Origin: Koleobacter methoxysyntrophicus
GTDB taxonomy: Bacteria > Bacillota > Thermosediminibacteria > Koleobacterales > Koleobacteraceae
Assembly: GCF_017301615.1 (NCBI RefSeq)
Contig: NZ_CP059066.1
Span: 1 to 64,000, forward strand
Reading direction: 5' to 3'
Length of the DNA stretch: 64,000 nt
Made by a program: the position numbers and the translations under genes. Under the pieces are notes generated by a model, which saw only the letters and a list, made by a program, of their open reading frames with translations, had not been told where the DNA came from and did not search any database. Positions within the stretch are counted from its first letter, which is position 1; each line of letters starts with the position of its first letter. Shown in pieces: positions 1 through 64,000 of the stretch.

Positions 1-262
1 CAGCAAAATCTTTCGGGTTTTGTTGTGTATACTGCATACTCTTCAGGCGAGGCTTCGATATTCACGATTAACCGAATCGTTTCCGGCCTGCAGTATACCG
101 CGCCCCTGCGGAGCACCCAGAAGAAAAGAAGCTTCGCCTTCAGAAAAGCCGAATTTTCTTTTTCACAATATCGATGTCCAGCGATTCCTGGCGCAGGCAT
201 CAACTTTGTTGGAGCGTTTTTCAGGATCCCTTCGGCCCCGGGTTTGTTCAGGAAAACTTCAA
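1..262 (-). pseudogene. Frame-broken 3' tail of the VirB4 ATPase gene
   Basis: Read on the minus strand, this stretch continues the VirB4 protein, but only if four single bases are removed. Each extra base duplicates its neighbour: the C run at 264-267, the GG at 196-197, the T run at 154-157 and the TT at 68-69. With these removed it reads a typical VirB4 C-terminus (QGFEVFLNKPG, then RQESLDIDIVKKK, FGFSEGEASFLLG and NIEASPEEYAVYTTKP) and runs off the window. Four indels in about 200 bases, all homopolymer-type, fit either sequencing error near a contig edge or a decaying gene; I cannot separate the two. Confidence 0.7.
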
Positions 263-1926
263 ACCCCTTGCGTGATTGCGCACATTGATGTATAGAGTTT
301 TCTCGCCGTTCTGAAGGCGTTAATAAGCCATGCAGAGGCCAGCTCTTCGTTGATGGCGTTCTGGGCTTCATCTATTACTATCCGCTTGGGGGTCTGTACA
401 TCTTTCAGCACAAAATTATCCCAGAGCCACTTGGTTGTAATGAACAGGCCCACCGGCTTCATGACCTCTTCATCGAGCCCTGCAAGCGATATACAGAAAG
501 CAGGGGTTTTTCCCAGGTCAAACGAACTCTGGCCGTCGAATATAGCCTGCGTCTTTATCGGGCCCTCCCGCGTAAATATTCTAAGTGTTTCCGCTATGAC
601 CTGCATATCCGGAGATTGTTTCAGTTTTAAGTAAAGGTCATACAGTGTAGGCATTTCCTTTTTGGTCCTTTTTACGGTCAGCCGACCGTTTACCGTCAGC
701 TTTTCAGTTGTAAACAAACTTTCGGGGTCTTCGCTTATGCCGCGTTCGGTATAAAGTTCCTTGATTGCTTCCTGCAGTTTAATTTTTGTCAGACCTGCCA
801 GGAGTGCAGGGTCAACAGCTTTTATCATGACCGCAACCGCCGCAAGAGCGGCTGTTACTGCCCTGTCGAGATCAACATATCTTCTGCCGTTTTTGTCTTC
901 AGAAATGTCGCAGTCAAAAACGTTTATTTTCAAGCTGTCTGAAGAGCCGAGTTTAATATAAGGACAGCCGAGCGCCGCAAAGAGCGGTTCGAATTCGTTC
1001 TGGTAGTCTATTACGGCATGTCTTATGCCCTGGATGACTGAACGCAGAATTAAAAGCTTAATTGCAAACGATTTCCCGGAACCCGAACGGCCGAAGACCA
1101 CCATGTTCGCATTTTCCAGCCCGGGATGCCATGCATCGTAAAAAACGGGTTTCCCGTACGAATCACTGCCCAGGATGACCCCTGAGCTGTGGCGGATACC
1201 GCCGTGTCCGAAAGGGAAGAGGTCCGCAACACAGGAAGTTTCCATATTCCTGAAAGTATCACGGAAAACGGGTTCACAGTCCAGCGGTGTGGCAAACGTC
1301 AGTGCTGAAGCCTGACGGTTGTCGGCCGCACGCATGAAAATAGATTTCCCTGAAAAATGCTTCAGCATAACGGACGCAAAGCGCTGCATTTTTTGAAGGT
1401 CGCAGGAGCTGACAACTGCCTGTACACTCACGCCGTGCACTTTTTCCTTCTCGCGGCGGACCCTGGCTATCTGCTCGCGCAGGTCGCGGATCTGATCAAG
1501 CATAGCCATTCGTTTGTTTTCGTTTTTTTCCAGGTAATAATCCGACTCGATCCCGCTCAGCTCACGTTGCAGCGCTTTGAGAACATCGGCCTGATCGGAA
1601 TTTGATATATGAATAGCCACGTCGCAGTCAGCATCACCAAACTCGGCCAGGTATAAGTTATCCATCATTCCCGCATAGGTGGATATACCGAGAAACTGGG
1701 CGAAAAACGACCGGTAATACCTGACGGGATTTGCCGTTTCGCCGACCTCTACCCAGTAGTCGGATGCTTTTCCGCTGATAGTGGTATCGCCCGGAATGAT
1801 TTCTTTTATAAGTGATGGGAAAATAAAGTCCCTGATATTTTTAGCCGTTCCGGGTAGAGAGGGCTTCTTTGTTTGAGTTTTTTTTGCTTTCTCCTTCTGT
1901 TTCTTCTTCAGAAAAATCTTCTTCAC
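259..1926 (-). CDS. VirB4/TraE-type conjugation ATPase, C-terminally truncated
   Basis: This is the ATPase that energises pilus assembly and substrate transfer in type IV secretion; it works at the cytoplasmic face of the membrane. The 555-residue frame has a Walker A motif GRSGSGKS at residues 279-286 and a Walker B motif RIVIDEAQN at 515-523. The frame stops right after CAITQGV, just where VirB4 proteins continue with QGFE, and the missing tail lies in other frames further on. A charged lysine-rich N-terminus overlaps the preceding gene by about 86 bases, so translational coupling is likely. The preceding gene encodes the usual N-terminal VirB4 domain as a separate chain. Family assignment is firm; whether the protein is functional depends on whether the frame break is real. 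Confidence 0.88.
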   Translation of the reverse strand: MKKIFLKKKQKEKAKKTQTKKPSLPGTAKNIRDFIFPSLIKEIIPGDTTISGKASDYWVEVGETANPVRYYRSFFAQFLGISTYAGMMDNLYLAEFGDADCDVAIHISNSDQADVLKALQRELSGIESDYYLEKNENKRMAMLDQIRDLREQIARVRREKEKVHGVSVQAVVSSCDLQKMQRFASVMLKHFSGKSIFMRAADNRQASALTFATPLDCEPVFRDTFRNMETSCVADLFPFGHGGIRHSSGVILGSDSYGKPVFYDAWHPGLENANMVVFGRSGSGKSFAIKLLILRSVIQGIRHAVIDYQNEFEPLFAALGCPYIKLGSSDSLKINVFDCDISEDKNGRRYVDLDRAVTAALAAVAVMIKAVDPALLAGLTKIKLQEAIKELYTERGISEDPESLFTTEKLTVNGRLTVKRTKKEMPTLYDLYLKLKQSPDMQVIAETLRIFTREGPIKTQAIFDGQSSFDLGKTPAFCISLAGLDEEVMKPVGLFITTKWLWDNFVLKDVQTPKRIVIDEAQNAINEELASAWLINAFRTARKLYTSMCAITQGV

Positions 1927-2671
1927 CCCCCAGAAGTTCTTTGATTAAAGGTGTTGCAGAACGCGAAACAACACAGAAAGCTTCCGCATAGTCAGCTTTT
2001 TCAATGGGCTGGATATTAGCAAGCTGCCTGCAAAGTGTTCTGTATATCATCTGCAGAACCTCGTGTCTGGTAAGCTGTGTAATACGCAGGCCTACGGGAG
2101 ACAGCGCGGCGGTCAGAATGTTCCTTGAATCTTCCAGTTCCTGACGTGCAATCAGCTCGATGTTTTCTTTTTCTTCTTTCTTTCGACGTGCGGAAATTAA
2201 CGGGTTCCTTTCTAGAGTATAATCATGGCGCAGGATAATGTAATATTTTCGTGTTCTGTGTGCCGATTCTTCAAATTTCTGGCGGAAAAAACCCACCAGT
2301 CTTTCAGCTGTATCCTGCAGTTCCTCTGTTGGGGCCGATTCTGCGAATGCTTTCTGCTGCCGGATGTATTCGCTCAGGTCGAGATACTGCGTCTGGACCA
2401 GAAGCGTAAGATTACATTTAAGTGAGGCGACCGCGCTTCTGAAAGCGTTCCATACGGCGTTCTGTTCGCCGGCGGATTTCAGGGCCAGGTTGATCGGGTC
2501 AACCTCGAGGACCAGCCTGAAGCGTCTGCCGTCGAGGTCTATCAAACCGTCGGGCGCAATTTTTCTAAAGCTGAACAGTTCGCTGATCTTATCGGGCGGT
2601 TTCCTGCGCGTTTTGAACAGGAAAACAGCAAGCCCGGCGATAATAATATACGAAAGGATGGTTTCAAACAT
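1841..2671 (-). CDS. Separate VirB4 N-terminal-domain protein (TraC/TrsD-like conjugation protein)
   Basis: The 276-residue protein starts with one membrane segment (about residues 5-20, ILSYIIIAGLAVFLF). It is followed by a soluble domain resembling the N-terminal, non-ATPase half of VirB4/TraC proteins: a GLIDLDGRRFRLVLEV strand pair, the conserved DLSEYI stretch, and a YYIIL strand after a basic region. The C-terminus is acidic then basic and overlaps the start of the ATPase gene. It has no nucleotide-binding motif of its own. Gram-positive conjugative elements commonly place such a protein between PrgI and VirB4, and that is the order here. The role in the transfer channel is inferred from family and position. 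It could equally be annotated as a hypothetical conjugal transfer protein. Confidence 0.7.
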   Translation of the reverse strand: MFETILSYIIIAGLAVFLFKTRRKPPDKISELFSFRKIAPDGLIDLDGRRFRLVLEVDPINLALKSAGEQNAVWNAFRSAVASLKCNLTLLVQTQYLDLSEYIRQQKAFAESAPTEELQDTAERLVGFFRQKFEESAHRTRKYYIILRHDYTLERNPLISARRKKEEKENIELIARQELEDSRNILTAALSPVGLRITQLTRHEVLQMIYRTLCRQLANIQPIEKADYAEAFCVVSRSATPLIKELLGGEEDFSEEETEGESKKNSNKEALSTRNG

Positions 2672-2696
2672 TTTTCAACCTCCATTTTTTGCATTT

Positions 2697-2996
2697 TCAG
2701 GTTAACTTCCGCGGTCGAAGCCGCTGAAGCAGCCAGTGAAAAATGTAAAGGTATAAAGGCAGTTTTGTTGTCGGCTCCTCAAAAAATGATACAACAACAC
2801 TCAAAATAACGGGTATACCGTAGTGAATATACCTGAATACGATCCACGGGCCCGGAAGAGGCGGTACGATTTTTGCCATCTGTACAGCCAAAAATATACC
2901 GAAACTCAGCCAGCCGATCTGTATCAGGTCAAGCCCCAGTATATACTTTTCCCTTTCACCCGTTTTGTATGGCAGCGGATGTTCCTGTCCGTACAT
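2697..2996 (-). CDS. PrgI-family conjugation membrane protein
   Basis: This is a 99-residue protein with two hydrophobic helices (about residues 26-47 and 57-70) and a basic C-terminus ending RLRPRKLT. Size, the N-terminal GxxxKxLxGLxxxQ-like lead-in (YILGLDLIQIGWLSFG) and the position directly before the VirB4 pair match the PrgI family, found in type IV secretion operons of Gram-positive conjugative elements. It is preceded by a good ribosome site (aggaggg, about 8 bases upstream). Known members are thought to be VirB3-like inner-membrane components; the same role is inferred here. Confidence 0.75.
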   Translation of the reverse strand: MYGQEHPLPYKTGEREKYILGLDLIQIGWLSFGIFLAVQMAKIVPPLPGPWIVFRYIHYGIPVILSVVVSFFEEPTTKLPLYLYIFHWLLQRLRPRKLT

Positions 2997-3054
2997 TTTT
3001 TGTCCCTCCTAAAAAAAAATAAAAATAAAATAGGGAGCCGAAAAACTCCCTGTT

Positions 3055-3402
3055 TTACTTGTAGCCGAACAGTCCGGCAATCCAGCCCACGACCACTTCG
3101 GTTCGAAGCAGTACAAACAGGCTGAGCACAAAAACAAGCAGTCTGCCTTTCATTTCAGCAAGTGCCCGGCCGTCACCGCCGGAAGACCAGAGGCTGATCG
3201 CAAGAAGGACGCCAAAAACTACAGCAAGAATCAGAGCAAGCTGCCGGACGGTAGAAACTATGTTTGCGCTCACTTTGTCCGCTTCCTTTACGATATCCTG
3301 ATCTTTTATTTTGTCCAGAAGGCTGTCGTTGTCGGCCAGAACGCTTCCAACAGAAACGAAAAGCAGAGTCAGGCAGAGCACTACAGTTAAAAGTTTTTTC
3401 AT
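3055..3402 (-). CDS. VirB2/TrbC-like pilin precursor
   Basis: The 115-residue protein has an N-terminal signal peptide (MKKLLTVVLCLTLLFVSVGSVLA, with likely cleavage after ALA/D). A short charged stretch follows, then two hydrophobic helices (about residues 50-72 and 85-107) separated by a small polar loop with GGDGRALAEMKGR. This layout is that of VirB2/TrbC major pilins of type IV secretion systems, and the position upstream of prgI and virB4 agrees. A run of G and A between genes gives an AAAGGGGG ribosome site. Sequence conservation in this family is weak, so the call rests on topology and neighbourhood. Confidence 0.65.
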   Translation of the reverse strand: MKKLLTVVLCLTLLFVSVGSVLADNDSLLDKIKDQDIVKEADKVSANIVSTVRQLALILAVVFGVLLAISLWSSGGDGRALAEMKGRLLVFVLSLFVLLRTEVVVGWIAGLFGYK

Positions 3403-3432
3403 TCTTTTTCACCCCCTTTCTGTCCAGACTTT

Positions 3433-3975
3433 TCAGGCAAGATCCTGCAGTTCAGCCGGAACCTGTCTTATCCCGGCAAAAATCTCAGCTGCCAGAATAT
3501 GTTTGCACTTTACGCCGCGCAGAAAATGGTCTGCGCATGTACAAAATCCTTTACTCAAATCAACAATGTATTCTTCTTCTGTCCTCTGGGAAGGCACAAG
3601 ATACGTACTTTTGTCCAGCTGTTTGATTTTCCCGATAAGGGAATATGCTTTTTTAGCCTTGAACTTTCGATGGAATCCTGATAGGCTTTTCGCGTTAGCG
3701 CATCAGCTTCTTTGTTCTGCTCTCTAGGCACCCAACAGAAGTGGAGGTCTTTGAACTTTTTCGCTTCTTTTTTTGCACGGTGGTAGAGAAGCCGTATTTT
3801 TTCTGAACGAACAGCATTTTGGTTATTCAGCGTTTGTGGCCTGCCGGCCGCGGCAGATAACACCGCAGTCTTCTGCAAGCTTCTTGCCCTTGCTACTGTA
3901 AGCTACCCACCCGAAGCATGCTGTGCCGCCGGGATTTTTTGGCTCGCAGAGTCCGTCGCAAAAAAACTTTATCAT
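3433..3975 (-). pseudogene. Broken RNase H-like / SWIM zinc-finger gene
   Basis: Three pieces read in the same direction. From 3975 a frame begins [17 protein letters not shown] and ends at a stop at 3823 just after GRQATN; this is the first half of a type-1 RNase HI fold with the first catalytic Asp in FFCDG. A second frame gives the last third of the same fold (NAVRSEKIRLLYHRAK, then FCWVPREQNKEADALTRKAY), so about 35 residues holding the other catalytic Glu and Asp are missing. A third frame, ending at 3433, carries a SWIM zinc finger: CTC followed by CKH in FCTCADHFLRGVKCKHILAA. The gene was probably one RNase H-SWIM fusion and is now inactive by an internal deletion plus a frameshift. 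Confidence 0.65.
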
Positions 3976-3981
3976 GAGAAC

Positions 3982-4009
3982 GCGGCCGCATATGGTTAAG
4001 TGCGGCCGC
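3982..4009. repeat. GC-rich hairpin made of two GCGGCCGC octamers
   Basis: Two copies of GCGGCCGC (3982-3989 and 4002-4009) flank 12 bases and extend by one pair (A/T), so the segment can fold into a strong hairpin. It lies between the AAA+ gene and the broken RNase H gene on the minus strand. It could be an attenuator within the operon. Two eight-base GC palindromes are unusual in this AT-rich sequence. Confidence 0.6.
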
Positions 4010-4021
4010 TGCTCCCCCTTT

Positions 4022-5812
4022 CTATTTCATTTTCTTTAACAGAACGGCTCCTTCTTTGACATCTTCGCTTGTTATTTCCATTAAAGAATCGGGATCCGTT
4101 ATACAGGATATGCCGATCCTGAAATTTTGTGCTTCAAGGATTCTGTCGATAAAGTTCCGCGCAAAGCGTCCGGAACCTTTGATTGAGCCGTCAGGTGATT
4201 CGAATTCTTTTAGAGTCGCCTTTAACATTCTGACAGCATCACCCTTTATTTTATGACCCTGCTTTTCTAGTTTCTTAATTATTATCTGGCTGATTTCTTC
4301 GGTTCCGTAGTCAGTAAATGTAAACTTATAAGGTACCCTGCTGCGCAGCCCGGGGTTAGATTTGAGAAATTTTTCCATTTCTGCGCTGTAGCCGGCAAAG
4401 ATAACTACAAAGTTATCTCTGTGGTCTTCCATGGCTTTGATAAGGGTTGATACTGCTTCTCTTCCGTAGTCCTGATCACTTCCGCCCAGAAGCGAATACG
4501 CTTCATCGATAAAGAGCACACCGCCGAGCGCCTCGGCTATTTTCTCTTGGGTTTTTGAGGCTGTCTGCCCGACATATCCTGCAACCAGCCCGCTGCGATC
4601 AGTTTCTACCAGATGGCCGGAAGAAAGGAACCCCAGGGCTTTCAGGATCTTTGCCATGTTTCGAGCAACAGTAGTTTTTCCCGTGCCGGGCGGACCGGCA
4701 AATACCATGTGCAGTGAAGGGCGCATAACTTCGTAACCTGCTTCTTTCTTTTTTAGATATGCCTGCATTGTAGCGATGAACCGCCGAACCTGCTGTTTAA
4801 CTTCTTCCAGGCCAACAAGATTATCAAGATCATTGAGAGCTTCGGTTAAAAGGTTTTTGGCTATCTGGTCCCGGTTGCTTTTGGGCGGCTCCTTCCAGTT
4901 AGGCGGTATTATATTGTCATTAAATCTATCGGCAGTGTTTTTATTTGTTTTTTTGTTATTTTGAGTTACTGTTTCTAAGTCGCGTTTGAAGATAGCGTCG
5001 TATTCTTCCTGGGTCAGCCACATGGGACCGTAAACGGTATCGAATTTTTTAAGCTTTGCGAGGTCATGGAATTTGTTTGTTGATCTGAAACACAGGGCGT
5101 TTTCTTCCATGATCCGAACGAAAGCACGTTCATATTTCAAACCCATCAGGAAATATTCTGCTATCATTGCAGCTGCAATAACACCGAGTGCTTTAAAAAG
5201 AGGAATATATATTATATTCAGGATTTCTCCCGCGTTGCCGGATGTTAAAATCTGCTGAAGCGACGGATCAAGTTTTTGTATAAAAGATGGATAATAGTTG
5301 TGAAGAAAATAATAGAGCGTATATACCGGGATAAACATCATAAGTAATTCTAAAACAGCAATAAACGTTGTTTTTTTTCTCAGCTCTTTCAGAAGTTCCG
5401 GAACATCACCAGGAGCAAACTGCCAGTAACCGTCATATCCCTTATATACAGTTGGTTCCTTAAAACCCCTCAGTATTTCGCCCGAACCTATAGTAGAATA
5501 ATACGAACAGAAAAATTTCAGCTTATCGAAACCGGCAGCTTTTAAACTGCGGTTCAACCCGTTTCGCGGGTTGTTCGATAAGAAATACAGGCTTGCCAGT
5601 GCGAATGTTATCCATAGAACGATAAAAAGGTATCCGCTGATTTCAGCTTCTTTTAAAAGGTACCATACTGCAAAGACAAGAAAAAAGCCGTATATGATTC
5701 TTGCAAAAAAAGCGGCATCAACTGCTTTTTTTAGTTTTCCTTTTTCGGATGCAATCACAGCTATAATTGATTGGCCGTTTGAACCGTTTTGATTTTTTAA
5801 TTCTTTTTTCAT
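4022..5812 (-). CDS. Membrane-anchored CbbX/SpoVK-type AAA+ ATPase
   Basis: The 596-residue protein has an N-terminal membrane part with four predicted helices (about residues 37-57, 60-80, 150-170, 195-220), a linker and a C-terminal AAA+ domain (about 325-590). Visible motifs are Walker A GPPGTGKT at 373-380, Walker [10 protein letters not shown] at 430-438, a sensor-like FVVIFAGY and the arginine-finger segment NPGLRSR at 486-492. The module matches the CbbX/SpoVK/EccA group, ring ATPases that remodel or unfold partner proteins. The membrane anchor is not typical of CbbX or SpoVK. It sits in the conjugation operon with a good AGGGAGC ribosome site and a downstream GC hairpin. The substrate is unknown; a role in remodelling the transfer apparatus or a cargo protein is inference. 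Confidence 0.82.
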
Positions 5813-5845
5813 AGAAAAGCTCCCTCCTTATTGTCTTTTGGTTTC

Positions 5846-6094
5846 TTAAAACTGTTTTTCTTTTCTTGAACCGCTGACCATGGAAATTATTAGAATAACC
5901 ATAATGATTAGAACGGGGACGTAAAACACAATATCAGGAATCATGCTTGGTGCAACATAATCTTCCAAAAGCGGTTTATTCATTGCACTACTGTAGAGTT
6001 TTTCGCGATATACTTCGAACATGGCTAAACCTTTAGCTATATTAACTGCAATACATACCGCTATTAACAAAAACGATATCCCTTCGAGCATCAT
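5846..6094 (-). CDS. Small two-helix membrane protein, unknown function
   Basis: This 82-residue protein has two hydrophobic segments (about residues 4-25 and 52-74) and a short charged tail (SRKEKQF). A clear AGGGGAG ribosome site precedes the ATG. I do not recognise a family. It lies 33 bases before the membrane-anchored AAA+ ATPase and is probably cotranscribed, so the two may act together. Confidence 0.6.
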   Translation of the reverse strand: MMLEGISFLLIAVCIAVNIAKGLAMFEVYREKLYSSAMNKPLLEDYVAPSMIPDIVFYVPVLIIMVILIISMVSGSRKEKQF

Positions 6095-6266
6095 TAAAAT
6101 CTCCCCTCTATGCTTAACTAAATTCTTCTGCCTGCGTATTGTGTCGTAACGGCATTGCAGCTTCTTTAGAGTCGTATAATCTGTTTCTTTTATGGACAGA
6201 TTCCATCTTTTTGATTTTTTTATTTATTTCAGTATTGTTTTGGCAGAAAATTAAAAGAACCCCCGC

Positions 6267-6485
6267 TCAGAGGTCTCTTTTTTGAAGTTTTTTGATCAAT
6301 TCGCTGATTCTTTTTTTTCGTTTTTCTTTTTCTATTTCATCTATATGAATTTCTATAGATAGCACATCTGACTCCTTTATGCCTTCGGGCAGAAATTCAA
6401 GCGGAAAGTCCACAGTGTGTTTTTCATCCAGCAGGAGTACAGCATAACCGTCCTCTATCCTATCGATTACTGCTTTAATTTTCAT
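6267..6485 (-). CDS. DUF3006-family protein
   Basis: This is a 72-residue protein if the ATG overlapping the upstream stop (ATGA) is used, and that coupling is why I chose 6485. It reads MKIKAVIDRIEDGYAVLLL followed by a hydrophobic-acidic pattern and a lysine-rich tail. The opening (AVIDRIEDGYAVLL) is the hallmark of DUF3006, a small family very often paired with secreted ComEC-like metallo-beta-lactamase-fold proteins, exactly as here. Its biochemical role is unknown. The frame can be opened six codons further upstream, but that start lacks a separate ribosome site. Confidence 0.75.
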   Translation of the reverse strand: MKIKAVIDRIEDGYAVLLLDEKHTVDFPLEFLPEGIKESDVLSIEIHIDEIEKEKRKKRISELIKKLQKRDL

Positions 6486-7879
6486 GGTTTGCACCACCCG
6501 CATGGCTTGTATCCTGCCTGTTCGGCTTCTTGTTTCGAATCGAAATATATTATATTTTCGGGTGCAATCTGCTTTGCATAACGGCAGTCCGGCTTATGAT
6601 ATTTATCAGATTTAATACTGCCGATGTAGGCTCCTGTATCAGATTCGACCGGTTCCTGTTCCGGCATTTCGCCAATTACTGAATCTTTTTCAGTATTTAT
6701 GCTTATCTTTCCGCTTCGAACAACAATTTCGACCGTTCCGTGGATATCTGTTCTGTAGATTTCCGTTCCTGTTTTTGATAGCTTTGCTAGTGTCTCCTGA
6801 TGAGGATGTCCATAACGGTTATTTTTACCTGCCATAATGATGGCTATTGATGGCTTTACAGTCTGCAGAAACGCATCAGAAGTAGATGTCTGTGAACCGT
6901 GGTGACCAACCTTTAGAATTACCGTTTTGTTTGTATCTATGTTCAGTCCGTGGTAAAGAATTTTTTCTTCACTTTCTTTTTCAGCATCGCCCATGAAAAG
7001 GAATACTACACCTTCGTGTTCGGTTTTCAGCACTATTGAGCTGTTGTTTGCGTCTTGAAGCGGTTCTTCGGGTGCCAATACTGCGAATTCGTTCTGACCC
7101 AGCTTTATAATGTCTCCCTTTCGTGCAAGTTTGTATGTAATATCTTTCTGATCGATTTTTTCAAGAAACAGTTCATAAGTGCTGGATGTATGCGGATAGC
7201 CCGAATCATATACTGTGCCGATTTTGATTTGATCCAGAACTTCCAGGAAGCCTCCTATATGGTCCTCGTGCGGATGAGTCGCAACCGCTATGTCGATAGA
7301 GGATATTCCGGCTTTTTTTAACCAGCTGACGATTTTCTGCCCTGCAGTTGCCGGTCCCGCATCTATCAGCATAGTGCCGCCCGGTGCCCGGATGAAAATC
7401 GCGTCTCCCTGGCCGACATCAATGAAGTGCACTGCCAGTGGTTGTGATCCGCCGGGCGGTGGAGAAGTTTTTGTGGTAATCCTGATCATTCCGTTTTCCC
7501 ATACTACTTCTTCTCCGAGTGCTTCGCCGACAAATCTCAGTGGAATGTATGTACTGCCTTCGATCAACTGGGCAGGAACGGAAAGCTTTACGGGCTTACC
7601 GTTTACATATGCTTCGCTGCCGTCAATGGTTAGTTTTATTTCCGCATCTTCTCTTTTACCTGTAACGGTTCTTGTATTGCCATCCCAGCCAACCTCACAG
7701 CCGAGTGCCTCAAAAAAGCTTCTCATCGGAACAAGCGTTCTGCCGTCTTTGATTACGGGTGGTGGTGAGAAGTTCTGTTCAACATTATTTAGAAAAACTT
7801 TGATCTGCTGGGCTTCGACTGTGGGTGTAACTGCGAGTAAGATAGCAAAAACTAAAAACAGCAAAAGCCATTTTCTCAT
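6482..7879 (-). CDS. Secreted ComEC/Rec2-type metallo-beta-lactamase-fold protein with stalk and zinc-binding tail
   Basis: The 465-residue protein has a signal peptide (residues 1-23), a copper-amine-oxidase-N-like stalk domain (about 25-135; LVPMRSFFEALGCEV and YIPLRFVGEALGEEV are its two characteristic repeats), and a metallo-beta-lactamase domain from about 148. Metal ligands are visible in THPHEDH at 201-207, with MLIDAG before and VGHHGS and MAGKNNRYGHP after. The C-terminus (about 420-465; HKPDC and PCGWC) looks like an Ada-type zinc-binding domain. Homologues are extracellular nuclease-like relatives of the ComEC C-terminal domain. The next gene, DUF3006, overlaps by ATGA. As cargo of a conjugative element it may act on DNA at the cell surface; that is inference. 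Confidence 0.85.
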   Translation of the reverse strand: MRKWLLLFLVFAILLAVTPTVEAQQIKVFLNNVEQNFSPPPVIKDGRTLVPMRSFFEALGCEVGWDGNTRTVTGKREDAEIKLTIDGSEAYVNGKPVKLSVPAQLIEGSTYIPLRFVGEALGEEVVWENGMIRITTKTSPPPGGSQPLAVHFIDVGQGDAIFIRAPGGTMLIDAGPATAGQKIVSWLKKAGISSIDIAVATHPHEDHIGGFLEVLDQIKIGTVYDSGYPHTSSTYELFLEKIDQKDITYKLARKGDIIKLGQNEFAVLAPEEPLQDANNSSIVLKTEHEGVVFLFMGDAEKESEEKILYHGLNIDTNKTVILKVGHHGSQTSTSDAFLQTVKPSIAIIMAGKNNRYGHPHQETLAKLSKTGTEIYRTDIHGTVEIVVRSGKISINTEKDSVIGEMPEQEPVESDTGAYIGSIKSDKYHKPDCRYAKQIAPENIIYFDSKQEAEQAGYKPCGWCKP

Positions 7880-7903
7880 AAAAACCGCCCCTTTTTTAAA
7901 GCG

Positions 7904-8104
7904 TTAAAACAGTCTGTCGTCTTCGCTACCACCACAGCAGTATTCACAAAAATCATCTACGAACTTTTCAGTTTCAAACATCGTAATCAGGCGTTGTTTT
8001 CTTCTTTCCAGGGCTTTTATTACCGCCCTCTTCTGTTCATAAGTTAAGTGATCATAATTATTGTTTTTCATAAAAGTCGCTACGCTTAAAAAAAAACGTA
8101 GCAT
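7904..8104 (-). CDS. Small acidic/basic protein, unknown
   Basis: This is a 66-residue frame with AGGAGG abutting its first ATG; an internal ATG at 8071 (MKNNNYDHLTYEQKR) is an alternative start. The middle is a charged helix (AVIKALERRKQRLITMFE) and the end holds two adjacent cysteines plus one other (FCEYCCGG). I recognise no family. It is the first gene of the minus-strand operon, next to a promoter region with repeats, so a regulatory role is possible but unsupported. Confidence 0.45.
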   Translation of the reverse strand: MLRFFLSVATFMKNNNYDHLTYEQKRAVIKALERRKQRLITMFETEKFVDDFCEYCCGGSEDDRLF

Positions 8105-8129
8105 TCACCTCCTTTTTTTGTATATTTTC

Positions 8130-8149
8130 TGGATATTTCTATATCCAGA
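8130..8149. repeat. Perfect inverted repeat upstream of the conjugative operon
   Basis: CTGGATAT and ATATCCAG (8-base arms) are separated by TTCT. It lies 26 bases upstream of the first gene of the minus-strand operon, in the right place for an operator. Confidence 0.5.
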
Positions 8150-8188
8150 CCAAAAATTCCTTCCACCAATCGGAAAAAATTTATGCAA

Positions 8189-8216
8189 TGCTAACGATGC
8201 TAACGAGTTGCTAACG
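8189..8216. repeat. Three direct copies of TGCTAACG
   Basis: Copies begin at 8189, 8198 and 8209, spaced 9 and 11 bases apart. Closely phased short repeats like this resemble iterons or a regulator-binding array. Confidence 0.55.
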
Positions 8217-8427
8217 GGACAGAATGATATTAAATAAAACCAGACGGACAAAATAACGCAAACCGAAACGAAAATCGTTGATTTTAGCGGACTCTACGGC
8301 ACAGAATGATACTCTGCGAACAGGCTGAAACGAAAATAAAATATACATCATTTATACTTCAACGTCATTTAAAATCATAAAACCTTTATACTCTTTATAC
8401 AAAAAAAAACGTAAAAATAATGAATAT

Positions 8428-8448
8428 TTTTATACCAGAGGTATAAAA
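8428..8448. repeat. Operator-like inverted repeat upstream of nhaC
   Basis: TTTTATACC and GGTATAAAA (9-base perfect arms) flank AGA. It lies about 190 bases upstream of nhaC, within an AT-rich stretch. It could be a repressor site or a weak bidirectional terminator. Confidence 0.5.
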
Positions 8449-8635
8449 GACTTTAAAAAAAATAATTGAAAAACTATAAATTAATTATAGAATAATTTTA
8501 TTTTTTATTAAACTTGAAAGGGAGGTATGAATTATGTATCTTTAGACTTTAAGCTAAGCCCTAAAATACAATTAGGTCTCAGAAGCGAATCTCTTCAAAA
8601 CCTTTTTACAACTAAGATGCAAGGAGGAGATAGGT

Positions 8636-10054
8636 TTGGCAAAACCCAAAAAACCAGGTTTATTGTTAGCATTAACACCTATAATATGTGTCGCAGTGTT
8701 TCTATATGTGGGAATCGTTCGTTTAGGTGCTGACGCTCAAATACCCTTGCTAGCTGCTGCAATAATCGCAACCCTTATAGGTATGCTATTGGGGTATACA
8801 TGGAAGGATATGGAAGAATCTGTTATAAAATCCATATCTATGGCCCTTCAAGCATGCGTAATTCTTATGATAATCGGGGCTTTAATAGGTTCATGGATAG
8901 CCGGAGGAATAGTTCCTACAATGATTTACTATGGATTGCAGATTTTGAAACCCAGCTACTTCTTGCCTGCAGTATGCCTGATAGGTTCTATCGTATCCCT
9001 GTCCACAGGCAGTTCATGGACTACTGCAGGGACCGTAGGCATAGCCGCATTGGGTGTGGGGATTGGATTGGGCATCCCTGAATATGTTACTGCAGGAGCT
9101 GTAATTTCGGGAGCATATTTTGGTGATAAAATGTCACCCTTGTCAGATACCACCAACTTAGCCCCTGCCATGGCCGGCAGTAATCTTTTCGAACATGTCA
9201 GGCATATGATTTATACAACAGGCCCAAGTTTGATTATAGCTCTAATTCTTTATTTTATTGTTGGGTTAAGATATGCAGGGGGACAGTTAGATTACACTCA
9301 AATAAACGAAATTTTAGAAGTTTTGCAGGAACATTTTTGGATCAGCCCATTAATGTTTATTGCGCCTTTACTTGTCATTGCAATGGTTGTATTTAAAATA
9401 CCTGCTATACCCGGATTAATCGGGGGGACCCTGCTGGGTGTATTCTTTGCCTTTCTGCAGGGATATAGTTTGGGAGAAATAGTTGATATTGTCCACTACG
9501 GTTTTTCAATAGAAACGCAAAACCCCATGGTTAATGAACTCCTCAGCCGTGGAGGTTTAGATGGGATGATGTGGACAATTTCACTCATTATCATTGCCTT
9601 GGCTTTTGGAGGAATCCTAGAAAGGACAAAATGCCTGGAAGTTATTGTAGAAGCCATTACTAGATTTGCAAAAACGAGGGGAATGGTTGTTCTTTCAAAT
9701 ATAATCACATGTATTATAGTAAACTTTATAGCCGCAGATCAGTATATAGCTATTGTCCTGCCGGGAAGGATGTATAAACCCTTATATGAAAAACTGAAAC
9801 TCCATCCCAAAAATCTCTCTAGGGTATTAGAGGATGCAGGAACTCTAACTTCACCCCTTGTTCCTTGGAATACTTGCGGTGCCTTCATGTGGTCAACTCT
9901 TGCAGTGCATCCTTTTGCATATCTGCCCTATGCATTTCTCAATCTAATTAATCCCTTAATTTCTGCATTCTACGGATTTACGGGATTAACAATGGAATAT
10001 GCGGATAATGAGGTTGATGTAATGGAAGGGGATTCCTCATCGGTTAATGCATGA
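8636..10054 (+). CDS. nhaC: NhaC-family Na+/H+ antiporter
   Basis: The 472-residue polytopic membrane protein exchanges sodium (or malate/lactate-linked sodium, depending on the relative) for protons. About eleven hydrophobic segments are visible. Family landmarks include SLSTGSSWTTAGTVG, ISGAYFGDKMSPLSDTTNLA and, late in the protein, a LEDAGTLTSPLVPWNTCGAF segment. Translation starts at TTG 8636 with AAGGAGGAGA just upstream; no ATG fits. A strong rho-independent terminator follows. The gene stands alone, transcribed away from the conjugative module, and has base composition like the chromosome beyond. The exact ion specificity cannot be read from the sequence. Confidence 0.93.
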   Translation: MAKPKKPGLLLALTPIICVAVFLYVGIVRLGADAQIPLLAAAIIATLIGMLLGYTWKDMEESVIKSISMALQACVILMIIGALIGSWIAGGIVPTMIYYGLQILKPSYFLPAVCLIGSIVSLSTGSSWTTAGTVGIAALGVGIGLGIPEYVTAGAVISGAYFGDKMSPLSDTTNLAPAMAGSNLFEHVRHMIYTTGPSLIIALILYFIVGLRYAGGQLDYTQINEILEVLQEHFWISPLMFIAPLLVIAMVVFKIPAIPGLIGGTLLGVFFAFLQGYSLGEIVDIVHYGFSIETQNPMVNELLSRGGLDGMMWTISLIIIALAFGGILERTKCLEVIVEAITRFAKTRGMVVLSNIITCIIVNFIAADQYIAIVLPGRMYKPLYEKLKLHPKNLSRVLEDAGTLTSPLVPWNTCGAFMWSTLAVHPFAYLPYAFLNLINPLISAFYGFTGLTMEYADNEVDVMEGDSSSVNA

Positions 10055-10082
10055 AATTATTTATAAACTTTTGGGATTTAGG

Positions 10083-10116
10083 AAGAAGTCGGGATTATTC
10101 CCGGCTTCTTTTTTTT
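10083..10116 (+). terminator. Rho-independent terminator of nhaC
   Basis: A 12-base stem (AAGAAGTCGGGA with TCCCGGCTTCTT, one G-U pair, TTAT loop) is followed by a run of T at 10109-10116. Confidence 0.9.
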
Positions 10117-10222
10117 GAATTCACGTGCTATAATTTTTTTATTTGTTTTTCATACAGGAATTCTTCTAAAAATACAGAATAAATTATATTTAACCTAAAT
10201 TTACGCCGGAGGTGAAGTATAA

Positions 10223-10248
10223 AATCCCGGAGAGATTTCTCCGGGATT
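10223..10248 (-). terminator. Terminator of the stress-protein gene
   Basis: A perfect 11-base stem (AATCCCGGAGA / TCTCCGGGATT) with a GATT loop lies 11 bases beyond the stop of the minus-strand gene at 10259. Confidence 0.8.
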
Positions 10249-10258
10249 GTAAGGAACT

Positions 10259-10735
10259 TTAATGGGTTTCTACATCTCTTGCACCGTTTCTTCTTAGAAT
10301 TTCTGCTGCTTCCTGAACCTTGCGGTCATCGGTTCTTACGGCTGCAAGTATCTTACCTTGTCTTACCCTTTCTTCATAATGTCTACCCCTCTCTTCAGGA
10401 ATGCCCCAGTCAATAAGGCCACCGGCAATTCCACCTGTTGCCGCTCCGGACAGCATCCCTGCAATGGGGCCGGCTGCCATGATTGGTCCTAAACCTGGTA
10501 TAGCCAGTGCCCCGGCTCCTAGGGCTAGCCCTGCCAGGCCTCCTAAAACTCCTCCAGTGGTGGTACCATCACCAATATTATTCATGGTAGTACCTTCCTC
10601 TTGTCTGCCCCTGTTTCTATCGTCCTTTGCTACCAAAGAAATCTCTTCTGTTGAGAAACCCGAATTTCGCATCTCGTTAACAGCACGTTCGGCCTGGTCT
10701 TTTGAATCAAATACCCCGATTACCGTTTTTGGCAT
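10259..10735 (-). CDS. General stress protein 17M-like (YflT) with glycine-rich core
   Basis: The 158-residue protein opens with VIGVFDSKDQAERAVNEM, the conserved first strand and helix of the general-stress-protein-17M (YflT) domain. It then has a long glycine/alanine-rich hydrophobic stretch (about residues 55-105, TTGGVLGGLAGLALGAGALA) like that of glycine-zipper proteins, and ends with a second short alpha/beta part (ILAAVRTDDRKVQEAAEILRRNGA). Such proteins are stress-induced in Firmicutes and their biochemical role is unknown. AGGAGGT precedes the ATG and a terminator follows, so it is monocistronic. Confidence 0.75.
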   Translation of the reverse strand: MPKTVIGVFDSKDQAERAVNEMRNSGFSTEEISLVAKDDRNRGRQEEGTTMNNIGDGTTTGGVLGGLAGLALGAGALAIPGLGPIMAAGPIAGMLSGAATGGIAGGLIDWGIPEERGRHYEERVRQGKILAAVRTDDRKVQEAAEILRRNGARDVETH

Positions 10736-10834
10736 TTAATGCTACCTCCTTTTTGTTAATTCCTTACATTGTTATTTTGTCCTTAAGAGAGACATATATA
10801 CATATGAATCAAAAAACCGGCCGCAGCTGCAGAA

Positions 10835-11293
10835 TTATTTTAACCCTTCAAATTTTTGTTGTCTTAAGGCTTCATACAGTATAATTGCAACAGCATTGGA
10901 GAGGTTAAGAGACCTCGCTTCTGAAACCATGGGTATTCTTACACATCGATCCCAATTTGATTTTAATAGATCTACAGGAAGGCCCGCCGTTTCCTTACCG
11001 AAAAAGAGAAAAGAATCCTTTTCATATTTGAATTCCGTATACCATTTACCGGCTTTTGTGGTTGAAAAGTAGAAATTCCCATCAGGATATCTATTCATCA
11101 GTTCGGCAATGCTATCATAATAATATATTTTCACAAGGTGCCAGTAATCCAGACCTGCCCGTTTTAAGTATTTATCTTCGGTCGAAAATCCTAAAGGCTT
11201 AACCAGATGCAATTTAGCCCCTGTTGCTGCACAGGTTCTAACGATGTTCCCTGTATTCTGGGGGATTTCAGGTTCAACTAAAACGACATTCAA
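10835..11293 (-). CDS. trmL: tRNA (cytidine/uridine-34 2'-O)-methyltransferase TrmL
   Basis: This 152-residue SpoU-class methyltransferase has the three class motifs: NTGNIVRTCAATGAKLHLV, FLFFGKETAGLP, and RIPM...ARSLNLSNAVAIILYEALRQ at the C-terminus, which form the deep trefoil knot that binds S-adenosylmethionine. The short length, without an extra RNA-binding domain, identifies TrmL (YibK), which methylates the wobble base of tRNA-Leu isoacceptors. The gene follows the PHP phosphatase gene by 19 bases and is probably in the same operon. Confidence 0.92.
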   Translation of the reverse strand: MNVVLVEPEIPQNTGNIVRTCAATGAKLHLVKPLGFSTEDKYLKRAGLDYWHLVKIYYYDSIAELMNRYPDGNFYFSTTKAGKWYTEFKYEKDSFLFFGKETAGLPVDLLKSNWDRCVRIPMVSEARSLNLSNAVAIILYEALRQQKFEGLK

Positions 11294-11312
11294 GGTTATC
11301 CCTCCAGTATTA

Positions 11313-12137
11313 TTATTTTAAAGGTAGGTCATACCTTTTTCTTTCTTTGAATCGAGATATAATCGTACAGCCGCATCTCTTTGCATAATTGTATGCCTTT
11401 TCAAAATCCCTTCCCACATCTTCCGGTGTATGGGCATCAGAATTTATGATTATCGGAATCCTCTGCTGGCTGCATATCTTAAGGAATTCTTCAGATGGGT
11501 ACATCTCTCTCACCGGCTTTCTCAAACCCGCTGTACTCACTTCTAAACAAAGGCCCTTTTGTTTAACAGCATCAGCAATATCATAATACATGTCCTTAAT
11601 ATCCTTTTTTGGAATAAATCCGAAAACCTTAATCACATCCGGATGGGCAATTATATCGAATATACCGCTGTGTACGGCCTTTTTTAAATCACTGAAATAT
11701 CTCAGATAAACTTCATATACGTCCCTTCTATCCCACTCTTCTTTCATCTCAGGAATATCAAAACCCCATTCATCTATCCAGTGAACAGACCCGAGGACAT
11801 AGTCCCACCGGTAACTTTCAACAAACTCCCTTATCTCTTCCTCATGTTCGGGAACATAATCCATCTCTATGCCCAATTTTATCATATAACCCTCATCTTT
11901 AGCCTTTTGAATTAAAGAAAGGTAATCTTCCAGGTCTTCCGTGCACAGGGAGGCTGCCCATTCCCTCCGCTTTCCCGGGCTGTCCAGCAGTTTTTCTGCT
12001 TGCCTGAATCTATAACCATGTTCTGATATACCTATTTCCGCCAGACCCTCACCAAAACCCTTATCTATAAATTTCTTCAACCATTCCATTGTAAAAGGGC
12101 CATTTTCTAAATGAATATGATAATCCCACAATTTCAA
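11313..12137 (-). CDS. PHP-domain phosphatase, histidinol-phosphatase (HisJ)-like
   Basis: The 274-residue protein starts at a TTG (12137) preceded by AGAGGAGAGG; reading further upstream gives a non-conserved extension. The PHP domain shows the metal ligands in DYHIH near the N-terminus, SEHG, GIEMDY, LGSVHWID, IIAHPDVIK and NSDAH. Members hydrolyse phosphoesters, most often histidinol phosphate. No histidine-biosynthesis genes are nearby, so the natural substrate is uncertain. It lies just upstream of trmL in the same direction. Confidence 0.82.
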   Translation of the reverse strand: MKLWDYHIHLENGPFTMEWLKKFIDKGFGEGLAEIGISEHGYRFRQAEKLLDSPGKRREWAASLCTEDLEDYLSLIQKAKDEGYMIKLGIEMDYVPEHEEEIREFVESYRWDYVLGSVHWIDEWGFDIPEMKEEWDRRDVYEVYLRYFSDLKKAVHSGIFDIIAHPDVIKVFGFIPKKDIKDMYYDIADAVKQKGLCLEVSTAGLRKPVREMYPSEEFLKICSQQRIPIIINSDAHTPEDVGRDFEKAYNYAKRCGCTIISRFKERKRYDLPLK

Positions 12138-12214
12138 TAGTATCCTCTCCTCTTTTATGACTGCTTTTTGCACAATAAAAACCGGTTAACTGCAAAAAAA
12201 TCTTACATACATGA

Positions 12215-12706
12215 TTATTGATACTTTAATAAAATTTTGATCAAAATGGGGAAAAATGTTACGGTACCTATCAGCCGTAGAAGCTGCATTGTAACAATCT
12301 TTGCACTGTCCCCCCCCATATCGGCACCAATAATGGTCATCTCCGTTAGTCCCCCCGGTGAGCTGCTGAAAAAAGCAGTAATGGCATCCATATTGGTGAA
12401 CCTTGTAAGAAAAAAGCCTATAACTAAGCCAAAGACAAGCATAGCGCCTACCAGAAGAAAGGCAGGAAGTATAACTTCTTTAAGCCCTATAATAGTGCTC
12501 TTTGTAATACTGAGGCCAAGAATAGCACCTATAGCCATCTGGGCCACAAGCTTTAAATTTTTAGGAAGCTCCCCTTCAAAGCCAAAGATATTAGCAATCC
12601 CCACAGCAAACATGGCCCCTATCATAGCCCCTGCTGGTATTTTTAGCTTAAAACCTATAAAAGCTCCTACAGACGCTATACTAAGGGTATATATTATCTT
12701 TTCCAT
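12215..12706 (-). CDS. AbrB-family (duplication-type) membrane protein
   Basis: The 163-residue protein has five or six hydrophobic helices and the family's glycine-rich segments (IPAGAMIGAMFAVG, SSSPGGLTEMTIIGADMGGD). Full-length AbrB-family membrane proteins carry two copies of this unit; this one has a single copy. They are annotated in databases as putative ammonia-monooxygenase or regulator of aidB-like proteins, but no function is established for the small form. The start at 12706 has GGAAGGAGAAGG upstream; a longer reading would overlap nth and is not conserved. Confidence 0.7.
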   Translation of the reverse strand: MEKIIYTLSIASVGAFIGFKLKIPAGAMIGAMFAVGIANIFGFEGELPKNLKLVAQMAIGAILGLSITKSTIIGLKEVILPAFLLVGAMLVFGLVIGFFLTRFTNMDAITAFFSSSPGGLTEMTIIGADMGGDSAKIVTMQLLRLIGTVTFFPILIKILLKYQ

Positions 12707-12762
12707 ATATATGCCTTCTCCTTCCTGTAAGGAAAAATTTCCCCTGTCGCTTTCCAAAATAA

Positions 12763-13395
12763 TCAGGTACAATCTTGGGGGTTTTCGCAAAGATGTATCA
12801 GTGCACATTTCTGGCATTTAGGGTTTCTGGCCCTGCATACCTGTCTGCCGTGATAAATAAGCCAGTGATGGGTTTTTCCCCACAATTCTTCGGGTATATT
12901 CTCCATTAACTGGTATTCTGCTTCTAGAACGTTTTTACCGTGAGCAAGCCCGATCCTGTTAGAAACCCTGAACACATGGGTATCTACGGCAAAGGCCGGC
13001 ATATTAAAGGCATTGCTCAGAACTACATTAGCAGTTTTTCTTCCCACACCCGGTAAAGACATCAGATCATTAAGATTACGGGGAACTTCCCCTTTATATT
13101 TGTCTATTATCACCCTGGAAGCCTCAATTATATTTTTACTCTTATTCCTGTATAACCCACATCCTCGAATCTCCTTTTCAAGGTCTTCAGGGTTCAACCG
13201 GGCAAAGTCCTCAGGCCCACTGTACTTTTTAAAAAGCCTTGATGTTACTTTATTGACCTGCTTATCGGTCGATTGGGCAGCCAGCATTGTGGCAACTAAG
13301 AGTTGAAAGGGGGTATCATATTTAAGGGCCGTCTTTGCATCGGGATAAAGTTTTTCAAATATTTTCAGTATTTCTTTGATGCGGTTTTCGCCCAT
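12763..13395 (-). CDS. nth: Endonuclease III
   Basis: This 210-residue base-excision-repair glycosylase/AP-lyase removes oxidised pyrimidines. The helix-hairpin-helix is LPGVGRKTANVVLSNAF, the catalytic Asp is in FAVDTHVFRVSNR, the Lys lies in the hairpin, and the C-terminal [4Fe-4S] cluster has the exact spacing C-x6-C-x2-C-x5-C (CRARNPKCQKCALIHLC). It follows nfo with one base between them, so the two AP-site repair enzymes are cotranscribed. Confidence 0.96.
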   Translation of the reverse strand: MGENRIKEILKIFEKLYPDAKTALKYDTPFQLLVATMLAAQSTDKQVNKVTSRLFKKYSGPEDFARLNPEDLEKEIRGCGLYRNKSKNIIEASRVIIDKYKGEVPRNLNDLMSLPGVGRKTANVVLSNAFNMPAFAVDTHVFRVSNRIGLAHGKNVLEAEYQLMENIPEELWGKTHHWLIYHGRQVCRARNPKCQKCALIHLCENPQDCT

Positions 13396-13396
13396 A

Positions 13397-14233
13397 TTAA
13401 ATTTTCTCCTTGACCAGGGTCCTTAAAAGCCTGATTTCTTTTTCAAAAACATCTATTCCGCCGGGTGTTTCGAGAAGGAACGGAATATCCTTAAGTTCAG
13501 GGTGATTTATGATATTTTCAAAGGTTTCAATGCCGAGCTCACCTTCTCCTATGTTTTCATGTCTGTCCTTTCGACTTCCAAGGGGGTTTTTACTGTCATT
13601 TAAATGAAAGGCCTTTAACCTGTAAATGCCGATAACCTTATCCAGTTCTTCCAGTACGGTATTCAGATCATCCTTAACATCATATCCGGCACAATAAAGA
13701 TGACAGGTATCGAAACAAACCCCCAGGTTTTCCTGTTTATCGACCCTGGCTATTATTTCCTCCAGCTGTTCAAAGGTATAACCTATTTCCGTGCCTACTC
13801 CCGCCATCCCTTCCAGCAGGATCATGACCCTTTCACTACCAGTGATAATCTCATTAAGGGCATCGGCAATCCTCTGAATACCGTATTCCAGACCATAACC
13901 GAGATGGCTTCCGGGATGGACAACCATATAGGATGCCCCTATTGCTTCTAATCTTTTCAGGTCTTCCTTCATTACCATTTTAGCGAAATCCCAGGTATCT
14001 TCTTTAAAAGAAGCAAGGTTCAATGTATAAGGGGCATGGGCTACCATCGGGCCAAAAGAGGTTTCTTTGCGGTATTCGTCCGCTCTGGCCAGATCATCAG
14101 CATCCAGGGCTTTAGCCTTACTGCCTCTGGGATTCCTGGTAAAAAACTGCATCGTATTACAACCGATTTCAACCGCCTGCTTCACCGCCTTTTCATAACC
14201 TTTTGAAATTGATATATGGGCACCGATATACAT
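13397..14233 (-). CDS. nfo: Deoxyribonuclease IV (AP endonuclease Nfo)
   Basis: This 278-residue TIM-barrel, three-zinc enzyme incises DNA at abasic sites. Metal-binding stretches are visible: HAPYTLNLAS, VVHPGSHLG, LLEGMAGVGTEIG, GVCFDTCHLYCAGYD, AFHLNDSKNPLGSRKDRHENIG and FLLETPG. The length is standard. AGGAGGT lies just upstream of the ATG. It forms a two-gene repair operon with nth immediately downstream. Confidence 0.96.
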   Translation of the reverse strand: MYIGAHISISKGYEKAVKQAVEIGCNTMQFFTRNPRGSKAKALDADDLARADEYRKETSFGPMVAHAPYTLNLASFKEDTWDFAKMVMKEDLKRLEAIGASYMVVHPGSHLGYGLEYGIQRIADALNEIITGSERVMILLEGMAGVGTEIGYTFEQLEEIIARVDKQENLGVCFDTCHLYCAGYDVKDDLNTVLEELDKVIGIYRLKAFHLNDSKNPLGSRKDRHENIGEGELGIETFENIINHPELKDIPFLLETPGGIDVFEKEIRLLRTLVKEKI

Positions 14234-14389
14234 GATAACCTCCTGTTTTGCTCAGTTTATAAACAAATTATAGCACACCCCTAAATAATTGGCAAAACTC
14301 TAACTGTAACAAAAATGATTCAAACACATATATTATAATACTAGGCTTTTAGATCACCCAGTTTATAATTGTTTTTAGGGGGAAAAACT

Positions 14390-14761
14390 TTGATTTTAAG
14401 AAAAAAACAGCCTTTAAGAAGTTTTCAAAAAGAAATTATTGGGCTAAATAAAAAGGTTCCTCTTGTAAGTGGAAAATATGCCCGGTACATAAATCTTGAC
14501 AATGCTGCCAGCACACCGGTTGGAACAGGTGTATTGATCGGGCCCACGGCCACATTTGCCAGAGGGGCACCCGATTATGCAGGTGGCGGAACCATAGAAA
14601 CCGTATCCCTGGAAGATATATAATGGGCCCCACCGCCCGAGAGAGATGAAGCTGGTACCCCTAATTTAATAGGGGCCCTGGCCCTGGTGGAAGCTATTAA
14701 AGTACTGCAGAAGATCGGTATGGAAAGGATTTATAAACACGAAAAAAGGCTCACTTCCTAA
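14390..14761 (+). pseudogene. Remnant of a class V aminotransferase (cysteine-desulfurase-like)
   Basis: A TTG at 14390 with AGGGGG upstream opens a frame reading KYARYINLDNAASTPV, the hallmark opening of SufS/NifS-type class V aminotransferases. It then jumps to TGVLIGPTATFARGAPDYAGGGT, which belongs some 200 residues later, so the catalytic centre is deleted. An in-frame TAA at 14621-14623 interrupts the next stretch, after which WAPPPERDEAGTPNLIGALAL and IGMERIYKHEKRLT continue the family. About two thirds of the gene is lost. A functional copy would be about 400-480 residues. Confidence 0.85.
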
Positions 14762-14851
14762 TAAAAACTCATATTGTCTTAATCTGGAAGAAGGGAGCTA
14801 TTATCCCGAAACAATCACAAAATCCCCCTGGCAGAATATTTTATAATATAA

Positions 14852-15202
14852 CCCCCCATAAAGGAGCGGGATTTTCATGGGGTAATAGCCGAATTCTCTA
14901 AAGCTATAAGGTTTTTTATAAAAAAATTTACCCCTTTTAAAGTAAGGGGGTCTTTAGATGAAATAGATGTTAAGCTTCCCGGCCTTCAAATTCGAATGAA
15001 AAGGGAAATTCAACCGGATATCCCCCATGAAGTTACTGTAGTAATCCCCAGGGCCGAGATGAGAAAGAAAATCGACAGAACAAGCGGAAAGGTGGAATAT
15101 GAAATAATTTACAGCAGCATAACTGTAGTTCACGCCCCCCGGCATCCTCTGGCAGGGCCGCCCTCTCAGCCGCCAAAAATTCCTCCCGGAAAAGAAGATT
15201 GA
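14852..15202 (+). pseudogene. Open frame of unknown origin, probably the decayed end of a gene
   Basis: A frame without stops reads from DFHGVIAEFSKAIRFF through RGSLDEIDVKLPGLQIRMKR to a proline-rich end (HPLAGPPSQPPKIPPGKED). Its first ATG is at 14996. A ribosome-site-like AAAGGAGCGGG at 14860-14870 points to an ATG at 14877 that is out of frame and meets a stop two codons later, so a frameshift near the start is likely. I recognise no family. It lies directly after the aminotransferase remnant and may belong to the same dead operon. Confidence 0.35.
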
Positions 15203-15291
15203 TAAGATGTTCCCAGGCCGTGAGACGCTGTTCCAGCATCAGCATAAATTCTTTTATAATCTTCATTTATATTCATTCTCCTACTTTAATC

Positions 15292-16446
15292 CTATTCCCT
15301 TGGGGTAACTATGACTGCTCTGACGTTTTTATCTTTGGTCAAAATCATCCCTACTTCAGCACCGGCTTTAATATCAATAAACTCCCCATCGATTTCTTTA
15401 CGTTTATATGAACCGAATTCATCTTTTCCGATTATCTTTTGAATGTGAATAATTGCATCTTGAATAACCGGAATTTCTACACCTATTTCCACTTGAGAAT
15501 CGGGATTGAAATGATATGCCCTTTCGATTGTCAAAATTCTGTTAACATAATCTACTTCTTTTACTATACCGTATATGAACCTCTCCCCTTCTTCATATCT
15601 AACAGGTGGTATCTCTGTAAAGTTTGTAGTCACATTGTTTACTACCCAGATTTTATCCTCTCCCGGTCCGAAAGGCTGAATCAATTGAATTTTATAAGAT
15701 TTCCCATTATGGACGACATCAATGATCGCTTCCCCTGTCTCCGAATCCGTCCCTTTATTTTTGATTGACACCAGTTCAAACTCATCACCGGGGAGGAAAC
15801 CTGCCATCCTGCCGTCCCTTTTTGCTACCTCAATGGGGTCAAACCTCCATTGCTCTTTTCCCTGGCTTGCCTTCCACTGGTTATATCTGTTCCTATCCTC
15901 GGAATTATATATCTGCCCTACTTTGATCCTCCTATAAACAGGTTCAAGTATACTGCTGTGGCCCCCTATGGTCTCTTCTCTTTTGCCTTCTATCAAAAAC
16001 TGTACACCTATAACATCAGGCAGTTCTGTAAGGGAAAAAACTATCGAATCTATAGCTATCATCTCGGCCGTTGCCCCGACTATCCTATTTTTCACATCTC
16101 CGGTAAAATTCACATAGGCTATTCCACCTATTGTATCGATGGAACGTATGTCTATCCCTTTCGGTAGAGAAGGTTTTAAAGTCGGGTCAAGAGGGCCCTT
16201 TATTAATTCCTGTATGATTATTTTTTCAAGGGATTCCCCTTTTGGAACCTTCCTTTCTTCCGGGACAACCCCCATGGCCTTGTCATCACTGAAATAGAGG
16301 GTTACATTGATAAGCTCTTTCTGAGATGTAGGGCTTACTACGGGTTCTCCCGGTTTTATAACTTCCGTCGGCAGTATTTCACATCCTGATATAAGCCAAA
16401 TTACACATAAAACCGTTGCAATCATAGGGAAACTGCGTTTGCACAT
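15292..16446 (-). CDS. GerMN-domain lipoprotein (spore-germination GerM-like)
   Basis: The 384-residue lipoprotein has a signal peptide ending in the lipobox LISGC, so it is anchored outside the membrane. The N-terminal half holds a GerMN domain: VTLYFSDDKAMGVVPEER, then LIKGPLDPTLKPSLPKG and IAYVNFTGDV. The C-terminal half is a beta-rich region I do not recognise (about residues 210-384). I chose the ATG at 16446 because GGGAGGC precedes it and the signal peptide starts there. It follows the histidine kinase gene, suggesting control with or by the two-component system. GerM proteins act in sporulation and germination in Bacillus. Confidence 0.8.
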   Translation of the reverse strand: MCKRSFPMIATVLCVIWLISGCEILPTEVIKPGEPVVSPTSQKELINVTLYFSDDKAMGVVPEERKVPKGESLEKIIIQELIKGPLDPTLKPSLPKGIDIRSIDTIGGIAYVNFTGDVKNRIVGATAEMIAIDSIVFSLTELPDVIGVQFLIEGKREETIGGHSSILEPVYRRIKVGQIYNSEDRNRYNQWKASQGKEQWRFDPIEVAKRDGRMAGFLPGDEFELVSIKNKGTDSETGEAIIDVVHNGKSYKIQLIQPFGPGEDKIWVVNNVTTNFTEIPPVRYEEGERFIYGIVKEVDYVNRILTIERAYHFNPDSQVEIGVEIPVIQDAIIHIQKIIGKDEFGSYKRKEIDGEFIDIKAGAEVGMILTKDKNVRAVIVTPRE

Positions 16447-16521
16447 TTTATGGCCTCCCAAAAAATTTATTAAAAAACAGATGTTTGGAGTAAGTCGTTC
16501 AGATAAGGAGTTTGTCATCTT

Positions 16522-17922
16522 CTATTTACTATTATCGCCGGGTATAATAACTGTAAAGATTGAACCTTTTTTAGGTCTGCTATTAACTTTTATTTTACCT
16601 CTGTGGAGTTCAACTATCTCCTTGACCAGCGGTAACCCCAATCCGAATCCACCTAATTCCCTGCAGCGGGTTTTATCTATCCTTACAAAAGGTTCAAATA
16701 TATATTCTATATCTTCCATGGGTATGCCTATCCCCGTATCCCTAACCCTTATGATAAGATACCCGGATTTGTTTTTTACAGAAATAAAAACCCGCCCATT
16801 TTGAGGCGTATACTTAATTGCATTGTCCAATAAATTCCATATAACCTGAAATATCTTTTCAGGGTCAAGATATAATTTTCGGTTAACTTTCATTTTCAGA
16901 TTAAGCTCTATATTTTTTTTAGCAGCTAGAGGTTTTAGACGTGTAATTACCTTTTTTATTAGTCTTTCTACATCTACGTCCCTTTTGTTCAGGTTTTTTA
17001 CTTTATCCAATCGTGCTAAATTTAGCAGGTTATCAACTAATCGCGATAAACGGTTTATTTCCGAATTTATATCTTTAAGAAATTCCTTGTACAGTGCAAT
17101 ATCTGATTTTTGGTCATCAATCAATGATTCTACCAGGGCCTTTATTGAACTAAGGGGTGTTCGCAGTTCGTGAGATGCGTTAGCTACAAAACTTTTTTGC
17201 CTTTTGTCATATTTTTCTAATTCTTCCCCCATGGCGTTAAATGCTTGAGCCAGCTGACCTATCTCATCCCTTCCCGTTATATCTACCCTTGTTGAAAGGG
17301 CACCTTTAGCCATCCTTTTAGCAGCTGCCGTAAGGGCATTTATAGGGCCTGTAAGATACCTTGCTACCAGAACGCTGATTAATGTAACAACAGCACCTAT
17401 AAAAACTGATACCAGGAGATACTGCCAGCGCATCGTTTTAATTTCTTTTACAACATTGTTTATTGATGTCGATAAAAATACTGCCCCCTTAACTTCACGG
17501 TATGCTATTACGGGAACGACAATATACATAACCCATCCATCATCTTTAAGATAACGAATCCCTGCTTTACCTTCTCCGTTTAATGCAGCTGTCACCTCAT
17601 TATGCTTAAATATCATCCCTTCAAATTCATTTGTTTCAAAAGAATCCATAATTACCTTTCCATTATAATCTAAAAGAAGGACCCTGGCTCCTATTTGGTC
17701 TCCAAAACCCTTTATTGTCGATTTGGGAGGGGTTTGACCTTTAAAAAAACTCTCCGAAATAATATTTGCCAATATATTCGCCTGACTCAGGTAATTAATC
17801 TTAACATTGTTCAGGTAATAATTGGTAACCGAAGTATTTAAAAAATAGCCTGATAGTGTCATTACGAGTACAATAATCAGGAGATATGTTATTGACAGTT
17901 TCCATCTCAGGTTATTAAACAT
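16522..17922 (-). CDS. Sensor histidine kinase (PhoR/WalK-type)
   Basis: The 466-residue membrane kinase has a first membrane helix near residues 9-30 and an extracellular sensor of about 120 residues (sCache/PAS-like), then a second helix near 155-175, a HAMP linker, the HisKA helix with the phospho-acceptor His in NASHELRTPLSSIKAL, and the ATP-binding domain with N box VIWNLLDNAIKYTP, G1 DTGIGIP and G2 GGFGLGLPLVKEI. The start ATG at 17922 overlaps the regulator's TAA (TAATG), so the pair is translationally coupled. The signal is unknown. The downstream GerMN lipoprotein is probably cotranscribed. Confidence 0.93.
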   Translation of the reverse strand: MFNNLRWKLSITYLLIIVLVMTLSGYFLNTSVTNYYLNNVKINYLSQANILANIISESFFKGQTPPKSTIKGFGDQIGARVLLLDYNGKVIMDSFETNEFEGMIFKHNEVTAALNGEGKAGIRYLKDDGWVMYIVVPVIAYREVKGAVFLSTSINNVVKEIKTMRWQYLLVSVFIGAVVTLISVLVARYLTGPINALTAAAKRMAKGALSTRVDITGRDEIGQLAQAFNAMGEELEKYDKRQKSFVANASHELRTPLSSIKALVESLIDDQKSDIALYKEFLKDINSEINRLSRLVDNLLNLARLDKVKNLNKRDVDVERLIKKVITRLKPLAAKKNIELNLKMKVNRKLYLDPEKIFQVIWNLLDNAIKYTPQNGRVFISVKNKSGYLIIRVRDTGIGIPMEDIEYIFEPFVRIDKTRCRELGGFGLGLPLVKEIVELHRGKIKVNSRPKKGSIFTVIIPGDNSK

Positions 17923-18614
17923 TATACCATCTCCCGACAGTAGTAACCTGCTCCCCATTTGGTTAATATCCAGTAAGGTCGACCGGGATCTTCTTCTAAC
18001 TTTTCCCTGAGCCGCCTGATATGTACATCTACGGTCCTTACATCTCCGAAAAAGTCATAACCCCATACCAGTTCCAGCAGTTTTTCCCTTGAATACACCC
18101 TCCCCGGTGTTTTTGCTAAGATATACAGAATATCGAATTCTTTTGAAGTAAGGTCGATTTCTTTCCCTTTCAGGAAAGCCCTCCTCCCCTTGATATCTAT
18201 TTTAAGCTCTCCTACTTTAAGTAATTTATGGTCATCTTTGTTATAACTCATTCCGGCTCTTCTTAAAAGGGCCTTAATCCTTGCAAGCAGCTCCCTGGTA
18301 TTAAAAGGTTTAGTAAGGTAATCATCGGCTCCTATTTCTATCCCTACTATCCTGTCTATATCTTCTCCTTTAGCTGTAAGCATAATTATCGGAACATTGG
18401 AATAGGTTCTTATCTCTCTACAAACCGTAAATCCATCTTTTTTAGGAAGCATTACATCAAGGATAACGAGGTCTATGCCTCCCTTACGTACGTATTCAAG
18501 CCCCGTTTCTCCATCATAAGCACATTCAACGGAATAGCCTTCCTGTTCCAGACTGTGTTTAAGACCTTTAACCAGAAGAGGCTCATCATCAACAATTAAA
18601 ATTTTCGTCTCCAT
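17922..18614 (-). CDS. OmpR/PhoB-family response regulator
   Basis: The 230-residue regulator has a receiver domain (residues 1-120; acidic pair in DDEP, phospho-acceptor Asp in LVILDVMLPKKDG, Thr in IIMLTAKGED, Lys in DDYLTKPF) and a C-terminal winged-helix DNA-binding domain (about 130-228; DLTSKEFDILYILAKTPG, VDVHIRRLREKLEEDP). It is the first gene of a three-gene unit with the kinase and the GerMN lipoprotein. The upstream 18615-18700 segment is AT-rich and probably holds the promoter. Confidence 0.95.
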   Translation of the reverse strand: METKILIVDDEPLLVKGLKHSLEQEGYSVECAYDGETGLEYVRKGGIDLVILDVMLPKKDGFTVCREIRTYSNVPIIMLTAKGEDIDRIVGIEIGADDYLTKPFNTRELLARIKALLRRAGMSYNKDDHKLLKVGELKIDIKGRRAFLKGKEIDLTSKEFDILYILAKTPGRVYSREKLLELVWGYDFFGDVRTVDVHIRRLREKLEEDPGRPYWILTKWGAGYYCREMV

Positions 18615-18710
18615 CTCCCATCACCGTTCCCCTAGAAAATATAATAAAAATAAATTATTAATAAGAGTATAACATCATTCAATGATTTGATAAAGTGTAG
18701 CAGAAAAGTT

Positions 18711-18737
18711 GAATCCCGGTATCAATTACCAGGATTC
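18711..18737 (-). terminator. Hairpin between the FMN-binding gene and the response regulator
   Basis: An 11-base stem (GAATCCCGGTA / TACCAGGATTC, one G-U or mismatch position) with a TCAAT loop lies 11 bases beyond the stop of the FMN-binding protein gene. A short T-rich stretch follows on both strands. Confidence 0.65.
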
Positions 18738-18747
18738 ATTTTGTTTA

Positions 18748-19278
18748 TCAACGCAACCCGTTCGTTATCGAACCCAGTTTTTTGGCTGCAAACCGAATAC
18801 CACTTGTTATTGAACTCGATGATATAGTTGCCCCTGAAATTCCATCAATGTCCTCTCCCAATATAAAAGGGTCATCAACTTTTTTGCCTTTAAACTGCCC
18901 GATAAAGAAATCTTCTGTTATTCTCGCTCCTAAACCCGGGGTTTCCAGGTGATTAAGGATTTTTACACCTGTTACCTTCCCCGAAGTATCCACACCCAAA
19001 ACAAAATTTATATCTCCGTTAAAGCCACCTTGGATAAAGGAACCTGCCACTCCTAATTCCTGGCCGTCTTTAATTGCCCTGTAATAGGTGGTTTCCCCTT
19101 CTTTTATTTCTTCAAATTCCTCGCTTTCCGGAAAGAGCTCTTTTAATGCACTGTAAAATTTTTCTTCCTGATTGGCCAGAATTCTAGGATAGACGGCATC
19201 AAAGGTAAAAGCAAGGACCAAGCCGGAAATCATACTCACGATCACCAGAGTAATAATCATTCTGCCTATGCTGTTCAA
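18748..19278 (-). CDS. Membrane-anchored FMN-binding protein (RnfG/NqrC-like)
   Basis: This 176-residue protein has one N-terminal membrane helix (about residues 7-27) and an extracytoplasmic FMN-binding domain. The flavinylation-type motif SGATISSSSIT sits near residue 148, where family members bind FMN covalently through a Thr; GLGARITEDFF precedes it. It resembles RnfG but stands alone, without the other rnf genes or an ApbE flavin transferase in this window. It probably carries electrons outside the membrane; the partner is unknown. Confidence 0.85.
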   Translation of the reverse strand: MNSIGRMIITLVIVSMISGLVLAFTFDAVYPRILANQEEKFYSALKELFPESEEFEEIKEGETTYYRAIKDGQELGVAGSFIQGGFNGDINFVLGVDTSGKVTGVKILNHLETPGLGARITEDFFIGQFKGKKVDDPFILGEDIDGISGATISSSSITSGIRFAAKKLGSITNGLR

Positions 19279-19380
19279 ATCGATCCCTCCTAAGATATTG
19301 TTACATTTTTAACCGCTTCTTTAATAGTGCACTGAAACATTAAAAAGGCCCCAGGCTTGATAATTTGAATATAAATGCTG

Positions 19381-20265
19381 CTATGATTCAACAAATACCC
19401 TGACTCTTCCGGGTATTACCTTTATATCCAGCGGCAATAATGGACCTAATTCTCCATCCACATCCGTTTCAACGGCTTCATCAGAAGAAATGGTAAACTT
19501 TTCACCCTTAAAATATATTACATTCGGGTCACTTAAATGTTCATTTTTTAATACTTTAAAAGAAAGGTTAAGAAATTCTGGAATACTGCATGCTTTTATG
19601 GCCAGCACATCAAGCTGGCCGTCATCGAGCCCGGCCTTTGGAGCTAGTTTATTAAACCCTCCGGCAGAAGAAGAATTTAGGACAAGTAAAAGATATACCT
19701 TTTCCTCAAATACACGGCAGCCGTCTTCAATCCTTATCTTTATAGGTCTGACTCTGGGTAACCCTTCAATCCCTTTTAAATAATAGGCAAGTTTACCTAA
19801 AATATGTTTAAGGGTAGTATCGGTTTTATGGGCTACATCTGTCAAAAATCCGGCACTTACTACATTTATAAAATAGCTGTCATTCACCCTCCCTACATCA
19901 ATACTCCTGGTTTTCCCGCCGGTTATAATATCACAGCAGCCTTTTACATTCTTTGGGATATTTAAATATCCTGCAAAATCATTAACCGTACCCCATGGAA
20001 ACAGACCAAGGGGAATGTTCAGGTTATATTTCAACATAAAATTAACCACATTACTGACCGTTCCGTCCCCTCCGGCTGCAATAATGCAGTGATAATCATC
20101 CCTTTTTAATTCTCCCATGGCGGGGTTCAGGTCACCTTTCATAAAGGTCCTGTGGGGGACAATATAAAATCCCTTTTGTTTAAACCTGTCTATTATTTCG
20201 TCGAGATAGTTAGTAATAGATCCATCTCCGGAGCTCGGATTATAAATGAACATTATTTTCTTCAT
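19381..20265 (-). CDS. Diacylglycerol-kinase-family lipid kinase (YegS/DgkB-like)
   Basis: The 294-residue protein has the family's nucleotide-binding motif AAGGDGTVSNVVN (GGDGT), an N-terminal IYNPSSG loop, GLFPWGTVNDFAGYL, and a C-terminal beta-sandwich with DGQLDVLAI and TDVDGELGP. Members phosphorylate diacylglycerol or related lipids on the cytoplasmic side of the membrane. Start choice is uncertain: a TTG at 20286 or the ATG at 20265; GGAGG lies between them, about 14 bases before the ATG. Confidence 0.88.
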   Translation of the reverse strand: MKKIMFIYNPSSGDGSITNYLDEIIDRFKQKGFYIVPHRTFMKGDLNPAMGELKRDDYHCIIAAGGDGTVSNVVNFMLKYNLNIPLGLFPWGTVNDFAGYLNIPKNVKGCCDIITGGKTRSIDVGRVNDSYFINVVSAGFLTDVAHKTDTTLKHILGKLAYYLKGIEGLPRVRPIKIRIEDGCRVFEEKVYLLLVLNSSSAGGFNKLAPKAGLDDGQLDVLAIKACSIPEFLNLSFKVLKNEHLSDPNVIYFKGEKFTISSDEAVETDVDGELGPLLPLDIKVIPGRVRVFVES

Positions 20266-20501
20266 TTTTTTCTGTTTAACCTCCAAGATTATAACAATTG
20301 AACTCTTAATTTTTATTCTATAAAAAAGGTAATTTCCCTTCTTTTATTTTTAATTGCCCAGAAAACCTGAATGCTTGTCTTCAGAATGAATGGCTGATAT
20401 AATTAAATTTGCCTGGTCAACACTCATCCGAGCGCCAAAACGGCTGGTGTATTTAAAACCTTAAGGTTGTTTTAAAATTTTATCTTTCAAAAGAAAGGAG
20501 T

Positions 20502-20936
20502 ATGATTTTGATTCATTATTTCAACTATCTATTCATAGCCTTAGGAGGAGCTTTAGGTGCAGTAAGCAGATACTTGCTGTCAACATGGATCTATAATAGA
20601 AATCTCCAAGTATTACCTTATGGCACCCTTGTAGTCAATATACTGGGGTGCTTTCTCCTGGGTGTTTTTAATACGCTGGCTGTAGAAAATAATGTTATTC
20701 CTCCTCATATCAGAATGATGATAAGTATAGGCTTTTTGGGTTCTTTTACAACCTTTTCTACATTTAGTCTGGAAACCTTTAATATTATAAAAGAAAATAA
20801 TCTCCCCGTTGCCTTTATTAATATCGGATTAAGTGTGTTTTTAGGGCTGCTCGCTATATGGATGGGAACGGTTCTGGCTAATTTTTTTAGCAGCTTAAGA
20901 GAAAGGGGGGATGAAATTGGTGAAGATTACCGGTAG
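20502..20936 (+). CDS. crcB: Fluoride channel CrcB/FluC
   Basis: The 144-residue membrane protein has four helices and the diagnostic segments GGALGAVSRYLLS, GTLVVNILGCFLLG (the conserved Asn) and GFLGSFTTFSTFSLE (the phenylalanine box). It works as a dual-topology dimer that expels fluoride. AAAGGAG precedes the ATG. The DUF190 gene overlaps its end by 26 bases, a frequent pairing. I looked upstream for a fluoride riboswitch and did not find a convincing one. Confidence 0.93.
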   Translation: MILIHYFNYLFIALGGALGAVSRYLLSTWIYNRNLQVLPYGTLVVNILGCFLLGVFNTLAVENNVIPPHIRMMISIGFLGSFTTFSTFSLETFNIIKENNLPVAFINIGLSVFLGLLAIWMGTVLANFFSSLRERGDEIGEDYR

Positions 20937-21261
20937 AGCCCGCAGATTGAGGATTTATATAGGGGAAAGTGATCATTATAAAGGGATGCCGCTGTACCAC
21001 GCTATCGTTTTAAAGGCCAAAGAGTTGGGATTAGCAGGAGCTTCTGTATTTAGAGGTATTGAAGGGTTTGGAGCAAACAGCAGGATTCATAGTGCCCGTA
21101 TTTTAGCTATTTCCAATGATCTGCCTGTACTGGTGGATATTGTTGATAGTGTTGAATATATCGAAAAGATCTTGCCTTTTTTAGATGAGATAGTAAAAGA
21201 AGGCCTTATTACTATCGAAGATATAGAAATAATTAAATATGCTAACAATAAAAATGAATAA
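20911..21261 (+). CDS. DUF190 family protein
   Basis: The 116-residue protein has the ferredoxin-like fold pattern of DUF190: LRIYIGESDHYKGMPLYHAIV, LAGASVFRGIEGFGANS and LPVLVDIVDS. DUF190 proteins are commonly encoded next to or fused with CrcB, so a role in fluoride export or its control is likely, but it is not established. AGAAAGGGGGG lies just upstream, inside the end of crcB. A terminator follows about 40 bases after the stop. Confidence 0.88.
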   Translation: MKLVKITGRARRLRIYIGESDHYKGMPLYHAIVLKAKELGLAGASVFRGIEGFGANSRIHSARILAISNDLPVLVDIVDSVEYIEKILPFLDEIVKEGLITIEDIEIIKYANNKNE

Positions 21262-21301
21262 CTATCCTATTGACGCTTACATTATCTTAACCTTAAATCT
21301 C

Positions 21302-21323
21302 GCCCTTTTAAGGGCATTTTTTG
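21302..21323 (+). terminator. Terminator after the crcB-DUF190 operon
   Basis: GCCCTTTTAAGGGC is a self-complementary stem followed by ATTTTTTG. Beyond it, to 21575, the sequence is AT-rich with no further gene visible. Confidence 0.8.
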
Positions 21324-21575
21324 TTTTGTCTATTTAGTTTGTCTATTTACACAAAGTTGACATTCAATTTTTTCAAACACTAAATATGTATAATTATCTC
21401 ATATTCCTCAAAATATAATTACAAACCGTTTCTTTTTTCATCCCCTTTCCCTTTAATTTTACCCTTTTGCCATTATGTTGTTTCCAATCTTTGCATGTAT
21501 GTTGAATTAGAAAATAGTGAATAATTTTATTATAAAAACACCGGAATGTTTTTCACACAAAGGGGTAGAAAGACC

Positions 21576-24500
21576 GTGCTTAATATAGAAGAATTAAAAA
21601 GATACGCTAAAAATATTGCTCAAAACCATAGGGTTTTAAAGAGGAAAAAATCCTCCCGACAGTTACTTATACAGGTAGAAAAGAATTATCAACAGCTAAT
21701 CAGGGCTTACAGGAGGATTAATGAAGATGTTAAGGTTAAAAAATACATAGAACCGGCAGCAGAATGGCTCCTCGATAACTTCCATATTATAGCCGAGCAT
21801 GTAAAGGAAATAAATTACAATCTACGCTATAAATATTGCGGAAGGCTTCCCTCACTGGAGTCTGGTCCATTTAAAGGATTACCCAGGGTTTATGCAATCG
21901 CCTCTGAAATGGTTTCAAATACTGATGGCCGGTTAGATGAGGAAATAATTACCCTTTTTATTAAGGAATATCAATCTGAAATCCCGCTGACCATTGCCGA
22001 GCTGTGGGCTATTCCTTTTATGTTAAGGATCGCATTAATTAAAAGAATACGGGAAATTACCGCATATATCACCGAGGCGCAATATCAGAGGGAAAAAGCA
22101 GAAAAGTGGGCAAAACGACTGTCAACAGCGCTAGCGGAGTCATCGGGGTACCTTCAAAGGGTAATTAGGGAACACGATAGTACAATAGATGTAATGACTC
22201 CTCCCTATGCAGAGCATTTACTGCAGCATCTGCGCGACTACGGTCCCGAAACCGCCCCTATTATCCGCTGGATAGACGGAAAATTAGCCCTTCAGGGCAC
22301 TACTGCTGATGAAATCATTCAGCGAGAACACCAGCTGCAGGCCGCTTATCAGGTTTCTATGGGGAATGCCATAACCAGTCTGAGGTTTCTGTCGGGCCTC
22401 AAATGGGAAGAAATATTTGAAGAACTGAGCCTCGTTGAACAGATCCTGAACCGAGACCCTGATGGTATCTATTCGTCCATGGAATTTTCCTCAAGGGACT
22501 ATTATCGCCACCAGGTAGAGAAGATATCCGTATATTCGGGAACTGATGAACTGTCTGTCGCCCGGAAAGCCATTGAATGTGCTGTTGAAGCCATCAGGAA
22601 TCCAGATTCAAAGAAGCGTTTTACCCATGTGGGCTACTATCTAATCGGTAAAGGTCAAAGGTTTCTAGAAGAAAAGCTTGGATTCCGGGAAAAAGGCTTA
22701 CGAAAATGGAGGCGCTGGTTAGAAGGACATCCAACGCTTTTTTATCTTGGGTCTATTGGCATAATTGTTCTGGGGGCAATGACCCTTTTCTTATATCTCG
22801 TTTATATTTCCGGCAGACACCCTTCTGTTTTGTCAATGGTACTAGCAGCCATCGCAGCATTTATACCTATAAAGAGCCTCTCCATCGGGCTAGTAAACTG
22901 GTTGATTACCCATATTTATCCTCCTCATCATCTTCCGAAACTGGAATTCAAGAAAGACATACCGGAAGAATATCGTACCATGGTAATCATACCTGCTCTA
23001 TTGACGGGTAAAAAACAGGTTATCGAGCTGATAGAACAGATGGAAGTATTTTATCTTGCCAATCAGCAAAAAAACCTGTACTTTGCCCTGGTTGGAGATT
23101 TTAAGGATGCCGATAACCAGGAAATTCCGGGGGATAAGGAAATTTTAGATGCGGCCAAAAACCGTATTAAAGAGCTGAATAAACTCTACGGCCGGGAAAA
23201 CGGAGACCTCTTTTTCTTCTTTCACCGTCACCGCCGGTGGAATCCCGTTCAGGGGACATGGATGGGGTGGGAAAGAAAGAGAGGGGCCATACTTGAATTT
23301 AATCGATTACTTAGGGGTGCTGAAGATACAAGTTATACTACTCAAGTTGGCGATTTGTCAATCCTCCCATCTATAAAATTTATTATTACGCTGGATGCAG
23401 ATACCCAATTACCCAGAGATACTGCAAAACGGCTCATTGGGGCAATGGCTCATCCCCTCAATCGCCCCGTTTTAGATGAATCTCTGAGCAGGGTCATAGA
23501 AGGATACGGCCTCTTGCAGCCGAGGATCAGGGTATCAGCGGACAGTGCCAACCGCTCCTTTTTTTCTTTTATCTTTTCCGGTCAGTCCTGGGCTGACCCT
23601 TATACCACAGCAGTTTCTGATGTCTATCAGGACCTCTTTTATGAAGGTATCTTTACCGGTAAAGGGATTTATGACATAGATGTCTTTAATAAGGTACTGC
23701 AAAAAGCCTTTCCCGAAAACTCCATTTTAAGCCATGACTTACTGGAAGGGGCTTATATAAGGACAGGCCTGGTTACAGATATCGAACTGGTAGACGGTTA
23801 CCCTTCCAATTATATAGCACATTCTATGCGATTGCACAGATGGGTGCGCGGGGATTGGCAGCTCATACCATGGCTGCTTCCTTTTATAAAGGACGCTCGA
23901 AAAAAAAGGATTCGAAACCCATTAACTCTAATAACAAAATGGAAAATAGTCGACAATCTGAGGCGAAGCCTGCTGCCGCCAGCCCTGTTGATTACTTTAA
24001 TCTGCGGCACAACGGTGTTGCCCGGTTCAACTCTTTTATGGGGAGGGTTGGCAGTTTTAACCCTGGCTTTTCCCTTTATCTCTGATCTGGCAGGTGCTTT
24101 TTTGCGGTATAAACAAATCTATACAGTAAAGAGGCTTTTTGACATTTTCCTCGATGTCAGGTATTCAATATGGCAGTTTCTGCTTTCCATAATTTTCCTG
24201 GCCTATCAATCCTACCTGATGATAGATGCAATTGCCCGCACCCTGGTAAGGGTTATTTTCACCAGAAAAAATATGCTGGAATGGGTAACCGCTGCCGATG
24301 CTGAAAAAAGATCAAAAGAGGATATAGGTTACTTTTTGTCTAAAATGTGGCCGTGTGCTGCAATTGCTCTATTTTCGCTGATATTCAGCATCATTTTTAA
24401 TCCTGCAGTATGGCCTCTAATGCTGTTTCTTTCTTCCGTATGGGCTTCGGCTCCCTGGGTTGCCCATAAAATCAGTAAACCCATTTATAAAAAGATAAAA

Positions 24501-27500
24501 CCGTTATCAGAAGAACAGGTAGAAACACTCCGGCGTATAGCTCGAAAAACCTGGAGATATTTTGAAGAATTTATAGGCCCAAAGGATAACTGGCTTCCTC
24601 CTGATAATTACCAACAGGATCCCCCTATAGGGGTATCCCACAGAACATCACCCACAAATATAGGGTTAGCTTTGATATCTACCCTGGCTGCCAGAGACCT
24701 GGGATATATAGGAGGCCTGGAAACCATCGAACGGCTGGAATATACTATTTCAAGCATGACCAAATTAAAGAGATGGAACGGTCATTTTTACAACTGGTAC
24801 AATACCATTACCCTGGCTCCTTTACATCCTTTATATGTATCCTCGGTAGACAGCGGAAATCTTGCAGTCTATTTGATTACCCTTAAACAGGGGATTGAAG
24901 AGCTACTTAAAAAACCGCTGGTAGGCAGTGAGATGCTGCTCGGCCTGAGGGATACCTTAATGCTGGTTGATGATGCCATCGATAACATCCAGGCCGATAG
25001 TGAAAATATCACACTAACGGAATGGAAAACGATTCTCGACAACTTAAAGGGTAAAAGGGCAGATATTGATAATTACATTTGTTCTTACGAAAAAGAGATA
25101 GAAGAATTCTTTCCATGGACAAATTTACTTGAGAAAATCCCTGAATTTTTAGCAACCGGAAAAATAACTGAAAGGCTAGCCGAACTTTTAGATAAACTAA
25201 ACCGCCCTGTTTCACCGATGGCTTTTTTGGAGGATTACAGCAGTATTGCCAACAGCCTTTTTGAAATCAGGGTATCCCTTTATCGGGAATTCAAACACCA
25301 TTCCCGGTACCGGGAGGAGGCAGAAGCATGGTTTGAAGAGTTAAAATTAAACCTGGACAGGTCCTTTATTTCAATTAAGAAATTCGTCCATCGGTGCAGG
25401 GCCCTGAATGAAAAGATTGAAGCCATAGTCAGAGATATGAATTTCAGGGTCCTGTATGATGAAAAGAAAGACCTGTTTTCCATAGGTTACAATGTAGAAG
25501 AAGGAAAATTGACCAATTCCTACTATGACTTACTGGCTTCTGAAGCAAGGCAAACCAGTTTTATTGCCATAGCTAAAGGAGAAGTGCCTCAAAGACACTG
25601 GTTCAAGCTGGGGCGACCTCTTACTATGGTAGACGGCTCAAGAACGTTGCTGTCCTGGACCGGCACTATGTTTGAATACCTGATGCCCTTACTTATTATG
25701 AAAAACTATGAACACACGCTGCTTTCGGAAACCTACCGCGCTGTTGTCAGGGCTCAAAAAGAATATGGGAAGGTCAGGCGGTTACCGTGGGGTATGTCGG
25801 AATCCGGTTATTATGCCTTTGACCTCCAGAAAAACTATCAATACAAAGCCTTTGGTGTGCCGGGCCTTGGATTAAAAAGGGGGCTAGCCAATGATATAGT
25901 AGTGTCGCCATATGCCACTTTACTTGCCCTGCCCATTGACCCCGTTTCATCCATGAAAAACATTGAAATGCTAATAGATGACGGCTTGGAAGGCCCTTAC
26001 GGGTTCTATGAGGCCATCGATTATACACCCGAGCGCCTTCCGCAAAAGAAAAAAGGCTTGATAGTAAAAAGTTTTATGGTGCACCACCACGGAATGAGTC
26101 TGCTGGCCCTGGATAACTACTTAAATAACAATATTATGCAGAAACGTTTCCATGCAGTTCCTGCTGTCAAAGCTACAGAACTGCTGCTAGAGGAGCGGAT
26201 GCCCAAAAAAGAGATCTTTATCAAGGAATATGAAAGAAAAGAAGGAATACGTGATTTAGAAAGAAAAAAACTGCACGATATCAGGATAAAAAGGAAGTTT
26301 GCTACAGCAAACACCACAATCCCGGAAACCCATCTGCTGTCAAACGGTACCTACACGGTTATATTAACCAACAGCGGCGGGGGGTTCAGTCACAGTCAAG
26401 GAATAGCCGTTAATCGCTGGAGGGAAGACCCTACCCGCGACAGCTGGGGGATGTATTTTTACATTCAGAATTTAAACTCCAATACCTTTTGGTCCGCAAC
26501 TTACCAACCGTGCAGCAAAATACCGGAAGATTATCAGGTTACCTTTGAGCCTGATAGGGCAGTATTTTTGAGAAAGGACGGTAATATACAAACCCGAACG
26601 GAAGTGGCTGTCTCTCCTGAACATAACGTCGAAATCCGAAGGATTTCTCTGACCAATCACAGTAAACACGGACGGGTATTAGAAGTTACCAGCTACTTCG
26701 AAACAGTAATAGCACCTCCGGCAGAAGACCTGGCCCATCCCGCCTTCAGCAACTTATTTGTGGAGACAGAGTTTTTTCCGGAATACAATACCTTACTGGC
26801 AACACGGCGGCCCAAGAATAAAAAGCAGAAACCTATATGGCTCATTCATACCCTCGTTTTAGAAGGTAACGGAATAGGTAATATCCAGTACGAAACGGAC
26901 AGGCTGCGGTTTATAGGAAGGGGAAGGGATCTAACCTGTCCTCGTGCCATGGAACCTGAACACCCGCTTTCCAATACGGTTGGTGCTGTATTAGACCCGA
27001 TTATGTCCCTAAGAAAAAGGGTAAAAATCGGTCCCGGTGAAACAGCGAGAATTTCCTTTATAACAGCAACGGCCGACTCCCGGGAGGAAGCCGTTGCTCT
27101 GGCTAAAGAATACCAGAGTCATTCTGTCATTACAAGAACCTTTGAGTTAGCCTGGACCCACAGCCAGATAGAAATGAACTACCTCAATATCTCTTCTGAA
27201 CAGGTTAATCTATTTCAAAAAATGGCATCTCACATAATATTCCCCGGTCCGACCCGCAGATTCCGCGAAAATGAAATAAAGAATAACCGTAAAGGTCAAT
27301 CAGGGCTGTGGGGTTACGGAATATCGGGTGATAATCCTATTGTCTTGGTCCAAATCAGTAAGCTCGACCACATGAAAATGGTCAGGCAGATATTAACTGC
27401 ACATGAATACTGGCGGTTTAAAGGCCTGAATGTGGATCTCGTTCTGTTAAATGAATACGGAAACAGCTATGAACAACCCATTCAGGACAGGATACGGGAT

Positions 27501-30188
27501 TTAATATCGATAAGCCATGCAAGGGATTTACAAAATAAACCGGGAGGGATATTCCTGATACAGGCAGATTCCCTTCCCGATGAAGACCGTTACCTGCTGC
27601 TGGCATCAGCCCGATTGATATTCTCAGGGGAATCCGGTTCTATTTCGGCCCAACTAAAAGCCATTAAACCGGATAAACCGCTTCCGCCTATTTTAAAAGC
27701 TGTTTCTCCGCCTGCCGTTGCTTCTCCATCACCGGAAGATGAGCAACATGAACTTCTGTTCTTCAACCAGATAGGCGGCTTTAGCAAGGAAGACCGGGAG
27801 TATATTATCCGGTTACGCAACGAACATTATACCCCTATGCCGTGGTGCAATATTATATCTAATCCCCTGTTCGGCTTTCTGGTTACAGAATCGGGGTCAA
27901 GTTATACCTGGTACGGCAACAGCCGTGAAAACAAATTAACTCCCTGGTCAAATGACCCGATCGTAGATCCGTCCGGTGAAATAATTTACCTCAGGGATGA
28001 AGATACCGGCCAGTTCTGGTCAATAACACCATTGCCCGTTCGTGAAGATGAACCCTATACAGTAAGACACGGTCACGGATATTCCGTCTTCGAACACAAC
28101 AGCCACGGCATAAAACAAAAACAGCTTATGTTCGTGCCGCTAGATAAACCCGTAAAGATATACCATATCACATTGAAAAATGAATCTAAATCATCGAGAA
28201 AAATAACCGTTACCTACTATGTGGAGTGGGTAATGGGGGCCTTCCGGCATCGTAATGCCCCATTTACCGTAACGGACCACGATGAACGGACCGGAGCCAT
28301 CCTGGCCCGTAACCGGTATAATGAAGAGTTTGCCGGCTGTATAGCCTTTATGTTCGCAAATCTGCCGAAATATACCTTTACCGGAGATCGAACGGAATTT
28401 ATCGGCCGTAACGGAAGTTATCAAAAACCGGCTGCTCTGAAACGGGAAAGGCTGTCCGGCCGTTCGGGTGCAGGTTATGACCCGTGTGGGGCCATCATGG
28501 CTGAAGTTGATCTTAAACCCGGCGAACAAAAAGATGTGTTATTCCTTCTCGGGCAGGGAAAGGATTTGGAAGAGGTTAATTCCCTTATTAATGATTACAG
28601 GGACATTAACATGGTCCAAGAAGCCTTCCAAAGGGTAAAGGATTTCTGGAAAGATAAATTAACGGTCCTTCAGGTAAATACCCCGGATCCTTCAATGGAC
28701 TTATTGCTCAACGGCTGGCTAATATATCAAACCCTGGCCTGCCGGCTATGGGCAAGAACGGCCTTTTATCAGGCCAGCGGGGCATATGGCTTTAGGGACC
28801 AGCTTCAGGATGCTATGGCCCTGGTTTATAGCAATCCTGAACTGTTAAGGGAACAAATTATAAAAAGTGCCGGTCACCAGTTTCAGGAAGGCGATGTGCA
28901 GCACTGGTGGCACCCTCCTTTTAGGGGTGTCCGTACGAGGATAACGGATGACCTGCTGTTTCTGCCCTATGTAACTGCAGAATATATTGAAAAAACCGGT
29001 GACTTTGGTATCCTTGAGGAAAAAATTCATTTCTTAAAAGACCAGCCTTTAGAACCCGATGAAAGGGAAAGATACAATATTCCCCAGGTTTCTGAAGAAA
29101 AGGCAACCCTCTATGAACATTGCATTCGTGCCATAGATAGATCCCTTTGTTTTGGGAAGCACGGTTTGCCTTTGATCGGTACGGGTGACTGGAATGACGG
29201 TATGGATAGTGTGGGAGAAAAAGGTAAAGGTGAAAGCATATGGTTGGGCTGGTTCCTTTACACAACCCTGGACCGCTTTATTCCCATCTGCAGAGCACGA
29301 AAAGACAAAAAAAGGGCAGAACGATACGAAAAGGTTGCTGCCGAATTAGTAGAATCTATCGAAAAAAACGGTTGGGATGGGGGATGGTACCGTCGGGCAT
29401 ATTTCGATGACGGTACCCCCCTCGGTTCCGAACACAATGAAGAGTGCAGGATTGACTCTATTTCCCAATCCTGGTCCGTAATTTCAGGAGCTGGCAAACT
29501 ATCCCGGACCAGAGAAGCCATGAGGGCTTTAGAGCATTATCTGATTAACCGGGAAGAAGGCCTTATAAAGCTGCTCACTCCGCCATTCGATAAATCCCCG
29601 CTGGAGCCGGGGTACATTAAAGGCTATGTACCGGGGGTAAGAGAAAATGGGGGCCAGTACACCCATGCCGCTGTATGGACGGTTTTGGCCTTCACAAAGA
29701 TGGGGGACGGGAATAAAGCCTGGGAACTGTTCCACATGATAAACCCTGTCAACCATACCCGTACACCCATAGAGCTCTGCAAATATAAGGTTGAACCTTA
29801 TGTTACTTCAGCCGATGTCTACACCGTCCCTCCTCATACCGGTCGAGGCGGATGGACCTGGTATACCGGTTCTGCCGGCTGGATGTACAGGGTAGGGATC
29901 GAATGGATTCTGGGATTTAAGCTAAGGGGTAATAGATTTACAATTGCCCCCTGCATCCCTAAAGAATGGCGGGAATATACCATAAACTACCGCTTTAACG
30001 GTACACTATTCCATATAAGAGTTTTAAATCCGGAGGGGATAAATCACGGAGTTAAGGCCATTTTCTTGGATGGAAAAAAATTACCGGGCGGGTATGTACC
30101 TCTGACTGACGACGGGGTAGAACACGAAGTTCAGGTTGTCCTCGGACAATCAACCTCCAGGCTTGATTCCACAACACCAAGAGCGTAA
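21576..30188 (+). CDS. ndvB: Cyclic beta-1,2-glucan synthase (NdvB/ChvB-like)
   Basis: A single polypeptide of about 2870 residues is close to the usual 2800-2900 for the family. I chose GTG 21576 because AAAGGGG precedes it; an ATG at 21546 lacks a site. In order: a soluble N-terminal region; two membrane helices (about 395-455 in the longer frame); a GT84 domain with FIITLDADTQLPRD; further helices (about 830-880 and 980-1040); a glycoamylase-like region with GLKRGLANDIVVSPYA and HHHGMSLLALDNYL; and two GH94-type repeats, the second with QDAMALVY, the catalytic Asp in TGDWNDGMD, and TGSAGWMYRVGIEWILG. The enzyme polymerises UDP-glucose, trims and cyclises the chain. It stands alone, with no exporter (NdvA) gene beside it. 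Its last residues (TSRLDSTTPRA) look non-native. Confidence 0.93.
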   Translation: MLNIEELKRYAKNIAQNHRVLKRKKSSRQLLIQVEKNYQQLIRAYRRINEDVKVKKYIEPAAEWLLDNFHIIAEHVKEINYNLRYKYCGRLPSLESGPFKGLPRVYAIASEMVSNTDGRLDEEIITLFIKEYQSEIPLTIAELWAIPFMLRIALIKRIREITAYITEAQYQREKAEKWAKRLSTALAESSGYLQRVIREHDSTIDVMTPPYAEHLLQHLRDYGPETAPIIRWIDGKLALQGTTADEIIQREHQLQAAYQVSMGNAITSLRFLSGLKWEEIFEELSLVEQILNRDPDGIYSSMEFSSRDYYRHQVEKISVYSGTDELSVARKAIECAVEAIRNPDSKKRFTHVGYYLIGKGQRFLEEKLGFREKGLRKWRRWLEGHPTLFYLGSIGIIVLGAMTLFLYLVYISGRHPSVLSMVLAAIAAFIPIKSLSIGLVNWLITHIYPPHHLPKLEFKKDIPEEYRTMVIIPALLTGKKQVIELIEQMEVFYLANQQKNLYFALVGDFKDADNQEIPGDKEILDAAKNRIKELNKLYGRENGDLFFFFHRHRRWNPVQGTWMGWERKRGAILEFNRLLRGAEDTSYTTQVGDLSILPSIKFIITLDADTQLPRDTAKRLIGAMAHPLNRPVLDESLSRVIEGYGLLQPRIRVSADSANRSFFSFIFSGQSWADPYTTAVSDVYQDLFYEGIFTGKGIYDIDVFNKVLQKAFPENSILSHDLLEGAYIRTGLVTDIELVDGYPSNYIAHSMRLHRWVRGDWQLIPWLLPFIKDARKKRIRNPLTLITKWKIVDNLRRSLLPPALLITLICGTTVLPGSTLLWGGLAVLTLAFPFISDLAGAFLRYKQIYTVKRLFDIFLDVRYSIWQFLLSIIFLAYQSYLMIDAIARTLVRVIFTRKNMLEWVTAADAEKRSKEDIGYFLSKMWPCAAIALFSLIFSIIFNPAVWPLMLFLSSVWASAPWVAHKISKPIYKKIKPLSEEQVETLRRIARKTWRYFEEFIGPKDNWLPPDNYQQDPPIGVSHRTSPTNIGLALISTLAARDLGYIGGLETIERLEYTISSMTKLKRWNGHFYNWYNTITLAPLHPLYVSSVDSGNLAVYLITLKQGIEELLKKPLVGSEMLLGLRDTLMLVDDAIDNIQADSENITLTEWKTILDNLKGKRADIDNYICSYEKEIEEFFPWTNLLEKIPEFLATGKITERLAELLDKLNRPVSPMAFLEDYSSIANSLFEIRVSLYREFKHHSRYREEAEAWFEELKLNLDRSFISIKKFVHRCRALNEKIEAIVRDMNFRVLYDEKKDLFSIGYNVEEGKLTNSYYDLLASEARQTSFIAIAKGEVPQRHWFKLGRPLTMVDGSRTLLSWTGTMFEYLMPLLIMKNYEHTLLSETYRAVVRAQKEYGKVRRLPWGMSESGYYAFDLQKNYQYKAFGVPGLGLKRGLANDIVVSPYATLLALPIDPVSSMKNIEMLIDDGLEGPYGFYEAIDYTPERLPQKKKGLIVKSFMVHHHGMSLLALDNYLNNNIMQKRFHAVPAVKATELLLEERMPKKEIFIKEYERKEGIRDLERKKLHDIRIKRKFATANTTIPETHLLSNGTYTVILTNSGGGFSHSQGIAVNRWREDPTRDSWGMYFYIQNLNSNTFWSATYQPCSKIPEDYQVTFEPDRAVFLRKDGNIQTRTEVAVSPEHNVEIRRISLTNHSKHGRVLEVTSYFETVIAPPAEDLAHPAFSNLFVETEFFPEYNTLLATRRPKNKKQKPIWLIHTLVLEGNGIGNIQYETDRLRFIGRGRDLTCPRAMEPEHPLSNTVGAVLDPIMSLRKRVKIGPGETARISFITATADSREEAVALAKEYQSHSVITRTFELAWTHSQIEMNYLNISSEQVNLFQKMASHIIFPGPTRRFRENEIKNNRKGQSGLWGYGISGDNPIVLVQISKLDHMKMVRQILTAHEYWRFKGLNVDLVLLNEYGNSYEQPIQDRIRDLISISHARDLQNKPGGIFLIQADSLPDEDRYLLLASARLIFSGESGSISAQLKAIKPDKPLPPILKAVSPPAVASPSPEDEQHELLFFNQIGGFSKEDREYIIRLRNEHYTPMPWCNIISNPLFGFLVTESGSSYTWYGNSRENKLTPWSNDPIVDPSGEIIYLRDEDTGQFWSITPLPVREDEPYTVRHGHGYSVFEHNSHGIKQKQLMFVPLDKPVKIYHITLKNESKSSRKITVTYYVEWVMGAFRHRNAPFTVTDHDERTGAILARNRYNEEFAGCIAFMFANLPKYTFTGDRTEFIGRNGSYQKPAALKRERLSGRSGAGYDPCGAIMAEVDLKPGEQKDVLFLLGQGKDLEEVNSLINDYRDINMVQEAFQRVKDFWKDKLTVLQVNTPDPSMDLLLNGWLIYQTLACRLWARTAFYQASGAYGFRDQLQDAMALVYSNPELLREQIIKSAGHQFQEGDVQHWWHPPFRGVRTRITDDLLFLPYVTAEYIEKTGDFGILEEKIHFLKDQPLEPDERERYNIPQVSEEKATLYEHCIRAIDRSLCFGKHGLPLIGTGDWNDGMDSVGEKGKGESIWLGWFLYTTLDRFIPICRARKDKKRAERYEKVAAELVESIEKNGWDGGWYRRAYFDDGTPLGSEHNEECRIDSISQSWSVISGAGKLSRTREAMRALEHYLINREEGLIKLLTPPFDKSPLEPGYIKGYVPGVRENGGQYTHAAVWTVLAFTKMGDGNKAWELFHMINPVNHTRTPIELCKYKVEPYVTSADVYTVPPHTGRGGWTWYTGSAGWMYRVGIEWILGFKLRGNRFTIAPCIPKEWREYTINYRFNGTLFHIRVLNPEGINHGVKAIFLDGKKLPGGYVPLTDDGVEHEVQVVLGQSTSRLDSTTPRA

Positions 30189-30373
30189 TGTTCTCCAGCT
30201 CTGCCCATGACGGAACAATACCCTATTGTTTTATCGTCCGGATTTTGTACGCAAATAAGGTCAGCATCATAAAGCCATTGCCACGGCTTTTCCTTCTTGA
30301 ACTCTATCGCTGCATCATATAAATCTTGCCAGTCACTCATCGTGGGTTTTTTATTACGCATCACAAATATCAA
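30131..30373 (-). pseudogene. 5' fragment of a conserved uncharacterised gene
   Basis: The frame reads MSDWQDLYDAAIEFKKEKPW then a DAD, VQNPDDKTIGYC and MGRAGEHYALGV, a conserved N-terminal block I know from uncharacterised proteins of several hundred residues. Here it stops matching at about 30190 and ends 57 bases inside the 3' end of the glucan synthase gene on the other strand. It is therefore truncated, probably by a deletion that joined the two genes. An AAAGGAG site precedes it. Confidence 0.55.
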
Positions 30374-30554
30374 TTACTCCTTTCTCTGCAAGTTTATTGC
30401 GATTCAAAGGTAGTGACAAATTAAATGTTTCAGCAATGCCGCCACCTATAGTTTTCTTAAAAAGCCATGAATAGGCCAGATAAAGCAAAAACATTAAGGC
30501 AGAAAAATTTATTTTAGCCCAAAACACTTTAAAGATTTTTAAATTTATTCTCAT
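30354..30554 (-). CDS. Small membrane protein, doubtful
   Basis: A 66-residue frame has one hydrophobic segment (about residues 16-33, INFSALMFLLYLAYSWLF). AGGGGAGC lies upstream of the ATG. It overlaps the following truncated frame by about 20 bases, an operon-like arrangement. I recognise no family, and given the decayed surroundings it may itself be a fragment. Confidence 0.35.
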   Translation of the reverse strand: MRINLKIFKVFWAKINFSALMFLLYLAYSWLFKKTIGGGIAETFNLSLPLNRNKLAEKGVIDICDA

Positions 30555-30608
30555 GCTCCCCTCTTAAACTTGATTTTCGTTTCTTACCGTTAATATCACT
30601 TTTTTCTC

Positions 30609-30960
30609 CTACTCCGGGTCGCCAGGAAGATGCCCCGGTTCCTGTCCCATTTCCAATATGTCGAATAGTTTTCTATAAACCTCTTCTGCAAGTTTATATT
30701 TCCCTTGCAGCAATAAGCTTCTAGTCTGCAGGAAAAATTTGACTCTCTGTACAAAAGCTTCTATTTCATCCATCAGCGTATCCACAATTGGATATAACTT
30801 CTTTCTTCTGCTTCGTAGGTATTAATTTGTCCAAAAACTCTTGTCTCATTGAAGGATGTTCTTCGCTAGCCCAGTTCAAGATCAGGTTCTGGAAATCTTC
30901 TGTAGAAAGATTTCTTAAACGCATTCTTGATTCTGGTGTAAAAACTCCCCTTTTCTCCAT
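30609..30960 (-). pseudogene. Frameshifted gene of about 115 codons, unknown family
   Basis: From 30960 the frame reads MEKRGVFTPESRMRLRNLS and LILNWASEEHPSMRQEFLDK, then ends with a non-homologous tail at 30766. Shifting by one base at the A-rich stretch near 30800 gives a smooth continuation: KLYPIVDTLMDEIEAFVQRV and LLLQGKYKLAEEVYRKLFD to EPGHLPGDPE and a TAG at 30609. One extra A in a run explains the break. All pieces look like genuine helical protein. The function is unknown. Confidence 0.6.
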
Positions 30961-31108
30961 CCATATTTAACCAAACACAACTTAAAAGATAAAAACTAAC
31001 GAAAAACGACTAAAACTACCATATTATTATGATTTATAGTATAATATAAAGGGACAAAGGCAAAAATGAACAATATAATCCAAAATCATAGAGGATGAGG
31101 TGTAAGAG

Positions 31109-32734
31109 ATGTTCAGGGAAAACATTAACCATCTTCAAAAATCACTGTTCGAAAGCACCAACTGGATGAACCCCAGGATAAAGGCCAAACTAGACAAATC
31201 ATGGGCTCCCATATTCTATAAATACGTATTCTGCAAGATAGACGAAAAGCCATTTTCAGTACTCTACAGCGATACCGGGAGACCGAACTTTCCAGTAAAC
31301 ATAGCCTTATCCCTAGAATACATAAAACACCTAAAGAACTATTCCGATGATGAACTAATCGAAAACTTCTACTTCAACTACTTACTAAACTATGCAGTAG
31401 GAATCAGAGTGCTGGGAGAACTAAATCTGGCAGAAAAAACCCTTTATGATTTCAGAGCAAGAATATATCGTTATCTAGTACAGCATCCTGAACAGGAAGA
31501 CTTAATCTTTGCCTCATTTTTAAACCTTACCAAAAACTTTATCAAAGAAGCTGGTATATCCACAGAAGACCAGCGCATGGACTCTACCATGTTTATGTCA
31601 AATATAAAGAAAGCAGGGAGAATAGCATTAGCATTTGATATACTAGAAAGAGCAGTAAAATCAGTACCAGAGAACCTTCTTACACCAAACCTCAAAGAAG
31701 TCCTAAAACCCGAATTCAAAACAGAAGTAATCTATAAAGCAAAACCATCGGAAAGTGAAAGCAAACTCGAACAGCTCCTAAATCTGTGCCTTGAAATCAA
31801 GGACATCATAGAAAAAGCAGAAGAAACAAAAGACCCTGATATCCTGAGGATACTTAAAAGATTCATATCAGAACAATCCGTATTTGATGAACAAAAAAAC
31901 AAACTCAAAGCCAAAGACAACAAAGATATACCTTCCGACTCCCTGCAGTCAGCCTATGACGAAGATGCCACATACAGGAAAAAGGGAGACAAAGCCCAGA
32001 GCGGATACACACTAAATATTGCGGAAACCTGCTCCAAAGAAAACCCAGTCCAGTTTATTACAGACTACAAGGTAGCTCAAAACATAAAAAGCGATGTAGA
32101 ACTGGGTAAAGATAGAATACCGATTATCAAAGAAAATACCGACTGCAAACACCTTTATATGGATGGAGGATACTACTCCCCCGAAGTCATAGAAAAAGCC
32201 AAAGAAAACGGAATTGAACTTCACTTTACCAACCTTAATGGCAAAAGACCTCAAAAGAACTTATCAGTAACCCAGTTTGAAATAAATGAAACAGGCATAA
32301 TAACAAAATGCCCTGGAGGTATAGCACCCACCCATGCCGGTATAACCAAAAGCCAAACCGTAGCTCACTTTCCTTTAAATGCATGTGATACATGTAAACA
32401 CAGAAAAGATTGCTACTGCAAGAGGCAGAAAAAAGATTATGTGGTCCGTATAAATCTAAAAGCCATAGAATCCTCAAAACAACGTCAGAAAGTAGAACAA
32501 AATCAAAAAGAAAATACCAGCATGAGGGCAGCCATTGAAGGAACCAATTCAGCATTAAAACGTGGGCATGAGCTTGATAAACTCAAAGTTAGGGGCTTTG
32601 TAAAATGTAACATGGTTGTAGGGTTTAAGGTATTGGCTCATAATTTCAAGAGGTTCGCAAATTACATGATAGAGCAATCCAAAAAACTCACACCCCAAGC
32701 TACAGGGATAAGTCTGCCTATTTTAATCCAATAA
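31109..32734 (+). CDS. IS1182-type DDE transposase
   Basis: The 541-residue transposase has the IS1182/IS5-like layout: an N-terminal region with GRPNFPVNIALSLEYIK and ELNLAEKTLYDFRARI, the first catalytic Asp in ISTEDQRMDSTMFMSN, a second Asp in CKHLYMDGGYYSPE, a cysteine cluster (CDTCKHRKDCYCKR) and a C-terminal Glu in MRAAIEGTNSALKRGHELDKLKVRG. It appears intact. GAGGTG is found about 12 bases upstream. Codon use is A-rich and differs from the flanking chromosome, as expected for an insertion sequence. Confidence 0.92.
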   Translation: MFRENINHLQKSLFESTNWMNPRIKAKLDKSWAPIFYKYVFCKIDEKPFSVLYSDTGRPNFPVNIALSLEYIKHLKNYSDDELIENFYFNYLLNYAVGIRVLGELNLAEKTLYDFRARIYRYLVQHPEQEDLIFASFLNLTKNFIKEAGISTEDQRMDSTMFMSNIKKAGRIALAFDILERAVKSVPENLLTPNLKEVLKPEFKTEVIYKAKPSESESKLEQLLNLCLEIKDIIEKAEETKDPDILRILKRFISEQSVFDEQKNKLKAKDNKDIPSDSLQSAYDEDATYRKKGDKAQSGYTLNIAETCSKENPVQFITDYKVAQNIKSDVELGKDRIPIIKENTDCKHLYMDGGYYSPEVIEKAKENGIELHFTNLNGKRPQKNLSVTQFEINETGIITKCPGGIAPTHAGITKSQTVAHFPLNACDTCKHRKDCYCKRQKKDYVVRINLKAIESSKQRQKVEQNQKENTSMRAAIEGTNSALKRGHELDKLKVRGFVKCNMVVGFKVLAHNFKRFANYMIEQSKKLTPQATGISLPILIQ

Positions 32735-32912
32735 ATGGTAAATCCTCTGGATTTAAGCCAACAATAAGGTAAAAGACATCGAAAATGGTAGTAAAATATC
32801 GGATATTATAGGTGGATATACCTAAAATTTACTGCTAAAATCCAAAATATTTTCCAAGTTATACCTTATAAAATTTTCAAGGATCAGAAAAAGGGGTATT
32901 AAAACAGGGTTT

Positions 32913-32969
32913 CTACACTAGAATCATTCTTACTTTTTCCATAAATTCTTTATAACTTAATACAGCCAT
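32913..32969 (-). pseudogene. 18-codon start fragment of an unknown gene
   Basis: AGGAGGAGA is followed by an ATG and the peptide MAVLSYKEFMEKVRMILV, then a stop. The ribosome site is excellent and the peptide looks like the start of a real protein, so this is probably the 5' stump of a gene cut during the insertion events here. Confidence 0.3.
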
Positions 32970-33236
32970 GTCTCTCCTCCTTTTAAACGGCTTTTTTCTC
33001 CGTTGTTTCTTTTAAAGACATCAAATCTGATGGAATTGAAAATTGGATTTTTACAGGATGGATGCAATATAGCTTTATCTGAGAGATTGAATTATTACAT
33101 TTTTTCTATTTATCCAATAATCTTATCATCTAGCACAGGGTTTGTACTATGTGCATCCGTGTAGACCGATATATTTTTTATACACTCAAGGGTTATACAA
33201 AATTAGCAAATTCTCAAGTGCCCTAAACCCTCTATT

Positions 33237-33260
33237 CCAAATTCCAGAGTGAGCGGAGCA
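33237..33260. repeat. 24-base repeat, copy 1
   Basis: Identical over 24 bases to 62169-62192; its core is AGAGTGAGCGGAGC. The second copy is part of a larger folded element upstream of ileS. Confidence 0.75.
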
Positions 33261-33342
33261 AGGTTATATAAAACACAGTCCAGAAAAGCCGCCGGCAATA
33301 AAAATTCTGCTTTGCTGACAAACAATAGCAATATTTTTTGTT

Positions 33343-33960
33343 TTACCAGTTATCGGACATAAAAGATAGATAATCTCTAAATTCCTCTGTATACCTGCTT
33401 TTCAGCTTTTCCAATATTTCATATACTACAGGGCAGACAGAGGCATTTTCAATCATGATAATTAACCTCGATATAAACTCCGGCTTGTTTGTATGGGGAT
33501 ATTCCCTGCAGGCTTTTGGCCTAACCTCATAAATAGAGCAGCCATTTGGCGTTAAAAATTTGCACGGGCTGGAATTAAATACCCAACTGCCGCTTTGATT
33601 TTTTAGTAGATATTTAACTGTAAATTCCTTTTCAGTCTCACCCAAATACTGTGAAATTCTTTTTATATCTTCATTTTCCAGGTTCGGAGTTATGCTTTTG
33701 CAACAGTTAGAACAAGCAACACAGTCAATTTGTTCAAATAACTTTTCATGCAGATAATGAACGGTTTCATCAACTTCCTCGGAATCCTGCTCCTTTAAAA
33801 AGCTCCTGAACAGCCAGTTTTCTTCTTCCACTTTTTTGGATGCTTGAGGTAAAATTTTTGGATCTAATAACTGGACTAACCGTATTTCACTGGGGTACAA
33901 GTCATTCAAATAATCAATCAGACCCTGTAAAATTCTTTTTTCTAATGAATCTTGCTTCAT
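33343..33960 (-). CDS. YkgJ-family cysteine-cluster protein
   Basis: The 205-residue protein has the cysteine pattern of the YkgJ (UPF0153) family: CVACSNCCKSI in the middle, then SSPCKFLTPNGCSIYEVRPKACREYP, the putative iron-sulfur or zinc site. The N-terminal 80 residues are charged and non-conserved. The ATG at 33960 is preferred, since AAAGGA lies 9 bases upstream. Members are often annotated as Fe-S oxidoreductases without a proven reaction. It is a single gene with its promoter in 33961-34070. Confidence 0.85.
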   Translation of the reverse strand: MKQDSLEKRILQGLIDYLNDLYPSEIRLVQLLDPKILPQASKKVEEENWLFRSFLKEQDSEEVDETVHYLHEKLFEQIDCVACSNCCKSITPNLENEDIKRISQYLGETEKEFTVKYLLKNQSGSWVFNSSPCKFLTPNGCSIYEVRPKACREYPHTNKPEFISRLIIMIENASVCPVVYEILEKLKSRYTEEFRDYLSFMSDNW

Positions 33961-34389
33961 GGACACCATTCCTTTTGGACATTACCCACCAATTTCTGGT
34001 ACCATTATATCACAGATTTGAGAGGGGAGAAAGGACTACTCATTAAACTGTGATTATCTTGTGATAATGTCACCTTGGAGAGTACCGTGATAAAATATCA
34101 CAACAAAGGACGAGGTGTGGTGCATCTATATAGCCCCCTGGAAGATTTGGAGAAAATACTTGCATATGTTAGAATTAGTATCAAATGGGGGGTAATAAAA
34201 AATGATAAAAAGACAGTACAATGTCTCGAATATAAATGCAAAATATTGAAATTATACAAAAATAATAAAATATTTTTATTATAATACATCTACTATTCTT
34301 TAATATTAAAATAAATACCTTAGATATTCTAAGAAAAATGAAGGATAGTAGAGTAAAATAATAAAAAAATAGAAAGAGGAGAGAAAATT
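33961..34389. other. Intergenic region between ykgJ-like gene and the LysR gene
   Basis: The 429 bases are AT-rich. One frame from 34075 could encode about 69 residues, but it has no ribosome site and ends in low-complexity Lys/Asn/Ile, so I do not call it. A perfect inverted repeat at 34319-34333 (CTTAG/CTAAG around ATATT) lies 57 bases upstream of the regulator and may be an autoregulatory site. Confidence 0.4.
34319..34333. promoter_or_regulatory. Inverted repeat upstream of the LysR gene
   Basis: CTTAG-ATATT-CTAAG. Spacing and position suit a LysR-type site, but its sequence is unlike the ATAAG/CTTAT palindrome found upstream of the two putative target genes. Confidence 0.35.
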
Positions 34390-35283
34390 ATGAACGAAAG
34401 AAAATTGAGAATATTTTATGAAGTAGCAGTAAAACTTAATATGACAGAAGCGGCAAAAAAACTATATATGAGCCAGCCCGCCGTTAGCCAGACCATAAAA
34501 GAAATCGAAGAAGAATTCGGTGTAAAATTTTTTGACAGGATAGGTAGAAAACTTTACCTAACCTATGAAGGAAAAGTATTTTTAAACTACGTAAGGAGAA
34601 TATTGAATTTGTATGATGAATGCTCAAAAACAATTAAAGACATTAAAGGACTTAAAAAAGGCAAACTTAAAATAGGAGCAAGCACAACTATTGGCATATA
34701 TATACTTACAGATCTAATAGGAAAGTTCACCAAAAAATATAAAGAAGTAGATACCTCTATTACTATTGAAAATACTAAAATTATCACAGATATGGTTTTA
34801 GAAAATAAAATAGATTTTGCTTTTGTAGAAGGTCCAGTTTACTCAGATGAAATAATAGTAGAAAATTTTTGTAATGATGAGCTAGTTTTTATAACCCCTC
34901 CTGACCATCCCTGGTCAAAACTCAAAAGTATAGATATAGAAAAAATAGCAGAAGAAAAAATAATAATGAGAGAACAGGGCAGTGGTACAAGAGAAATTGT
35001 AGAAAATGTTTTAAATGCCAATGGTGTTCATTATAAAGTAGATTTTGAACTGGGTAATATAGAAGCTATTAAGAAAGCCGTTGAAGCCGGTCTTGGAATT
35101 TCATGTATATCCAAAAGATGCATAAAAAAGGAAGTGGAAGACGGAAGACTTGCGGTTATACGATTAAAAGGAATTAGGATAATTAGAATACTTAACCTTA
35201 TATATCATAAAGATAAGTATTTATCTAATCTTCTTAATGAATTTATTAATTTTGCAAAAAAAGAAACTGTTGCAATCGACTGA
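34390..35283 (+). CDS. LysR-family transcriptional regulator (CysL/YeiE-like)
   Basis: The 297-residue regulator has an N-terminal winged helix-turn-helix (residues 1-60; MTEAAKKLYMSQPAVSQTIK then FDRIGRKLYLTYEG) and a C-terminal type 2 periplasmic-binding-protein-like effector domain (LKIGASTTIGIYILTDLIGKF, FAFVEGPV, EQGSGTREIVE, AVEAGLGISCIS). The TIGIYILTDL and GPV segments resemble CysL/YeiE regulators. AAGAGGAGAG precedes the ATG. The next gene is a YeiH exporter, the classic partner of a LysR regulator of this type, so it probably activates yeiH in response to a small sulfur compound. Confidence 0.92.
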   Translation: MNERKLRIFYEVAVKLNMTEAAKKLYMSQPAVSQTIKEIEEEFGVKFFDRIGRKLYLTYEGKVFLNYVRRILNLYDECSKTIKDIKGLKKGKLKIGASTTIGIYILTDLIGKFTKKYKEVDTSITIENTKIITDMVLENKIDFAFVEGPVYSDEIIVENFCNDELVFITPPDHPWSKLKSIDIEKIAEEKIIMREQGSGTREIVENVLNANGVHYKVDFELGNIEAIKKAVEAGLGISCISKRCIKKEVEDGRLAVIRLKGIRIIRILNLIYHKDKYLSNLLNEFINFAKKETVAID

Positions 35284-35353
35284 TTTTAACTAATGTTCAA
35301 TTTACAAATTTCTTAACTCGAAATATCCCGTTAAAGTTAATATTGCTTTTGCT

Positions 35354-35369
35354 ATAAGTTAATACTTAT
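35354..35369. promoter_or_regulatory. Putative LysR-family operator upstream of yeiH
   Basis: ATAAGT-TAAT-ACTTAT is a perfect palindrome with the T-N11-A form of LysR sites. It lies 96 bases before the exporter start and matches 14 of 16 bases of a palindrome at 38650-38665 upstream of the reductase gene. Confidence 0.55.
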
Positions 35370-35464
35370 GATTTATATATAATAATATTATTTTACTTAG
35401 ATAACAAATGCCCTGTAAAATATGAATTGTGCTACGTCAAAATTTATATCTAGGAGGGCATTTT

Positions 35465-36463
35465 ATGAATGTTAAAAAGTATTTAAACGGAGTATTGGTT
35501 GTAGGAATAACTACAATTTCATCATTTTTTATTCAAGAAATTTCTTTTATAGAGAGGTTAAATTTTAGCTCCCTTATTATCGCCATATTACTTGGTGCAT
35601 TAATTAAAAATACCATAGGCATTAATGAAAGCATGAAACCTGGGATTAAACTCTGTGCTAAAAAGGTATTAAGACTGGCTATTATATTTTTAGGATTTAA
35701 ATTGAGCATTTCTCAAATTACCAAAATAGGACCTAAGGCCATTATACTAATATTCATTGTTTGTACTTCTACAATGATTTTCACAAAATACCTGGGTAAA
35801 AAATTTAAAATACCTGAAAAACGTTCAATCTTAATAGGAAGTGGAATATCTATATGCGGTGCTTCTGCAGTGGCTGCAGTAAATGCAGTTACAAAGTCCG
35901 ATAAAAAAGATGCAGCCTTTGCTATAGGCATCGTTACAGTTTTCGGTACTATATTTATGTTCATATATCCTATAATATTTAAAATTTTAGATATGAGTAC
36001 ATCTTTCTATACATTATGGACAGGAAGCTCTATACATGAGGTGGCACAAGTTGTTGCTGCAGGATTTGCCGTATCTAATGACGCTGGAACTTATGCCACT
36101 TTAGTAAAGCTAACAAGGGTTTTATATATAATCCCTGTTACAATCTATCTAAGTATAAAATATATGAAAGAAAGTAACAGTGAAAAATTCAGTCTTAAAA
36201 ATGTATCAGTACCCTGGTTCGTATTTATGTTTTTAGCAGTAGTAATCATTAATTCATTTATTTCTATTCCATCTAATGTATTAACAGGACTAATTGATTT
36301 AGATAATTACCTTATGACAGCTGCAATGGCTGGATTGGGTCTTGAACTTAGCATAAGTGATATGAAAAAAGTTGGAATTAAACCTTTATATCTTGGAACA
36401 ATCGCCTCTCTATTTATATCTATACTAAGTGCAGTAGTTATAAAATTAATGGGTCTAGCATAA
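35465..36463 (+). CDS. yeiH: YeiH-family putative sulfate/sulfite exporter (UPF0324)
   Basis: The 332-residue membrane protein has about ten helices and family landmarks SSLIIAILLGALIKNT, LRLAIIFLGFKLSISQI, ISICGASAVAAVNAVT and GSSIHEVAQVVAAGFAVSNDAG. I start at ATG 35465 because TAGGAGGG precedes it; the 12 residues further upstream are not conserved. Members are putative exporters of inorganic sulfur compounds, and physiological proof is limited. It is paired with the LysR gene upstream and closed by a strong terminator. Confidence 0.88.
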   Translation: MNVKKYLNGVLVVGITTISSFFIQEISFIERLNFSSLIIAILLGALIKNTIGINESMKPGIKLCAKKVLRLAIIFLGFKLSISQITKIGPKAIILIFIVCTSTMIFTKYLGKKFKIPEKRSILIGSGISICGASAVAAVNAVTKSDKKDAAFAIGIVTVFGTIFMFIYPIIFKILDMSTSFYTLWTGSSIHEVAQVVAAGFAVSNDAGTYATLVKLTRVLYIIPVTIYLSIKYMKESNSEKFSLKNVSVPWFVFMFLAVVIINSFISIPSNVLTGLIDLDNYLMTAAMAGLGLELSISDMKKVGIKPLYLGTIASLFISILSAVVIKLMGLA

Positions 36464-36493
36464 AAAATAGCGGATTTTATTCCGCTATTTTTT
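36462..36493 (+). terminator. Terminator of yeiH
   Basis: A perfect 13-base stem (AAAAAATAGCGGA / TCCGCTATTTTTT) with a TTTTAT loop directly after the stop codon. It is symmetrical and may work in both directions. Confidence 0.9.
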
Positions 36494-36756
36494 ATGTGCT
36501 TTATATTTATTTACTAACGATATTTAACCCCTTTTTCCGACCCTGGATAATTATTCAGAAAAAATGCATAGTTATGCAAAATATCTACTATTTGTGCCAA
36601 AGTTGCCAATATTAATCAGTTAACATATTCCTCAAATGGAAATTAAAAGGATATTTGCTGTATAAATATAAAATTCTTCTGCACATCTATTTAAGGTGCG
36701 AAATATAAGTTTAACTAATATATCTGAAAAAATTTGTATATTACCCTTCTCATCTT

Positions 36757-38574
36757 CTAAAGCTTTAAAGAAAGTTCTGCACCCTCTCTTATAGCTTCTA
36801 CAGCTGATGCTACCTCTTTACAATCACCAATAAAAAGGTATTTATCATCATCTATTAACTCTTTAAATGTAGCATCAGGTTTATTCCCCACAGCTACAAC
36901 GATATCATCAAATTCCTGTATCTTTTCAACTCCCTCTAAATTATATGACAATTTTTTATCAGATATATGATTTATTTTGGCTTTTGTAATTATATTTACA
37001 TTAAGTTTTTTAAGTCTATTTATGATTAATTTTCTTATCATTGGAAATATTCCATCTCCTACTTCATCTTTTGCTTCCAATATCGTTATATTCTTACCTT
37101 TTTGGGCAAGGAATTCCGCTGTTTCAAGTCCTGTTAAACCGCCACCAATCACTATAATATCTTGACCTTGCGGCAATTTACCCGCTAAAACATCAATGGC
37201 CCAATAAAAAGCATCCATATTTACATTAAGATTTGCAGGAACAGACCCTGTTGCAATTATAACTCTATCATGGGGTAAATCTTTTATTTCTTCAATAGTC
37301 ATTTTCCTGTTTAAATGAATACTAACATTATATTTCCTCAAATCCCTTTCTAAATATTCTATAACTCTGCCTATTTCTTCTTTATGTGGTGGTATTTTTG
37401 CTACATTCAACTGGCCGCCAAGTTTATCCTCTTTTTCAAATAATTCAACCTTATGGCCCTTTTTTGCTAGATATTTAGCTGCAGACATACCTGCAGGTCC
37501 ACCACCTATTACAGCTATATTCAAAGACTTGTCAGTTTTAACCTGGAATTCTAATTCTCTGCCAACTTCAGGGTTCATCAAACATGAAACTGGTAAACCT
37601 TTTAAAATATATGCTAAACATGCTTGATTGCAATGTATACAATACCTTATGTCTTCACTGTTACCTTCTTTAAGTTTAGCAATGCAATCAGGATCTCCTA
37701 TTAAACCTCTTGCAATTCCAATAAAATCAGCTACATTGTCCTTTAGTATTTTTTCCCAATCGTTAGCATAACCAAGTTTATTTGCAGCTATTATTGGTAT
37801 ATTAACATTATCTTTTATTCTCTTTATAAGTTCTAATAAAGGCTTATCATCTAGTCCCATAGGTGATATATGGTATTCTGCTGTTGCCCCAACTCCTGCT
37901 GAAATATTAAGCCCATCAGCACCATCTTCCTCAAGCATTTTTGATAACTTTATACTTTCTTGAATATTAAAGCCGTCAGAAGTAAAATCACTGGCATTAA
38001 TCCTACAAATAACCGTTATGTCAGGAACATATTCTTTAACTTTCCGTAATATTTCAAGGGCAAATTTAGCTCTTCCTTCAAAGGTTCCACCATATTCATC
38101 TGTTCTTTTATTCGTATCAGGTGATAAAAATTGATTTACAAACCAGCCATGGGCAAAATGAAGTTCTACAAGGTCAAAACCTGCTTTTTTTGCCCTCACT
38201 GCAGCGTTTGCAAAATCTTCAATAAATCCTTCTATCTCCTCTCTAGTAAAATCGACAGGTTTATATTTTGGATTGTGCATAGCAAGCTGTATTCCTGCTT
38301 TTGCCCCGTTTTTATGTAGTAAATAGGACAACTTCTTAAGACCATCTATCTTGTTGTCATCATCTATACCGAGCTGATTTACGAAGAACTTACCAAATTT
38401 ATTTACATAACTTGCTTCTACAATAACCAATGAGACATCTTTTGCCCTTCTGTTATAATATTCCATTTCTCTGCTGCTAACAAATCCATCCTGCGCTAAA
38501 TTTGTTACTGTTGGCAACATTACAAATCTGTTTTTTAATTCGAGATTCCCTATTCTTCCTTTACTAAATAACAT
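36757..38574 (-). CDS. Old-yellow-enzyme/2,4-dienoyl-CoA-reductase-family NADH:flavin oxidoreductase
   Basis: The 605-residue enzyme has an N-terminal FMN TIM barrel (about 1-335; HFAHGWFVNQFLSPDTNKRT is the conserved substrate/FMN region), a [4Fe-4S] site C-x2-C-x3-C-x11-C (CIHCNQACLAYILKGLPVSC, about 313-332) and a C-terminal FAD/NAD(P)H dinucleotide-binding half with AVIGGGPAGMSAA and IIVIGGGLTGLETAE. This is the architecture of FadH, BaiCD and clostridial enoate reductases, which reduce C=C bonds of enoyl-CoAs or enoates. The substrate cannot be read off. It is monocistronic; a 20-base-arm inverted repeat lies 60-106 bases upstream. Confidence 0.93.
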   Translation of the reverse strand: MLFSKGRIGNLELKNRFVMLPTVTNLAQDGFVSSREMEYYNRRAKDVSLVIVEASYVNKFGKFFVNQLGIDDDNKIDGLKKLSYLLHKNGAKAGIQLAMHNPKYKPVDFTREEIEGFIEDFANAAVRAKKAGFDLVELHFAHGWFVNQFLSPDTNKRTDEYGGTFEGRAKFALEILRKVKEYVPDITVICRINASDFTSDGFNIQESIKLSKMLEEDGADGLNISAGVGATAEYHISPMGLDDKPLLELIKRIKDNVNIPIIAANKLGYANDWEKILKDNVADFIGIARGLIGDPDCIAKLKEGNSEDIRYCIHCNQACLAYILKGLPVSCLMNPEVGRELEFQVKTDKSLNIAVIGGGPAGMSAAKYLAKKGHKVELFEKEDKLGGQLNVAKIPPHKEEIGRVIEYLERDLRKYNVSIHLNRKMTIEEIKDLPHDRVIIATGSVPANLNVNMDAFYWAIDVLAGKLPQGQDIIVIGGGLTGLETAEFLAQKGKNITILEAKDEVGDGIFPMIRKLIINRLKKLNVNIITKAKINHISDKKLSYNLEGVEKIQEFDDIVVAVGNKPDATFKELIDDDKYLFIGDCKEVASAVEAIREGAELSLKL

Positions 38575-38634
38575 TTACATCCCTCCTTTCTATATAACAT
38601 TTTAAAACTTATTGTTATATTAGTAAAATAATAC

Positions 38635-38680
38635 AGTATTATAAAATATATAAGTAAATGCTTATATATTTTATAATACT
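38635..38680. promoter_or_regulatory. Long perfect inverted repeat containing a LysR-like palindrome
   Basis: Two 20-base arms (38635-38654 and 38661-38680) are perfectly complementary around a 6-base spacer. The centre, ATAAGTAAATGCTTAT (38650-38665), matches 14 of 16 bases of the palindrome upstream of yeiH. It lies upstream of the reductase gene, which is read leftwards. Confidence 0.65.
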
Positions 38681-38724
38681 CTTCTTTAGAGAACAAAGGC
38701 GTCTGACGACGCGTTTTTTAGTTA

Positions 38725-38752
38725 CAAGTTCCAAGTTCCAGGTTCTAAGTTT
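38725..38752. repeat. Short tandem 7-mer array
   Basis: Four consecutive 7-base units: CAAGTTC, CAAGTTC, CAGGTTC and TAAGTTT. Low-complexity arrays of this kind occur in intergenic strips of related genomes; no function is suggested. The 38575-38974 gap otherwise holds only the long inverted repeat. Confidence 0.6.
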
Positions 38753-38974
38753 TTAGGTCATTCTTTGAGGTATTAAAAACCTTAATTTCTACTACTAAAA
38801 TTTTACTGGTAATAGTTTGCATTTCCCCTCTATTACTTGAATTTACTTTGTTTCAAACCTGCAATTTCTTACAAAAAATCTTTGAGTTCCTTTACAAGAA
38901 GACAGCATATACCATTTATGCTAAAACTCCTTACCTATAAATTGCATTTTAGTTAAATTTTATAAAGTTTCGTG

Positions 38975-39100
38975 CTAAACCTTAATTTTTATCTTATCTT
39001 TTATCTCCTGATATATTTCTAATCTATTTTTTCCATTTTTCTTTGCCATATACATAGCATAGTCTGCAAACTTTATTAATTCATCCATAGTTGTCAGTTT
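38975..39100 (-). pseudogene. C-terminal fragment of a GGDEF diguanylate cyclase
   Basis: A frame reading TTMDELIKFADYAMYMAKKN, GKNRLEIYQEIKDKIKIKV and a stop is the unmistakable last helix of a GGDEF domain (ADxAMYxAKxxGxN). The rest of the gene is missing: the sequence before it changes abruptly into an unrelated secreted-protein remnant at about 39095. Confidence 0.75.
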
Positions 39101-40165
39101 ATCCTCTTATAGTGAAGATAAACCAATCCACCATATCTAAAGGCAATATTTTCCCCCCTCGTATTTTTACTATACCAGGTTTCATTATCCCATGAACAGA
39201 AAGCTTCTGTATAATAGTTTCTGGATGTATCTATATCTCCACCATCAACTATGACTCTAGCTGTCAAGTTTTTCGATGACTCAAGAGGCGAAGTTAAGTA
39301 TATCAGCTTTGCTAATAGTTCTTCATCATCTAAAATTATTCCATTAGCTTGCACCATTTTGTTTCCAGTGACTGGTGCAAAATCACTATAATTTCTACTA
39401 TATCCTACTTTAATCTCCGTCGGTTCATTCAATCCCAGTGAACTTAATTCCGCTGATACTTCAATTATTGAACTGTTCTTTACTAATTCTGCTGTACCTA
39501 CTTGAACCCAGTTCCAATCATCTCCATTACCTACATATTTTTTTATCATATTTTCTTCTATCATATAGTCAGCACCGGAATTATCCCAACACCACAAATG
39601 ATAGCCTGTATCGCTATTATTGTCTGTGTCTATATAAAAATTATTTTGACTATTAAGCTCGCTTTCTTTAACGAGTAAGTACAGTTTTTTACTATTTTGA
39701 ACGGCATACAAGTTGTCTATCCATTCATCAGAGCTCCCATCTACATCTATTTTTACTGGAATCTTAATATTTGGGTATATTATATCTAAACTCTACAATA
39801 TTTCTTGTATCACCATTCTTAACAGCAGTTGTTTTGAGAAGTTTTGTGCTGTCAATATAAATAGGTTTTGAATAAATCTTTCCATTGGTAGCACTTGGGT
39901 CTGTCCCATCTAATGTGTATCTTATTTCATCTGCCCATCACAGGATAATGTTACATAATGTGCATCACTATATGTTCCTGAAGGTTTGCTTGCATATATA
40001 ATATCCGGTGGAGTCCATCCTTCCCTTTTTATTTGTGTATAAGCCCATAAATATACTTCCTTAAAGCCTTGATTAAACCCGTCATTAATGGCTTGTTCAA
40101 TATTCTTCCATACATATGAGTAATCACTGTTTAATACAAAGCCTGAGAAATTCCGACAAAGGTTT
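39094..40165 (-). pseudogene. Decayed secreted protein with chitobiase-type repeat domain
   Basis: Several frames join into one protein. Near 40160-39945 it reads GFVLNSDYSYVWKNIEQAIN, FKEVYLWAYTQIKREGWTPP and YASKPSGTYSDAHYVTLSC. One base shift later it gives RYTLDGTDPSATNGKIYSKP and TKLLKTTAVKNGDTRNIVEF, a chitobiase/beta-hexosaminidase C-terminal-like (CHB_HEX_C_1) domain. After another shift, a 205-residue frame (39711-39094) holds NNFYIDTDNNSDTGYHLW and WDNSGADYMIEE, a carbohydrate-binding-like beta domain. At least two frameshifts and a lost start make it a pseudogene of an extracellular, perhaps glycan-binding, protein. Confidence 0.6.
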
Positions 40166-40340
40166 TTCTGTTTTCAGCATCAATCTTGATAAATTCTTCT
40201 TCCGTAATAAATACTTCTTTAAGCAGCTTCTTCAACAGATGCCTGCTTAAAAGGTATTCAATACTCTGGCCTTTTCCCGTCATACTCAGTCTCGATCCTC
40301 CATTTAGAAGTTCTTTAACAACAATGCCGCCACCCTTTGA
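40150..40340 (-). pseudogene. SHOCT-like domain fragment
   Basis: One frame reads GKGQSIEYLLSRHLLKKLLK followed by VFITEEEFIKIDAENRKTF. It resembles the short C-terminal (SHOCT-like) helix pair in small proteins often encoded beside recombinases of mobile elements in Clostridia. It has no start of its own and runs into the secreted-protein remnant, so it is a fragment. The match is short. Confidence 0.35.
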
Positions 40341-40358
40341 ATCAGGATGGCGGCGTAT

Positions 40359-42434
40359 TCACCTGCTACTGTTTTCCCTTTTACTGCATTCTTCCTCATT
40401 ATACCGCACACAATTCCTGCCAGCAGCTTTGGCTTCGTACATATGGTTGTCTGCCCTTTGTACCAATGTATCAACCGTATCCCCCGGACAGTAACCAGCA
40501 ACTCCGAAACTGGCCGTTACATGACCCACATACGGTATATCCATACGGCTTAAACTTTCCCGCAGTTCTTCCGCTAAACGGGCCGCATTTTTTACCGTTG
40601 TATCCGGCAGAAGTATAACAAATTCCTCCCCGCCCCAGCGGGCCAAGGTATCTATTTTGCGGGTCCTGTTCTTAATCAATTTTGCTGTGTTTCTAAGAAC
40701 TAAATCACCGGCATTATGGCCAAAACGGTCATTGATGCTCTTAAAGCGGTCTATATCCAGCATTATCAGGGAAAACTTCCTGTTTGCCCGTTTGGAGCGC
40801 TCTATTTCTTCTTCTAATTTTTGTATAAAATAGCGGCGGTTATAGGCGTTCGTCAAAACATCTGTTATAGATAAACGGCGAAGTTCCTCTTCTATTTTTT
40901 TGTACTTGGTAACATCAGCAGCATAATGAAGATAAATATCCTCGCCCAACGGGATCCACCATGTATCCCATATTTTATCCGCTAGCCCCACTTCGCTGTT
41001 TACCGGTTCATTTCTGACCAAGGCTTCGTCTCCATGGCAGAAGTAGCATTTCGTACCGGGCAGTGGTGAACCGTTTTTTTCAAATGCCTCTCTATATTCA
41101 TCCAGCAGGTATTCCCCGCCATGGATGCCTTCCCAGCAATAATCTCCGACTTTTGTCCCAAATAATAACGCCGCCGCTTTATTCTGCGTCAGAATACGGC
41201 GTTCCCTTGAAACAAGCCAGGCCGGACTGGGAATGCCCTCCAGCATCAGGCGGAACTGTTCTTCTTTTCGCCTACTTTCCTCCTCCAACCGTTTGCGTTC
41301 GCTGATGTCGCGCACAATTCCTACCGCATGCCATTCATTCCTGAACCGCAAAGCAGATAGCGAAAGCTCTACATCAAGCTCCCGCCCGTCTTTATGTCTA
41401 GCTTTCACCTCCATTGTTTTTCCTACGGCATTCCCTTCCCCGGTTAACTGAAAATGCTTGAAAGCCTGACTATAAAGCTCATAAACATGTTCGTCCGGCA
41501 CCAACAGCCGGTGCAGCTCCTTCCCCAGGGCTTCTTCCCGGGAGTAGCCGAAGAGCTGTTCTGCTGCCGGGTTCCAAAAAATGAGGTTTCCCCGCCCATC
41601 AAGCATGATGATGGCGTCCCGGGCCGAGCCCATAATGGCACTTAATGTCGCTTCCTTTTCCTTAAGCTCCTCTTCCATTGCTCTGCGTTCAGTCAGGTCA
41701 ACTACTAGTGCCAGACATAATTTCTCTCCCTCGTAATCGAAAAACTGTAAATTTATTTCCACAGGATACAGGGACCCGTCCTTTCGGCGGTGTACTGTTT
41801 CAAACATGACCCGTTCCTGTTCCCCGCTGGCCAGTGGGTTAAGGAGTCTTCGGAAGCTCTCTATGTCAAATTCTGGTTTGATGTCAAGAGGGGTCATGGT
41901 GTTCAGCTCTTCAATTGTATATCCCAGGTTTTTTCTGGCAGCCCGGTTAACAGCAACAAACTTTAAGGACTTCGGATGAAAAATATAGAGTTCATTCAGG
42001 GAGTTTTCAAAAAGCCGCTCAAACATTCCGGCATGGATATTTGCTTCATGAAGTTTCAAAGCCATTTCCACTGTGGACAGCAGTGCAGCTTTGTCCGTGC
42101 CCTTCAGCACAAACCCATAAGCCTTAACCTCTTTTATTTTATCAATAATTTCCCCGGATGTGTTGGCGGTGAGAAATACAACGGGAATATCCCGGGATTT
42201 AAGTATTCTGCGGGCAGCATCTATTCCGTCCATTTCCCCTGCCAGTTCGATATCCATCAGAACCAGGTCTGGCGGAAAGCCTCCACTTATCTTTTGCAAC
42301 GCTTCTTCCCCTGTAACGGCAGTTTCCGTCTCATATCCGTTTTTATTCAAAAGCTCAGCTATAACCATAGCAGTTAAGCGGCTGTCTTCTACCAGCAATA
42401 TCTTTTTACTTTTTTGCATATTCTCACCGTGCAA
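40359..42434 (-). CDS. Response regulator with PAS domains and GGDEF diguanylate cyclase
   Basis: The 691-residue signalling protein has a receiver domain (about 8-125; KILLVEDSR, phospho-acceptor Asp in LVLMDIELAGEMDG), three PAS domains (about 135-255, 260-385, 390-510; each followed by a helix such as LTERRAMEEEL), then GGDEF (about 520-680) with the active motif RWGGEEFVILLP, TDVLTNAYNRRYF and DIDRFKSINDRFGHNAGD. It should synthesise cyclic di-GMP. The third PAS carries a CYFCH sequence, matching the c-type haem CxxCH pattern. Start is at TTG 42434 or the ATG five codons later. No cognate kinase is adjacent. Confidence 0.92.
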   Translation of the reverse strand: MHGENMQKSKKILLVEDSRLTAMVIAELLNKNGYETETAVTGEEALQKISGGFPPDLVLMDIELAGEMDGIDAARRILKSRDIPVVFLTANTSGEIIDKIKEVKAYGFVLKGTDKAALLSTVEMALKLHEANIHAGMFERLFENSLNELYIFHPKSLKFVAVNRAARKNLGYTIEELNTMTPLDIKPEFDIESFRRLLNPLASGEQERVMFETVHRRKDGSLYPVEINLQFFDYEGEKLCLALVVDLTERRAMEEELKEKEATLSAIMGSARDAIIMLDGRGNLIFWNPAAEQLFGYSREEALGKELHRLLVPDEHVYELYSQAFKHFQLTGEGNAVGKTMEVKARHKDGRELDVELSLSALRFRNEWHAVGIVRDISERKRLEEESRRKEEQFRLMLEGIPSPAWLVSRERRILTQNKAAALLFGTKVGDYCWEGIHGGEYLLDEYREAFEKNGSPLPGTKCYFCHGDEALVRNEPVNSEVGLADKIWDTWWIPLGEDIYLHYAADVTKYKKIEEELRRLSITDVLTNAYNRRYFIQKLEEEIERSKRANRKFSLIMLDIDRFKSINDRFGHNAGDLVLRNTAKLIKNRTRKIDTLARWGGEEFVILLPDTTVKNAARLAEELRESLSRMDIPYVGHVTASFGVAGYCPGDTVDTLVQRADNHMYEAKAAGRNCVRYNEEECSKRENSSR

Positions 42435-42475
42435 TTTTTACCACCCTCAAATTATCGCTTCACTACACCTATTAT

Positions 42476-42625
42476 TTACAGTTTAAACCTCGCTCCCAGG
42501 GAACTCAGCTTCTTTGCCATTTCCGCCTGGGCCTGAGCAGTTTTGGCTGCCCCGGAGATAGACATTATTTCATCTGCCGTCCTCTCACACCACTCAGCAA
42601 CACTTTTGCATAGAATCTGCGCCTT
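42476..42625 (-). pseudogene. C-terminal fragment of a chemotaxis receptor
   Basis: The frame reads KAQILCKSVAEWCERTADEI, then SISGAAKTAQAQAEMAKKLS and ends SSLGARFKL with a stop. The AQAQAEMAKKLSSLGARFKL ending is typical of the last helix of methyl-accepting chemotaxis proteins. The long receptor body is absent. Confidence 0.55.
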
Positions 42626-42671
42626 AGGCAACTTGCAATGGATTATATACTTGTCATTCTCAGTTTATCAT

Positions 42672-43427
42672 TTATTCGGGTAATTTAAGTTCTTCTAATA
42701 TATTTTCTACTGTTATCTTTGATTCAGGTTGGAAGGTAATCGATTTACTACCATGTAGATTAATATTTTTTTCTGATAATTTTTTATGGATTTTATCTAT
42801 GACCACTTTACATCCTTCCTGAGCAGTTATAGGTAAGATGATTAATATTCGTTTATTTTTTAAAATGTGCACCATATCAATTCTACGCAGCATTGATTTT
42901 ATTTCTAGCAAAGTCTTTTCCCCATACTTTTCATCTACATCCAAAATAATAAATGATACAGACTGTTTACTACGAATAGCCCGTTGGTATTCTATATCAA
43001 TTTTTTCTTTAATGTCCTCTTCGTGAATATATAAATTTGTACTTCTGCCCTTAAATCTACTTATAAATTTAGAAATTCTTTTTTCAAAAATATCTTCGTT
43101 AATAGGTTTTACAATAAAATCCGTAGCACCTGACTGAATTGCTTCTTTAACTATATTTACTTCGCTGTGGGCAGTTAGAAATATGATCGGTATATTAGTA
43201 TATTCGGGATAACTATTCAATTTTTTAGCTAATTCAATACCACTAATACCAGGCAATCCTATATCGATAATAAGAAGTTTAACATCCTTCATATAAAACT
43301 TTGGATTATTGTATATTACATCAGCATTATTCAATTGAATTATGTTTTCACAACCCATTTTTTCTAATATATCTACAATTTTTTGTCTCATTAATTTAGA
43401 ATCCTCTATTACCAGTATCTTTTCCAG
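42672..43427 (-). CDS. Response regulator with degenerate GGDEF-like output domain
   Basis: Starting at CTG 43427, the protein of about 251 residues opens LEKILVIEDSKLMRQKIVDI, restoring the acidic pair needed in receiver domains; AAGGGGG lies 7 bases upstream. The first ATG is 12 codons later and would cut off that strand. The receiver continues with LLIIDIGLPGISG (phospho-acceptor Asp), IIFLTAHSEV and DFIVKPI. The C-terminal 115 residues look like a GGDEF fold (FIILDVDEKYGEKTLLEIKS, ILIILPIT) without the GGDEF signature, so it is unlikely to make cyclic di-GMP. The output partner is unknown. Confidence 0.78.
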   Translation of the reverse strand: MEKILVIEDSKLMRQKIVDILEKMGCENIIQLNNADVIYNNPKFYMKDVKLLIIDIGLPGISGIELAKKLNSYPEYTNIPIIFLTAHSEVNIVKEAIQSGATDFIVKPINEDIFEKRISKFISRFKGRSTNLYIHEEDIKEKIDIEYQRAIRSKQSVSFIILDVDEKYGEKTLLEIKSMLRRIDMVHILKNKRILIILPITAQEGCKVVIDKIHKKLSEKNINLHGSKSITFQPESKITVENILEELKLPE

Positions 43428-43484
43428 ATTAACACCCCCTTTCTAACCTAAATCGGCAAGTATAACCTGAAATTCATTTCTCGG

Positions 43485-43924
43485 CTACCGGGCAACTTCA
43501 CTTTTACCACTAACCTTGTAGCCGTATTTATTTAACGTACGCCTTACCAATGCTATCAACCTCGCCTTCACCATTAATAGTGTGTGATTTGCATACTTTT
43601 TCCCGGCTTATTGTTTCTAGCCAGCCCTGCTGTAAACACTCTGTCCAGCGCCATAGCAACAATCACAAATGTGCTGGTACAACAGGTCGCACTTCTCTAT
43701 TTGAATATTTCTGGGGTATATGCTCTCGGCAGTTCCCAGTCCAGTGAATCCTGTATTGTAATCAGAACTGCTGCCCTGGTCTGCTGGCGTTTGCGCCAAC
43801 CGAGAACCAGCTTCTCCCTCTTGAGCGTATCTAAGAGTTCCCTGAAAACTCAGCGTTTTTATATGTAACCTTGACCACGTACTTGAGGAGTTTGTAAATC
43901 TCCCGATTGGCCTGGACAAGTCTT
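43485..43924 (-). pseudogene. Remnants of a type I restriction enzyme R subunit (HsdR)
   Basis: Pieces in different frames match HsdR: LVQANREIYKLLKYVVKVTY (N-terminal nuclease part); REKLVLGWRKRQQTRAAVL and ELPRAYTPEIF, then IEKCDLLYQHICD (C-terminal part); and, from an ATG near 43573, ARLIALVRRTLNKYGYKVS ending at 43485. The central helicase is missing and at least two frameshifts remain. No modification or specificity subunit is present, so this is a dead type I restriction locus. Confidence 0.65.
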
Positions 43925-45311
43925 AAACTGCTGCTTGACTGTCTTCCCTTTTGATGGAAACCACGCACTCCACATGGCTGGTATGGGGAAACATATCAAC
44001 AGGCTGGATTTCAAGGGGCTGAAATCCGCCCCTGTCGAGGATATTTAAATCCCTGGCAAGGGTAGCAGGGTTGCAGGAAACATACACTATCCTGGCAGGT
44101 CTCATTTCTATCACAGTATTGAGGAGGGCTGGATCACACCCCTTCCTGGGAGGGTCAAGGACAATTACATCAGCCTTTATCCCCTTTTTATGTAATTCAG
44201 GGATTATATCCTCTACAGGACCGGCTATAAACTCAACATTCGTTATATTATTGATTCTCGCATTCTCCCTGGCATCTTCTGCTGCATCTTCAACTATTTC
44301 GATGCCGTAAACCTTTCGGGCTCTTTTCGCCATAAAAAGGGAAATAGTACCCGTTCCCGAATATAAATCAAACACTGTTTCCTTCCCCGTAAGGGAGGCA
44401 TATTCTACAGCCCTGTCATAGAGAACCTGCGTCTGGATGGGATTAACCTGAAAAAAAGATAGGGGTGAAATTAAAAATTGCAGATCACTTATGTAATCTC
44501 TAATTCTATCACTGCCATATATAGTAATATTCTCTTTTCCTAAAATCACATTTGTATTTTCCCTGTTTATGTTCAGCACAATGCTTCTAACGGTTTTGAT
44601 TTCCCCTGTAATCATGCTTATCAACCTGCGGTAATGGGGTAAGTTTCGCCCGTTGATTACCAGAACAATCATGGTTTCCCCTGTGTTAAAGCCCGTCCTT
44701 ATAACTACATGTCTGAGAAGCCCTTTACCGGTGGCTTCGTCATAAATATCAATATTGTATTTCTTTATAAAATCCTTTATAATTCGCAAAATGTCATCGG
44801 TAACATAATGCTGGATCAAACAAGAGTCAACAGGAATTATCCTATGGCTCCCGGGGGCAAAAAAACCTATCGCTACCTCCCCTGAAATATTACCCACAGG
44901 GAATTGGGCCTTGTTTCTATACCTCCAGGGGTCTTCCATGCCGATGCATTTATGGATTACCACCCCGCTGAGTTTCCCTATCCTCTCTATAGTTTCCTTA
45001 ACCAGCCGGGTTTTAAATTCAAGCTGTGCTTCATAGTTCATGTTCTGAATCTGGCACCCACCGCATTTTTCAGCAACCGGGCACCTCTCCCGAATCCTGT
45101 CAGCAGAAGGGGTAATAACCTTTATAAGCTTGCCGTAACAAAAGTTCTTATTTATTTTTACTATTTTCACTTCCACCAGGTCACCGGGTATTCCGCCCCG
45201 GACGAATACGGTAAAACCCTTATATCTACCGATACCTTCTCCTTTATAACCCAGGTCCTGAATCTGTATGGTATAATATCCGTTTTTAACTACAGGTATT
45301 TCATCGTTCAT
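43923..45311 (-). CDS. rlmD: 23S rRNA (uracil-C5)-methyltransferase RlmD/RlmCD family
   Basis: The 462-residue enzyme has an N-terminal TRAM domain (YYTIQIQDLGYKGEGIGR), the iron-sulfur cysteines CPVAEKCGGCQIQ, and a Rossmann methyltransferase domain with FDLYSGTGTISLFMA, VLDPPRKGCDP and the catalytic Cys in IVYVSCNPATLARDL. It methylates uracil in 23S rRNA. Several paralogues are common in Firmicutes, so the exact position is uncertain. I start at ATG 45311 (GGAGTG upstream); the longer frame reads back into the 69-base repeat derived from moaD. Confidence 0.92.
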   Translation of the reverse strand: MNDEIPVVKNGYYTIQIQDLGYKGEGIGRYKGFTVFVRGGIPGDLVEVKIVKINKNFCYGKLIKVITPSADRIRERCPVAEKCGGCQIQNMNYEAQLEFKTRLVKETIERIGKLSGVVIHKCIGMEDPWRYRNKAQFPVGNISGEVAIGFFAPGSHRIIPVDSCLIQHYVTDDILRIIKDFIKKYNIDIYDEATGKGLLRHVVIRTGFNTGETMIVLVINGRNLPHYRRLISMITGEIKTVRSIVLNINRENTNVILGKENITIYGSDRIRDYISDLQFLISPLSFFQVNPIQTQVLYDRAVEYASLTGKETVFDLYSGTGTISLFMAKRARKVYGIEIVEDAAEDARENARINNITNVEFIAGPVEDIIPELHKKGIKADVIVLDPPRKGCDPALLNTVIEMRPARIVYVSCNPATLARDLNILDRGGFQPLEIQPVDMFPHTSHVECVVSIKREDSQAAV

Positions 45312-45328
45312 TATATAATTCACTCCAA

Positions 45329-45397
45329 ATTCGTAAGGTTTTACACTTGCATATTTATCATGGCTTATCCGCCGATGAGCAGGGGACAAATCTGAAT
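45329..45397. repeat. 69-base direct repeat, copy A (a moaD 3' end without its gene)
   Basis: Matches 46427-46495 at 65 of 69 positions in the same orientation. In copy B this sequence is the last codons of moaD plus the spacer after it; in copy A the rest of moaD is absent. Confidence 0.85.
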
Positions 45398-45489
45398 GTT
45401 ATTGCGGCAAAATCTCCCATGGCGCTCGGGCTGCCCTCTGGCATTGTCCTAACCTCCAGGCTGGTAAGAGCTATGAATAGTACCTTCAG

Positions 45490-45822
45490 TTAACCTTTTA
45501 TTATTTGAATTACTTTGTCCTCTATTTCCGTTATTTTTTCCTTCTTTATTTTACCAACACTATATAAAACTATCCCTCTATCTGCTGTAAAAATTCTGTT
45601 TGGTCTAACATTGCTGTTTTTCACTAATGACCCTTTTTCGAAATCTTTTTCACTAATTGGGATAGCATAAGAATCTTTAATGTTTTGACTCGTAATCTGA
45701 CAAAGGATTAAATCATCTCCACTTAAATTAGCCAGGACAAATGCTGGACGCCTTTTAGAATTTGTAAGATCAGAAAATGGAAAGGGAACGACAACTACTT
45801 CACCTTTTATAAATCTTTCCAC
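45490..45822 (-). CDS. MazF/PemK-family toxin
   Basis: The 110-residue protein has the PemK/MazF fold signature: an N-terminal KGEVVVVPFPFSDLTNSKRRP (basic loop before the catalytic region), AFVLANLSGDDLILCQITSQ and VRPNRIFTADRGIVLYSVGKI. Such toxins cut mRNA. The start overlaps the end of the antitoxin gene by 16 bases, the normal toxin-antitoxin arrangement. It lies in a 1-kb segment between two 69-base direct repeats. Confidence 0.88.
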   Translation of the reverse strand: MERFIKGEVVVVPFPFSDLTNSKRRPAFVLANLSGDDLILCQITSQNIKDSYAIPISEKDFEKGSLVKNSNVRPNRIFTADRGIVLYSVGKIKKEKITEIEDKVIQIIKG

Positions 45823-46001
45823 ACTTCATCCTCCTCTGGTGATAACCAATCTTTTTTCAAACTACTTTCACTTGCAATTGTAACATCTCTTTTTTCTTTT
45901 AGTGTTTTTATTTTAAGATACCTTATAAAATCAATAACTTCCTCTAATTTATCAGCAGGAACTTCTTCAATCTCTTTTAGTATTATTTCTCTATATGTCA
46001 C
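45807..46001 (-). CDS. Antitoxin partner of the MazF-type toxin
   Basis: This 64-residue protein starts MTYREIILKEIEEVPADKLE and continues with EVIDFIRYLKIKTLKEKR, a helix pair seen in DUF2281/VapB-like antitoxins. It ends with an acidic tail (SPEEDEVWKDL) likely to wrap the toxin. GGAGGGGAGG lies just before the ATG. It overlaps the toxin gene. Confidence 0.75.
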   Translation of the reverse strand: MTYREIILKEIEEVPADKLEEVIDFIRYLKIKTLKEKRDVTIASESSLKKDWLSPEEDEVWKDL

Positions 46002-46150
46002 GATATTACCTCCCCTCCTAACCGACTTTATTTTTATATTACTCTATGCTAGCCCATTCTAGTAAGAGAATTAAGAAGTTTCAACATATTACTTAACAAC
46101 AGCTCAACCCTAATTAAGGCTAAAACTTCCCCTCCCCAAACCCCGTTTCA

Positions 46151-46432
46151 TCACAATAGCTTCCGGTATCTGTCAAAAGGGAAATTACGGCCTTTTAATT
46201 TTACTTTTAGTAAGCTGTATACAATTACGCAGTCTTTTATAGTATTTACTACAACAGCAATATAATTCGAATGGCTCAATTCTTTTATTATTTCGCTGCA
46301 GAGTTTTTCCTCATCCCAGAGCATATTTTTTTCTAAAATTACCTGATATCTTGACAGCCAGTTAATGTTTTCAGGCTCAAGCCTTATGGGGTTTGTAAGC
46401 AGGCCGTATTTCGTCGGGGGCATAGTATTCAT
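46151..46432 (-). CDS. Hypothetical protein of 93 residues
   Basis: The protein reads MNTMPPTKYGLLTNPIRLEP at the start, has a central ELSHSNYIAVVVNTIKDCVI strand and ends NFPFDRYRKLL. I recognise no family. It begins inside the end of repeat copy B, immediately after moaD, without a clear ribosome site. In copy A the corresponding ATG is ACG. It may be a remnant or a small protein translated with moaD. Confidence 0.4.
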   Translation of the reverse strand: MNTMPPTKYGLLTNPIRLEPENINWLSRYQVILEKNMLWDEEKLCSEIIKELSHSNYIAVVVNTIKDCVIVYSLLKVKLKGRNFPFDRYRKLL

Positions 46433-46495
46433 AAGGTTTTACACTTGCATATTTATCATCGCTTATCCGCCGATGAGCAGGGGATAAATCTGGAT
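46427..46495. repeat. 69-base direct repeat, copy B (3' end of moaD and spacer)
   Basis: Same sequence as 45329-45397 with four mismatches, same orientation. Between the copies lies a segment of 1029 bases with the toxin-antitoxin pair. Confidence 0.85.
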
Positions 46496-46705
46496 TTCGT
46501 CCCCATCTTCCAGAGTGGTCTCTCTGTGTTTGATTCTGCCGTTTACCAGTGTTACAACCTCTTTTGGGTTTTTTATACCTAAAATGCTCAGGCACTCTTC
46601 TACAGTGGTATCACTACCAATATCAAGTTCTATACAATCCTTTGATTTAAAGGATGGATCAATAAAATCCTTCAAACTCCGGTCAACCTTTATTTGTACG
46701 AACAT
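46463..46705 (-). CDS. MoaD/ThiS-family sulfur carrier
   Basis: The 80-residue ubiquitin-like protein ends in GG (EIQIYPLLIGG), the residues that are thiocarboxylated to donate sulfur to molybdopterin or thiazole. The beta-grasp pattern is clear (VVTLVNGRIKHRETTLEDGDEI). The start at ATG 46705 has GAGGTGG upstream. It lies 198 bases after a CoA-transferase and an aldehyde:ferredoxin oxidoreductase, so sulfur supply for the tungstopterin cofactor of that enzyme is the likely role; that is inferred from context. Confidence 0.85.
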   Translation of the reverse strand: MFVQIKVDRSLKDFIDPSFKSKDCIELDIGSDTTVEECLSILGIKNPKEVVTLVNGRIKHRETTLEDGDEIQIYPLLIGG

Positions 46706-46830
46706 ATAGTCCACCTCTCTAAAATTTTAGATTTCTTTGTATCTCCTGCCTTCTGCTCCCAGTTTCCAGGTATTAACTGATTTCTTATTTGACGTTACCA
46801 AAATAATATAATCCGATCCTTTGATTAAAA

Positions 46831-46864
46831 AATAAGGATATAAATTATAATTTATATCCTTATT
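46831..46864. terminator. Perfect 34-base palindrome, probable bidirectional terminator
   Basis: The sequence AATAAGGATATAAATT-ATAA-TTTATATCCTTATT-type palindrome is fully self-complementary. It lies 48 bases beyond the CoA-transferase stop. T residues flank both ends weakly, so it may also stabilise the mRNA end. Confidence 0.6.
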
Positions 46865-46912
46865 GTAACTTATACATTTATATCATAGCAAGATCGATTC
46901 TTAAATACATAC

Positions 46913-48403
46913 CTATTTCATACTCCCCGTTTCCAAAAACCGTTCATGCCAGGAAAGGGCCTCCTTCATTATGTGGGGGATATGCCCGCCGTTTTCTACC
47001 GCCCTCCTATAGTAGTCTCGAAGCATCGGCTTATAATCGGGGTGGGCGCAGTTTTCGATAATCACCTCTGCCCTCTCTCTGGGAGAAAGCCCCCGCAAAT
47101 CGGCTATTCCCTGCTCCGTAACAATCACATGGACGTCATGTTCCGTATGATCGACATGGGAAACCATGGGGACTATACATGATATATCTCCGTTCTTTGC
47201 GGTTGAGGGCGTTGTAAAGATACTCAGATACGCATTCCTGGCAAAATCCCCTGAACCCCCTATACCGTTCATCATCCTTGAGCCCATTATGTTGGTTGAG
47301 TTCACGTTTCCGTATATGTCTACCTCTATGGCTGTGTTCATTGCGATGGACCCCAGTCTCCTGATGACCTCCGGGTTGTTGCTTATCTCCTGGGGCCTTA
47401 ATATTATTTTGTTTTTGTAACTGTCTATGTTGTTATAGAATCTAATAAGCCCTTCTTCTGAGGGTGTAATGGAGGTCCCTGACGCTATCCTGATTTTTTC
47501 GGCATCTATGAGGTCAAAGACGGAATCCTGAATTACTTCGGAATAGAAATCCATGTTTTGAAAGGGTGATTCCAAAAGGCCCAAAAGTACCGCATTGGCT
47601 ACACTCCCGACCCCTGATTGGAGGGGAAGGAGGTTTTGGGGCAGTCTGCCTTTTTTTACTTCGTTTTGCAGGAATTCTATGAGATGGCCGGCCATCTTCC
47701 GGCTGGTTTCATCTACCGGTGCAAAGGGCCTTACGTTGTCCTTGATGTCCGTTATAACTATACACTGGATCTTATCGGGATTTACAGGTATATACGGATA
47801 ACCTATCCTATCATCCGGTTTTGTTAAGGGGATAGGTTTTCTGCTAGGAGGGTCCTGGAGCTGATATATGTCGTGGATCCCTTTTAGTTCTAAGGGCTGA
47901 CTGGTGTTTATCTCTATCATTATTTTATCCGCTGCACGGGTAAAGGCAGGGGATGCTCCTACCGATGTGGTTGGAATTATGTTTCCTTCTTCGGTTATTG
48001 CCGCCGCTTCTATTATGGCTATATCTATCTTCCCGAAGAATCCGTAACGCACCTGCTGGGGGAAGTGGCTCAGGTGGATATCGGCATAGGCTGTTTCCCC
48101 GGCATTTATTCTGTCTCTTATGGGTTTGTTGGTCTGATAGGGATATCTTTTTGCTATGATACCCTGTTCTGCCAATGCTCCGTCTAGTTCATCCCCTACT
48201 GATGCACCCGTCAGCAACCCGATGCGGATTTTTTCTCCCGTTTTTTTTACTTTTTCAGCCAGTGCAAGGGGTATTGCTTTGGGATAGCCTGAAGGGGTAA
48301 ACCCGCTGGTGGCTATATTCATCCCATCTTTTATGAATTCGGCTGCTTTTTGCGGGGTAGTTATCTTTTTTCTTAATTCTCTGTTCTTTATCCTTTGGTC
48401 CAT
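46913..48403 (-). CDS. Acetyl-CoA hydrolase/transferase-family CoA-transferase (succinate/acetate type)
   Basis: The 496-residue enzyme belongs to the Cat1/AarC-type CoA-transferases, which move CoA between short carboxylic acids. Landmarks are ATSGFTPSGYPKAIPLALAE, TGASVGDELDGALAE, LPLQSGVGSVANAVL, NGIGGSGDFARNAYLSIF and VIVTEQGIADLRGLSPRERA. AGGGAGG precedes the ATG. It follows the aldehyde:ferredoxin oxidoreductase gene by 53 bases. Together the two would interconvert an aldehyde, its acid and the CoA ester. The acid involved is unknown; succinate, acetate or propionate are usual. Confidence 0.92.
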   Translation of the reverse strand: MDQRIKNRELRKKITTPQKAAEFIKDGMNIATSGFTPSGYPKAIPLALAEKVKKTGEKIRIGLLTGASVGDELDGALAEQGIIAKRYPYQTNKPIRDRINAGETAYADIHLSHFPQQVRYGFFGKIDIAIIEAAAITEEGNIIPTTSVGASPAFTRAADKIMIEINTSQPLELKGIHDIYQLQDPPSRKPIPLTKPDDRIGYPYIPVNPDKIQCIVITDIKDNVRPFAPVDETSRKMAGHLIEFLQNEVKKGRLPQNLLPLQSGVGSVANAVLLGLLESPFQNMDFYSEVIQDSVFDLIDAEKIRIASGTSITPSEEGLIRFYNNIDSYKNKIILRPQEISNNPEVIRRLGSIAMNTAIEVDIYGNVNSTNIMGSRMMNGIGGSGDFARNAYLSIFTTPSTAKNGDISCIVPMVSHVDHTEHDVHVIVTEQGIADLRGLSPRERAEVIIENCAHPDYKPMLRDYYRRAVENGGHIPHIMKEALSWHERFLETGSMK

Positions 48404-48456
48404 TTGGGTTCCTCCCTTTGTTTTTTCTGCTTTTTGGGCAGCAGTATTTTTTCGTT

Positions 48457-50301
48457 TTAGGTTAATTCTGTAAGTCCTAATCTTTTCAGGGTTTCCTGTT
48501 TGGGTATCCCTTCATCGGTCCAGCCCCTTATCTGGTAGTATTCATTGAGCATTTTCCCGAAGGGAGGCAGGTTCTCTCCCGCTCCTTTGTCCCGGCGGGG
48601 CTGGGTCAGGATCCTCATGGGGATGGTATCGTCTTTTCGGCTTATGCCGCGTTGTGTGTTATACAGCCGCTTGAGGTTGAATATCCTCTCTCCCGTCTCT
48701 AAAAGTTCGTCTACGGTGATATCCCAGCCTACTACGTATTTTATCCACTGGGTCATCATGGTCAGGGTTACCCCTCCGTACAGGAGGAATTTGCAGAGTT
48801 TGAGGGAATCCATAAGGCACATGATGTTCTGGGCATAAAAGTTCAGCCTGCCCTTGCCCTCCGTGCCGTGTCGGTCCTGGGGCTCTTTGTAGCCTATCTC
48901 GGGCATCGTAGCGGTTTTTTCGAAGAAGTAAGTGGCTCCCTGGAGGTGGCATGCACCCCTGTTGCTGGTCGCATAACCTACCGCTAGGCTGTTGAATGCC
49001 CTTGGGTCATGGGCAGGTAATTCCAGCCCTTTGGTATGGATGGCAAATTCGTGGGCAAGGCCCCCTATTTTGTCTGCTGCTTTTTTGACGCCCATACCCA
49101 GGAGTTCTCCTATGCCTTCTTTGTTGGCTATTTTTTTTATAAGCTCTATGGCTGCTCCGGCATTGCCCCAGGTGAGTTCTATGCCGCCCAGGTCGTCTTT
49201 TGTTATGAGCCCGTGTTCATAAAGCTCCATGGCAAAGGCTATTACACCGCCGGTGGATATTGTATCAAGCCCGTAGCGGTTGCAGAGGTCTGCAGCATAT
49301 GCTACTGCTTCCAGGTCGTTTATAAGACAGCATGAGCCTAACATTCCGAGGGTCTCGTATTCCGGGCCTGCTCCATCGACCCCTTTGTAGGGGCCTTCTT
49401 TGATTTCTACATCTCTGCCGCAGCCTATAGGGCATGAACCGCAGTAGTAACGCTTCCTCAGTATTGTTTCGGCCATTTTCTGACCGGATATTTTTTCTGC
49501 GTCTTCCCAGCCTCCCTGTTTCCAGTTTTTTATGGGCAGGTCCCCTATTGTTTCTGAGGGCACTACACCTCCTGCTGTACCTAACAGCCCCAGGGTTTTT
49601 GTTTTTTCTACTATGCCCGGCAAAACCTGTTTTAGGTTTTGTCTTAGACCTTCTTCGTCTGCCACGGGTATTCGCCCTGTTCCTGATACTGCTACGGCTT
49701 TGAGGTTCTTTGCGCCCATGACAGCTCCCAGGCCCGTTCTCCCTACTGCCCTGGCATCTTTGCCATCATGCATTATTCCGGCTATCAGTACCTGTTTTTC
49801 TCCGGCAGGTCCGATACAGGATACTACACTGTTTTGGCCGTGTATTTCCTTGATTTTCTGGTCTGTCTGGAAGGTGTCAAGGCCCCACAGGTCCCGACCG
49901 TCTAGAATCCGGGCTTTGCCGTCCTGGATAAATATATATACGGGGCTTTCGGCTCTGCCGGTTATTATTATTCCGTCAAAACCTGCTTTTTTGAGGTTCA
50001 TACCCCATGTGCCTCCAGCATCGCCTTCCCCGAAGATGCCTGTGAGGGGTGATATGGCTGTTATTTCGTGCCGGCCTGAGGCGGGTACTTTTGTACCTGT
50101 AAGCGGGCCCGTCATGTATATAAGCGGGTTTTCGGGGCTTAAAGGTTCCGTATCGGGTGTTGTCCGTTCGTAAAGGATTTTAGCACCAAGGCCGCTTCCC
50201 CCTATAAACTTTCGGAGGACTTCTTCACCAAAGGTCTCTTCGGTTATTATCCCTTCTGTCAGGTCTATGTTCAATACTTTCCCCGTATAGCCTCCTAGCA
50301 T
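48457..50301 (-). CDS. aor: Tungsten-dependent aldehyde:ferredoxin oxidoreductase
   Basis: The 614-residue enzyme oxidises aldehydes to acids with ferredoxin, or runs in reverse. The N-terminal domain has GGYTGKVLNIDLTEG and GGSGLGAKILYE; the [4Fe-4S] cysteines begin in YCGSCPIGCGRDVEI with the fourth near KLCKF; EYETLGMLGSCC and AHDPRAFNSLAVGYATSNRG form the pterin-binding region. The start at ATG 50301 has GGAGGTG upstream. It heads an operon with the CoA-transferase; a MoaD-like carrier follows further down. Confidence 0.96.
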   Translation of the reverse strand: MLGGYTGKVLNIDLTEGIITEETFGEEVLRKFIGGSGLGAKILYERTTPDTEPLSPENPLIYMTGPLTGTKVPASGRHEITAISPLTGIFGEGDAGGTWGMNLKKAGFDGIIITGRAESPVYIFIQDGKARILDGRDLWGLDTFQTDQKIKEIHGQNSVVSCIGPAGEKQVLIAGIMHDGKDARAVGRTGLGAVMGAKNLKAVAVSGTGRIPVADEEGLRQNLKQVLPGIVEKTKTLGLLGTAGGVVPSETIGDLPIKNWKQGGWEDAEKISGQKMAETILRKRYYCGSCPIGCGRDVEIKEGPYKGVDGAGPEYETLGMLGSCCLINDLEAVAYAADLCNRYGLDTISTGGVIAFAMELYEHGLITKDDLGGIELTWGNAGAAIELIKKIANKEGIGELLGMGVKKAADKIGGLAHEFAIHTKGLELPAHDPRAFNSLAVGYATSNRGACHLQGATYFFEKTATMPEIGYKEPQDRHGTEGKGRLNFYAQNIMCLMDSLKLCKFLLYGGVTLTMMTQWIKYVVGWDITVDELLETGERIFNLKRLYNTQRGISRKDDTIPMRILTQPRRDKGAGENLPPFGKMLNEYYQIRGWTDEGIPKQETLKRLGLTELT

Positions 50302-50444
50302 ATGTTCCACCTCCGTAGTTGTTTATTTAATAAGTTCTCCAACATATAACTTAAGTCCTTTTTTTTTAGCTGTTAATTACTTAGTTTCCATTGAAAAATA
50401 AACCCCTCAAACCCACAATATATCTAGAAGGAGAGGGATGAAAA

Positions 50445-50558
50445 ATGCTGATAATTAAGAACGAAGACTTCAAGCAATTAAGCGTTTTTAACCAACTACT
50501 TCCAAAATTGTGTTTAGAACTAAATTTTCAAAATGCCCAAGCCGTCTCGCTATTATAA
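50445..50558 (+). CDS. Possible 37-residue peptide gene
   Basis: AAGGAGAGGG at 50428-50437 is followed by an ATG at 50445 and the peptide MLIIKNEDFKQLSVFNQLLP, then KLCLELNFQNAQAVSLL. A hairpin follows at once. The compact ribosome site/frame/terminator layout suggests a real small gene or the stump of a transposase. I recognise no family. The remainder of 50302-50700 is AT-rich and otherwise empty. Confidence 0.35.
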   Translation: MLIIKNEDFKQLSVFNQLLPKLCLELNFQNAQAVSLL

Positions 50559-50589
50559 AACTGGCCTAGTCAAATTCCCAGGCCAGTTT
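50558..50589. terminator. Hairpin after the small frame
   Basis: AAACTGGCC and GGCCAGTTT pair perfectly around a 14-base loop. There is no strong T run, so it is a weak terminator in either direction. Confidence 0.5.
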
Positions 50590-50700
50590 AACCCTCAAAT
50601 TCCTTCATTTGAATAAACACTAACTGCCGATGCATAATTGTAATGGCTAATCAGGTAACCATAGAAACATAAGAAAAGGGTTTGTTAAAACCAGTTTAAA

Positions 50701-52128
50701 TCAGCTGCAACCTACTTTTTCAGGAAGGTCCTTTTCTTTGTCAGCTGCTTTTGCATTAAGTTTGCTCTCAACAATAAAGTATAGTATTAAACCGCTTAAC
50801 AGCCCCCAGGCAGCACCCTTTGTCGCTAGTATAGCGCCCATAACCATGGCAACCCCCCTTTGATGGTTGTCGCTCAACATTTTCATCCCAATATACCCAC
50901 AGGCAAAGGCCTGGACAGCCATCGTCAAAGCAAAGAAAATACCGAAGGCAGGCCTTATAAGGGTAACTAGAGGCATTAACATAACAGCTATGACAGTAGC
51001 AGCTCTGAAAGTCCCAACTCCTCCCCAGTAAGAAGGAAGGGTTTTATAACCCATTTTGTATCTTTCGGTAATCGTCAACAATCCCGAAGCCCATAGAGGC
51101 CCATTCATAGGCACCCATGGTGCAAACAGCCCCATAATGGTATTTCTTATTGCAGAAACCAAATTGGAGCGGGAAGCATCAAATTCCACTATTTCATCTT
51201 CTCTCATAGCTGTTGCGTCCTGAACGATTTCTCTGGCCAGAATGAAGTCGCCAAAGGCAATTATATAAGCTGTTAAAGCCATAGGAATAGCGTTTATAAA
51301 GAATTTAATGTCTGGCCACCCTAAACCGAACACGGTATAATTTTTTAATACCGTAGGAAAGTTTAGGGGCGTAAAACTCCAAACAATTTCCGGTTTTGGA
51401 AGTTCATTTAAGATAAAAGGACCAACGATAATGGCAAAAATTTGTGCAGGGACAATACCCTGATTCCTTAGTATTCTAATCCATCTGTTTGTTTCAGCAA
51501 ACCGCGCAAATGTTTCTGAAAAGAGAAAAAAGTAAGCGATACAAGCAGACAAAATGATAGTAATTGGGGCAAGTTTTAACCTTACATTGATAACATTTAA
51601 AGCAGCTGCAATGCCTGCACCCAATATTATTCCCCCTCTGATTGAGACGGGGAGCAATTCAATTAATTTCCTGCCTATGCCGGTAACACCCATGAAAAAG
51701 AACAGAAAAGCAACTAGAAGCTGAAGTGCAATCATTGCATGGATGCGTTCGGGCCCTAAAGCATATGCGGAAAGGTATCCGATGGTCAGCGGCAGGGCCG
51801 GTGTAATCCATCCGGGCACAACGGGATCTCCCAGATGTGCAGGCAAAGCATAGCATATAGCGTTTAAAACCCCAAACGTCAAGGCAATTTCAAAGTCTTT
51901 GATTCCCAGCACTTCCATAGTTGTTGCTACGCCGGCCCCCAAACAGGCAACGCCGAGAAACATAGCCGCTAAACATTCGGTCCATTCCCACTCATAGTGA
52001 ATAAGTGGCAACCTTACTCTAAACGGACCCAAAGGGATATAGGGCTGCACTCCCCCGTAATCCCTTTTCAAGAGTGGAAACATCCCATGGGGCAGTTTTT
52101 GATCCCTTGGTGGCTTTTGTTCAGACAT
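50701..52128 (-). CDS. NCS2-like (nucleobase/solute:cation symporter) permease
   Basis: The 475-residue protein has about twelve hydrophobic segments, a hydrophilic N-terminus (to about residue 45) and a short charged C-terminus. The fold pattern resembles NCS2/SLC23 permeases (GVLNAICYALPAHLGDPVVP, LLPVSIRGGIILGAGIAAAL, NAIPMALTAYIIAFGDFILA), but the family's usual signature is weak, so the substrate cannot be named. AGGAGGT precedes the ATG. A sigma-54 promoter with a long inverted repeat lies upstream, next to a sigma-54 activator gene, so it is very likely a regulated uptake system. Confidence 0.65.
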   Translation of the reverse strand: MSEQKPPRDQKLPHGMFPLLKRDYGGVQPYIPLGPFRVRLPLIHYEWEWTECLAAMFLGVACLGAGVATTMEVLGIKDFEIALTFGVLNAICYALPAHLGDPVVPGWITPALPLTIGYLSAYALGPERIHAMIALQLLVAFLFFFMGVTGIGRKLIELLPVSIRGGIILGAGIAAALNVINVRLKLAPITIILSACIAYFFLFSETFARFAETNRWIRILRNQGIVPAQIFAIIVGPFILNELPKPEIVWSFTPLNFPTVLKNYTVFGLGWPDIKFFINAIPMALTAYIIAFGDFILAREIVQDATAMREDEIVEFDASRSNLVSAIRNTIMGLFAPWVPMNGPLWASGLLTITERYKMGYKTLPSYWGGVGTFRAATVIAVMLMPLVTLIRPAFGIFFALTMAVQAFACGYIGMKMLSDNHQRGVAMVMGAILATKGAAWGLLSGLILYFIVESKLNAKAADKEKDLPEKVGCS

Positions 52129-52214
52129 GCAATTACCTCCTTTTTATTTTATAATTCTGACCTATCCAAAGGCCATAACCAGGAGTCGGATAACCATCCT
52201 ACACCAGCTCAATA

Positions 52215-52231
52215 TTGCAATAATCATACCA
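52215..52231 (-). promoter_or_regulatory. Sigma-54 (-24/-12) promoter of the permease gene
   Basis: On the minus strand the sequence is TGGTATG-ATTA-TTGCA, matching the -24/-12 consensus TGGCACG-N4-TTGCA except for two C-to-T changes; the invariant GG and GC are 10 bases apart. It lies 87 bases before the permease start. Confidence 0.8.
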
Positions 52232-52297
52232 GATTTTAAAAACGTAAAAAAACATTGAAAATCCACGATTTCAGTAAAATGCAAAAAAAATTGTTAC

Positions 52298-52344
52298 TTT
52301 TTTGAGCAGTTATTATTGCTCTAATATGTGACATGCTCAAAAAA
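52298..52344. promoter_or_regulatory. Long inverted repeat, probable activator-binding site
   Basis: Perfect 11-base arms, TTTTTTGAGCA (52298-52308) and TGCTCAAAAAA (52334-52344), flank 25 bases that contain a further TGCTC at 52317-52321. It lies about 70-115 bases upstream of the -24 element, where sigma-54 activators bind, and 14 bases after the activator gene's stop, so it may also act as its terminator. Confidence 0.6.
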
Positions 52345-52357
52345 CTAACAACAAAAT

Positions 52358-54334
52358 TCACCATTCTATATTCATTTCTTTAATCTTCCGATATACAGTA
52401 TTGCGAGAAACACCTAAAATTCTTGCCGTTTTAGAAATATTTCCTCCCGTATCCTTTAACACGGTCATCAAATGTTTCCGTTCCATTTCGCGAAGGTTTT
52501 TGTATGAAACTGGAGTAACAGCGGTTGTTTCAAGACTTCTAACAGAGCTTGGTTTGCATATTTCATCAGGGAGACATTGAGGGGTCAAGAGGTAGTCTGT
52601 CGAAACAGCAATCGCCCTCTCTATAGTATTTTCCAGCTCTCTTACATTGCCAGGCCAGTGATATGCAGTAAGTACTTCTATAAAGCTGGGATCAGGGTAG
52701 TAATTGGCATTTAAAATCCGGCTAAATTTCGCAATAAAGTAATGTATTAAATCAGGTATATCCTCTTTTCTTTCCCGTAATGGAGGAATAAAGATAGAAA
52801 CTACGTTCAATCTATAGTATAGATCTTCGCGGAAGTTTCCCTTTTCAATTTCTCTCTTGAGGTCTTTATTGCTTGCGGCAATAATTCTTACATCCACTTC
52901 CAATTCCTTTTGCCCCCCCAGACGGGTAAAGGTATTACTCTGAAGAAAACGAAGCAACTTTGCTTGTAAATTAAGTGTCATAGAGTTGATTTCATCCAGA
53001 AAAAGGGTACCGCCGTCAGCCATTTCAATTTTACCTATCATGCCTCCCTTTCGCGCGCCGGTAAAAGCACCTTCTTCATACCCAAAAAGTTCGCTTTCAA
53101 TTAATTCAGAAGGGATTGCCGCACAGTTCAAAGTTACAAATGGGCCATGACGATAGTTACTGCAATTATGGATAGCATGGGCAAATAATTCTTTGCCTGT
53201 ACCGCTCTCTCCCAGGAGTAAAACCTTAGCATTGCTTTTTGCAATTCTTTTTGCCATTTCAGTCACTTTAGCCAGACCTTTATTAGAACCGATTATATCT
53301 TTAAAGGAAAATCTGGCACCTGTTGTTCCGAACCGTTTTGCAAGATTCTGTATCGAACGAATCTCCTGAAAAGTGACTAAAGTCTGGGTACAGTCCTTCA
53401 ACTGCATGGGTTTTATTTCTAGGTAAAGATTTTTATTAATCTTGTTCCGCTTATAGGTCAACTCCTGTGAAAAAGCACGTTTGCAGTTTTTGATCTGAGA
53501 ATGAACAGATTGCCATGAATCAAAAATTTCATTAATCTTAACTGGAGGCTCCGATGTTTTGTCAATCTCAAGCAACGAATAGGCAGAACGGCTCATCTTC
53601 TTTATATAGCCATTTTCATCAATAACTATTAGACCTTTTTCTACGGTATCAATAATGTTCTCCAGGAGAGCATTCTGCCTTGATAATTCCTTAGTAATTT
53701 CATGGAGCTTCAAATTTTGTTCAATGGCTTTAACTATACTGACAACCATTCCAAGAGTATGGGGGTGTATTTTATCTCTGTAACCTGTCATATTTACAAA
53801 GCCAATAATTTCCCCCTTTAAATTGTGGATGGGTGCAGTAGCACAGCTCCAAAAATGGAACAGGCGGATATAGTGCTCAGGTCCGATTACCAGAACCGGT
53901 TTTTTATGAAGATATGAAAGAGCAATAGCATTGGTCCCCGAATGCTCTTCCCGTTTGCTTACGCCTGGAAAGGATTTAAGCCTCTTTGAGTCCTCTATAA
54001 TTTCCGATTTGCCCTTGGTTTTTAAAAGATAAGCTTCTGAATCAAAAAGATCTACACGGAAGTTTGTTTCCGATATATTATCTGCCAATGTTTCCAGTAT
54101 AGGCCATGCAACATTAATTAGCTCCGCATTTTTTTCCAACCTTTTTTTCATCTCGTCTTCTGAGAGAACATGGTTATATTCTGACATATTTGGGTCAATA
54201 GCATATGTCTTGCACCTTTGCCATGAATCGTAAATCATTTTATTTACTATATTTGTGTCTACTGGTTTATTGTTGATAAAATTCTGCCACTGAATATTTA
54301 TTTTGCGAATATGCTCATCAATATCGAAAATCAT
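52358..54334 (-). CDS. Sigma-54-dependent transcriptional activator (AcoR-like)
   Basis: The 658-residue activator has an N-terminal GAF-like sensor (about 60-190; GTNAIALSYLHKKPVLVIGP and FHFWSCATAPIHNLKGEIIG as in AcoR), a PAS domain (about 215-300), the AAA+ domain (about 335-565) with LLGESGTGKELFAHAIHN, the sigma-54-contacting EEGAFTGA loop and GGTLFLDEINSM, and a C-terminal Fis-type helix-turn-helix (GNISKTARILGVSRNTVYRK). GAGGTG precedes the ATG. It lies between the permease and a sodium/alanine symporter, in the same direction as both. The permease has a matching promoter. The inducer is unknown. Confidence 0.93.
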   Translation of the reverse strand: MIFDIDEHIRKINIQWQNFINNKPVDTNIVNKMIYDSWQRCKTYAIDPNMSEYNHVLSEDEMKKRLEKNAELINVAWPILETLADNISETNFRVDLFDSEAYLLKTKGKSEIIEDSKRLKSFPGVSKREEHSGTNAIALSYLHKKPVLVIGPEHYIRLFHFWSCATAPIHNLKGEIIGFVNMTGYRDKIHPHTLGMVVSIVKAIEQNLKLHEITKELSRQNALLENIIDTVEKGLIVIDENGYIKKMSRSAYSLLEIDKTSEPPVKINEIFDSWQSVHSQIKNCKRAFSQELTYKRNKINKNLYLEIKPMQLKDCTQTLVTFQEIRSIQNLAKRFGTTGARFSFKDIIGSNKGLAKVTEMAKRIAKSNAKVLLLGESGTGKELFAHAIHNCSNYRHGPFVTLNCAAIPSELIESELFGYEEGAFTGARKGGMIGKIEMADGGTLFLDEINSMTLNLQAKLLRFLQSNTFTRLGGQKELEVDVRIIAASNKDLKREIEKGNFREDLYYRLNVVSIFIPPLRERKEDIPDLIHYFIAKFSRILNANYYPDPSFIEVLTAYHWPGNVRELENTIERAIAVSTDYLLTPQCLPDEICKPSSVRSLETTAVTPVSYKNLREMERKHLMTVLKDTGGNISKTARILGVSRNTVYRKIKEMNIEW

Positions 54335-54567
54335 AGCATCACCTCATTATGTAAAAATATCTGTTTCTTAAAAAATATAATTTTGCATCAAAAAATTGTC
54401 CTCTTTTCTCCTGCATCTTGTTTTATTCGAGTGTTGCCTTTTATTTTTATCTAGCAGCCTTACATCTATATAAACCAATTACCCTTTACCCCTAATATAC
54501 TTCAATATGAAAGCTTCGATTCCTGCCGTCCTTTACACTTTTTTGAGCCGCAGGAACTACGGCCAAG

Positions 54568-54599
54568 AAAAAAACCCTTATCCGCTAGGATAAGGGTTT
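54568..54599 (-). terminator. Terminator of the alanine symporter gene
   Basis: A perfect 12-base stem (AAACCCTTATCC / GGATAAGGGTTT) with a GCTA loop is followed on the minus strand by a run of T, 7 bases beyond the stop. Confidence 0.92.
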
Positions 54600-54605
54600 G
54601 CAGCA

Positions 54606-55949
54606 CTATGCCTTTGTTGTAAAAAATTCTTTGGTCAGCCTTACAACTACACTGCTCAGAGCAAGTAAACCTATTAAGTTAGGTATTGCCATAAGACCGT
54701 TTAAGGTATCGGCAATATCCCATATCAGGGTCATCCCACCAACAGCTCCTATAACGATAAATGGAAGGAATATGACACGGTAGGCCTTACCGGCAGCGGT
54801 ACCTAACAAATATTCTACACATCTTTCACCATAGAATGCCCAGCTTATCAATGTTGAAAAGGCAAACAACATAATACCAATTGCAACTATAATACCGCCA
54901 GGCCCTGGCAGACCCTCATTAAAGGCTAGTGTGGTAAGGCTGGCACCAGACAGTCCGGAGTGCCATGCACCTGTAACCAGAATTGTAAGTGCAGTTAATG
55001 AGCAAATCACAATAGTATCTGCAAAAACTTCAAAAACACCCCACATGGCCTGTCTGACAGGATGGTCAGTTCTGGCAGTAGCATGTGCTATTGGTGCACT
55101 ACCTAAACCAGCTTCATTGGAGAAAACCCCACGGGCTACACCATATCTGATTGCATGTTTTACTGCAGCTCCCAGGAATCCGCCGGCTGCTGCTGCAGGG
55201 GTAAAGGCATGAGCAAAAATACTGGCAAATGCAGCAGGCAGAAACTGAATTCGCATTATAATTATAATAAGTGCTCCGAGTACATAAAATACTGCCATAA
55301 TGGGAACTAATTTTTCGGTAACCTGAGCAATCCTCTTAATACCGCCGACTATAACGAGCCCTGCTAATATCGCTAGAATTATCCCACTAGCTATTTTAGG
55401 AACTCCAAAAGTCGTGTTAAGGGCATCAGCAACGGAGTTGGCCTGCACCATGTTGCCTATACCAAATGCGGCTATCCCGCCAAAAAATGCAAACAGCACT
55501 GCCAGCCACTTCATATTAAGGCCCTTGGTAATATAGTACATCGGCCCCCCTGCCCATGTACCGTCAGGTTTCTTTTCCCTGTACTGAACTGCAAGGACGA
55601 TTTCTGAGAACTTGGTTACCATACCGAAGAAGGCCGACACCCACATCCAGAAAACGGCTCCCGGCCCGCCGGCTGCAATTGCAGTAGCAACCCCTGCAAT
55701 GTTACCCGTCCCTATTGTTGCAGCAAGCGCTGTAGACAGAGCCTGGAATGGTGTTATCTCACCCTCTTCCAGTTCGGTCTTTTCAAACATTTTCAAAATA
55801 GTGTTTTTAATGATATAACCGAACCGCTGAACCTGCAGGAAATTTACCCTCAGGGTAAGGTAAACACCTGTTCCTACTATGAGGACCAGCATTGGCGGCC
55901 CCCATACTATACCATTTAGCCAATCATTAAAGGCCTTAATGGCTTCCAT
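54606..55949 (-). CDS. Sodium:alanine/glycine symporter (AGCS family)
   Basis: The 447-residue protein has about eleven helices and strong AGCS landmarks: PFQALSTALAATIGTGNIAG (the family signature), GGPGAVFWMWVSAFFGMVTK, WAGGPMYYITKGLN and VARGVFSNEAGLGSAPIAHA. It takes up small neutral amino acids with sodium. The ATG at 55949 has AAAGGGGG upstream; a TTG six codons earlier is less likely. A strong terminator follows. It may be part of the sigma-54 regulon by position, but I see no -24/-12 promoter upstream. Confidence 0.95.
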   Translation of the reverse strand: MEAIKAFNDWLNGIVWGPPMLVLIVGTGVYLTLRVNFLQVQRFGYIIKNTILKMFEKTELEEGEITPFQALSTALAATIGTGNIAGVATAIAAGGPGAVFWMWVSAFFGMVTKFSEIVLAVQYREKKPDGTWAGGPMYYITKGLNMKWLAVLFAFFGGIAAFGIGNMVQANSVADALNTTFGVPKIASGIILAILAGLVIVGGIKRIAQVTEKLVPIMAVFYVLGALIIIIMRIQFLPAAFASIFAHAFTPAAAAGGFLGAAVKHAIRYGVARGVFSNEAGLGSAPIAHATARTDHPVRQAMWGVFEVFADTIVICSLTALTILVTGAWHSGLSGASLTTLAFNEGLPGPGGIIVAIGIMLFAFSTLISWAFYGERCVEYLLGTAAGKAYRVIFLPFIVIGAVGGMTLIWDIADTLNGLMAIPNLIGLLALSSVVVRLTKEFFTTKA

Positions 55950-56003
55950 TAAATTTCCCCCTTTCAAAATTTTGAAATGATGCTATTTAAACCCTGTGGT
56001 ATT

Positions 56004-56045
56004 CAGTTCACCTCCTTTATAAGGAATTTTTTTATAAAAAATTCC
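56004..56045 (-). promoter_or_regulatory. Leader with hairpin and unused ribosome site before the symporter
   Basis: A near-perfect AT hairpin (56023-56045, GGAATTTTT/AAAAATTCC) is followed on the minus strand by AAAGGAGGTG and a 7-codon frame starting at CTG (LNTTGFK) that ends before the symporter's own ribosome site. It could be a leader peptide or an inactive site. Confidence 0.3.
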
Positions 56046-56121
56046 ACAAAGTTATATATTCTTCGCAGGAACAGAAAATTCCTTTTAAAAAAATTTAAAA
56101 ATTATTATCACTTTTTTTATT

Positions 56122-57237
56122 TTATAAATGATTATAATTCTCCATACAGAAAACTATTTCATCTTTAACTCTCTCCTCCTTTTCTGTTTTTAAAGCCCTT
56201 TCCAACGCAGTCTTCCCTTCTTTGCTTCCAATCTTTCTTAAAGCCCACGGCACATGTCCGCGAACCAAGGGTGAAGGGTGTTGTAGGAGTTCAACCAGGT
56301 ACCGAACCGCACCTTTATCGCCGGTATTCCCCATAACAATTACGGCATTTCTTTGAATAATGTTTTTTCCCCTCCAGCAGAGGGCCGTTTTACCGAAGTA
56401 ATTGTTAAATTCTTTGTTTCCCATTTTTAATAATTTTACCAGATCAATATATCCTTCTATTACAGGTAATATTCCCGAATTCTCCCTTTTGTTAAAAGGA
56501 CATACCTCCTGACACACATCACAGCCATATATCCAGTTGCCTATAATATCCCTTTTTTCACAGGGAATAAAACCGCTCATCTGGGTCATATAAGAGATGC
56601 ATTTGAAAGGGTCAAGAATAAAAGGAGATTCAAGTGCCCCTGTTGGGCAGGCTTTAATGCACAAATCGCAGTTCCCGCATTTGCTAGTAAGCGGCTTATC
56701 GGGCATTATGTCAAGGTTACACAGGATTTCTCCTAGAAAAACCCCTGACCCGTAACCCTCTGTATATATTAAAGTGTTTTTACCGAACCAGCCAATACCT
56801 GACCTCCAGGCAGCAGCTTTATCTACAAGGGCTCCGCTGTCAACAAAGGTTTTATAGTTGAAAGTCTTGCTGCCCAGCATATCTTCAATGTATTGTACGA
56901 TATGATTCATCATATCGTACAATACTTTATGATAGTCAGGACCAAGGGAATAAGCTGAAATCCTGCCATAATAATAACCGTCTGAATGGCGGATTTCTGT
57001 ATTTATCGGAGCTATGGGGTAGGGTACAGCTATGGAAATTATCGACCGTGCCCCTTTAAGGAGGTCTTGAGGATCGCATCCTTTTATAAATTCGCGATTT
57101 TCAAAAACCAGTTTACCCTCTTTTTTTCTCGAATTAATAACATTTTCTGTTTCAAAAAAGGGTTTCGCATCTGTAAAACCTATTACATCAATCCCTATTT
57201 TTGCTGCAAATTCTATTATTCGCTGTTTTAATTCCAT
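56122..57237 (-). CDS. queG: Epoxyqueuosine reductase QueG
   Basis: The 371-residue enzyme performs the last step of queuosine synthesis on tRNA with cobalamin and two [4Fe-4S] clusters. Landmarks are the N-terminal VIGFTDAKPF, the catalytic segment YKTFVDSGALVDKAAAWRSG with the conserved Asp, the ferredoxin motifs CGNCDLCIKACPTGAL and CDVCQEVCPFNKR, and a C-terminal HEAT-like region (LVELLQHPSPLVRGHVPWAL). A 36-base palindrome lies inside the gene at 56890-56925 without breaking the frame. It is a single gene. Confidence 0.95.
   Translation of the reverse strand: MELKQRIIEFAAKIGIDVIGFTDAKPFFETENVINSRKKEGKLVFENREFIKGCDPQDLLKGARSIISIAVPYPIAPINTEIRHSDGYYYGRISAYSLGPDYHKVLYDMMNHIVQYIEDMLGSKTFNYKTFVDSGALVDKAAAWRSGIGWFGKNTLIYTEGYGSGVFLGEILCNLDIMPDKPLTSKCGNCDLCIKACPTGALESPFILDPFKCISYMTQMSGFIPCEKRDIIGNWIYGCDVCQEVCPFNKRENSGILPVIEGYIDLVKLLKMGNKEFNNYFGKTALCWRGKNIIQRNAVIVMGNTGDKGAVRYLVELLQHPSPLVRGHVPWALRKIGSKEGKTALERALKTEKEERVKDEIVFCMENYNHL
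56890..56925. repeat. 36-base near-perfect palindrome inside queG
   Basis: Seventeen-base arms (56890-56906 and 56909-56925) are perfectly complementary around TC. The segment encodes VLYDMMNHIVQYI of QueG. Confidence 0.85.
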
Positions 57238-57436
57238 GTTTTTCGCCCCATTCTTTCCCTTAAATTATAGGTCAGTCGAAGGCTTAGCTTCCAGGACAGC
57301 ACCATCAACATCATAAGTGTATGTCTTTAGTGATATAATAATTCGACATAAGCGTTTTTTTCCCCTTTTTTATTGCTCTCAGGATTGAATTAATGCTGAA
57401 ATGAAACTTAAGCAGCCTGATTGTTACTTTTTTCAC

Positions 57437-57466
57437 TTGACCGCCTTTAATAAAACTTGCTATAAT
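57437..57466 (+). promoter_or_regulatory. hydF: Sigma-A promoter of hydF
   Basis: TTGACC at 57437-57442 and TATAAT at 57461-57466 are 18 bases apart, a near-consensus housekeeping promoter. The 125-base leader after it holds a 12-codon frame (from 57530, MRRISLTARGLP). The rest of 57238-57591 shows no other gene. Confidence 0.8.
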
Positions 57467-57591
57467 CATTTATAGGTAATTCAATACACAATTAAATATT
57501 TTTTACAAAAATCCCGCCAGAATGCCCCATGAGGAGGATATCACTGACTGCAAGGGGACTCCCCTGAGCAGGAGGATAGGAGGTTTAAAAT

Positions 57592-58797
57592 ATGAATGAA
57601 ACACCCAGGGCCAACAGGCTTCACATTGCAATAGTAGGGAAGAGGAATGCGGGCAAATCTTCTATAATAAATGCACTAACCCACCAGGAAGTTTCCATAG
57701 TATCATCCTGTCCCGGGACTACTACAGATCCGGTATATAAGGCTATGGAACTGCATGACCTGGGTCCAGTAGTCTTTATAGATACTGCGGGAATCGATGA
57801 TGCAGGGGACCTGGGGGTAGAAAGGGTTAAAAGAACCGAACGGGTCCTTGATGCTGCAGACATGGCACTGATAGTATTTACCCCAGGGGATAAGGACATA
57901 ACTTTAGAAAAGGAATGGATTAAACGTTTTCAGCAGAAAAAAGTATCGGTGATAGGGGTAGTAAACAAAATCGATTTAAAGGAATCTATCGGTGAAATTG
58001 AAAAGCCCTTCAAAGGGATTGATATCCCTTTTATCTATGTAAGCGCAAAAACCGGTGAAGGCATAGATCGTCTTAGGGATATGATCAAAAAACATTCCCC
58101 TTCATCATGGGAAGAACCCCGTATAGTCAGCGACCTGATCCGACCGGGTTCCCTGGTAATCCTGGTAGTACCCATTGACATTGAAGCCCCTAAGGGCAGA
58201 CTCATTCTCCCCCAGGTTCAAACCCTAAGGGACATCCTTGACCACAATTCAACAGGGATAATAACCAAGGAAAACACCCTCCGAGATACACTAAAGTCAT
58301 TGGCTGTTAAACCCACCCTTGTAATTACCGATTCCCAGGTATTTGCGGAAGTGGATAGGCTTGTCCCCCATGATATACCCTTAACATCCTTTTCTATTCT
58401 AATGGCAAGGTATAAAGGGGATCTAAAAGAACTTATACGGGGCATTGAAGCTGTAAAACAGTTAAAAGAAGGAGGCAGGGTCCTCATTGCAGAGGCCTGC
58501 ACCCATCATCCGGTAGAGGATGATATCGGCAGGGAAAAGATACCCCGGTGGCTTCAGGAATATGTGGGGGCCCCCCTGGACTTTACATGGCTTTCAGGCA
58601 AAGATTTCCCCAATAACCTTGGCGAATACGACCTCGTAATACACTGTGGCGGATGTATGATAAACCGCAGGGAAATGCTTTCAAGAATAGGAAAATGCCG
58701 TGAGGCAGGAGTGCCTATAATCAATTATGGTATTATTATAGCAACAATGAAAGGTATTATCGAAAGGGCAATGCAGGTATTCGGTATACAGGTCTAG
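57592..58797 (+). CDS. hydF: [FeFe]-hydrogenase H-cluster maturation GTPase HydF
   Basis: The 401-residue scaffold GTPase assembles the 2Fe precursor of the H-cluster and delivers it to hydrogenase. The N-terminal GTPase has G1 GKRNAGKSS, the T-rich switch CPGTTTDPVY, G3 DTAGIDD and G4 NKID. The C-terminal metal-binding part has EACTHHP and HCGGCMINR, the His and Cys ligands of the [4Fe-4S] cluster. AGGAGGATAGGAGG lies upstream. hydE and hydG are not in the window. Confidence 0.95.
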   Translation: MNETPRANRLHIAIVGKRNAGKSSIINALTHQEVSIVSSCPGTTTDPVYKAMELHDLGPVVFIDTAGIDDAGDLGVERVKRTERVLDAADMALIVFTPGDKDITLEKEWIKRFQQKKVSVIGVVNKIDLKESIGEIEKPFKGIDIPFIYVSAKTGEGIDRLRDMIKKHSPSSWEEPRIVSDLIRPGSLVILVVPIDIEAPKGRLILPQVQTLRDILDHNSTGIITKENTLRDTLKSLAVKPTLVITDSQVFAEVDRLVPHDIPLTSFSILMARYKGDLKELIRGIEAVKQLKEGGRVLIAEACTHHPVEDDIGREKIPRWLQEYVGAPLDFTWLSGKDFPNNLGEYDLVIHCGGCMINRREMLSRIGKCREAGVPIINYGIIIATMKGIIERAMQVFGIQV

Positions 58798-58830
58798 AAT
58801 GTGGAGTGCTTAAAATATCCGGAGAAACAG

Positions 58831-58862
58831 AAAAACCCTGTAGCTTTGCTACAGGATTTTTC
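58831..58862. terminator. Bidirectional terminator between hydF and ileS
   Basis: An 8-base stem (CCTGTAGC / GCTACAGG) with a TTT loop has A and T runs on either side, serving the two convergent genes. Confidence 0.88.
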
Positions 58863-58880
58863 TATATCAGGAAGGATTAA

Positions 58881-61800
58881 TTACTCTTCCCTTTTGACCC
58901 CTATCACCATCTTATGGCCATTTATATTCCATTCCCTGGTATAACTCCCTTCAACCGGCTCCCCTTCCCGTATATTCAGGGCCAGGGTTTCACCAGCTAT
59001 GGCAGAACCGAACTGATTAATGACATCATTAACTACTTCATCCCCCTGATAAGATATTGTAATCTTATCCTCAACTTCAAACCCTGCTTCTTTCCTCATA
59101 TTTTGGACCTTGCTGATAAGCTCTCTGGCTATACCTTCTAATTCCAGTTCCCTGGTAATCGTAGTGTCCAGGATTACATAATATCCCCCTTCACCTTCAA
59201 CACAGTAACCTTCCATGTCCTCTACTTTAATCTCCAGTTCATCTTTTGAAATATCTATCTTTTCACCGGAAATTTCCAGGGTTATCTTGCCCTCATTATC
59301 CATCTGAGCTATCAGGCTTGAAGGCTCCATAAGTGAAATCCTTTCAGCAATTTGCGGCACAAGCCTTCCATACTTGGGTCCGAGGATATCATATCTGGGT
59401 TTGATAGTATAGGAAAGGAACCTCCCTGCATCCTCTACAAAGTCGATTTCCTTTATATTCAGTTCCTCTTTAATCAGGCTGTTCATGCTGTCACAGGTAA
59501 GGGATTCCTTATCCTTTTTATCCTTCAGCTTAACATACATTTTCGAAAGGGGCTGTCTGTTTTTTATCTTCGAACGGTTCCTTGCACTCCTGCCCAGGTT
59601 TACAACCTTCCTTACTGTTTCCATGTCCCTCTCAAGGGCAGTATCTATATAACCTTCGAAAGCTTCAGGATAATCACAGAGGTGAACGCTCTCAGGGGCA
59701 TCAGGGTCAACGGCCCTGACCAGGTTCTGGTAGATTGCATCAGATATAAAGGGTATAAAGGGAGCCGTTAATTTGATTATGTTAACAAGAGATTCGTAAA
59801 GGGTGAGATAAGCCGCTATTTTATCATTATCCATTTCACCCTTCCAGTATCTTGACCGGCACCTCCTTACATACCAGTTGCTGAGGTCATCTACCAGGTC
59901 ATCGAGTATCCTTGCAGCTGAAGTAATGTTATAATTGTCGAGGTAATTCCTTACCCCTTTTATAGTATTGTTAACCCTTGAAATCAGCCACCTGTCTATA
60001 TCCGCTCTTTCTTTCACGTTCATGCTGTAATTTTTCGGATTAAATCCATCAATATTAGCATAGAGGACAAAGAAGGAATATACATTCCACAGGGTGTTTA
60101 AAAACTTCCTCTGGGCCTCACTCACGGCCTCCTGATAGAACCTGCTGGGGTTCCATGGAGGGCTGGCTATATACAGATACCACCTCATGGCATCGGCACC
60201 CTGCTGATTTAACACTATCCAGGGGTCCAGGACATTACCCTTATGCTTGCTCATCTTCTGGCCGAATTCGTCCAGCACATGGCCCAGGACCAGGCAGTTC
60301 TTGTATGCCGGTTCACCGAATACAAGGGTTGAAATTACGATAAGGCTGTAAAACCAGCCCCTAGTCTGGTCAACGGCTTCTGATATGAAGTCTGCAGGAA
60401 AGTTCTGGTGGAAGGTCTCTTCGTCTTCAAAGGGATAGTGAAATTGTGCAAAGGGCATAGCACCGGAATCAAACCAGCAGTCGATTACCTCCGGTACCCG
60501 TTTCATTATTCCGCCGCACCGGGGGCACGTAAGTTTAACTTCATCTACATAGGGTTTGTGCAGCTCAATATCTCCTATCTCTTCTACGCTCATTTCTTTG
60601 AGTTCCTTTATGCTCCCTACACAGTGCTGGTGATTGCAGTCCTGACACTCCCAGATATTAAGGGGAGTCCCCCAGTACCTTTCCCGGCTCAAACACCAGT
60701 CAATTACATTCTCAAGGAAATTGCCGAACCTACCGTTCTTTATATGTTCGGGATACCAGTTGACCTTCTGGTTGTTCTCAAGGAGTTTATCTTTAACGGC
60801 GGTGGTTTTGATAAACCAGCTTCCCCTTGCATAATACAGAAGCGGAGTATCACACCTCCAGCAGAAGGGATAGGTATGGGTATAGTCCTCCACCTTATAC
60901 AGCAGGTTTCTCTTTTTAAGGTCTTCCATTATCCCTTTATCCGCATCTTTCACGAACACCCCTTCCCAGGGTCTAACTTCAGAGGTAAACCTGCCCTGGG
61001 GGTCTACCGGTTGAAAAACGGGGAGCCCGTATTCCCTTCCGATCCTGGAATCGTCTTCACCAAAGGCCGGAGCAATATGCACTATCCCCGAACCTTCATC
61101 TGTAGATACAAAATCACCTACAGTGACATAAAAAGCCTCTCTGCCGAAATTGCCGAAGTTGAAAACAGGTTTATATCTTTTGCCCTTCAGGTCACTGCCC
61201 TTTACAGTTTTTATTACCTTATAATCCCCTTCCAGCACCTTTTCTACCAGTTCAGTAGCCATTATTATCTTTTCTCCAATATGGTCAACTACCGCATAGT
61301 CTATATCCTTACCTACTGCCAGAGCTACATTGGAAGGCAGGGTCCAGGGGGTGGTGGTCCATACCATGAAATAGGTATTTTCTTCATCTTCCAGCGGGAA
61401 TTTTACAAAAATAGCCGGTTCTTCAACCTCTTTATAACCCTGGGCAACTTCATGACTTGAAAGAGAAGTTCCGCATCTGGGACAGTACGGAACTACTTTA
61501 TGGCCTCTATAAAGGAGACCTTTATCCCATATCTGCCTCAATGCCCACCAAACGGACTCAATGTATTCATCTTCATAAGTTATATACGGGTTCTCCATAT
61601 CAATCCAGAACCCTACCCTTTCGCTCATCCTGCGCCATTCTGTTTCGTATTTAAATACGCTTTCCTTGCACCTTTTAATGAATTCTTCAACTCCGTACTC
61701 TTCTATTTCTGATTTCCCGTTTATCCCCAGTTCCTTTTCCACTTCAAGCTCTACAGGAAGCCCGTGGGTATCCCATCCTCCCTTTCTTTCCACATGATAA

Positions 61801-62027
61801 CCGACCATAGTCTTATATCTTGGTATTAGGTCCTTTACCACCCTGGTAAGGACATGGCCGGCATGGGGCTTTCCATTGGCCGTCGGGGGCCCCTCGTAAA
61901 ATACAAATTTTTCAGCCCCTTTTCTGTTATCAACACTCTTTTTGAAGATTCCATTTTCATTCCAAAAATTCAGGATTTCTTCTTCGATTGCAGCAAAATT
62001 CATTGTAGGTTCTACCTTTCGAAACAA
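58881..62027 (-). CDS. ileS: Isoleucyl-tRNA synthetase
   Basis: The 1048-residue class I synthetase charges tRNA-Ile. The HIGH motif is in PPTANGKPHAGHVL, KMSKS appears as KMSKHKGNVLDPW, and the editing domain lies between (WTTTPWTLPSNVALAVG). The length and the KMSKHKG form place it with the longer IleS2-like group rather than the 920-residue IleS1 of Bacillus. GGAGGAG precedes the start region. A long leader with an Ile T-box controls it. Confidence 0.96.
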   Translation of the reverse strand: MFRKVEPTMNFAAIEEEILNFWNENGIFKKSVDNRKGAEKFVFYEGPPTANGKPHAGHVLTRVVKDLIPRYKTMVGYHVERKGGWDTHGLPVELEVEKELGINGKSEIEEYGVEEFIKRCKESVFKYETEWRRMSERVGFWIDMENPYITYEDEYIESVWWALRQIWDKGLLYRGHKVVPYCPRCGTSLSSHEVAQGYKEVEEPAIFVKFPLEDEENTYFMVWTTTPWTLPSNVALAVGKDIDYAVVDHIGEKIIMATELVEKVLEGDYKVIKTVKGSDLKGKRYKPVFNFGNFGREAFYVTVGDFVSTDEGSGIVHIAPAFGEDDSRIGREYGLPVFQPVDPQGRFTSEVRPWEGVFVKDADKGIMEDLKKRNLLYKVEDYTHTYPFCWRCDTPLLYYARGSWFIKTTAVKDKLLENNQKVNWYPEHIKNGRFGNFLENVIDWCLSRERYWGTPLNIWECQDCNHQHCVGSIKELKEMSVEEIGDIELHKPYVDEVKLTCPRCGGIMKRVPEVIDCWFDSGAMPFAQFHYPFEDEETFHQNFPADFISEAVDQTRGWFYSLIVISTLVFGEPAYKNCLVLGHVLDEFGQKMSKHKGNVLDPWIVLNQQGADAMRWYLYIASPPWNPSRFYQEAVSEAQRKFLNTLWNVYSFFVLYANIDGFNPKNYSMNVKERADIDRWLISRVNNTIKGVRNYLDNYNITSAARILDDLVDDLSNWYVRRCRSRYWKGEMDNDKIAAYLTLYESLVNIIKLTAPFIPFISDAIYQNLVRAVDPDAPESVHLCDYPEAFEGYIDTALERDMETVRKVVNLGRSARNRSKIKNRQPLSKMYVKLKDKKDKESLTCDSMNSLIKEELNIKEIDFVEDAGRFLSYTIKPRYDILGPKYGRLVPQIAERISLMEPSSLIAQMDNEGKITLEISGEKIDISKDELEIKVEDMEGYCVEGEGGYYVILDTTITRELELEGIARELISKVQNMRKEAGFEVEDKITISYQGDEVVNDVINQFGSAIAGETLALNIREGEPVEGSYTREWNINGHKMVIGVKREE

Positions 62028-62107
62028 ATCTCTCTCCTCCTTTTTAAGATGTGAAATAAAATGGAAAAATGCCTATATACTTTGCTCTCAGGTACGGCAA
62101 GTCAGTT

Positions 62108-62234
62108 GAATAAATGGCAAATCCCGGAGCGACTGTTAATTTGGCTCGGAGCCATGGAAGGCGGAGAGCCAAATTCCAGAGTGAGCGGAGCATGGATGCG
62201 AAGCGAACGGCAAGCGGAGGGATGCCATTTAATT
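62108..62234. repeat. Folded palindromic element in the ileS leader
   Basis: Outer arms (62108-62125 and 62219-62234, AAATGGC/GCCATTT plus ATCCC/GGGAT, with small bulges) enclose a perfect 10-base inner pair AATTTGGCTC/GAGCCAAATT (62138-62147 and 62166-62175) and a repeated GAGCGGAG/GCGAAGCG stretch. Bases 62169-62192 recur at 33237-33260. It lies between the T-box terminator and the ileS start. It looks like a small repeat element or a structured RNA. Confidence 0.6.
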
Positions 62235-62279
62235 CTTCCTGAGCCAAGGGGATAGTCATAAATGAAAATATAAGACCTA

Positions 62280-62545
62280 ATCAAAAAACCCCGGCCCTAA
62301 AAGGGACGAGGTTATAATTCGCGGTACCACCCTAATTGGTTCCCCCTAAGGGAAAACCCGCTCTTGTTCCTTTAACGGAGAAACCGGACCTGCTTAATCG
62401 CCTTTATGCTTTCAGCAGTCAGCTCCAGGGTGATTTTCTACAGGGTAAAGGGACCGGATTTCACCTTCACCGGCTCTCTGCACCTCTTTACGCTCCTGTA
62501 TACTCTTCCCTATCATCGTCAAAATCCCTATCTAAATTTTCCTTA
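62280..62545 (-). promoter_or_regulatory. T-box riboswitch, isoleucine specific
   Basis: On the minus strand the T-box sequence AGGGTGGTACCGCG is at 62333-62320, followed by a terminator (62287-62313, stem AACCTCG..CCCT/AGGG..CGGGGTT then TTTTTT). Stem I shows AGAGAGCCGGTG and a specifier loop with GAAAATCACC, consistent with an ATC (Ile) codon. Uncharged tRNA-Ile would switch ileS on. Confidence 0.9.
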
Positions 62546-62603
62546 AAATATTACCACATCTTCTGCCCCTAGTCAAGTTTAACGGAAAAATATCATATTT
62601 AAC

Positions 62604-63572
62604 CTATCTCAAATGACACGCAACAAAGTGACCGTCCCCTACATCTTTGAATTCGGGGTCCTTTTCTCTGCATATGTCCCGGGCCTCCCTGCATCTTGTA
62701 TGAAACCTGCATCCCCGAGGGGGGTCTACAGGGCTGGGAACATCGCCTTCAAGGAGGATCCTCTGCCTCTTAAGCTCCGGGTCCGGTATCGGGATTGCTG
62801 ATAAAAGGGCACAGGTATACGGGTGCAGTGGTGATTCATACAGCTCGTCTTTATCTGCCAGTTCTACGATTTTGCCCAGATACATAACGGCAACCCTGTC
62901 GCTTATATGTTTTACAACACTTAAGTCATGGGCTATAAACAGGTAGGTTAGGCCAAATTTTTCCTGAAGCTCCTCCATCAGGTTTATTATCTGGGCCTGA
63001 ATAGACACGTCCAGGGCTGATACCGGTTCATCACAAACAATAAACCTCGGATAGAGGGCAAGTGCCCTTGCGATACCTATGCGCTGACGCTGGCCGCCGC
63101 TGAATTCATGAGGGTATCTCCTGATATGCTGGGGTCTTAATCCTACCTCATTTAAGAGCTCCAGTATCTTTTCCTCCCGTTTCCTTCCTTTTGCGACCCC
63201 GTGAATATCCAGGGCTTCACCGATAATGTCTCCTACGGTCATTCTGGGATTCAAGGAAGCATAAGGGTCCTGGAAAATTATCTGCATATTCCTTCTCATT
63301 TCCTGCAGTTCCTCTTTTCCCAGGGTCATAATATCCTTCCCCTGAAAAATTACCGTACCTTCTGTAGCTTCAAGCAGCCTCAAGATAACCCTTCCTGTGG
63401 TGGATTTGCCGCAGCCGCTTTCCCCAACAAGGCCCAAAGTTTCACCATTTTTGACATAAAAGTCAACACCATCAACAGCCTTAACATGGGCTACTGTTTT
63501 AGAAAAGATTCCCTTTTTAATAGGGAAGTACTTTTTCAGGCTTTTAACTTCAAGGAGCACTTCATTTATCAT
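62604..63572 (-). CDS. oppF: Oligopeptide/dipeptide ABC transporter ATP-binding protein (OppF/DppF)
   Basis: The 322-residue ATPase has Walker [13 protein letters not shown], the ABC signature [14 protein letters not shown], Walker [13 protein letters not shown] and the C-terminal cysteine region of peptide importers ([15 protein letters not shown]). The N-terminal [13 protein letters not shown] is typical of OppF. It overlaps the oppD stop by ATGA-type coupling. Permease and binding-protein genes must lie beyond the window. Confidence 0.94.
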
Positions 63573-64000
63573 ACCGCTTTAACCCCCCCTGCCCATTGAT
63601 TCGAATATTTCCAGCACCTTACCAGACTGTTCCCTTCCTTTACAATTTCCGGTTCCCGCACAAAACAGATTTCCTGGGCTTCTTTACACCTCGGATGAAA
63701 CCTACACCCTGACGGCATCTCAAAGGGGTTGGGTACGATACCTTCAATAACATTCAACTTTTTCTTCTTTTCATCAAGTCGTGGTATAGAACCTAAAAGC
63801 CCGACGGTATATGGGTGCTTAGGGCTTTTAAAAATGGTTTTTACATCTGCGTATTCCACAACCTTTCCGGCATACATTACCAGGACATTTTCCGCCGTTT
63901 CCGCAATGACCCCCAAATCGTGGGTAATCAGCATGATAGCGGTGCCGAAACGGTCCTTCAAGTCTTTTATCAATTCTAAAATCTGGGCCTGGATCGTCAC
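63569..64000 (-). CDS. oppD: Oligopeptide ABC transporter ATP-binding protein (OppD/DppD), 3' part
   Basis: The window cuts the gene: only the last 143 codons are present, from within [20 protein letters not shown] just after the Walker B region. The H-loop Asp/His is in [11 protein letters not shown], and the C-terminal [15 protein letters not shown] matches OppD/DppD. It precedes oppF with overlapping stop and start codons. The real start is beyond position 64000. Confidence 0.93.

What the first reader, a model, noticed from the sequence alone, without database searches (positions are those of the whole stretch)
52215..52344. Sigma-54 promoter and 11-base-arm inverted repeat controlling a permease
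TGGTATG-ATTA-TTGCA has exact -24/-12 spacing, and an inverted repeat TTTTTTGAGCA/TGCTCAAAAAA lies about 70-115 bases upstream, next to the gene of an AcoR-like activator. The permease is only distantly NCS2-like. The locus looks like an inducible uptake system for an unidentified solute, with the neighbouring alanine symporter perhaps in the same circuit.
Basis: partly seen in the sequence, partly recalled or inferred. Interest (0 to 1): 0.6.

Follow-up and report, generated by a model that had tools for sequence, protein, structure and literature searches.

The report
Sigma-54 switch for an organic-acid-type permease
A bacterial on-switch of a well-known type (a sigma-54 promoter next to the gene of its activator protein) really does sit in front of a membrane transporter gene, but the inverted repeat beside it looks more like the end signal of the activator gene than the activator's landing site, and the transporter belongs to a family that relatives keep next to genes for organic-acid metabolism.

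Summary
The sigma-54 promoter is real. TGGTATG-ATTA-TTGCA (52231..52216, minus strand) has exact GG-N10-GC spacing. It is one of 27 genome matches to TGGYAYRN4TTGCW, against 1 for the reversed control, and the genome encodes RpoN. The three nearest permease homologues (75, 65, 63% identical) have such a site 83-165 bp before the permease and an activator gene upstream. The inverted repeat also exists, but is more probably the intrinsic terminator of the activator gene. Its arms extend to 18 bp around one G.G mismatch, start 6 nt after the activator's stop codon and end in T8 (-21.9 kcal/mol; 0 of 150 shuffles as stable). The three relatives and most similar junctions in this genome have a terminator there. 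An enhancer inside the same repeat is not excluded, but the motif precedes no other sigma-54 promoter. The permease matches no Pfam or NCBIfam model, but is 40% identical to solved PurT (PDB 7TAK). Its homologues neighbour 4-hydroxybutyrate enzymes, AOR, Fe-alcohol dehydrogenase and CoA-transferase genes, so an organic acid is my preferred substrate class, not proven; this genome lacks the hallmark 4-hydroxybutyrate dehydratase. The neighbouring alanine symporter shows no sign of belonging to the circuit. Verdict: a new member of a known kind.

The parts
52216..52231 (-). sigma-54 (-24/-12) promoter TGGTATG-ATTA-TTGCA; predicted transcript start near 52205
52291..52351 (-). long imperfect inverted repeat TTGTTAgTTTTTTGAGCA...TGCTCAAAAAAgTAACAA; most likely intrinsic terminator stem of the activator gene, possibly overlapping an enhancer site
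52283..52290 (-). T8 tract directly after the hairpin (terminator tail)
52302..52324 (-). 23-bp imperfect palindrome TTAGAGCA-ATAATAAC-TGCTCAA inside the repeat; alternative enhancer (UAS) candidate
50701..52128 (-). 475-aa PurT-like permease (NAT/SLC23 superfamily by homology to PDB 7TAK)
52135..52144 (-). ribosome-binding site AAAAGGAGGT of the permease
50555..50589 (-). intrinsic terminator after the permease (AAACTGGCCT...AGGCCAGTTTTAT, about -20 kcal/mol), making the permease a single-gene transcription unit
52358..54334 (-). 658-aa sigma-54-dependent activator (GAF, AAA+ with GAFTGA, HTH_8), AcoR/DhaR-like
48457..50310 (-). tungsten-type aldehyde:ferredoxin oxidoreductase (AOR); neighbour, no sigma-54 site of its own
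46913..48403 (-). succinyl-CoA:acetate CoA-transferase; neighbour, 77% identical to the one next to the permease in L042
54606..55967 (-). AGCS-type alanine/glycine:cation symporter; adjacent, no evidence that it is in the circuit

Best explanation
The locus is a two-unit sigma-54 switch. RNA polymerase with sigma-54 sits at TGGTATG-N4-TTGCA, and the AcoR/DhaR-type activator, when its GAF-containing N-terminal region senses a small molecule, contacts it and uses ATP to open the promoter. This gives a single-gene transcript, closed by its own terminator, for a 475-residue PurT-like permease. The permease most likely imports an organic acid handled by the neighbouring aldehyde oxidoreductase and CoA-transferase type of metabolism. 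Shown by sequence: the promoter, its conservation before homologous permeases, the activator's domains, both terminators and the family of the permease. Inferred: that this activator acts on this promoter, where it binds, what it senses and what is transported.
For: Exact -24/-12 site, best in window. 27 genome matches to TGGYAYRN4TTGCW against 1 for the reversed pattern, mostly intergenic and before catabolic or transport genes. RpoN present at 2933339-2933815; about 31 sigma-54 activation domains in the genome. sigma-54 sites 83-165 bp before the permease in L001, L002 and L078, each with an activator gene upstream in the same orientation. Over 33 permease loci, 19 have an intergenic sigma-54 site within 6 kb upstream against 0 with the reversed pattern. 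Activator domains. Terminator features of the repeat: -21.9 kcal/mol with T8 tail, 0 of 150 shuffles, z -3.25 for the folded stretch; hairpin plus T-run after the activator in L001, L002, L078 and at most sigma-54 junctions behind activator genes in this genome. Organic-acid neighbours of homologues.
Against: No transcript data. A third half-site, TTAGAGCA, in the loop (chance about 2.3%) is not needed for a terminator and fits a binding site. In L078 a perfect 18-bp-arm repeat that is not followed by a T-run lies at nearly the same distance from its sigma-54 site (67-114 bp, against 66-113 here). The terminator stem is A/U-rich. Substrate: the solved relative PurT was reported to carry purines (from memory), this genome has three xanthine-dehydrogenase-type proteins, and it lacks a 4-hydroxybutyryl-CoA dehydratase and the Fe-alcohol dehydrogenase seen with relatives.
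Confidence: 0.72

Rival explanations
1. The inverted repeat is the activator's enhancer (UAS): TTAGAGCA-N8-TGCTCAA with an extra TTGAGCA half-site binds activator dimers that loop to the sigma-54 promoter. It could double as the terminator.
For: Three TGAGCA-type half-sites in 47 bp; 11-bp arms unlikely by chance (0.5%); third half-site in the loop 2.3%; distance to the promoter of about 66-113 bp is at the near edge of the 100-250 bp reported for most clostridial UAS sites (PMC6615313); a repeat at nearly the same distance in L078; no other UAS candidate was found in the interval.
Against: The repeat has every feature of an intrinsic terminator and starts 6 nt after the activator stop; relatives and other junctions in this genome have terminators there; the palindrome alone is not unusual (11 of 60 shuffles score as well); the motif occurs before no other sigma-54 promoter; the L078 repeat differs in sequence although its recognition helix is nearly the same.
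Confidence: 0.35
2. The permease is a purine or other nucleobase importer like PurT, and the circuit is an inducible purine-salvage or purine-catabolism uptake system.
For: 40% identity to PDB 7TAK, named PurT; the FGD motif of the predicted substrate-site helix and the PGWITPA motif are kept; sigma-54 control of purine genes (DioR with pbuX and xdh genes) is predicted in Clostridiales (PMC6615313); three xanthine-dehydrogenase-type proteins in this genome.
Against: The window clade lies apart from the 7TAK clade in the tree; no purine gene is adjacent; close homologues sit with AOR, others with 4-hydroxybutyrate enzymes; TM3 and TM10 motifs differ (GDP for GVP, MNGP for LAGP).
Confidence: 0.25
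3. The activator controls both the permease and the alanine symporter, a shared alanine-responsive circuit.
For: The genes are adjacent and on the same strand; a one-mismatch copy of the motif lies about 90 bp before the alanine dehydrogenase gene elsewhere in the genome.
Against: No sigma-54 site before the symporter, a strong terminator between symporter and activator, no symporter near the permease in relatives, and no sigma-54 site before the alanine dehydrogenase gene.
Confidence: 0.05

Closest known systems
sigma-54/EBP switches of anaerobic Firmicutes (39 EBP groups reconstructed in Clostridiales, PMC6615313)
   Same: One-component activator gene next to its target, -24/-12 promoter, single target operon, catabolic or transport target
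   Different: The activator fits no curated equivalog model and the permease target with this activator type is not among the listed groups; the UAS is not established here
XanR regulon abfD-nifU-hyp-ach-golB (PMC6615313)
   Same: Same gene order as L047/L086, which end in a homologous permease (a sigma-54 site precedes the operon in L047); suggests golB is this permease family (inference)
   Different: The window has no abfD or 4-hydroxybutyrate CoA-transferase, its activator has a GAF and AcoR/DhaR layout instead of CBS-PAS, and its permease clade is separate
PurT of Colwellia psychrerythraea (PDB 7TAK), NAT/SLC23 family (organism and purine transport from memory)
   Same: Full-length homology, 40% identity, conserved PGWITPA and FGD motifs
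   Different: Different clade, different neighbours, changed TM3/TM10 motif residues, substrate untested
AcoR/DhaR-type activators
   Same: GAF, AAA+ and HTH_8 domains in that order; DhaR is the second-best curated model
   Different: Scores below the DhaR and PrdR cut-offs; no acetoin or dihydroxyacetone genes adjacent

Membership tests
sigma-54 (-24/-12) promoter | GG and GC doublets ten bases apart in a TGGCAC-N5-TTGCW context | tested here: met
   10 of 12 positions, exact spacing
sigma-54 (-24/-12) promoter | the host encodes RpoN and uses this class of site | tested here: met
   RpoN at 2933339-2933815; 27 against 1 matches genome-wide
sigma-54 (-24/-12) promoter | site kept upstream of homologous genes | tested here: met
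   L001, L002, L078; 19 of 33 loci against 0 for the control
sigma-54 (-24/-12) promoter | transcript starts about 12 bases after GC and depends on rpoN and an activator | not testable with these tools
   needs 5'-end mapping and mutants
sigma-54 activator, AcoR/DhaR type | AAA+ domain with GAFTGA, Fis-type HTH, GAF-containing sensory part | tested here: met
   PF00158 2.2e-71, PF02954 7.8e-15, PF01590 4.3e-05; GAFTGA in the translation
DhaR or PrdR equivalog | score above the curated NCBIfam cut-off | tested here: not met
   396 against 551 and 402 against 795 bits
EBP enhancer (UAS) at the inverted repeat | palindrome shared by co-regulated promoters or conserved in orthologues | tested here: inconclusive
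   no other sigma-54 promoter has it; no close orthologue of the activator available; L078 has a different repeat at nearly the same distance
intrinsic terminator of the activator gene | stable hairpin just after the stop codon, followed by a T-run | tested here: met
   activity not tested
PurT/NAT permease | sequence homology to a solved member over the full length | tested here: met
   7TAK, E 2.5e-98, residues 19-455
NCS2 (Pfam Xan_ur_permease) | match to the Pfam or NCBIfam models | tested here: not met
   no match up to E 10 in Pfam, none in NCBIfam
XanR-type 4-hydroxybutyrate cluster | 4-hydroxybutyryl-CoA dehydratase in the operon or genome | tested here: not met
   no match in the genome

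The most novel reading that the evidence does not exclude
A large branch of PurT-like NAT-fold transporters in anaerobic Firmicutes, including the window's own clade, carries organic acids (4-hydroxybutyrate in one clade, acids linked to aldehyde oxidoreductases in others) and not nucleobases, and is repeatedly placed under sigma-54 activators of unrelated types (CBS-PAS, GAF/AcoR-like, two-component response regulators).
Probability: 0.4. Interest if true: 0.55.

Novelty: new member of a known kind. Interest (0 to 1): 0.3.

Why it matters
The switch itself is ordinary. The useful part is the family context: transporters that match no Pfam or NCBIfam model, whose one solved relative is a purine carrier, occur with 4-hydroxybutyrate, aldehyde-oxidoreductase and CoA-transferase genes behind sigma-54 promoters. 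If they carry organic acids, it would assign a substrate class to an unannotated branch of the NAT fold and give testable importers for 4-hydroxybutyrate in anaerobes. It also shows that an inverted repeat between an activator gene and its target promoter may be the activator's terminator rather than its binding site.

Tried and rejected
Alanine symporter in the circuit: no sigma-54 site, own terminator, not conserved. Shared UAS motif genome-wide: only the local copy matches without mismatch; the one-mismatch sites at 405191 (before alanine dehydrogenase, no sigma-54 site) and 2715194 (inside a gene) look like chance. sigma-54 control of the AOR/CoA-transferase genes: no site in the 390-bp gap, and the permease has its own terminator. 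4-Hydroxybutyrate as the window permease's substrate: the genome lacks the dehydratase and the Fe-alcohol dehydrogenase used as queries (the empty searches had no positive control within the same call). TGT-N10-12-ACA type UAS in the interval: none seen by eye. Structure prediction of the permease from a 3-sequence alignment failed (mean pLDDT 31), so no fold search was made. The paper on 7TAK is not in the library.

Full report
OBSERVATION. On the minus strand, between the activator gene (stop at 52358) and the permease start (52128), the site TGGTATGATTATTGCA lies at 52231..52216 with exact GG-N10-GC spacing. It is the best match in the window by a simple consensus score (tied with one other); 0.7% of shuffles of this intergenic region do as well. 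In the whole 3.10-Mb genome the stricter pattern TGGYAYRN4TTGCW has 27 matches against 1 for the reversed pattern. Most are intergenic and lie before genes for amino-acid and organic-acid catabolism or transport, several directly behind an activator gene (gene identities there judged by eye). RpoN is encoded, with about 31 sigma-54 activation domains. The promoter is therefore real to the extent sequence can show it.

COMPARATIVE TEST. The three nearest permease homologues (L001 75%, L002 65%, L078 63% identical) all have a sigma-54 site 83-165 bp before the permease: TGGCATAACTCTTGCT, TGGCACAAATTTTGCA, TGGCATAGAATTTGCA. Each has a sigma-54 activator gene upstream in the same orientation: an AcoR/DhaR-like protein in L078 (40% identical to the window's activator), a response-regulator type in L001, and in L002 a C-terminal fragment resembling that of L001. 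So the sigma-54 control of the permease is conserved although the activator type changes. Across 33 permease loci, 19 have an intergenic sigma-54 site within 6 kb upstream and none has the reversed control.

THE INVERTED REPEAT. Perfect 11-bp arms with at least three G/C occur in 0.5% of shuffles. But the arms extend, around one G.G mismatch, to TTGTTAgTTTTTTGAGCA / TGCTCAAAAAAgTAACAA (52291-52351), starting 6 nt after the activator's stop codon and running straight into TTTTTTTT. As RNA the stretch folds at -22.4 kcal/mol (z -3.25); a hairpin plus T-run this stable appears in 0 of 150 shuffles. L001, L002 and L078 each have an unmistakable hairpin-plus-T terminator between activator and permease. 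Of seven junctions in this genome where a sigma-54 promoter follows an activator gene, L100 and L115 have one directly after the stop, L099, L111 and (by eye) L113 have a weaker or more distant one, L110 none of note, and the window's is the most stable. The economical reading is that the repeat terminates the activator transcript. In favour of an enhancer: a third half-site in the loop (2.3% by chance), and a perfect 18-bp-arm repeat without a T-run at nearly the same distance in L078 (67-114 bp against 66-113). Against: the palindrome by itself is unremarkable (11 of 60 shuffles) and no other sigma-54 promoter in the genome carries the motif. The two roles are compatible. I put about 0.65 on terminator and 0.35 on a role as enhancer, overlapping.

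THE ACTIVATOR. 658 aa, with GAF (weak), Sigma54_activat, AAA lid and HTH_8, and GAFTGA in the sequence. The best curated models are PrdR and DhaR, both well below cut-off, so AcoR/DhaR-like describes it but it is not a member of either equivalog. Its sensory half has no close relative in 199 related genomes (best 37%). Its ligand is unknown.

THE PERMEASE. No Pfam match even at E 10 and no NCBIfam match, but full-length homology to PDB 7TAK, 'Putative membrane protein PurT' (E 2.5e-98), 40% identical. From memory, that protein (Colwellia psychrerythraea) is a proton-coupled purine transporter of the NAT family; the paper is not held. In the tree, 7TAK groups with L080 and L089, apart from the window clade and from the clade linked to 4-hydroxybutyrate genes. 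PGWITPA and FGD motifs are shared; neighbouring positions in the presumed TM3 and TM10 differ. Neighbours of homologues: 4-hydroxybutyryl-CoA dehydratase (closest PDB 1U8V) and/or 4-hydroxybutyrate CoA-transferase (closest 3EH7, 3GK7) at 12 loci or more; Fe-alcohol dehydrogenase with AOR at L043, L046, L082; AOR plus a 77% identical succinate CoA-transferase at L042, the same order as in the window. In the window's own clade, AOR adjoins the permease in the window, L078 and the truncated copy in L081. The genome has six AOR genes, so one within 5 kb is about a 2% chance event (own arithmetic). This points to organic acids. But the genome lacks a match to the 4-hydroxybutyryl-CoA dehydratase and the Fe-alcohol dehydrogenase queries and holds xanthine-dehydrogenase-type proteins, so the substrate stays open: organic acid about 0.5, purine about 0.25.

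UNIT STRUCTURE. The permease ends at its own terminator (50555-50589, about -20 kcal/mol) and the AOR/CoA-transferase pair has no sigma-54 site, so the sigma-54 transcript is most simply monocistronic. The alanine symporter is separated from the activator by a strong terminator (54572-54599).

COMPARISON WITH WHAT IS KNOWN. Sigma-54 regulons of this kind are described for 57 Clostridiales species, with activators usually next to a single target operon (PMC6615313). Its XanR operon abfD-nifU-hyp-ach-golB has the gene order of L047/L086, which end in a homologue of this permease; that golB is this family is my inference. The window locus is thus a new member of a known kind, with an activator and a permease clade not listed there.

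Noticed in passing
window 62299-62525 (minus strand): T-box leader (RF00230) just upstream of a class-I aminoacyl-tRNA synthetase gene at 58881-62027 that looks like isoleucyl-tRNA synthetase.
   Followed up: no
own genome G000:C1, 27 sites (loci L097-L116): A large sigma-54 regulon: intergenic sites before genes that look like lysine 2,3-aminomutase, BKACE (lysine fermentation), methionine gamma-lyase, agmatinase, a class-III aminotransferase and sodium symporters, i.e. an amino-acid fermenter.
   Followed up: partly
L078, 67-114 bp before the sigma-54 site at the permease: A perfect repeat with 18-bp arms, not followed by a T-run, at nearly the same distance from the promoter as the window's repeat; a good UAS candidate there.
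   Followed up: partly
L052 near position 8190 (genome 405191-405212): TTGAGCA-N8-TGCTTTA about 90 bp before an alanine dehydrogenase gene, without a sigma-54 promoter; probably chance.
   Followed up: yes
L081 6399-8721: An aldehyde oxidoreductase gene followed by a truncated copy of the window-type permease (N-terminal 9-39 and C-terminal 357-474 matched, middle missing): gene remnant or assembly fault.
   Followed up: no
L048 13875-18912: Long arrays of short repeats that translate as ISIHAPTQGAT and its other frames, probably CRISPR arrays, downstream of the permease.
   Followed up: no
window 45490-45822 (minus strand): Small ORF that looks like a MazF/PemK-type toxin.
   Followed up: no
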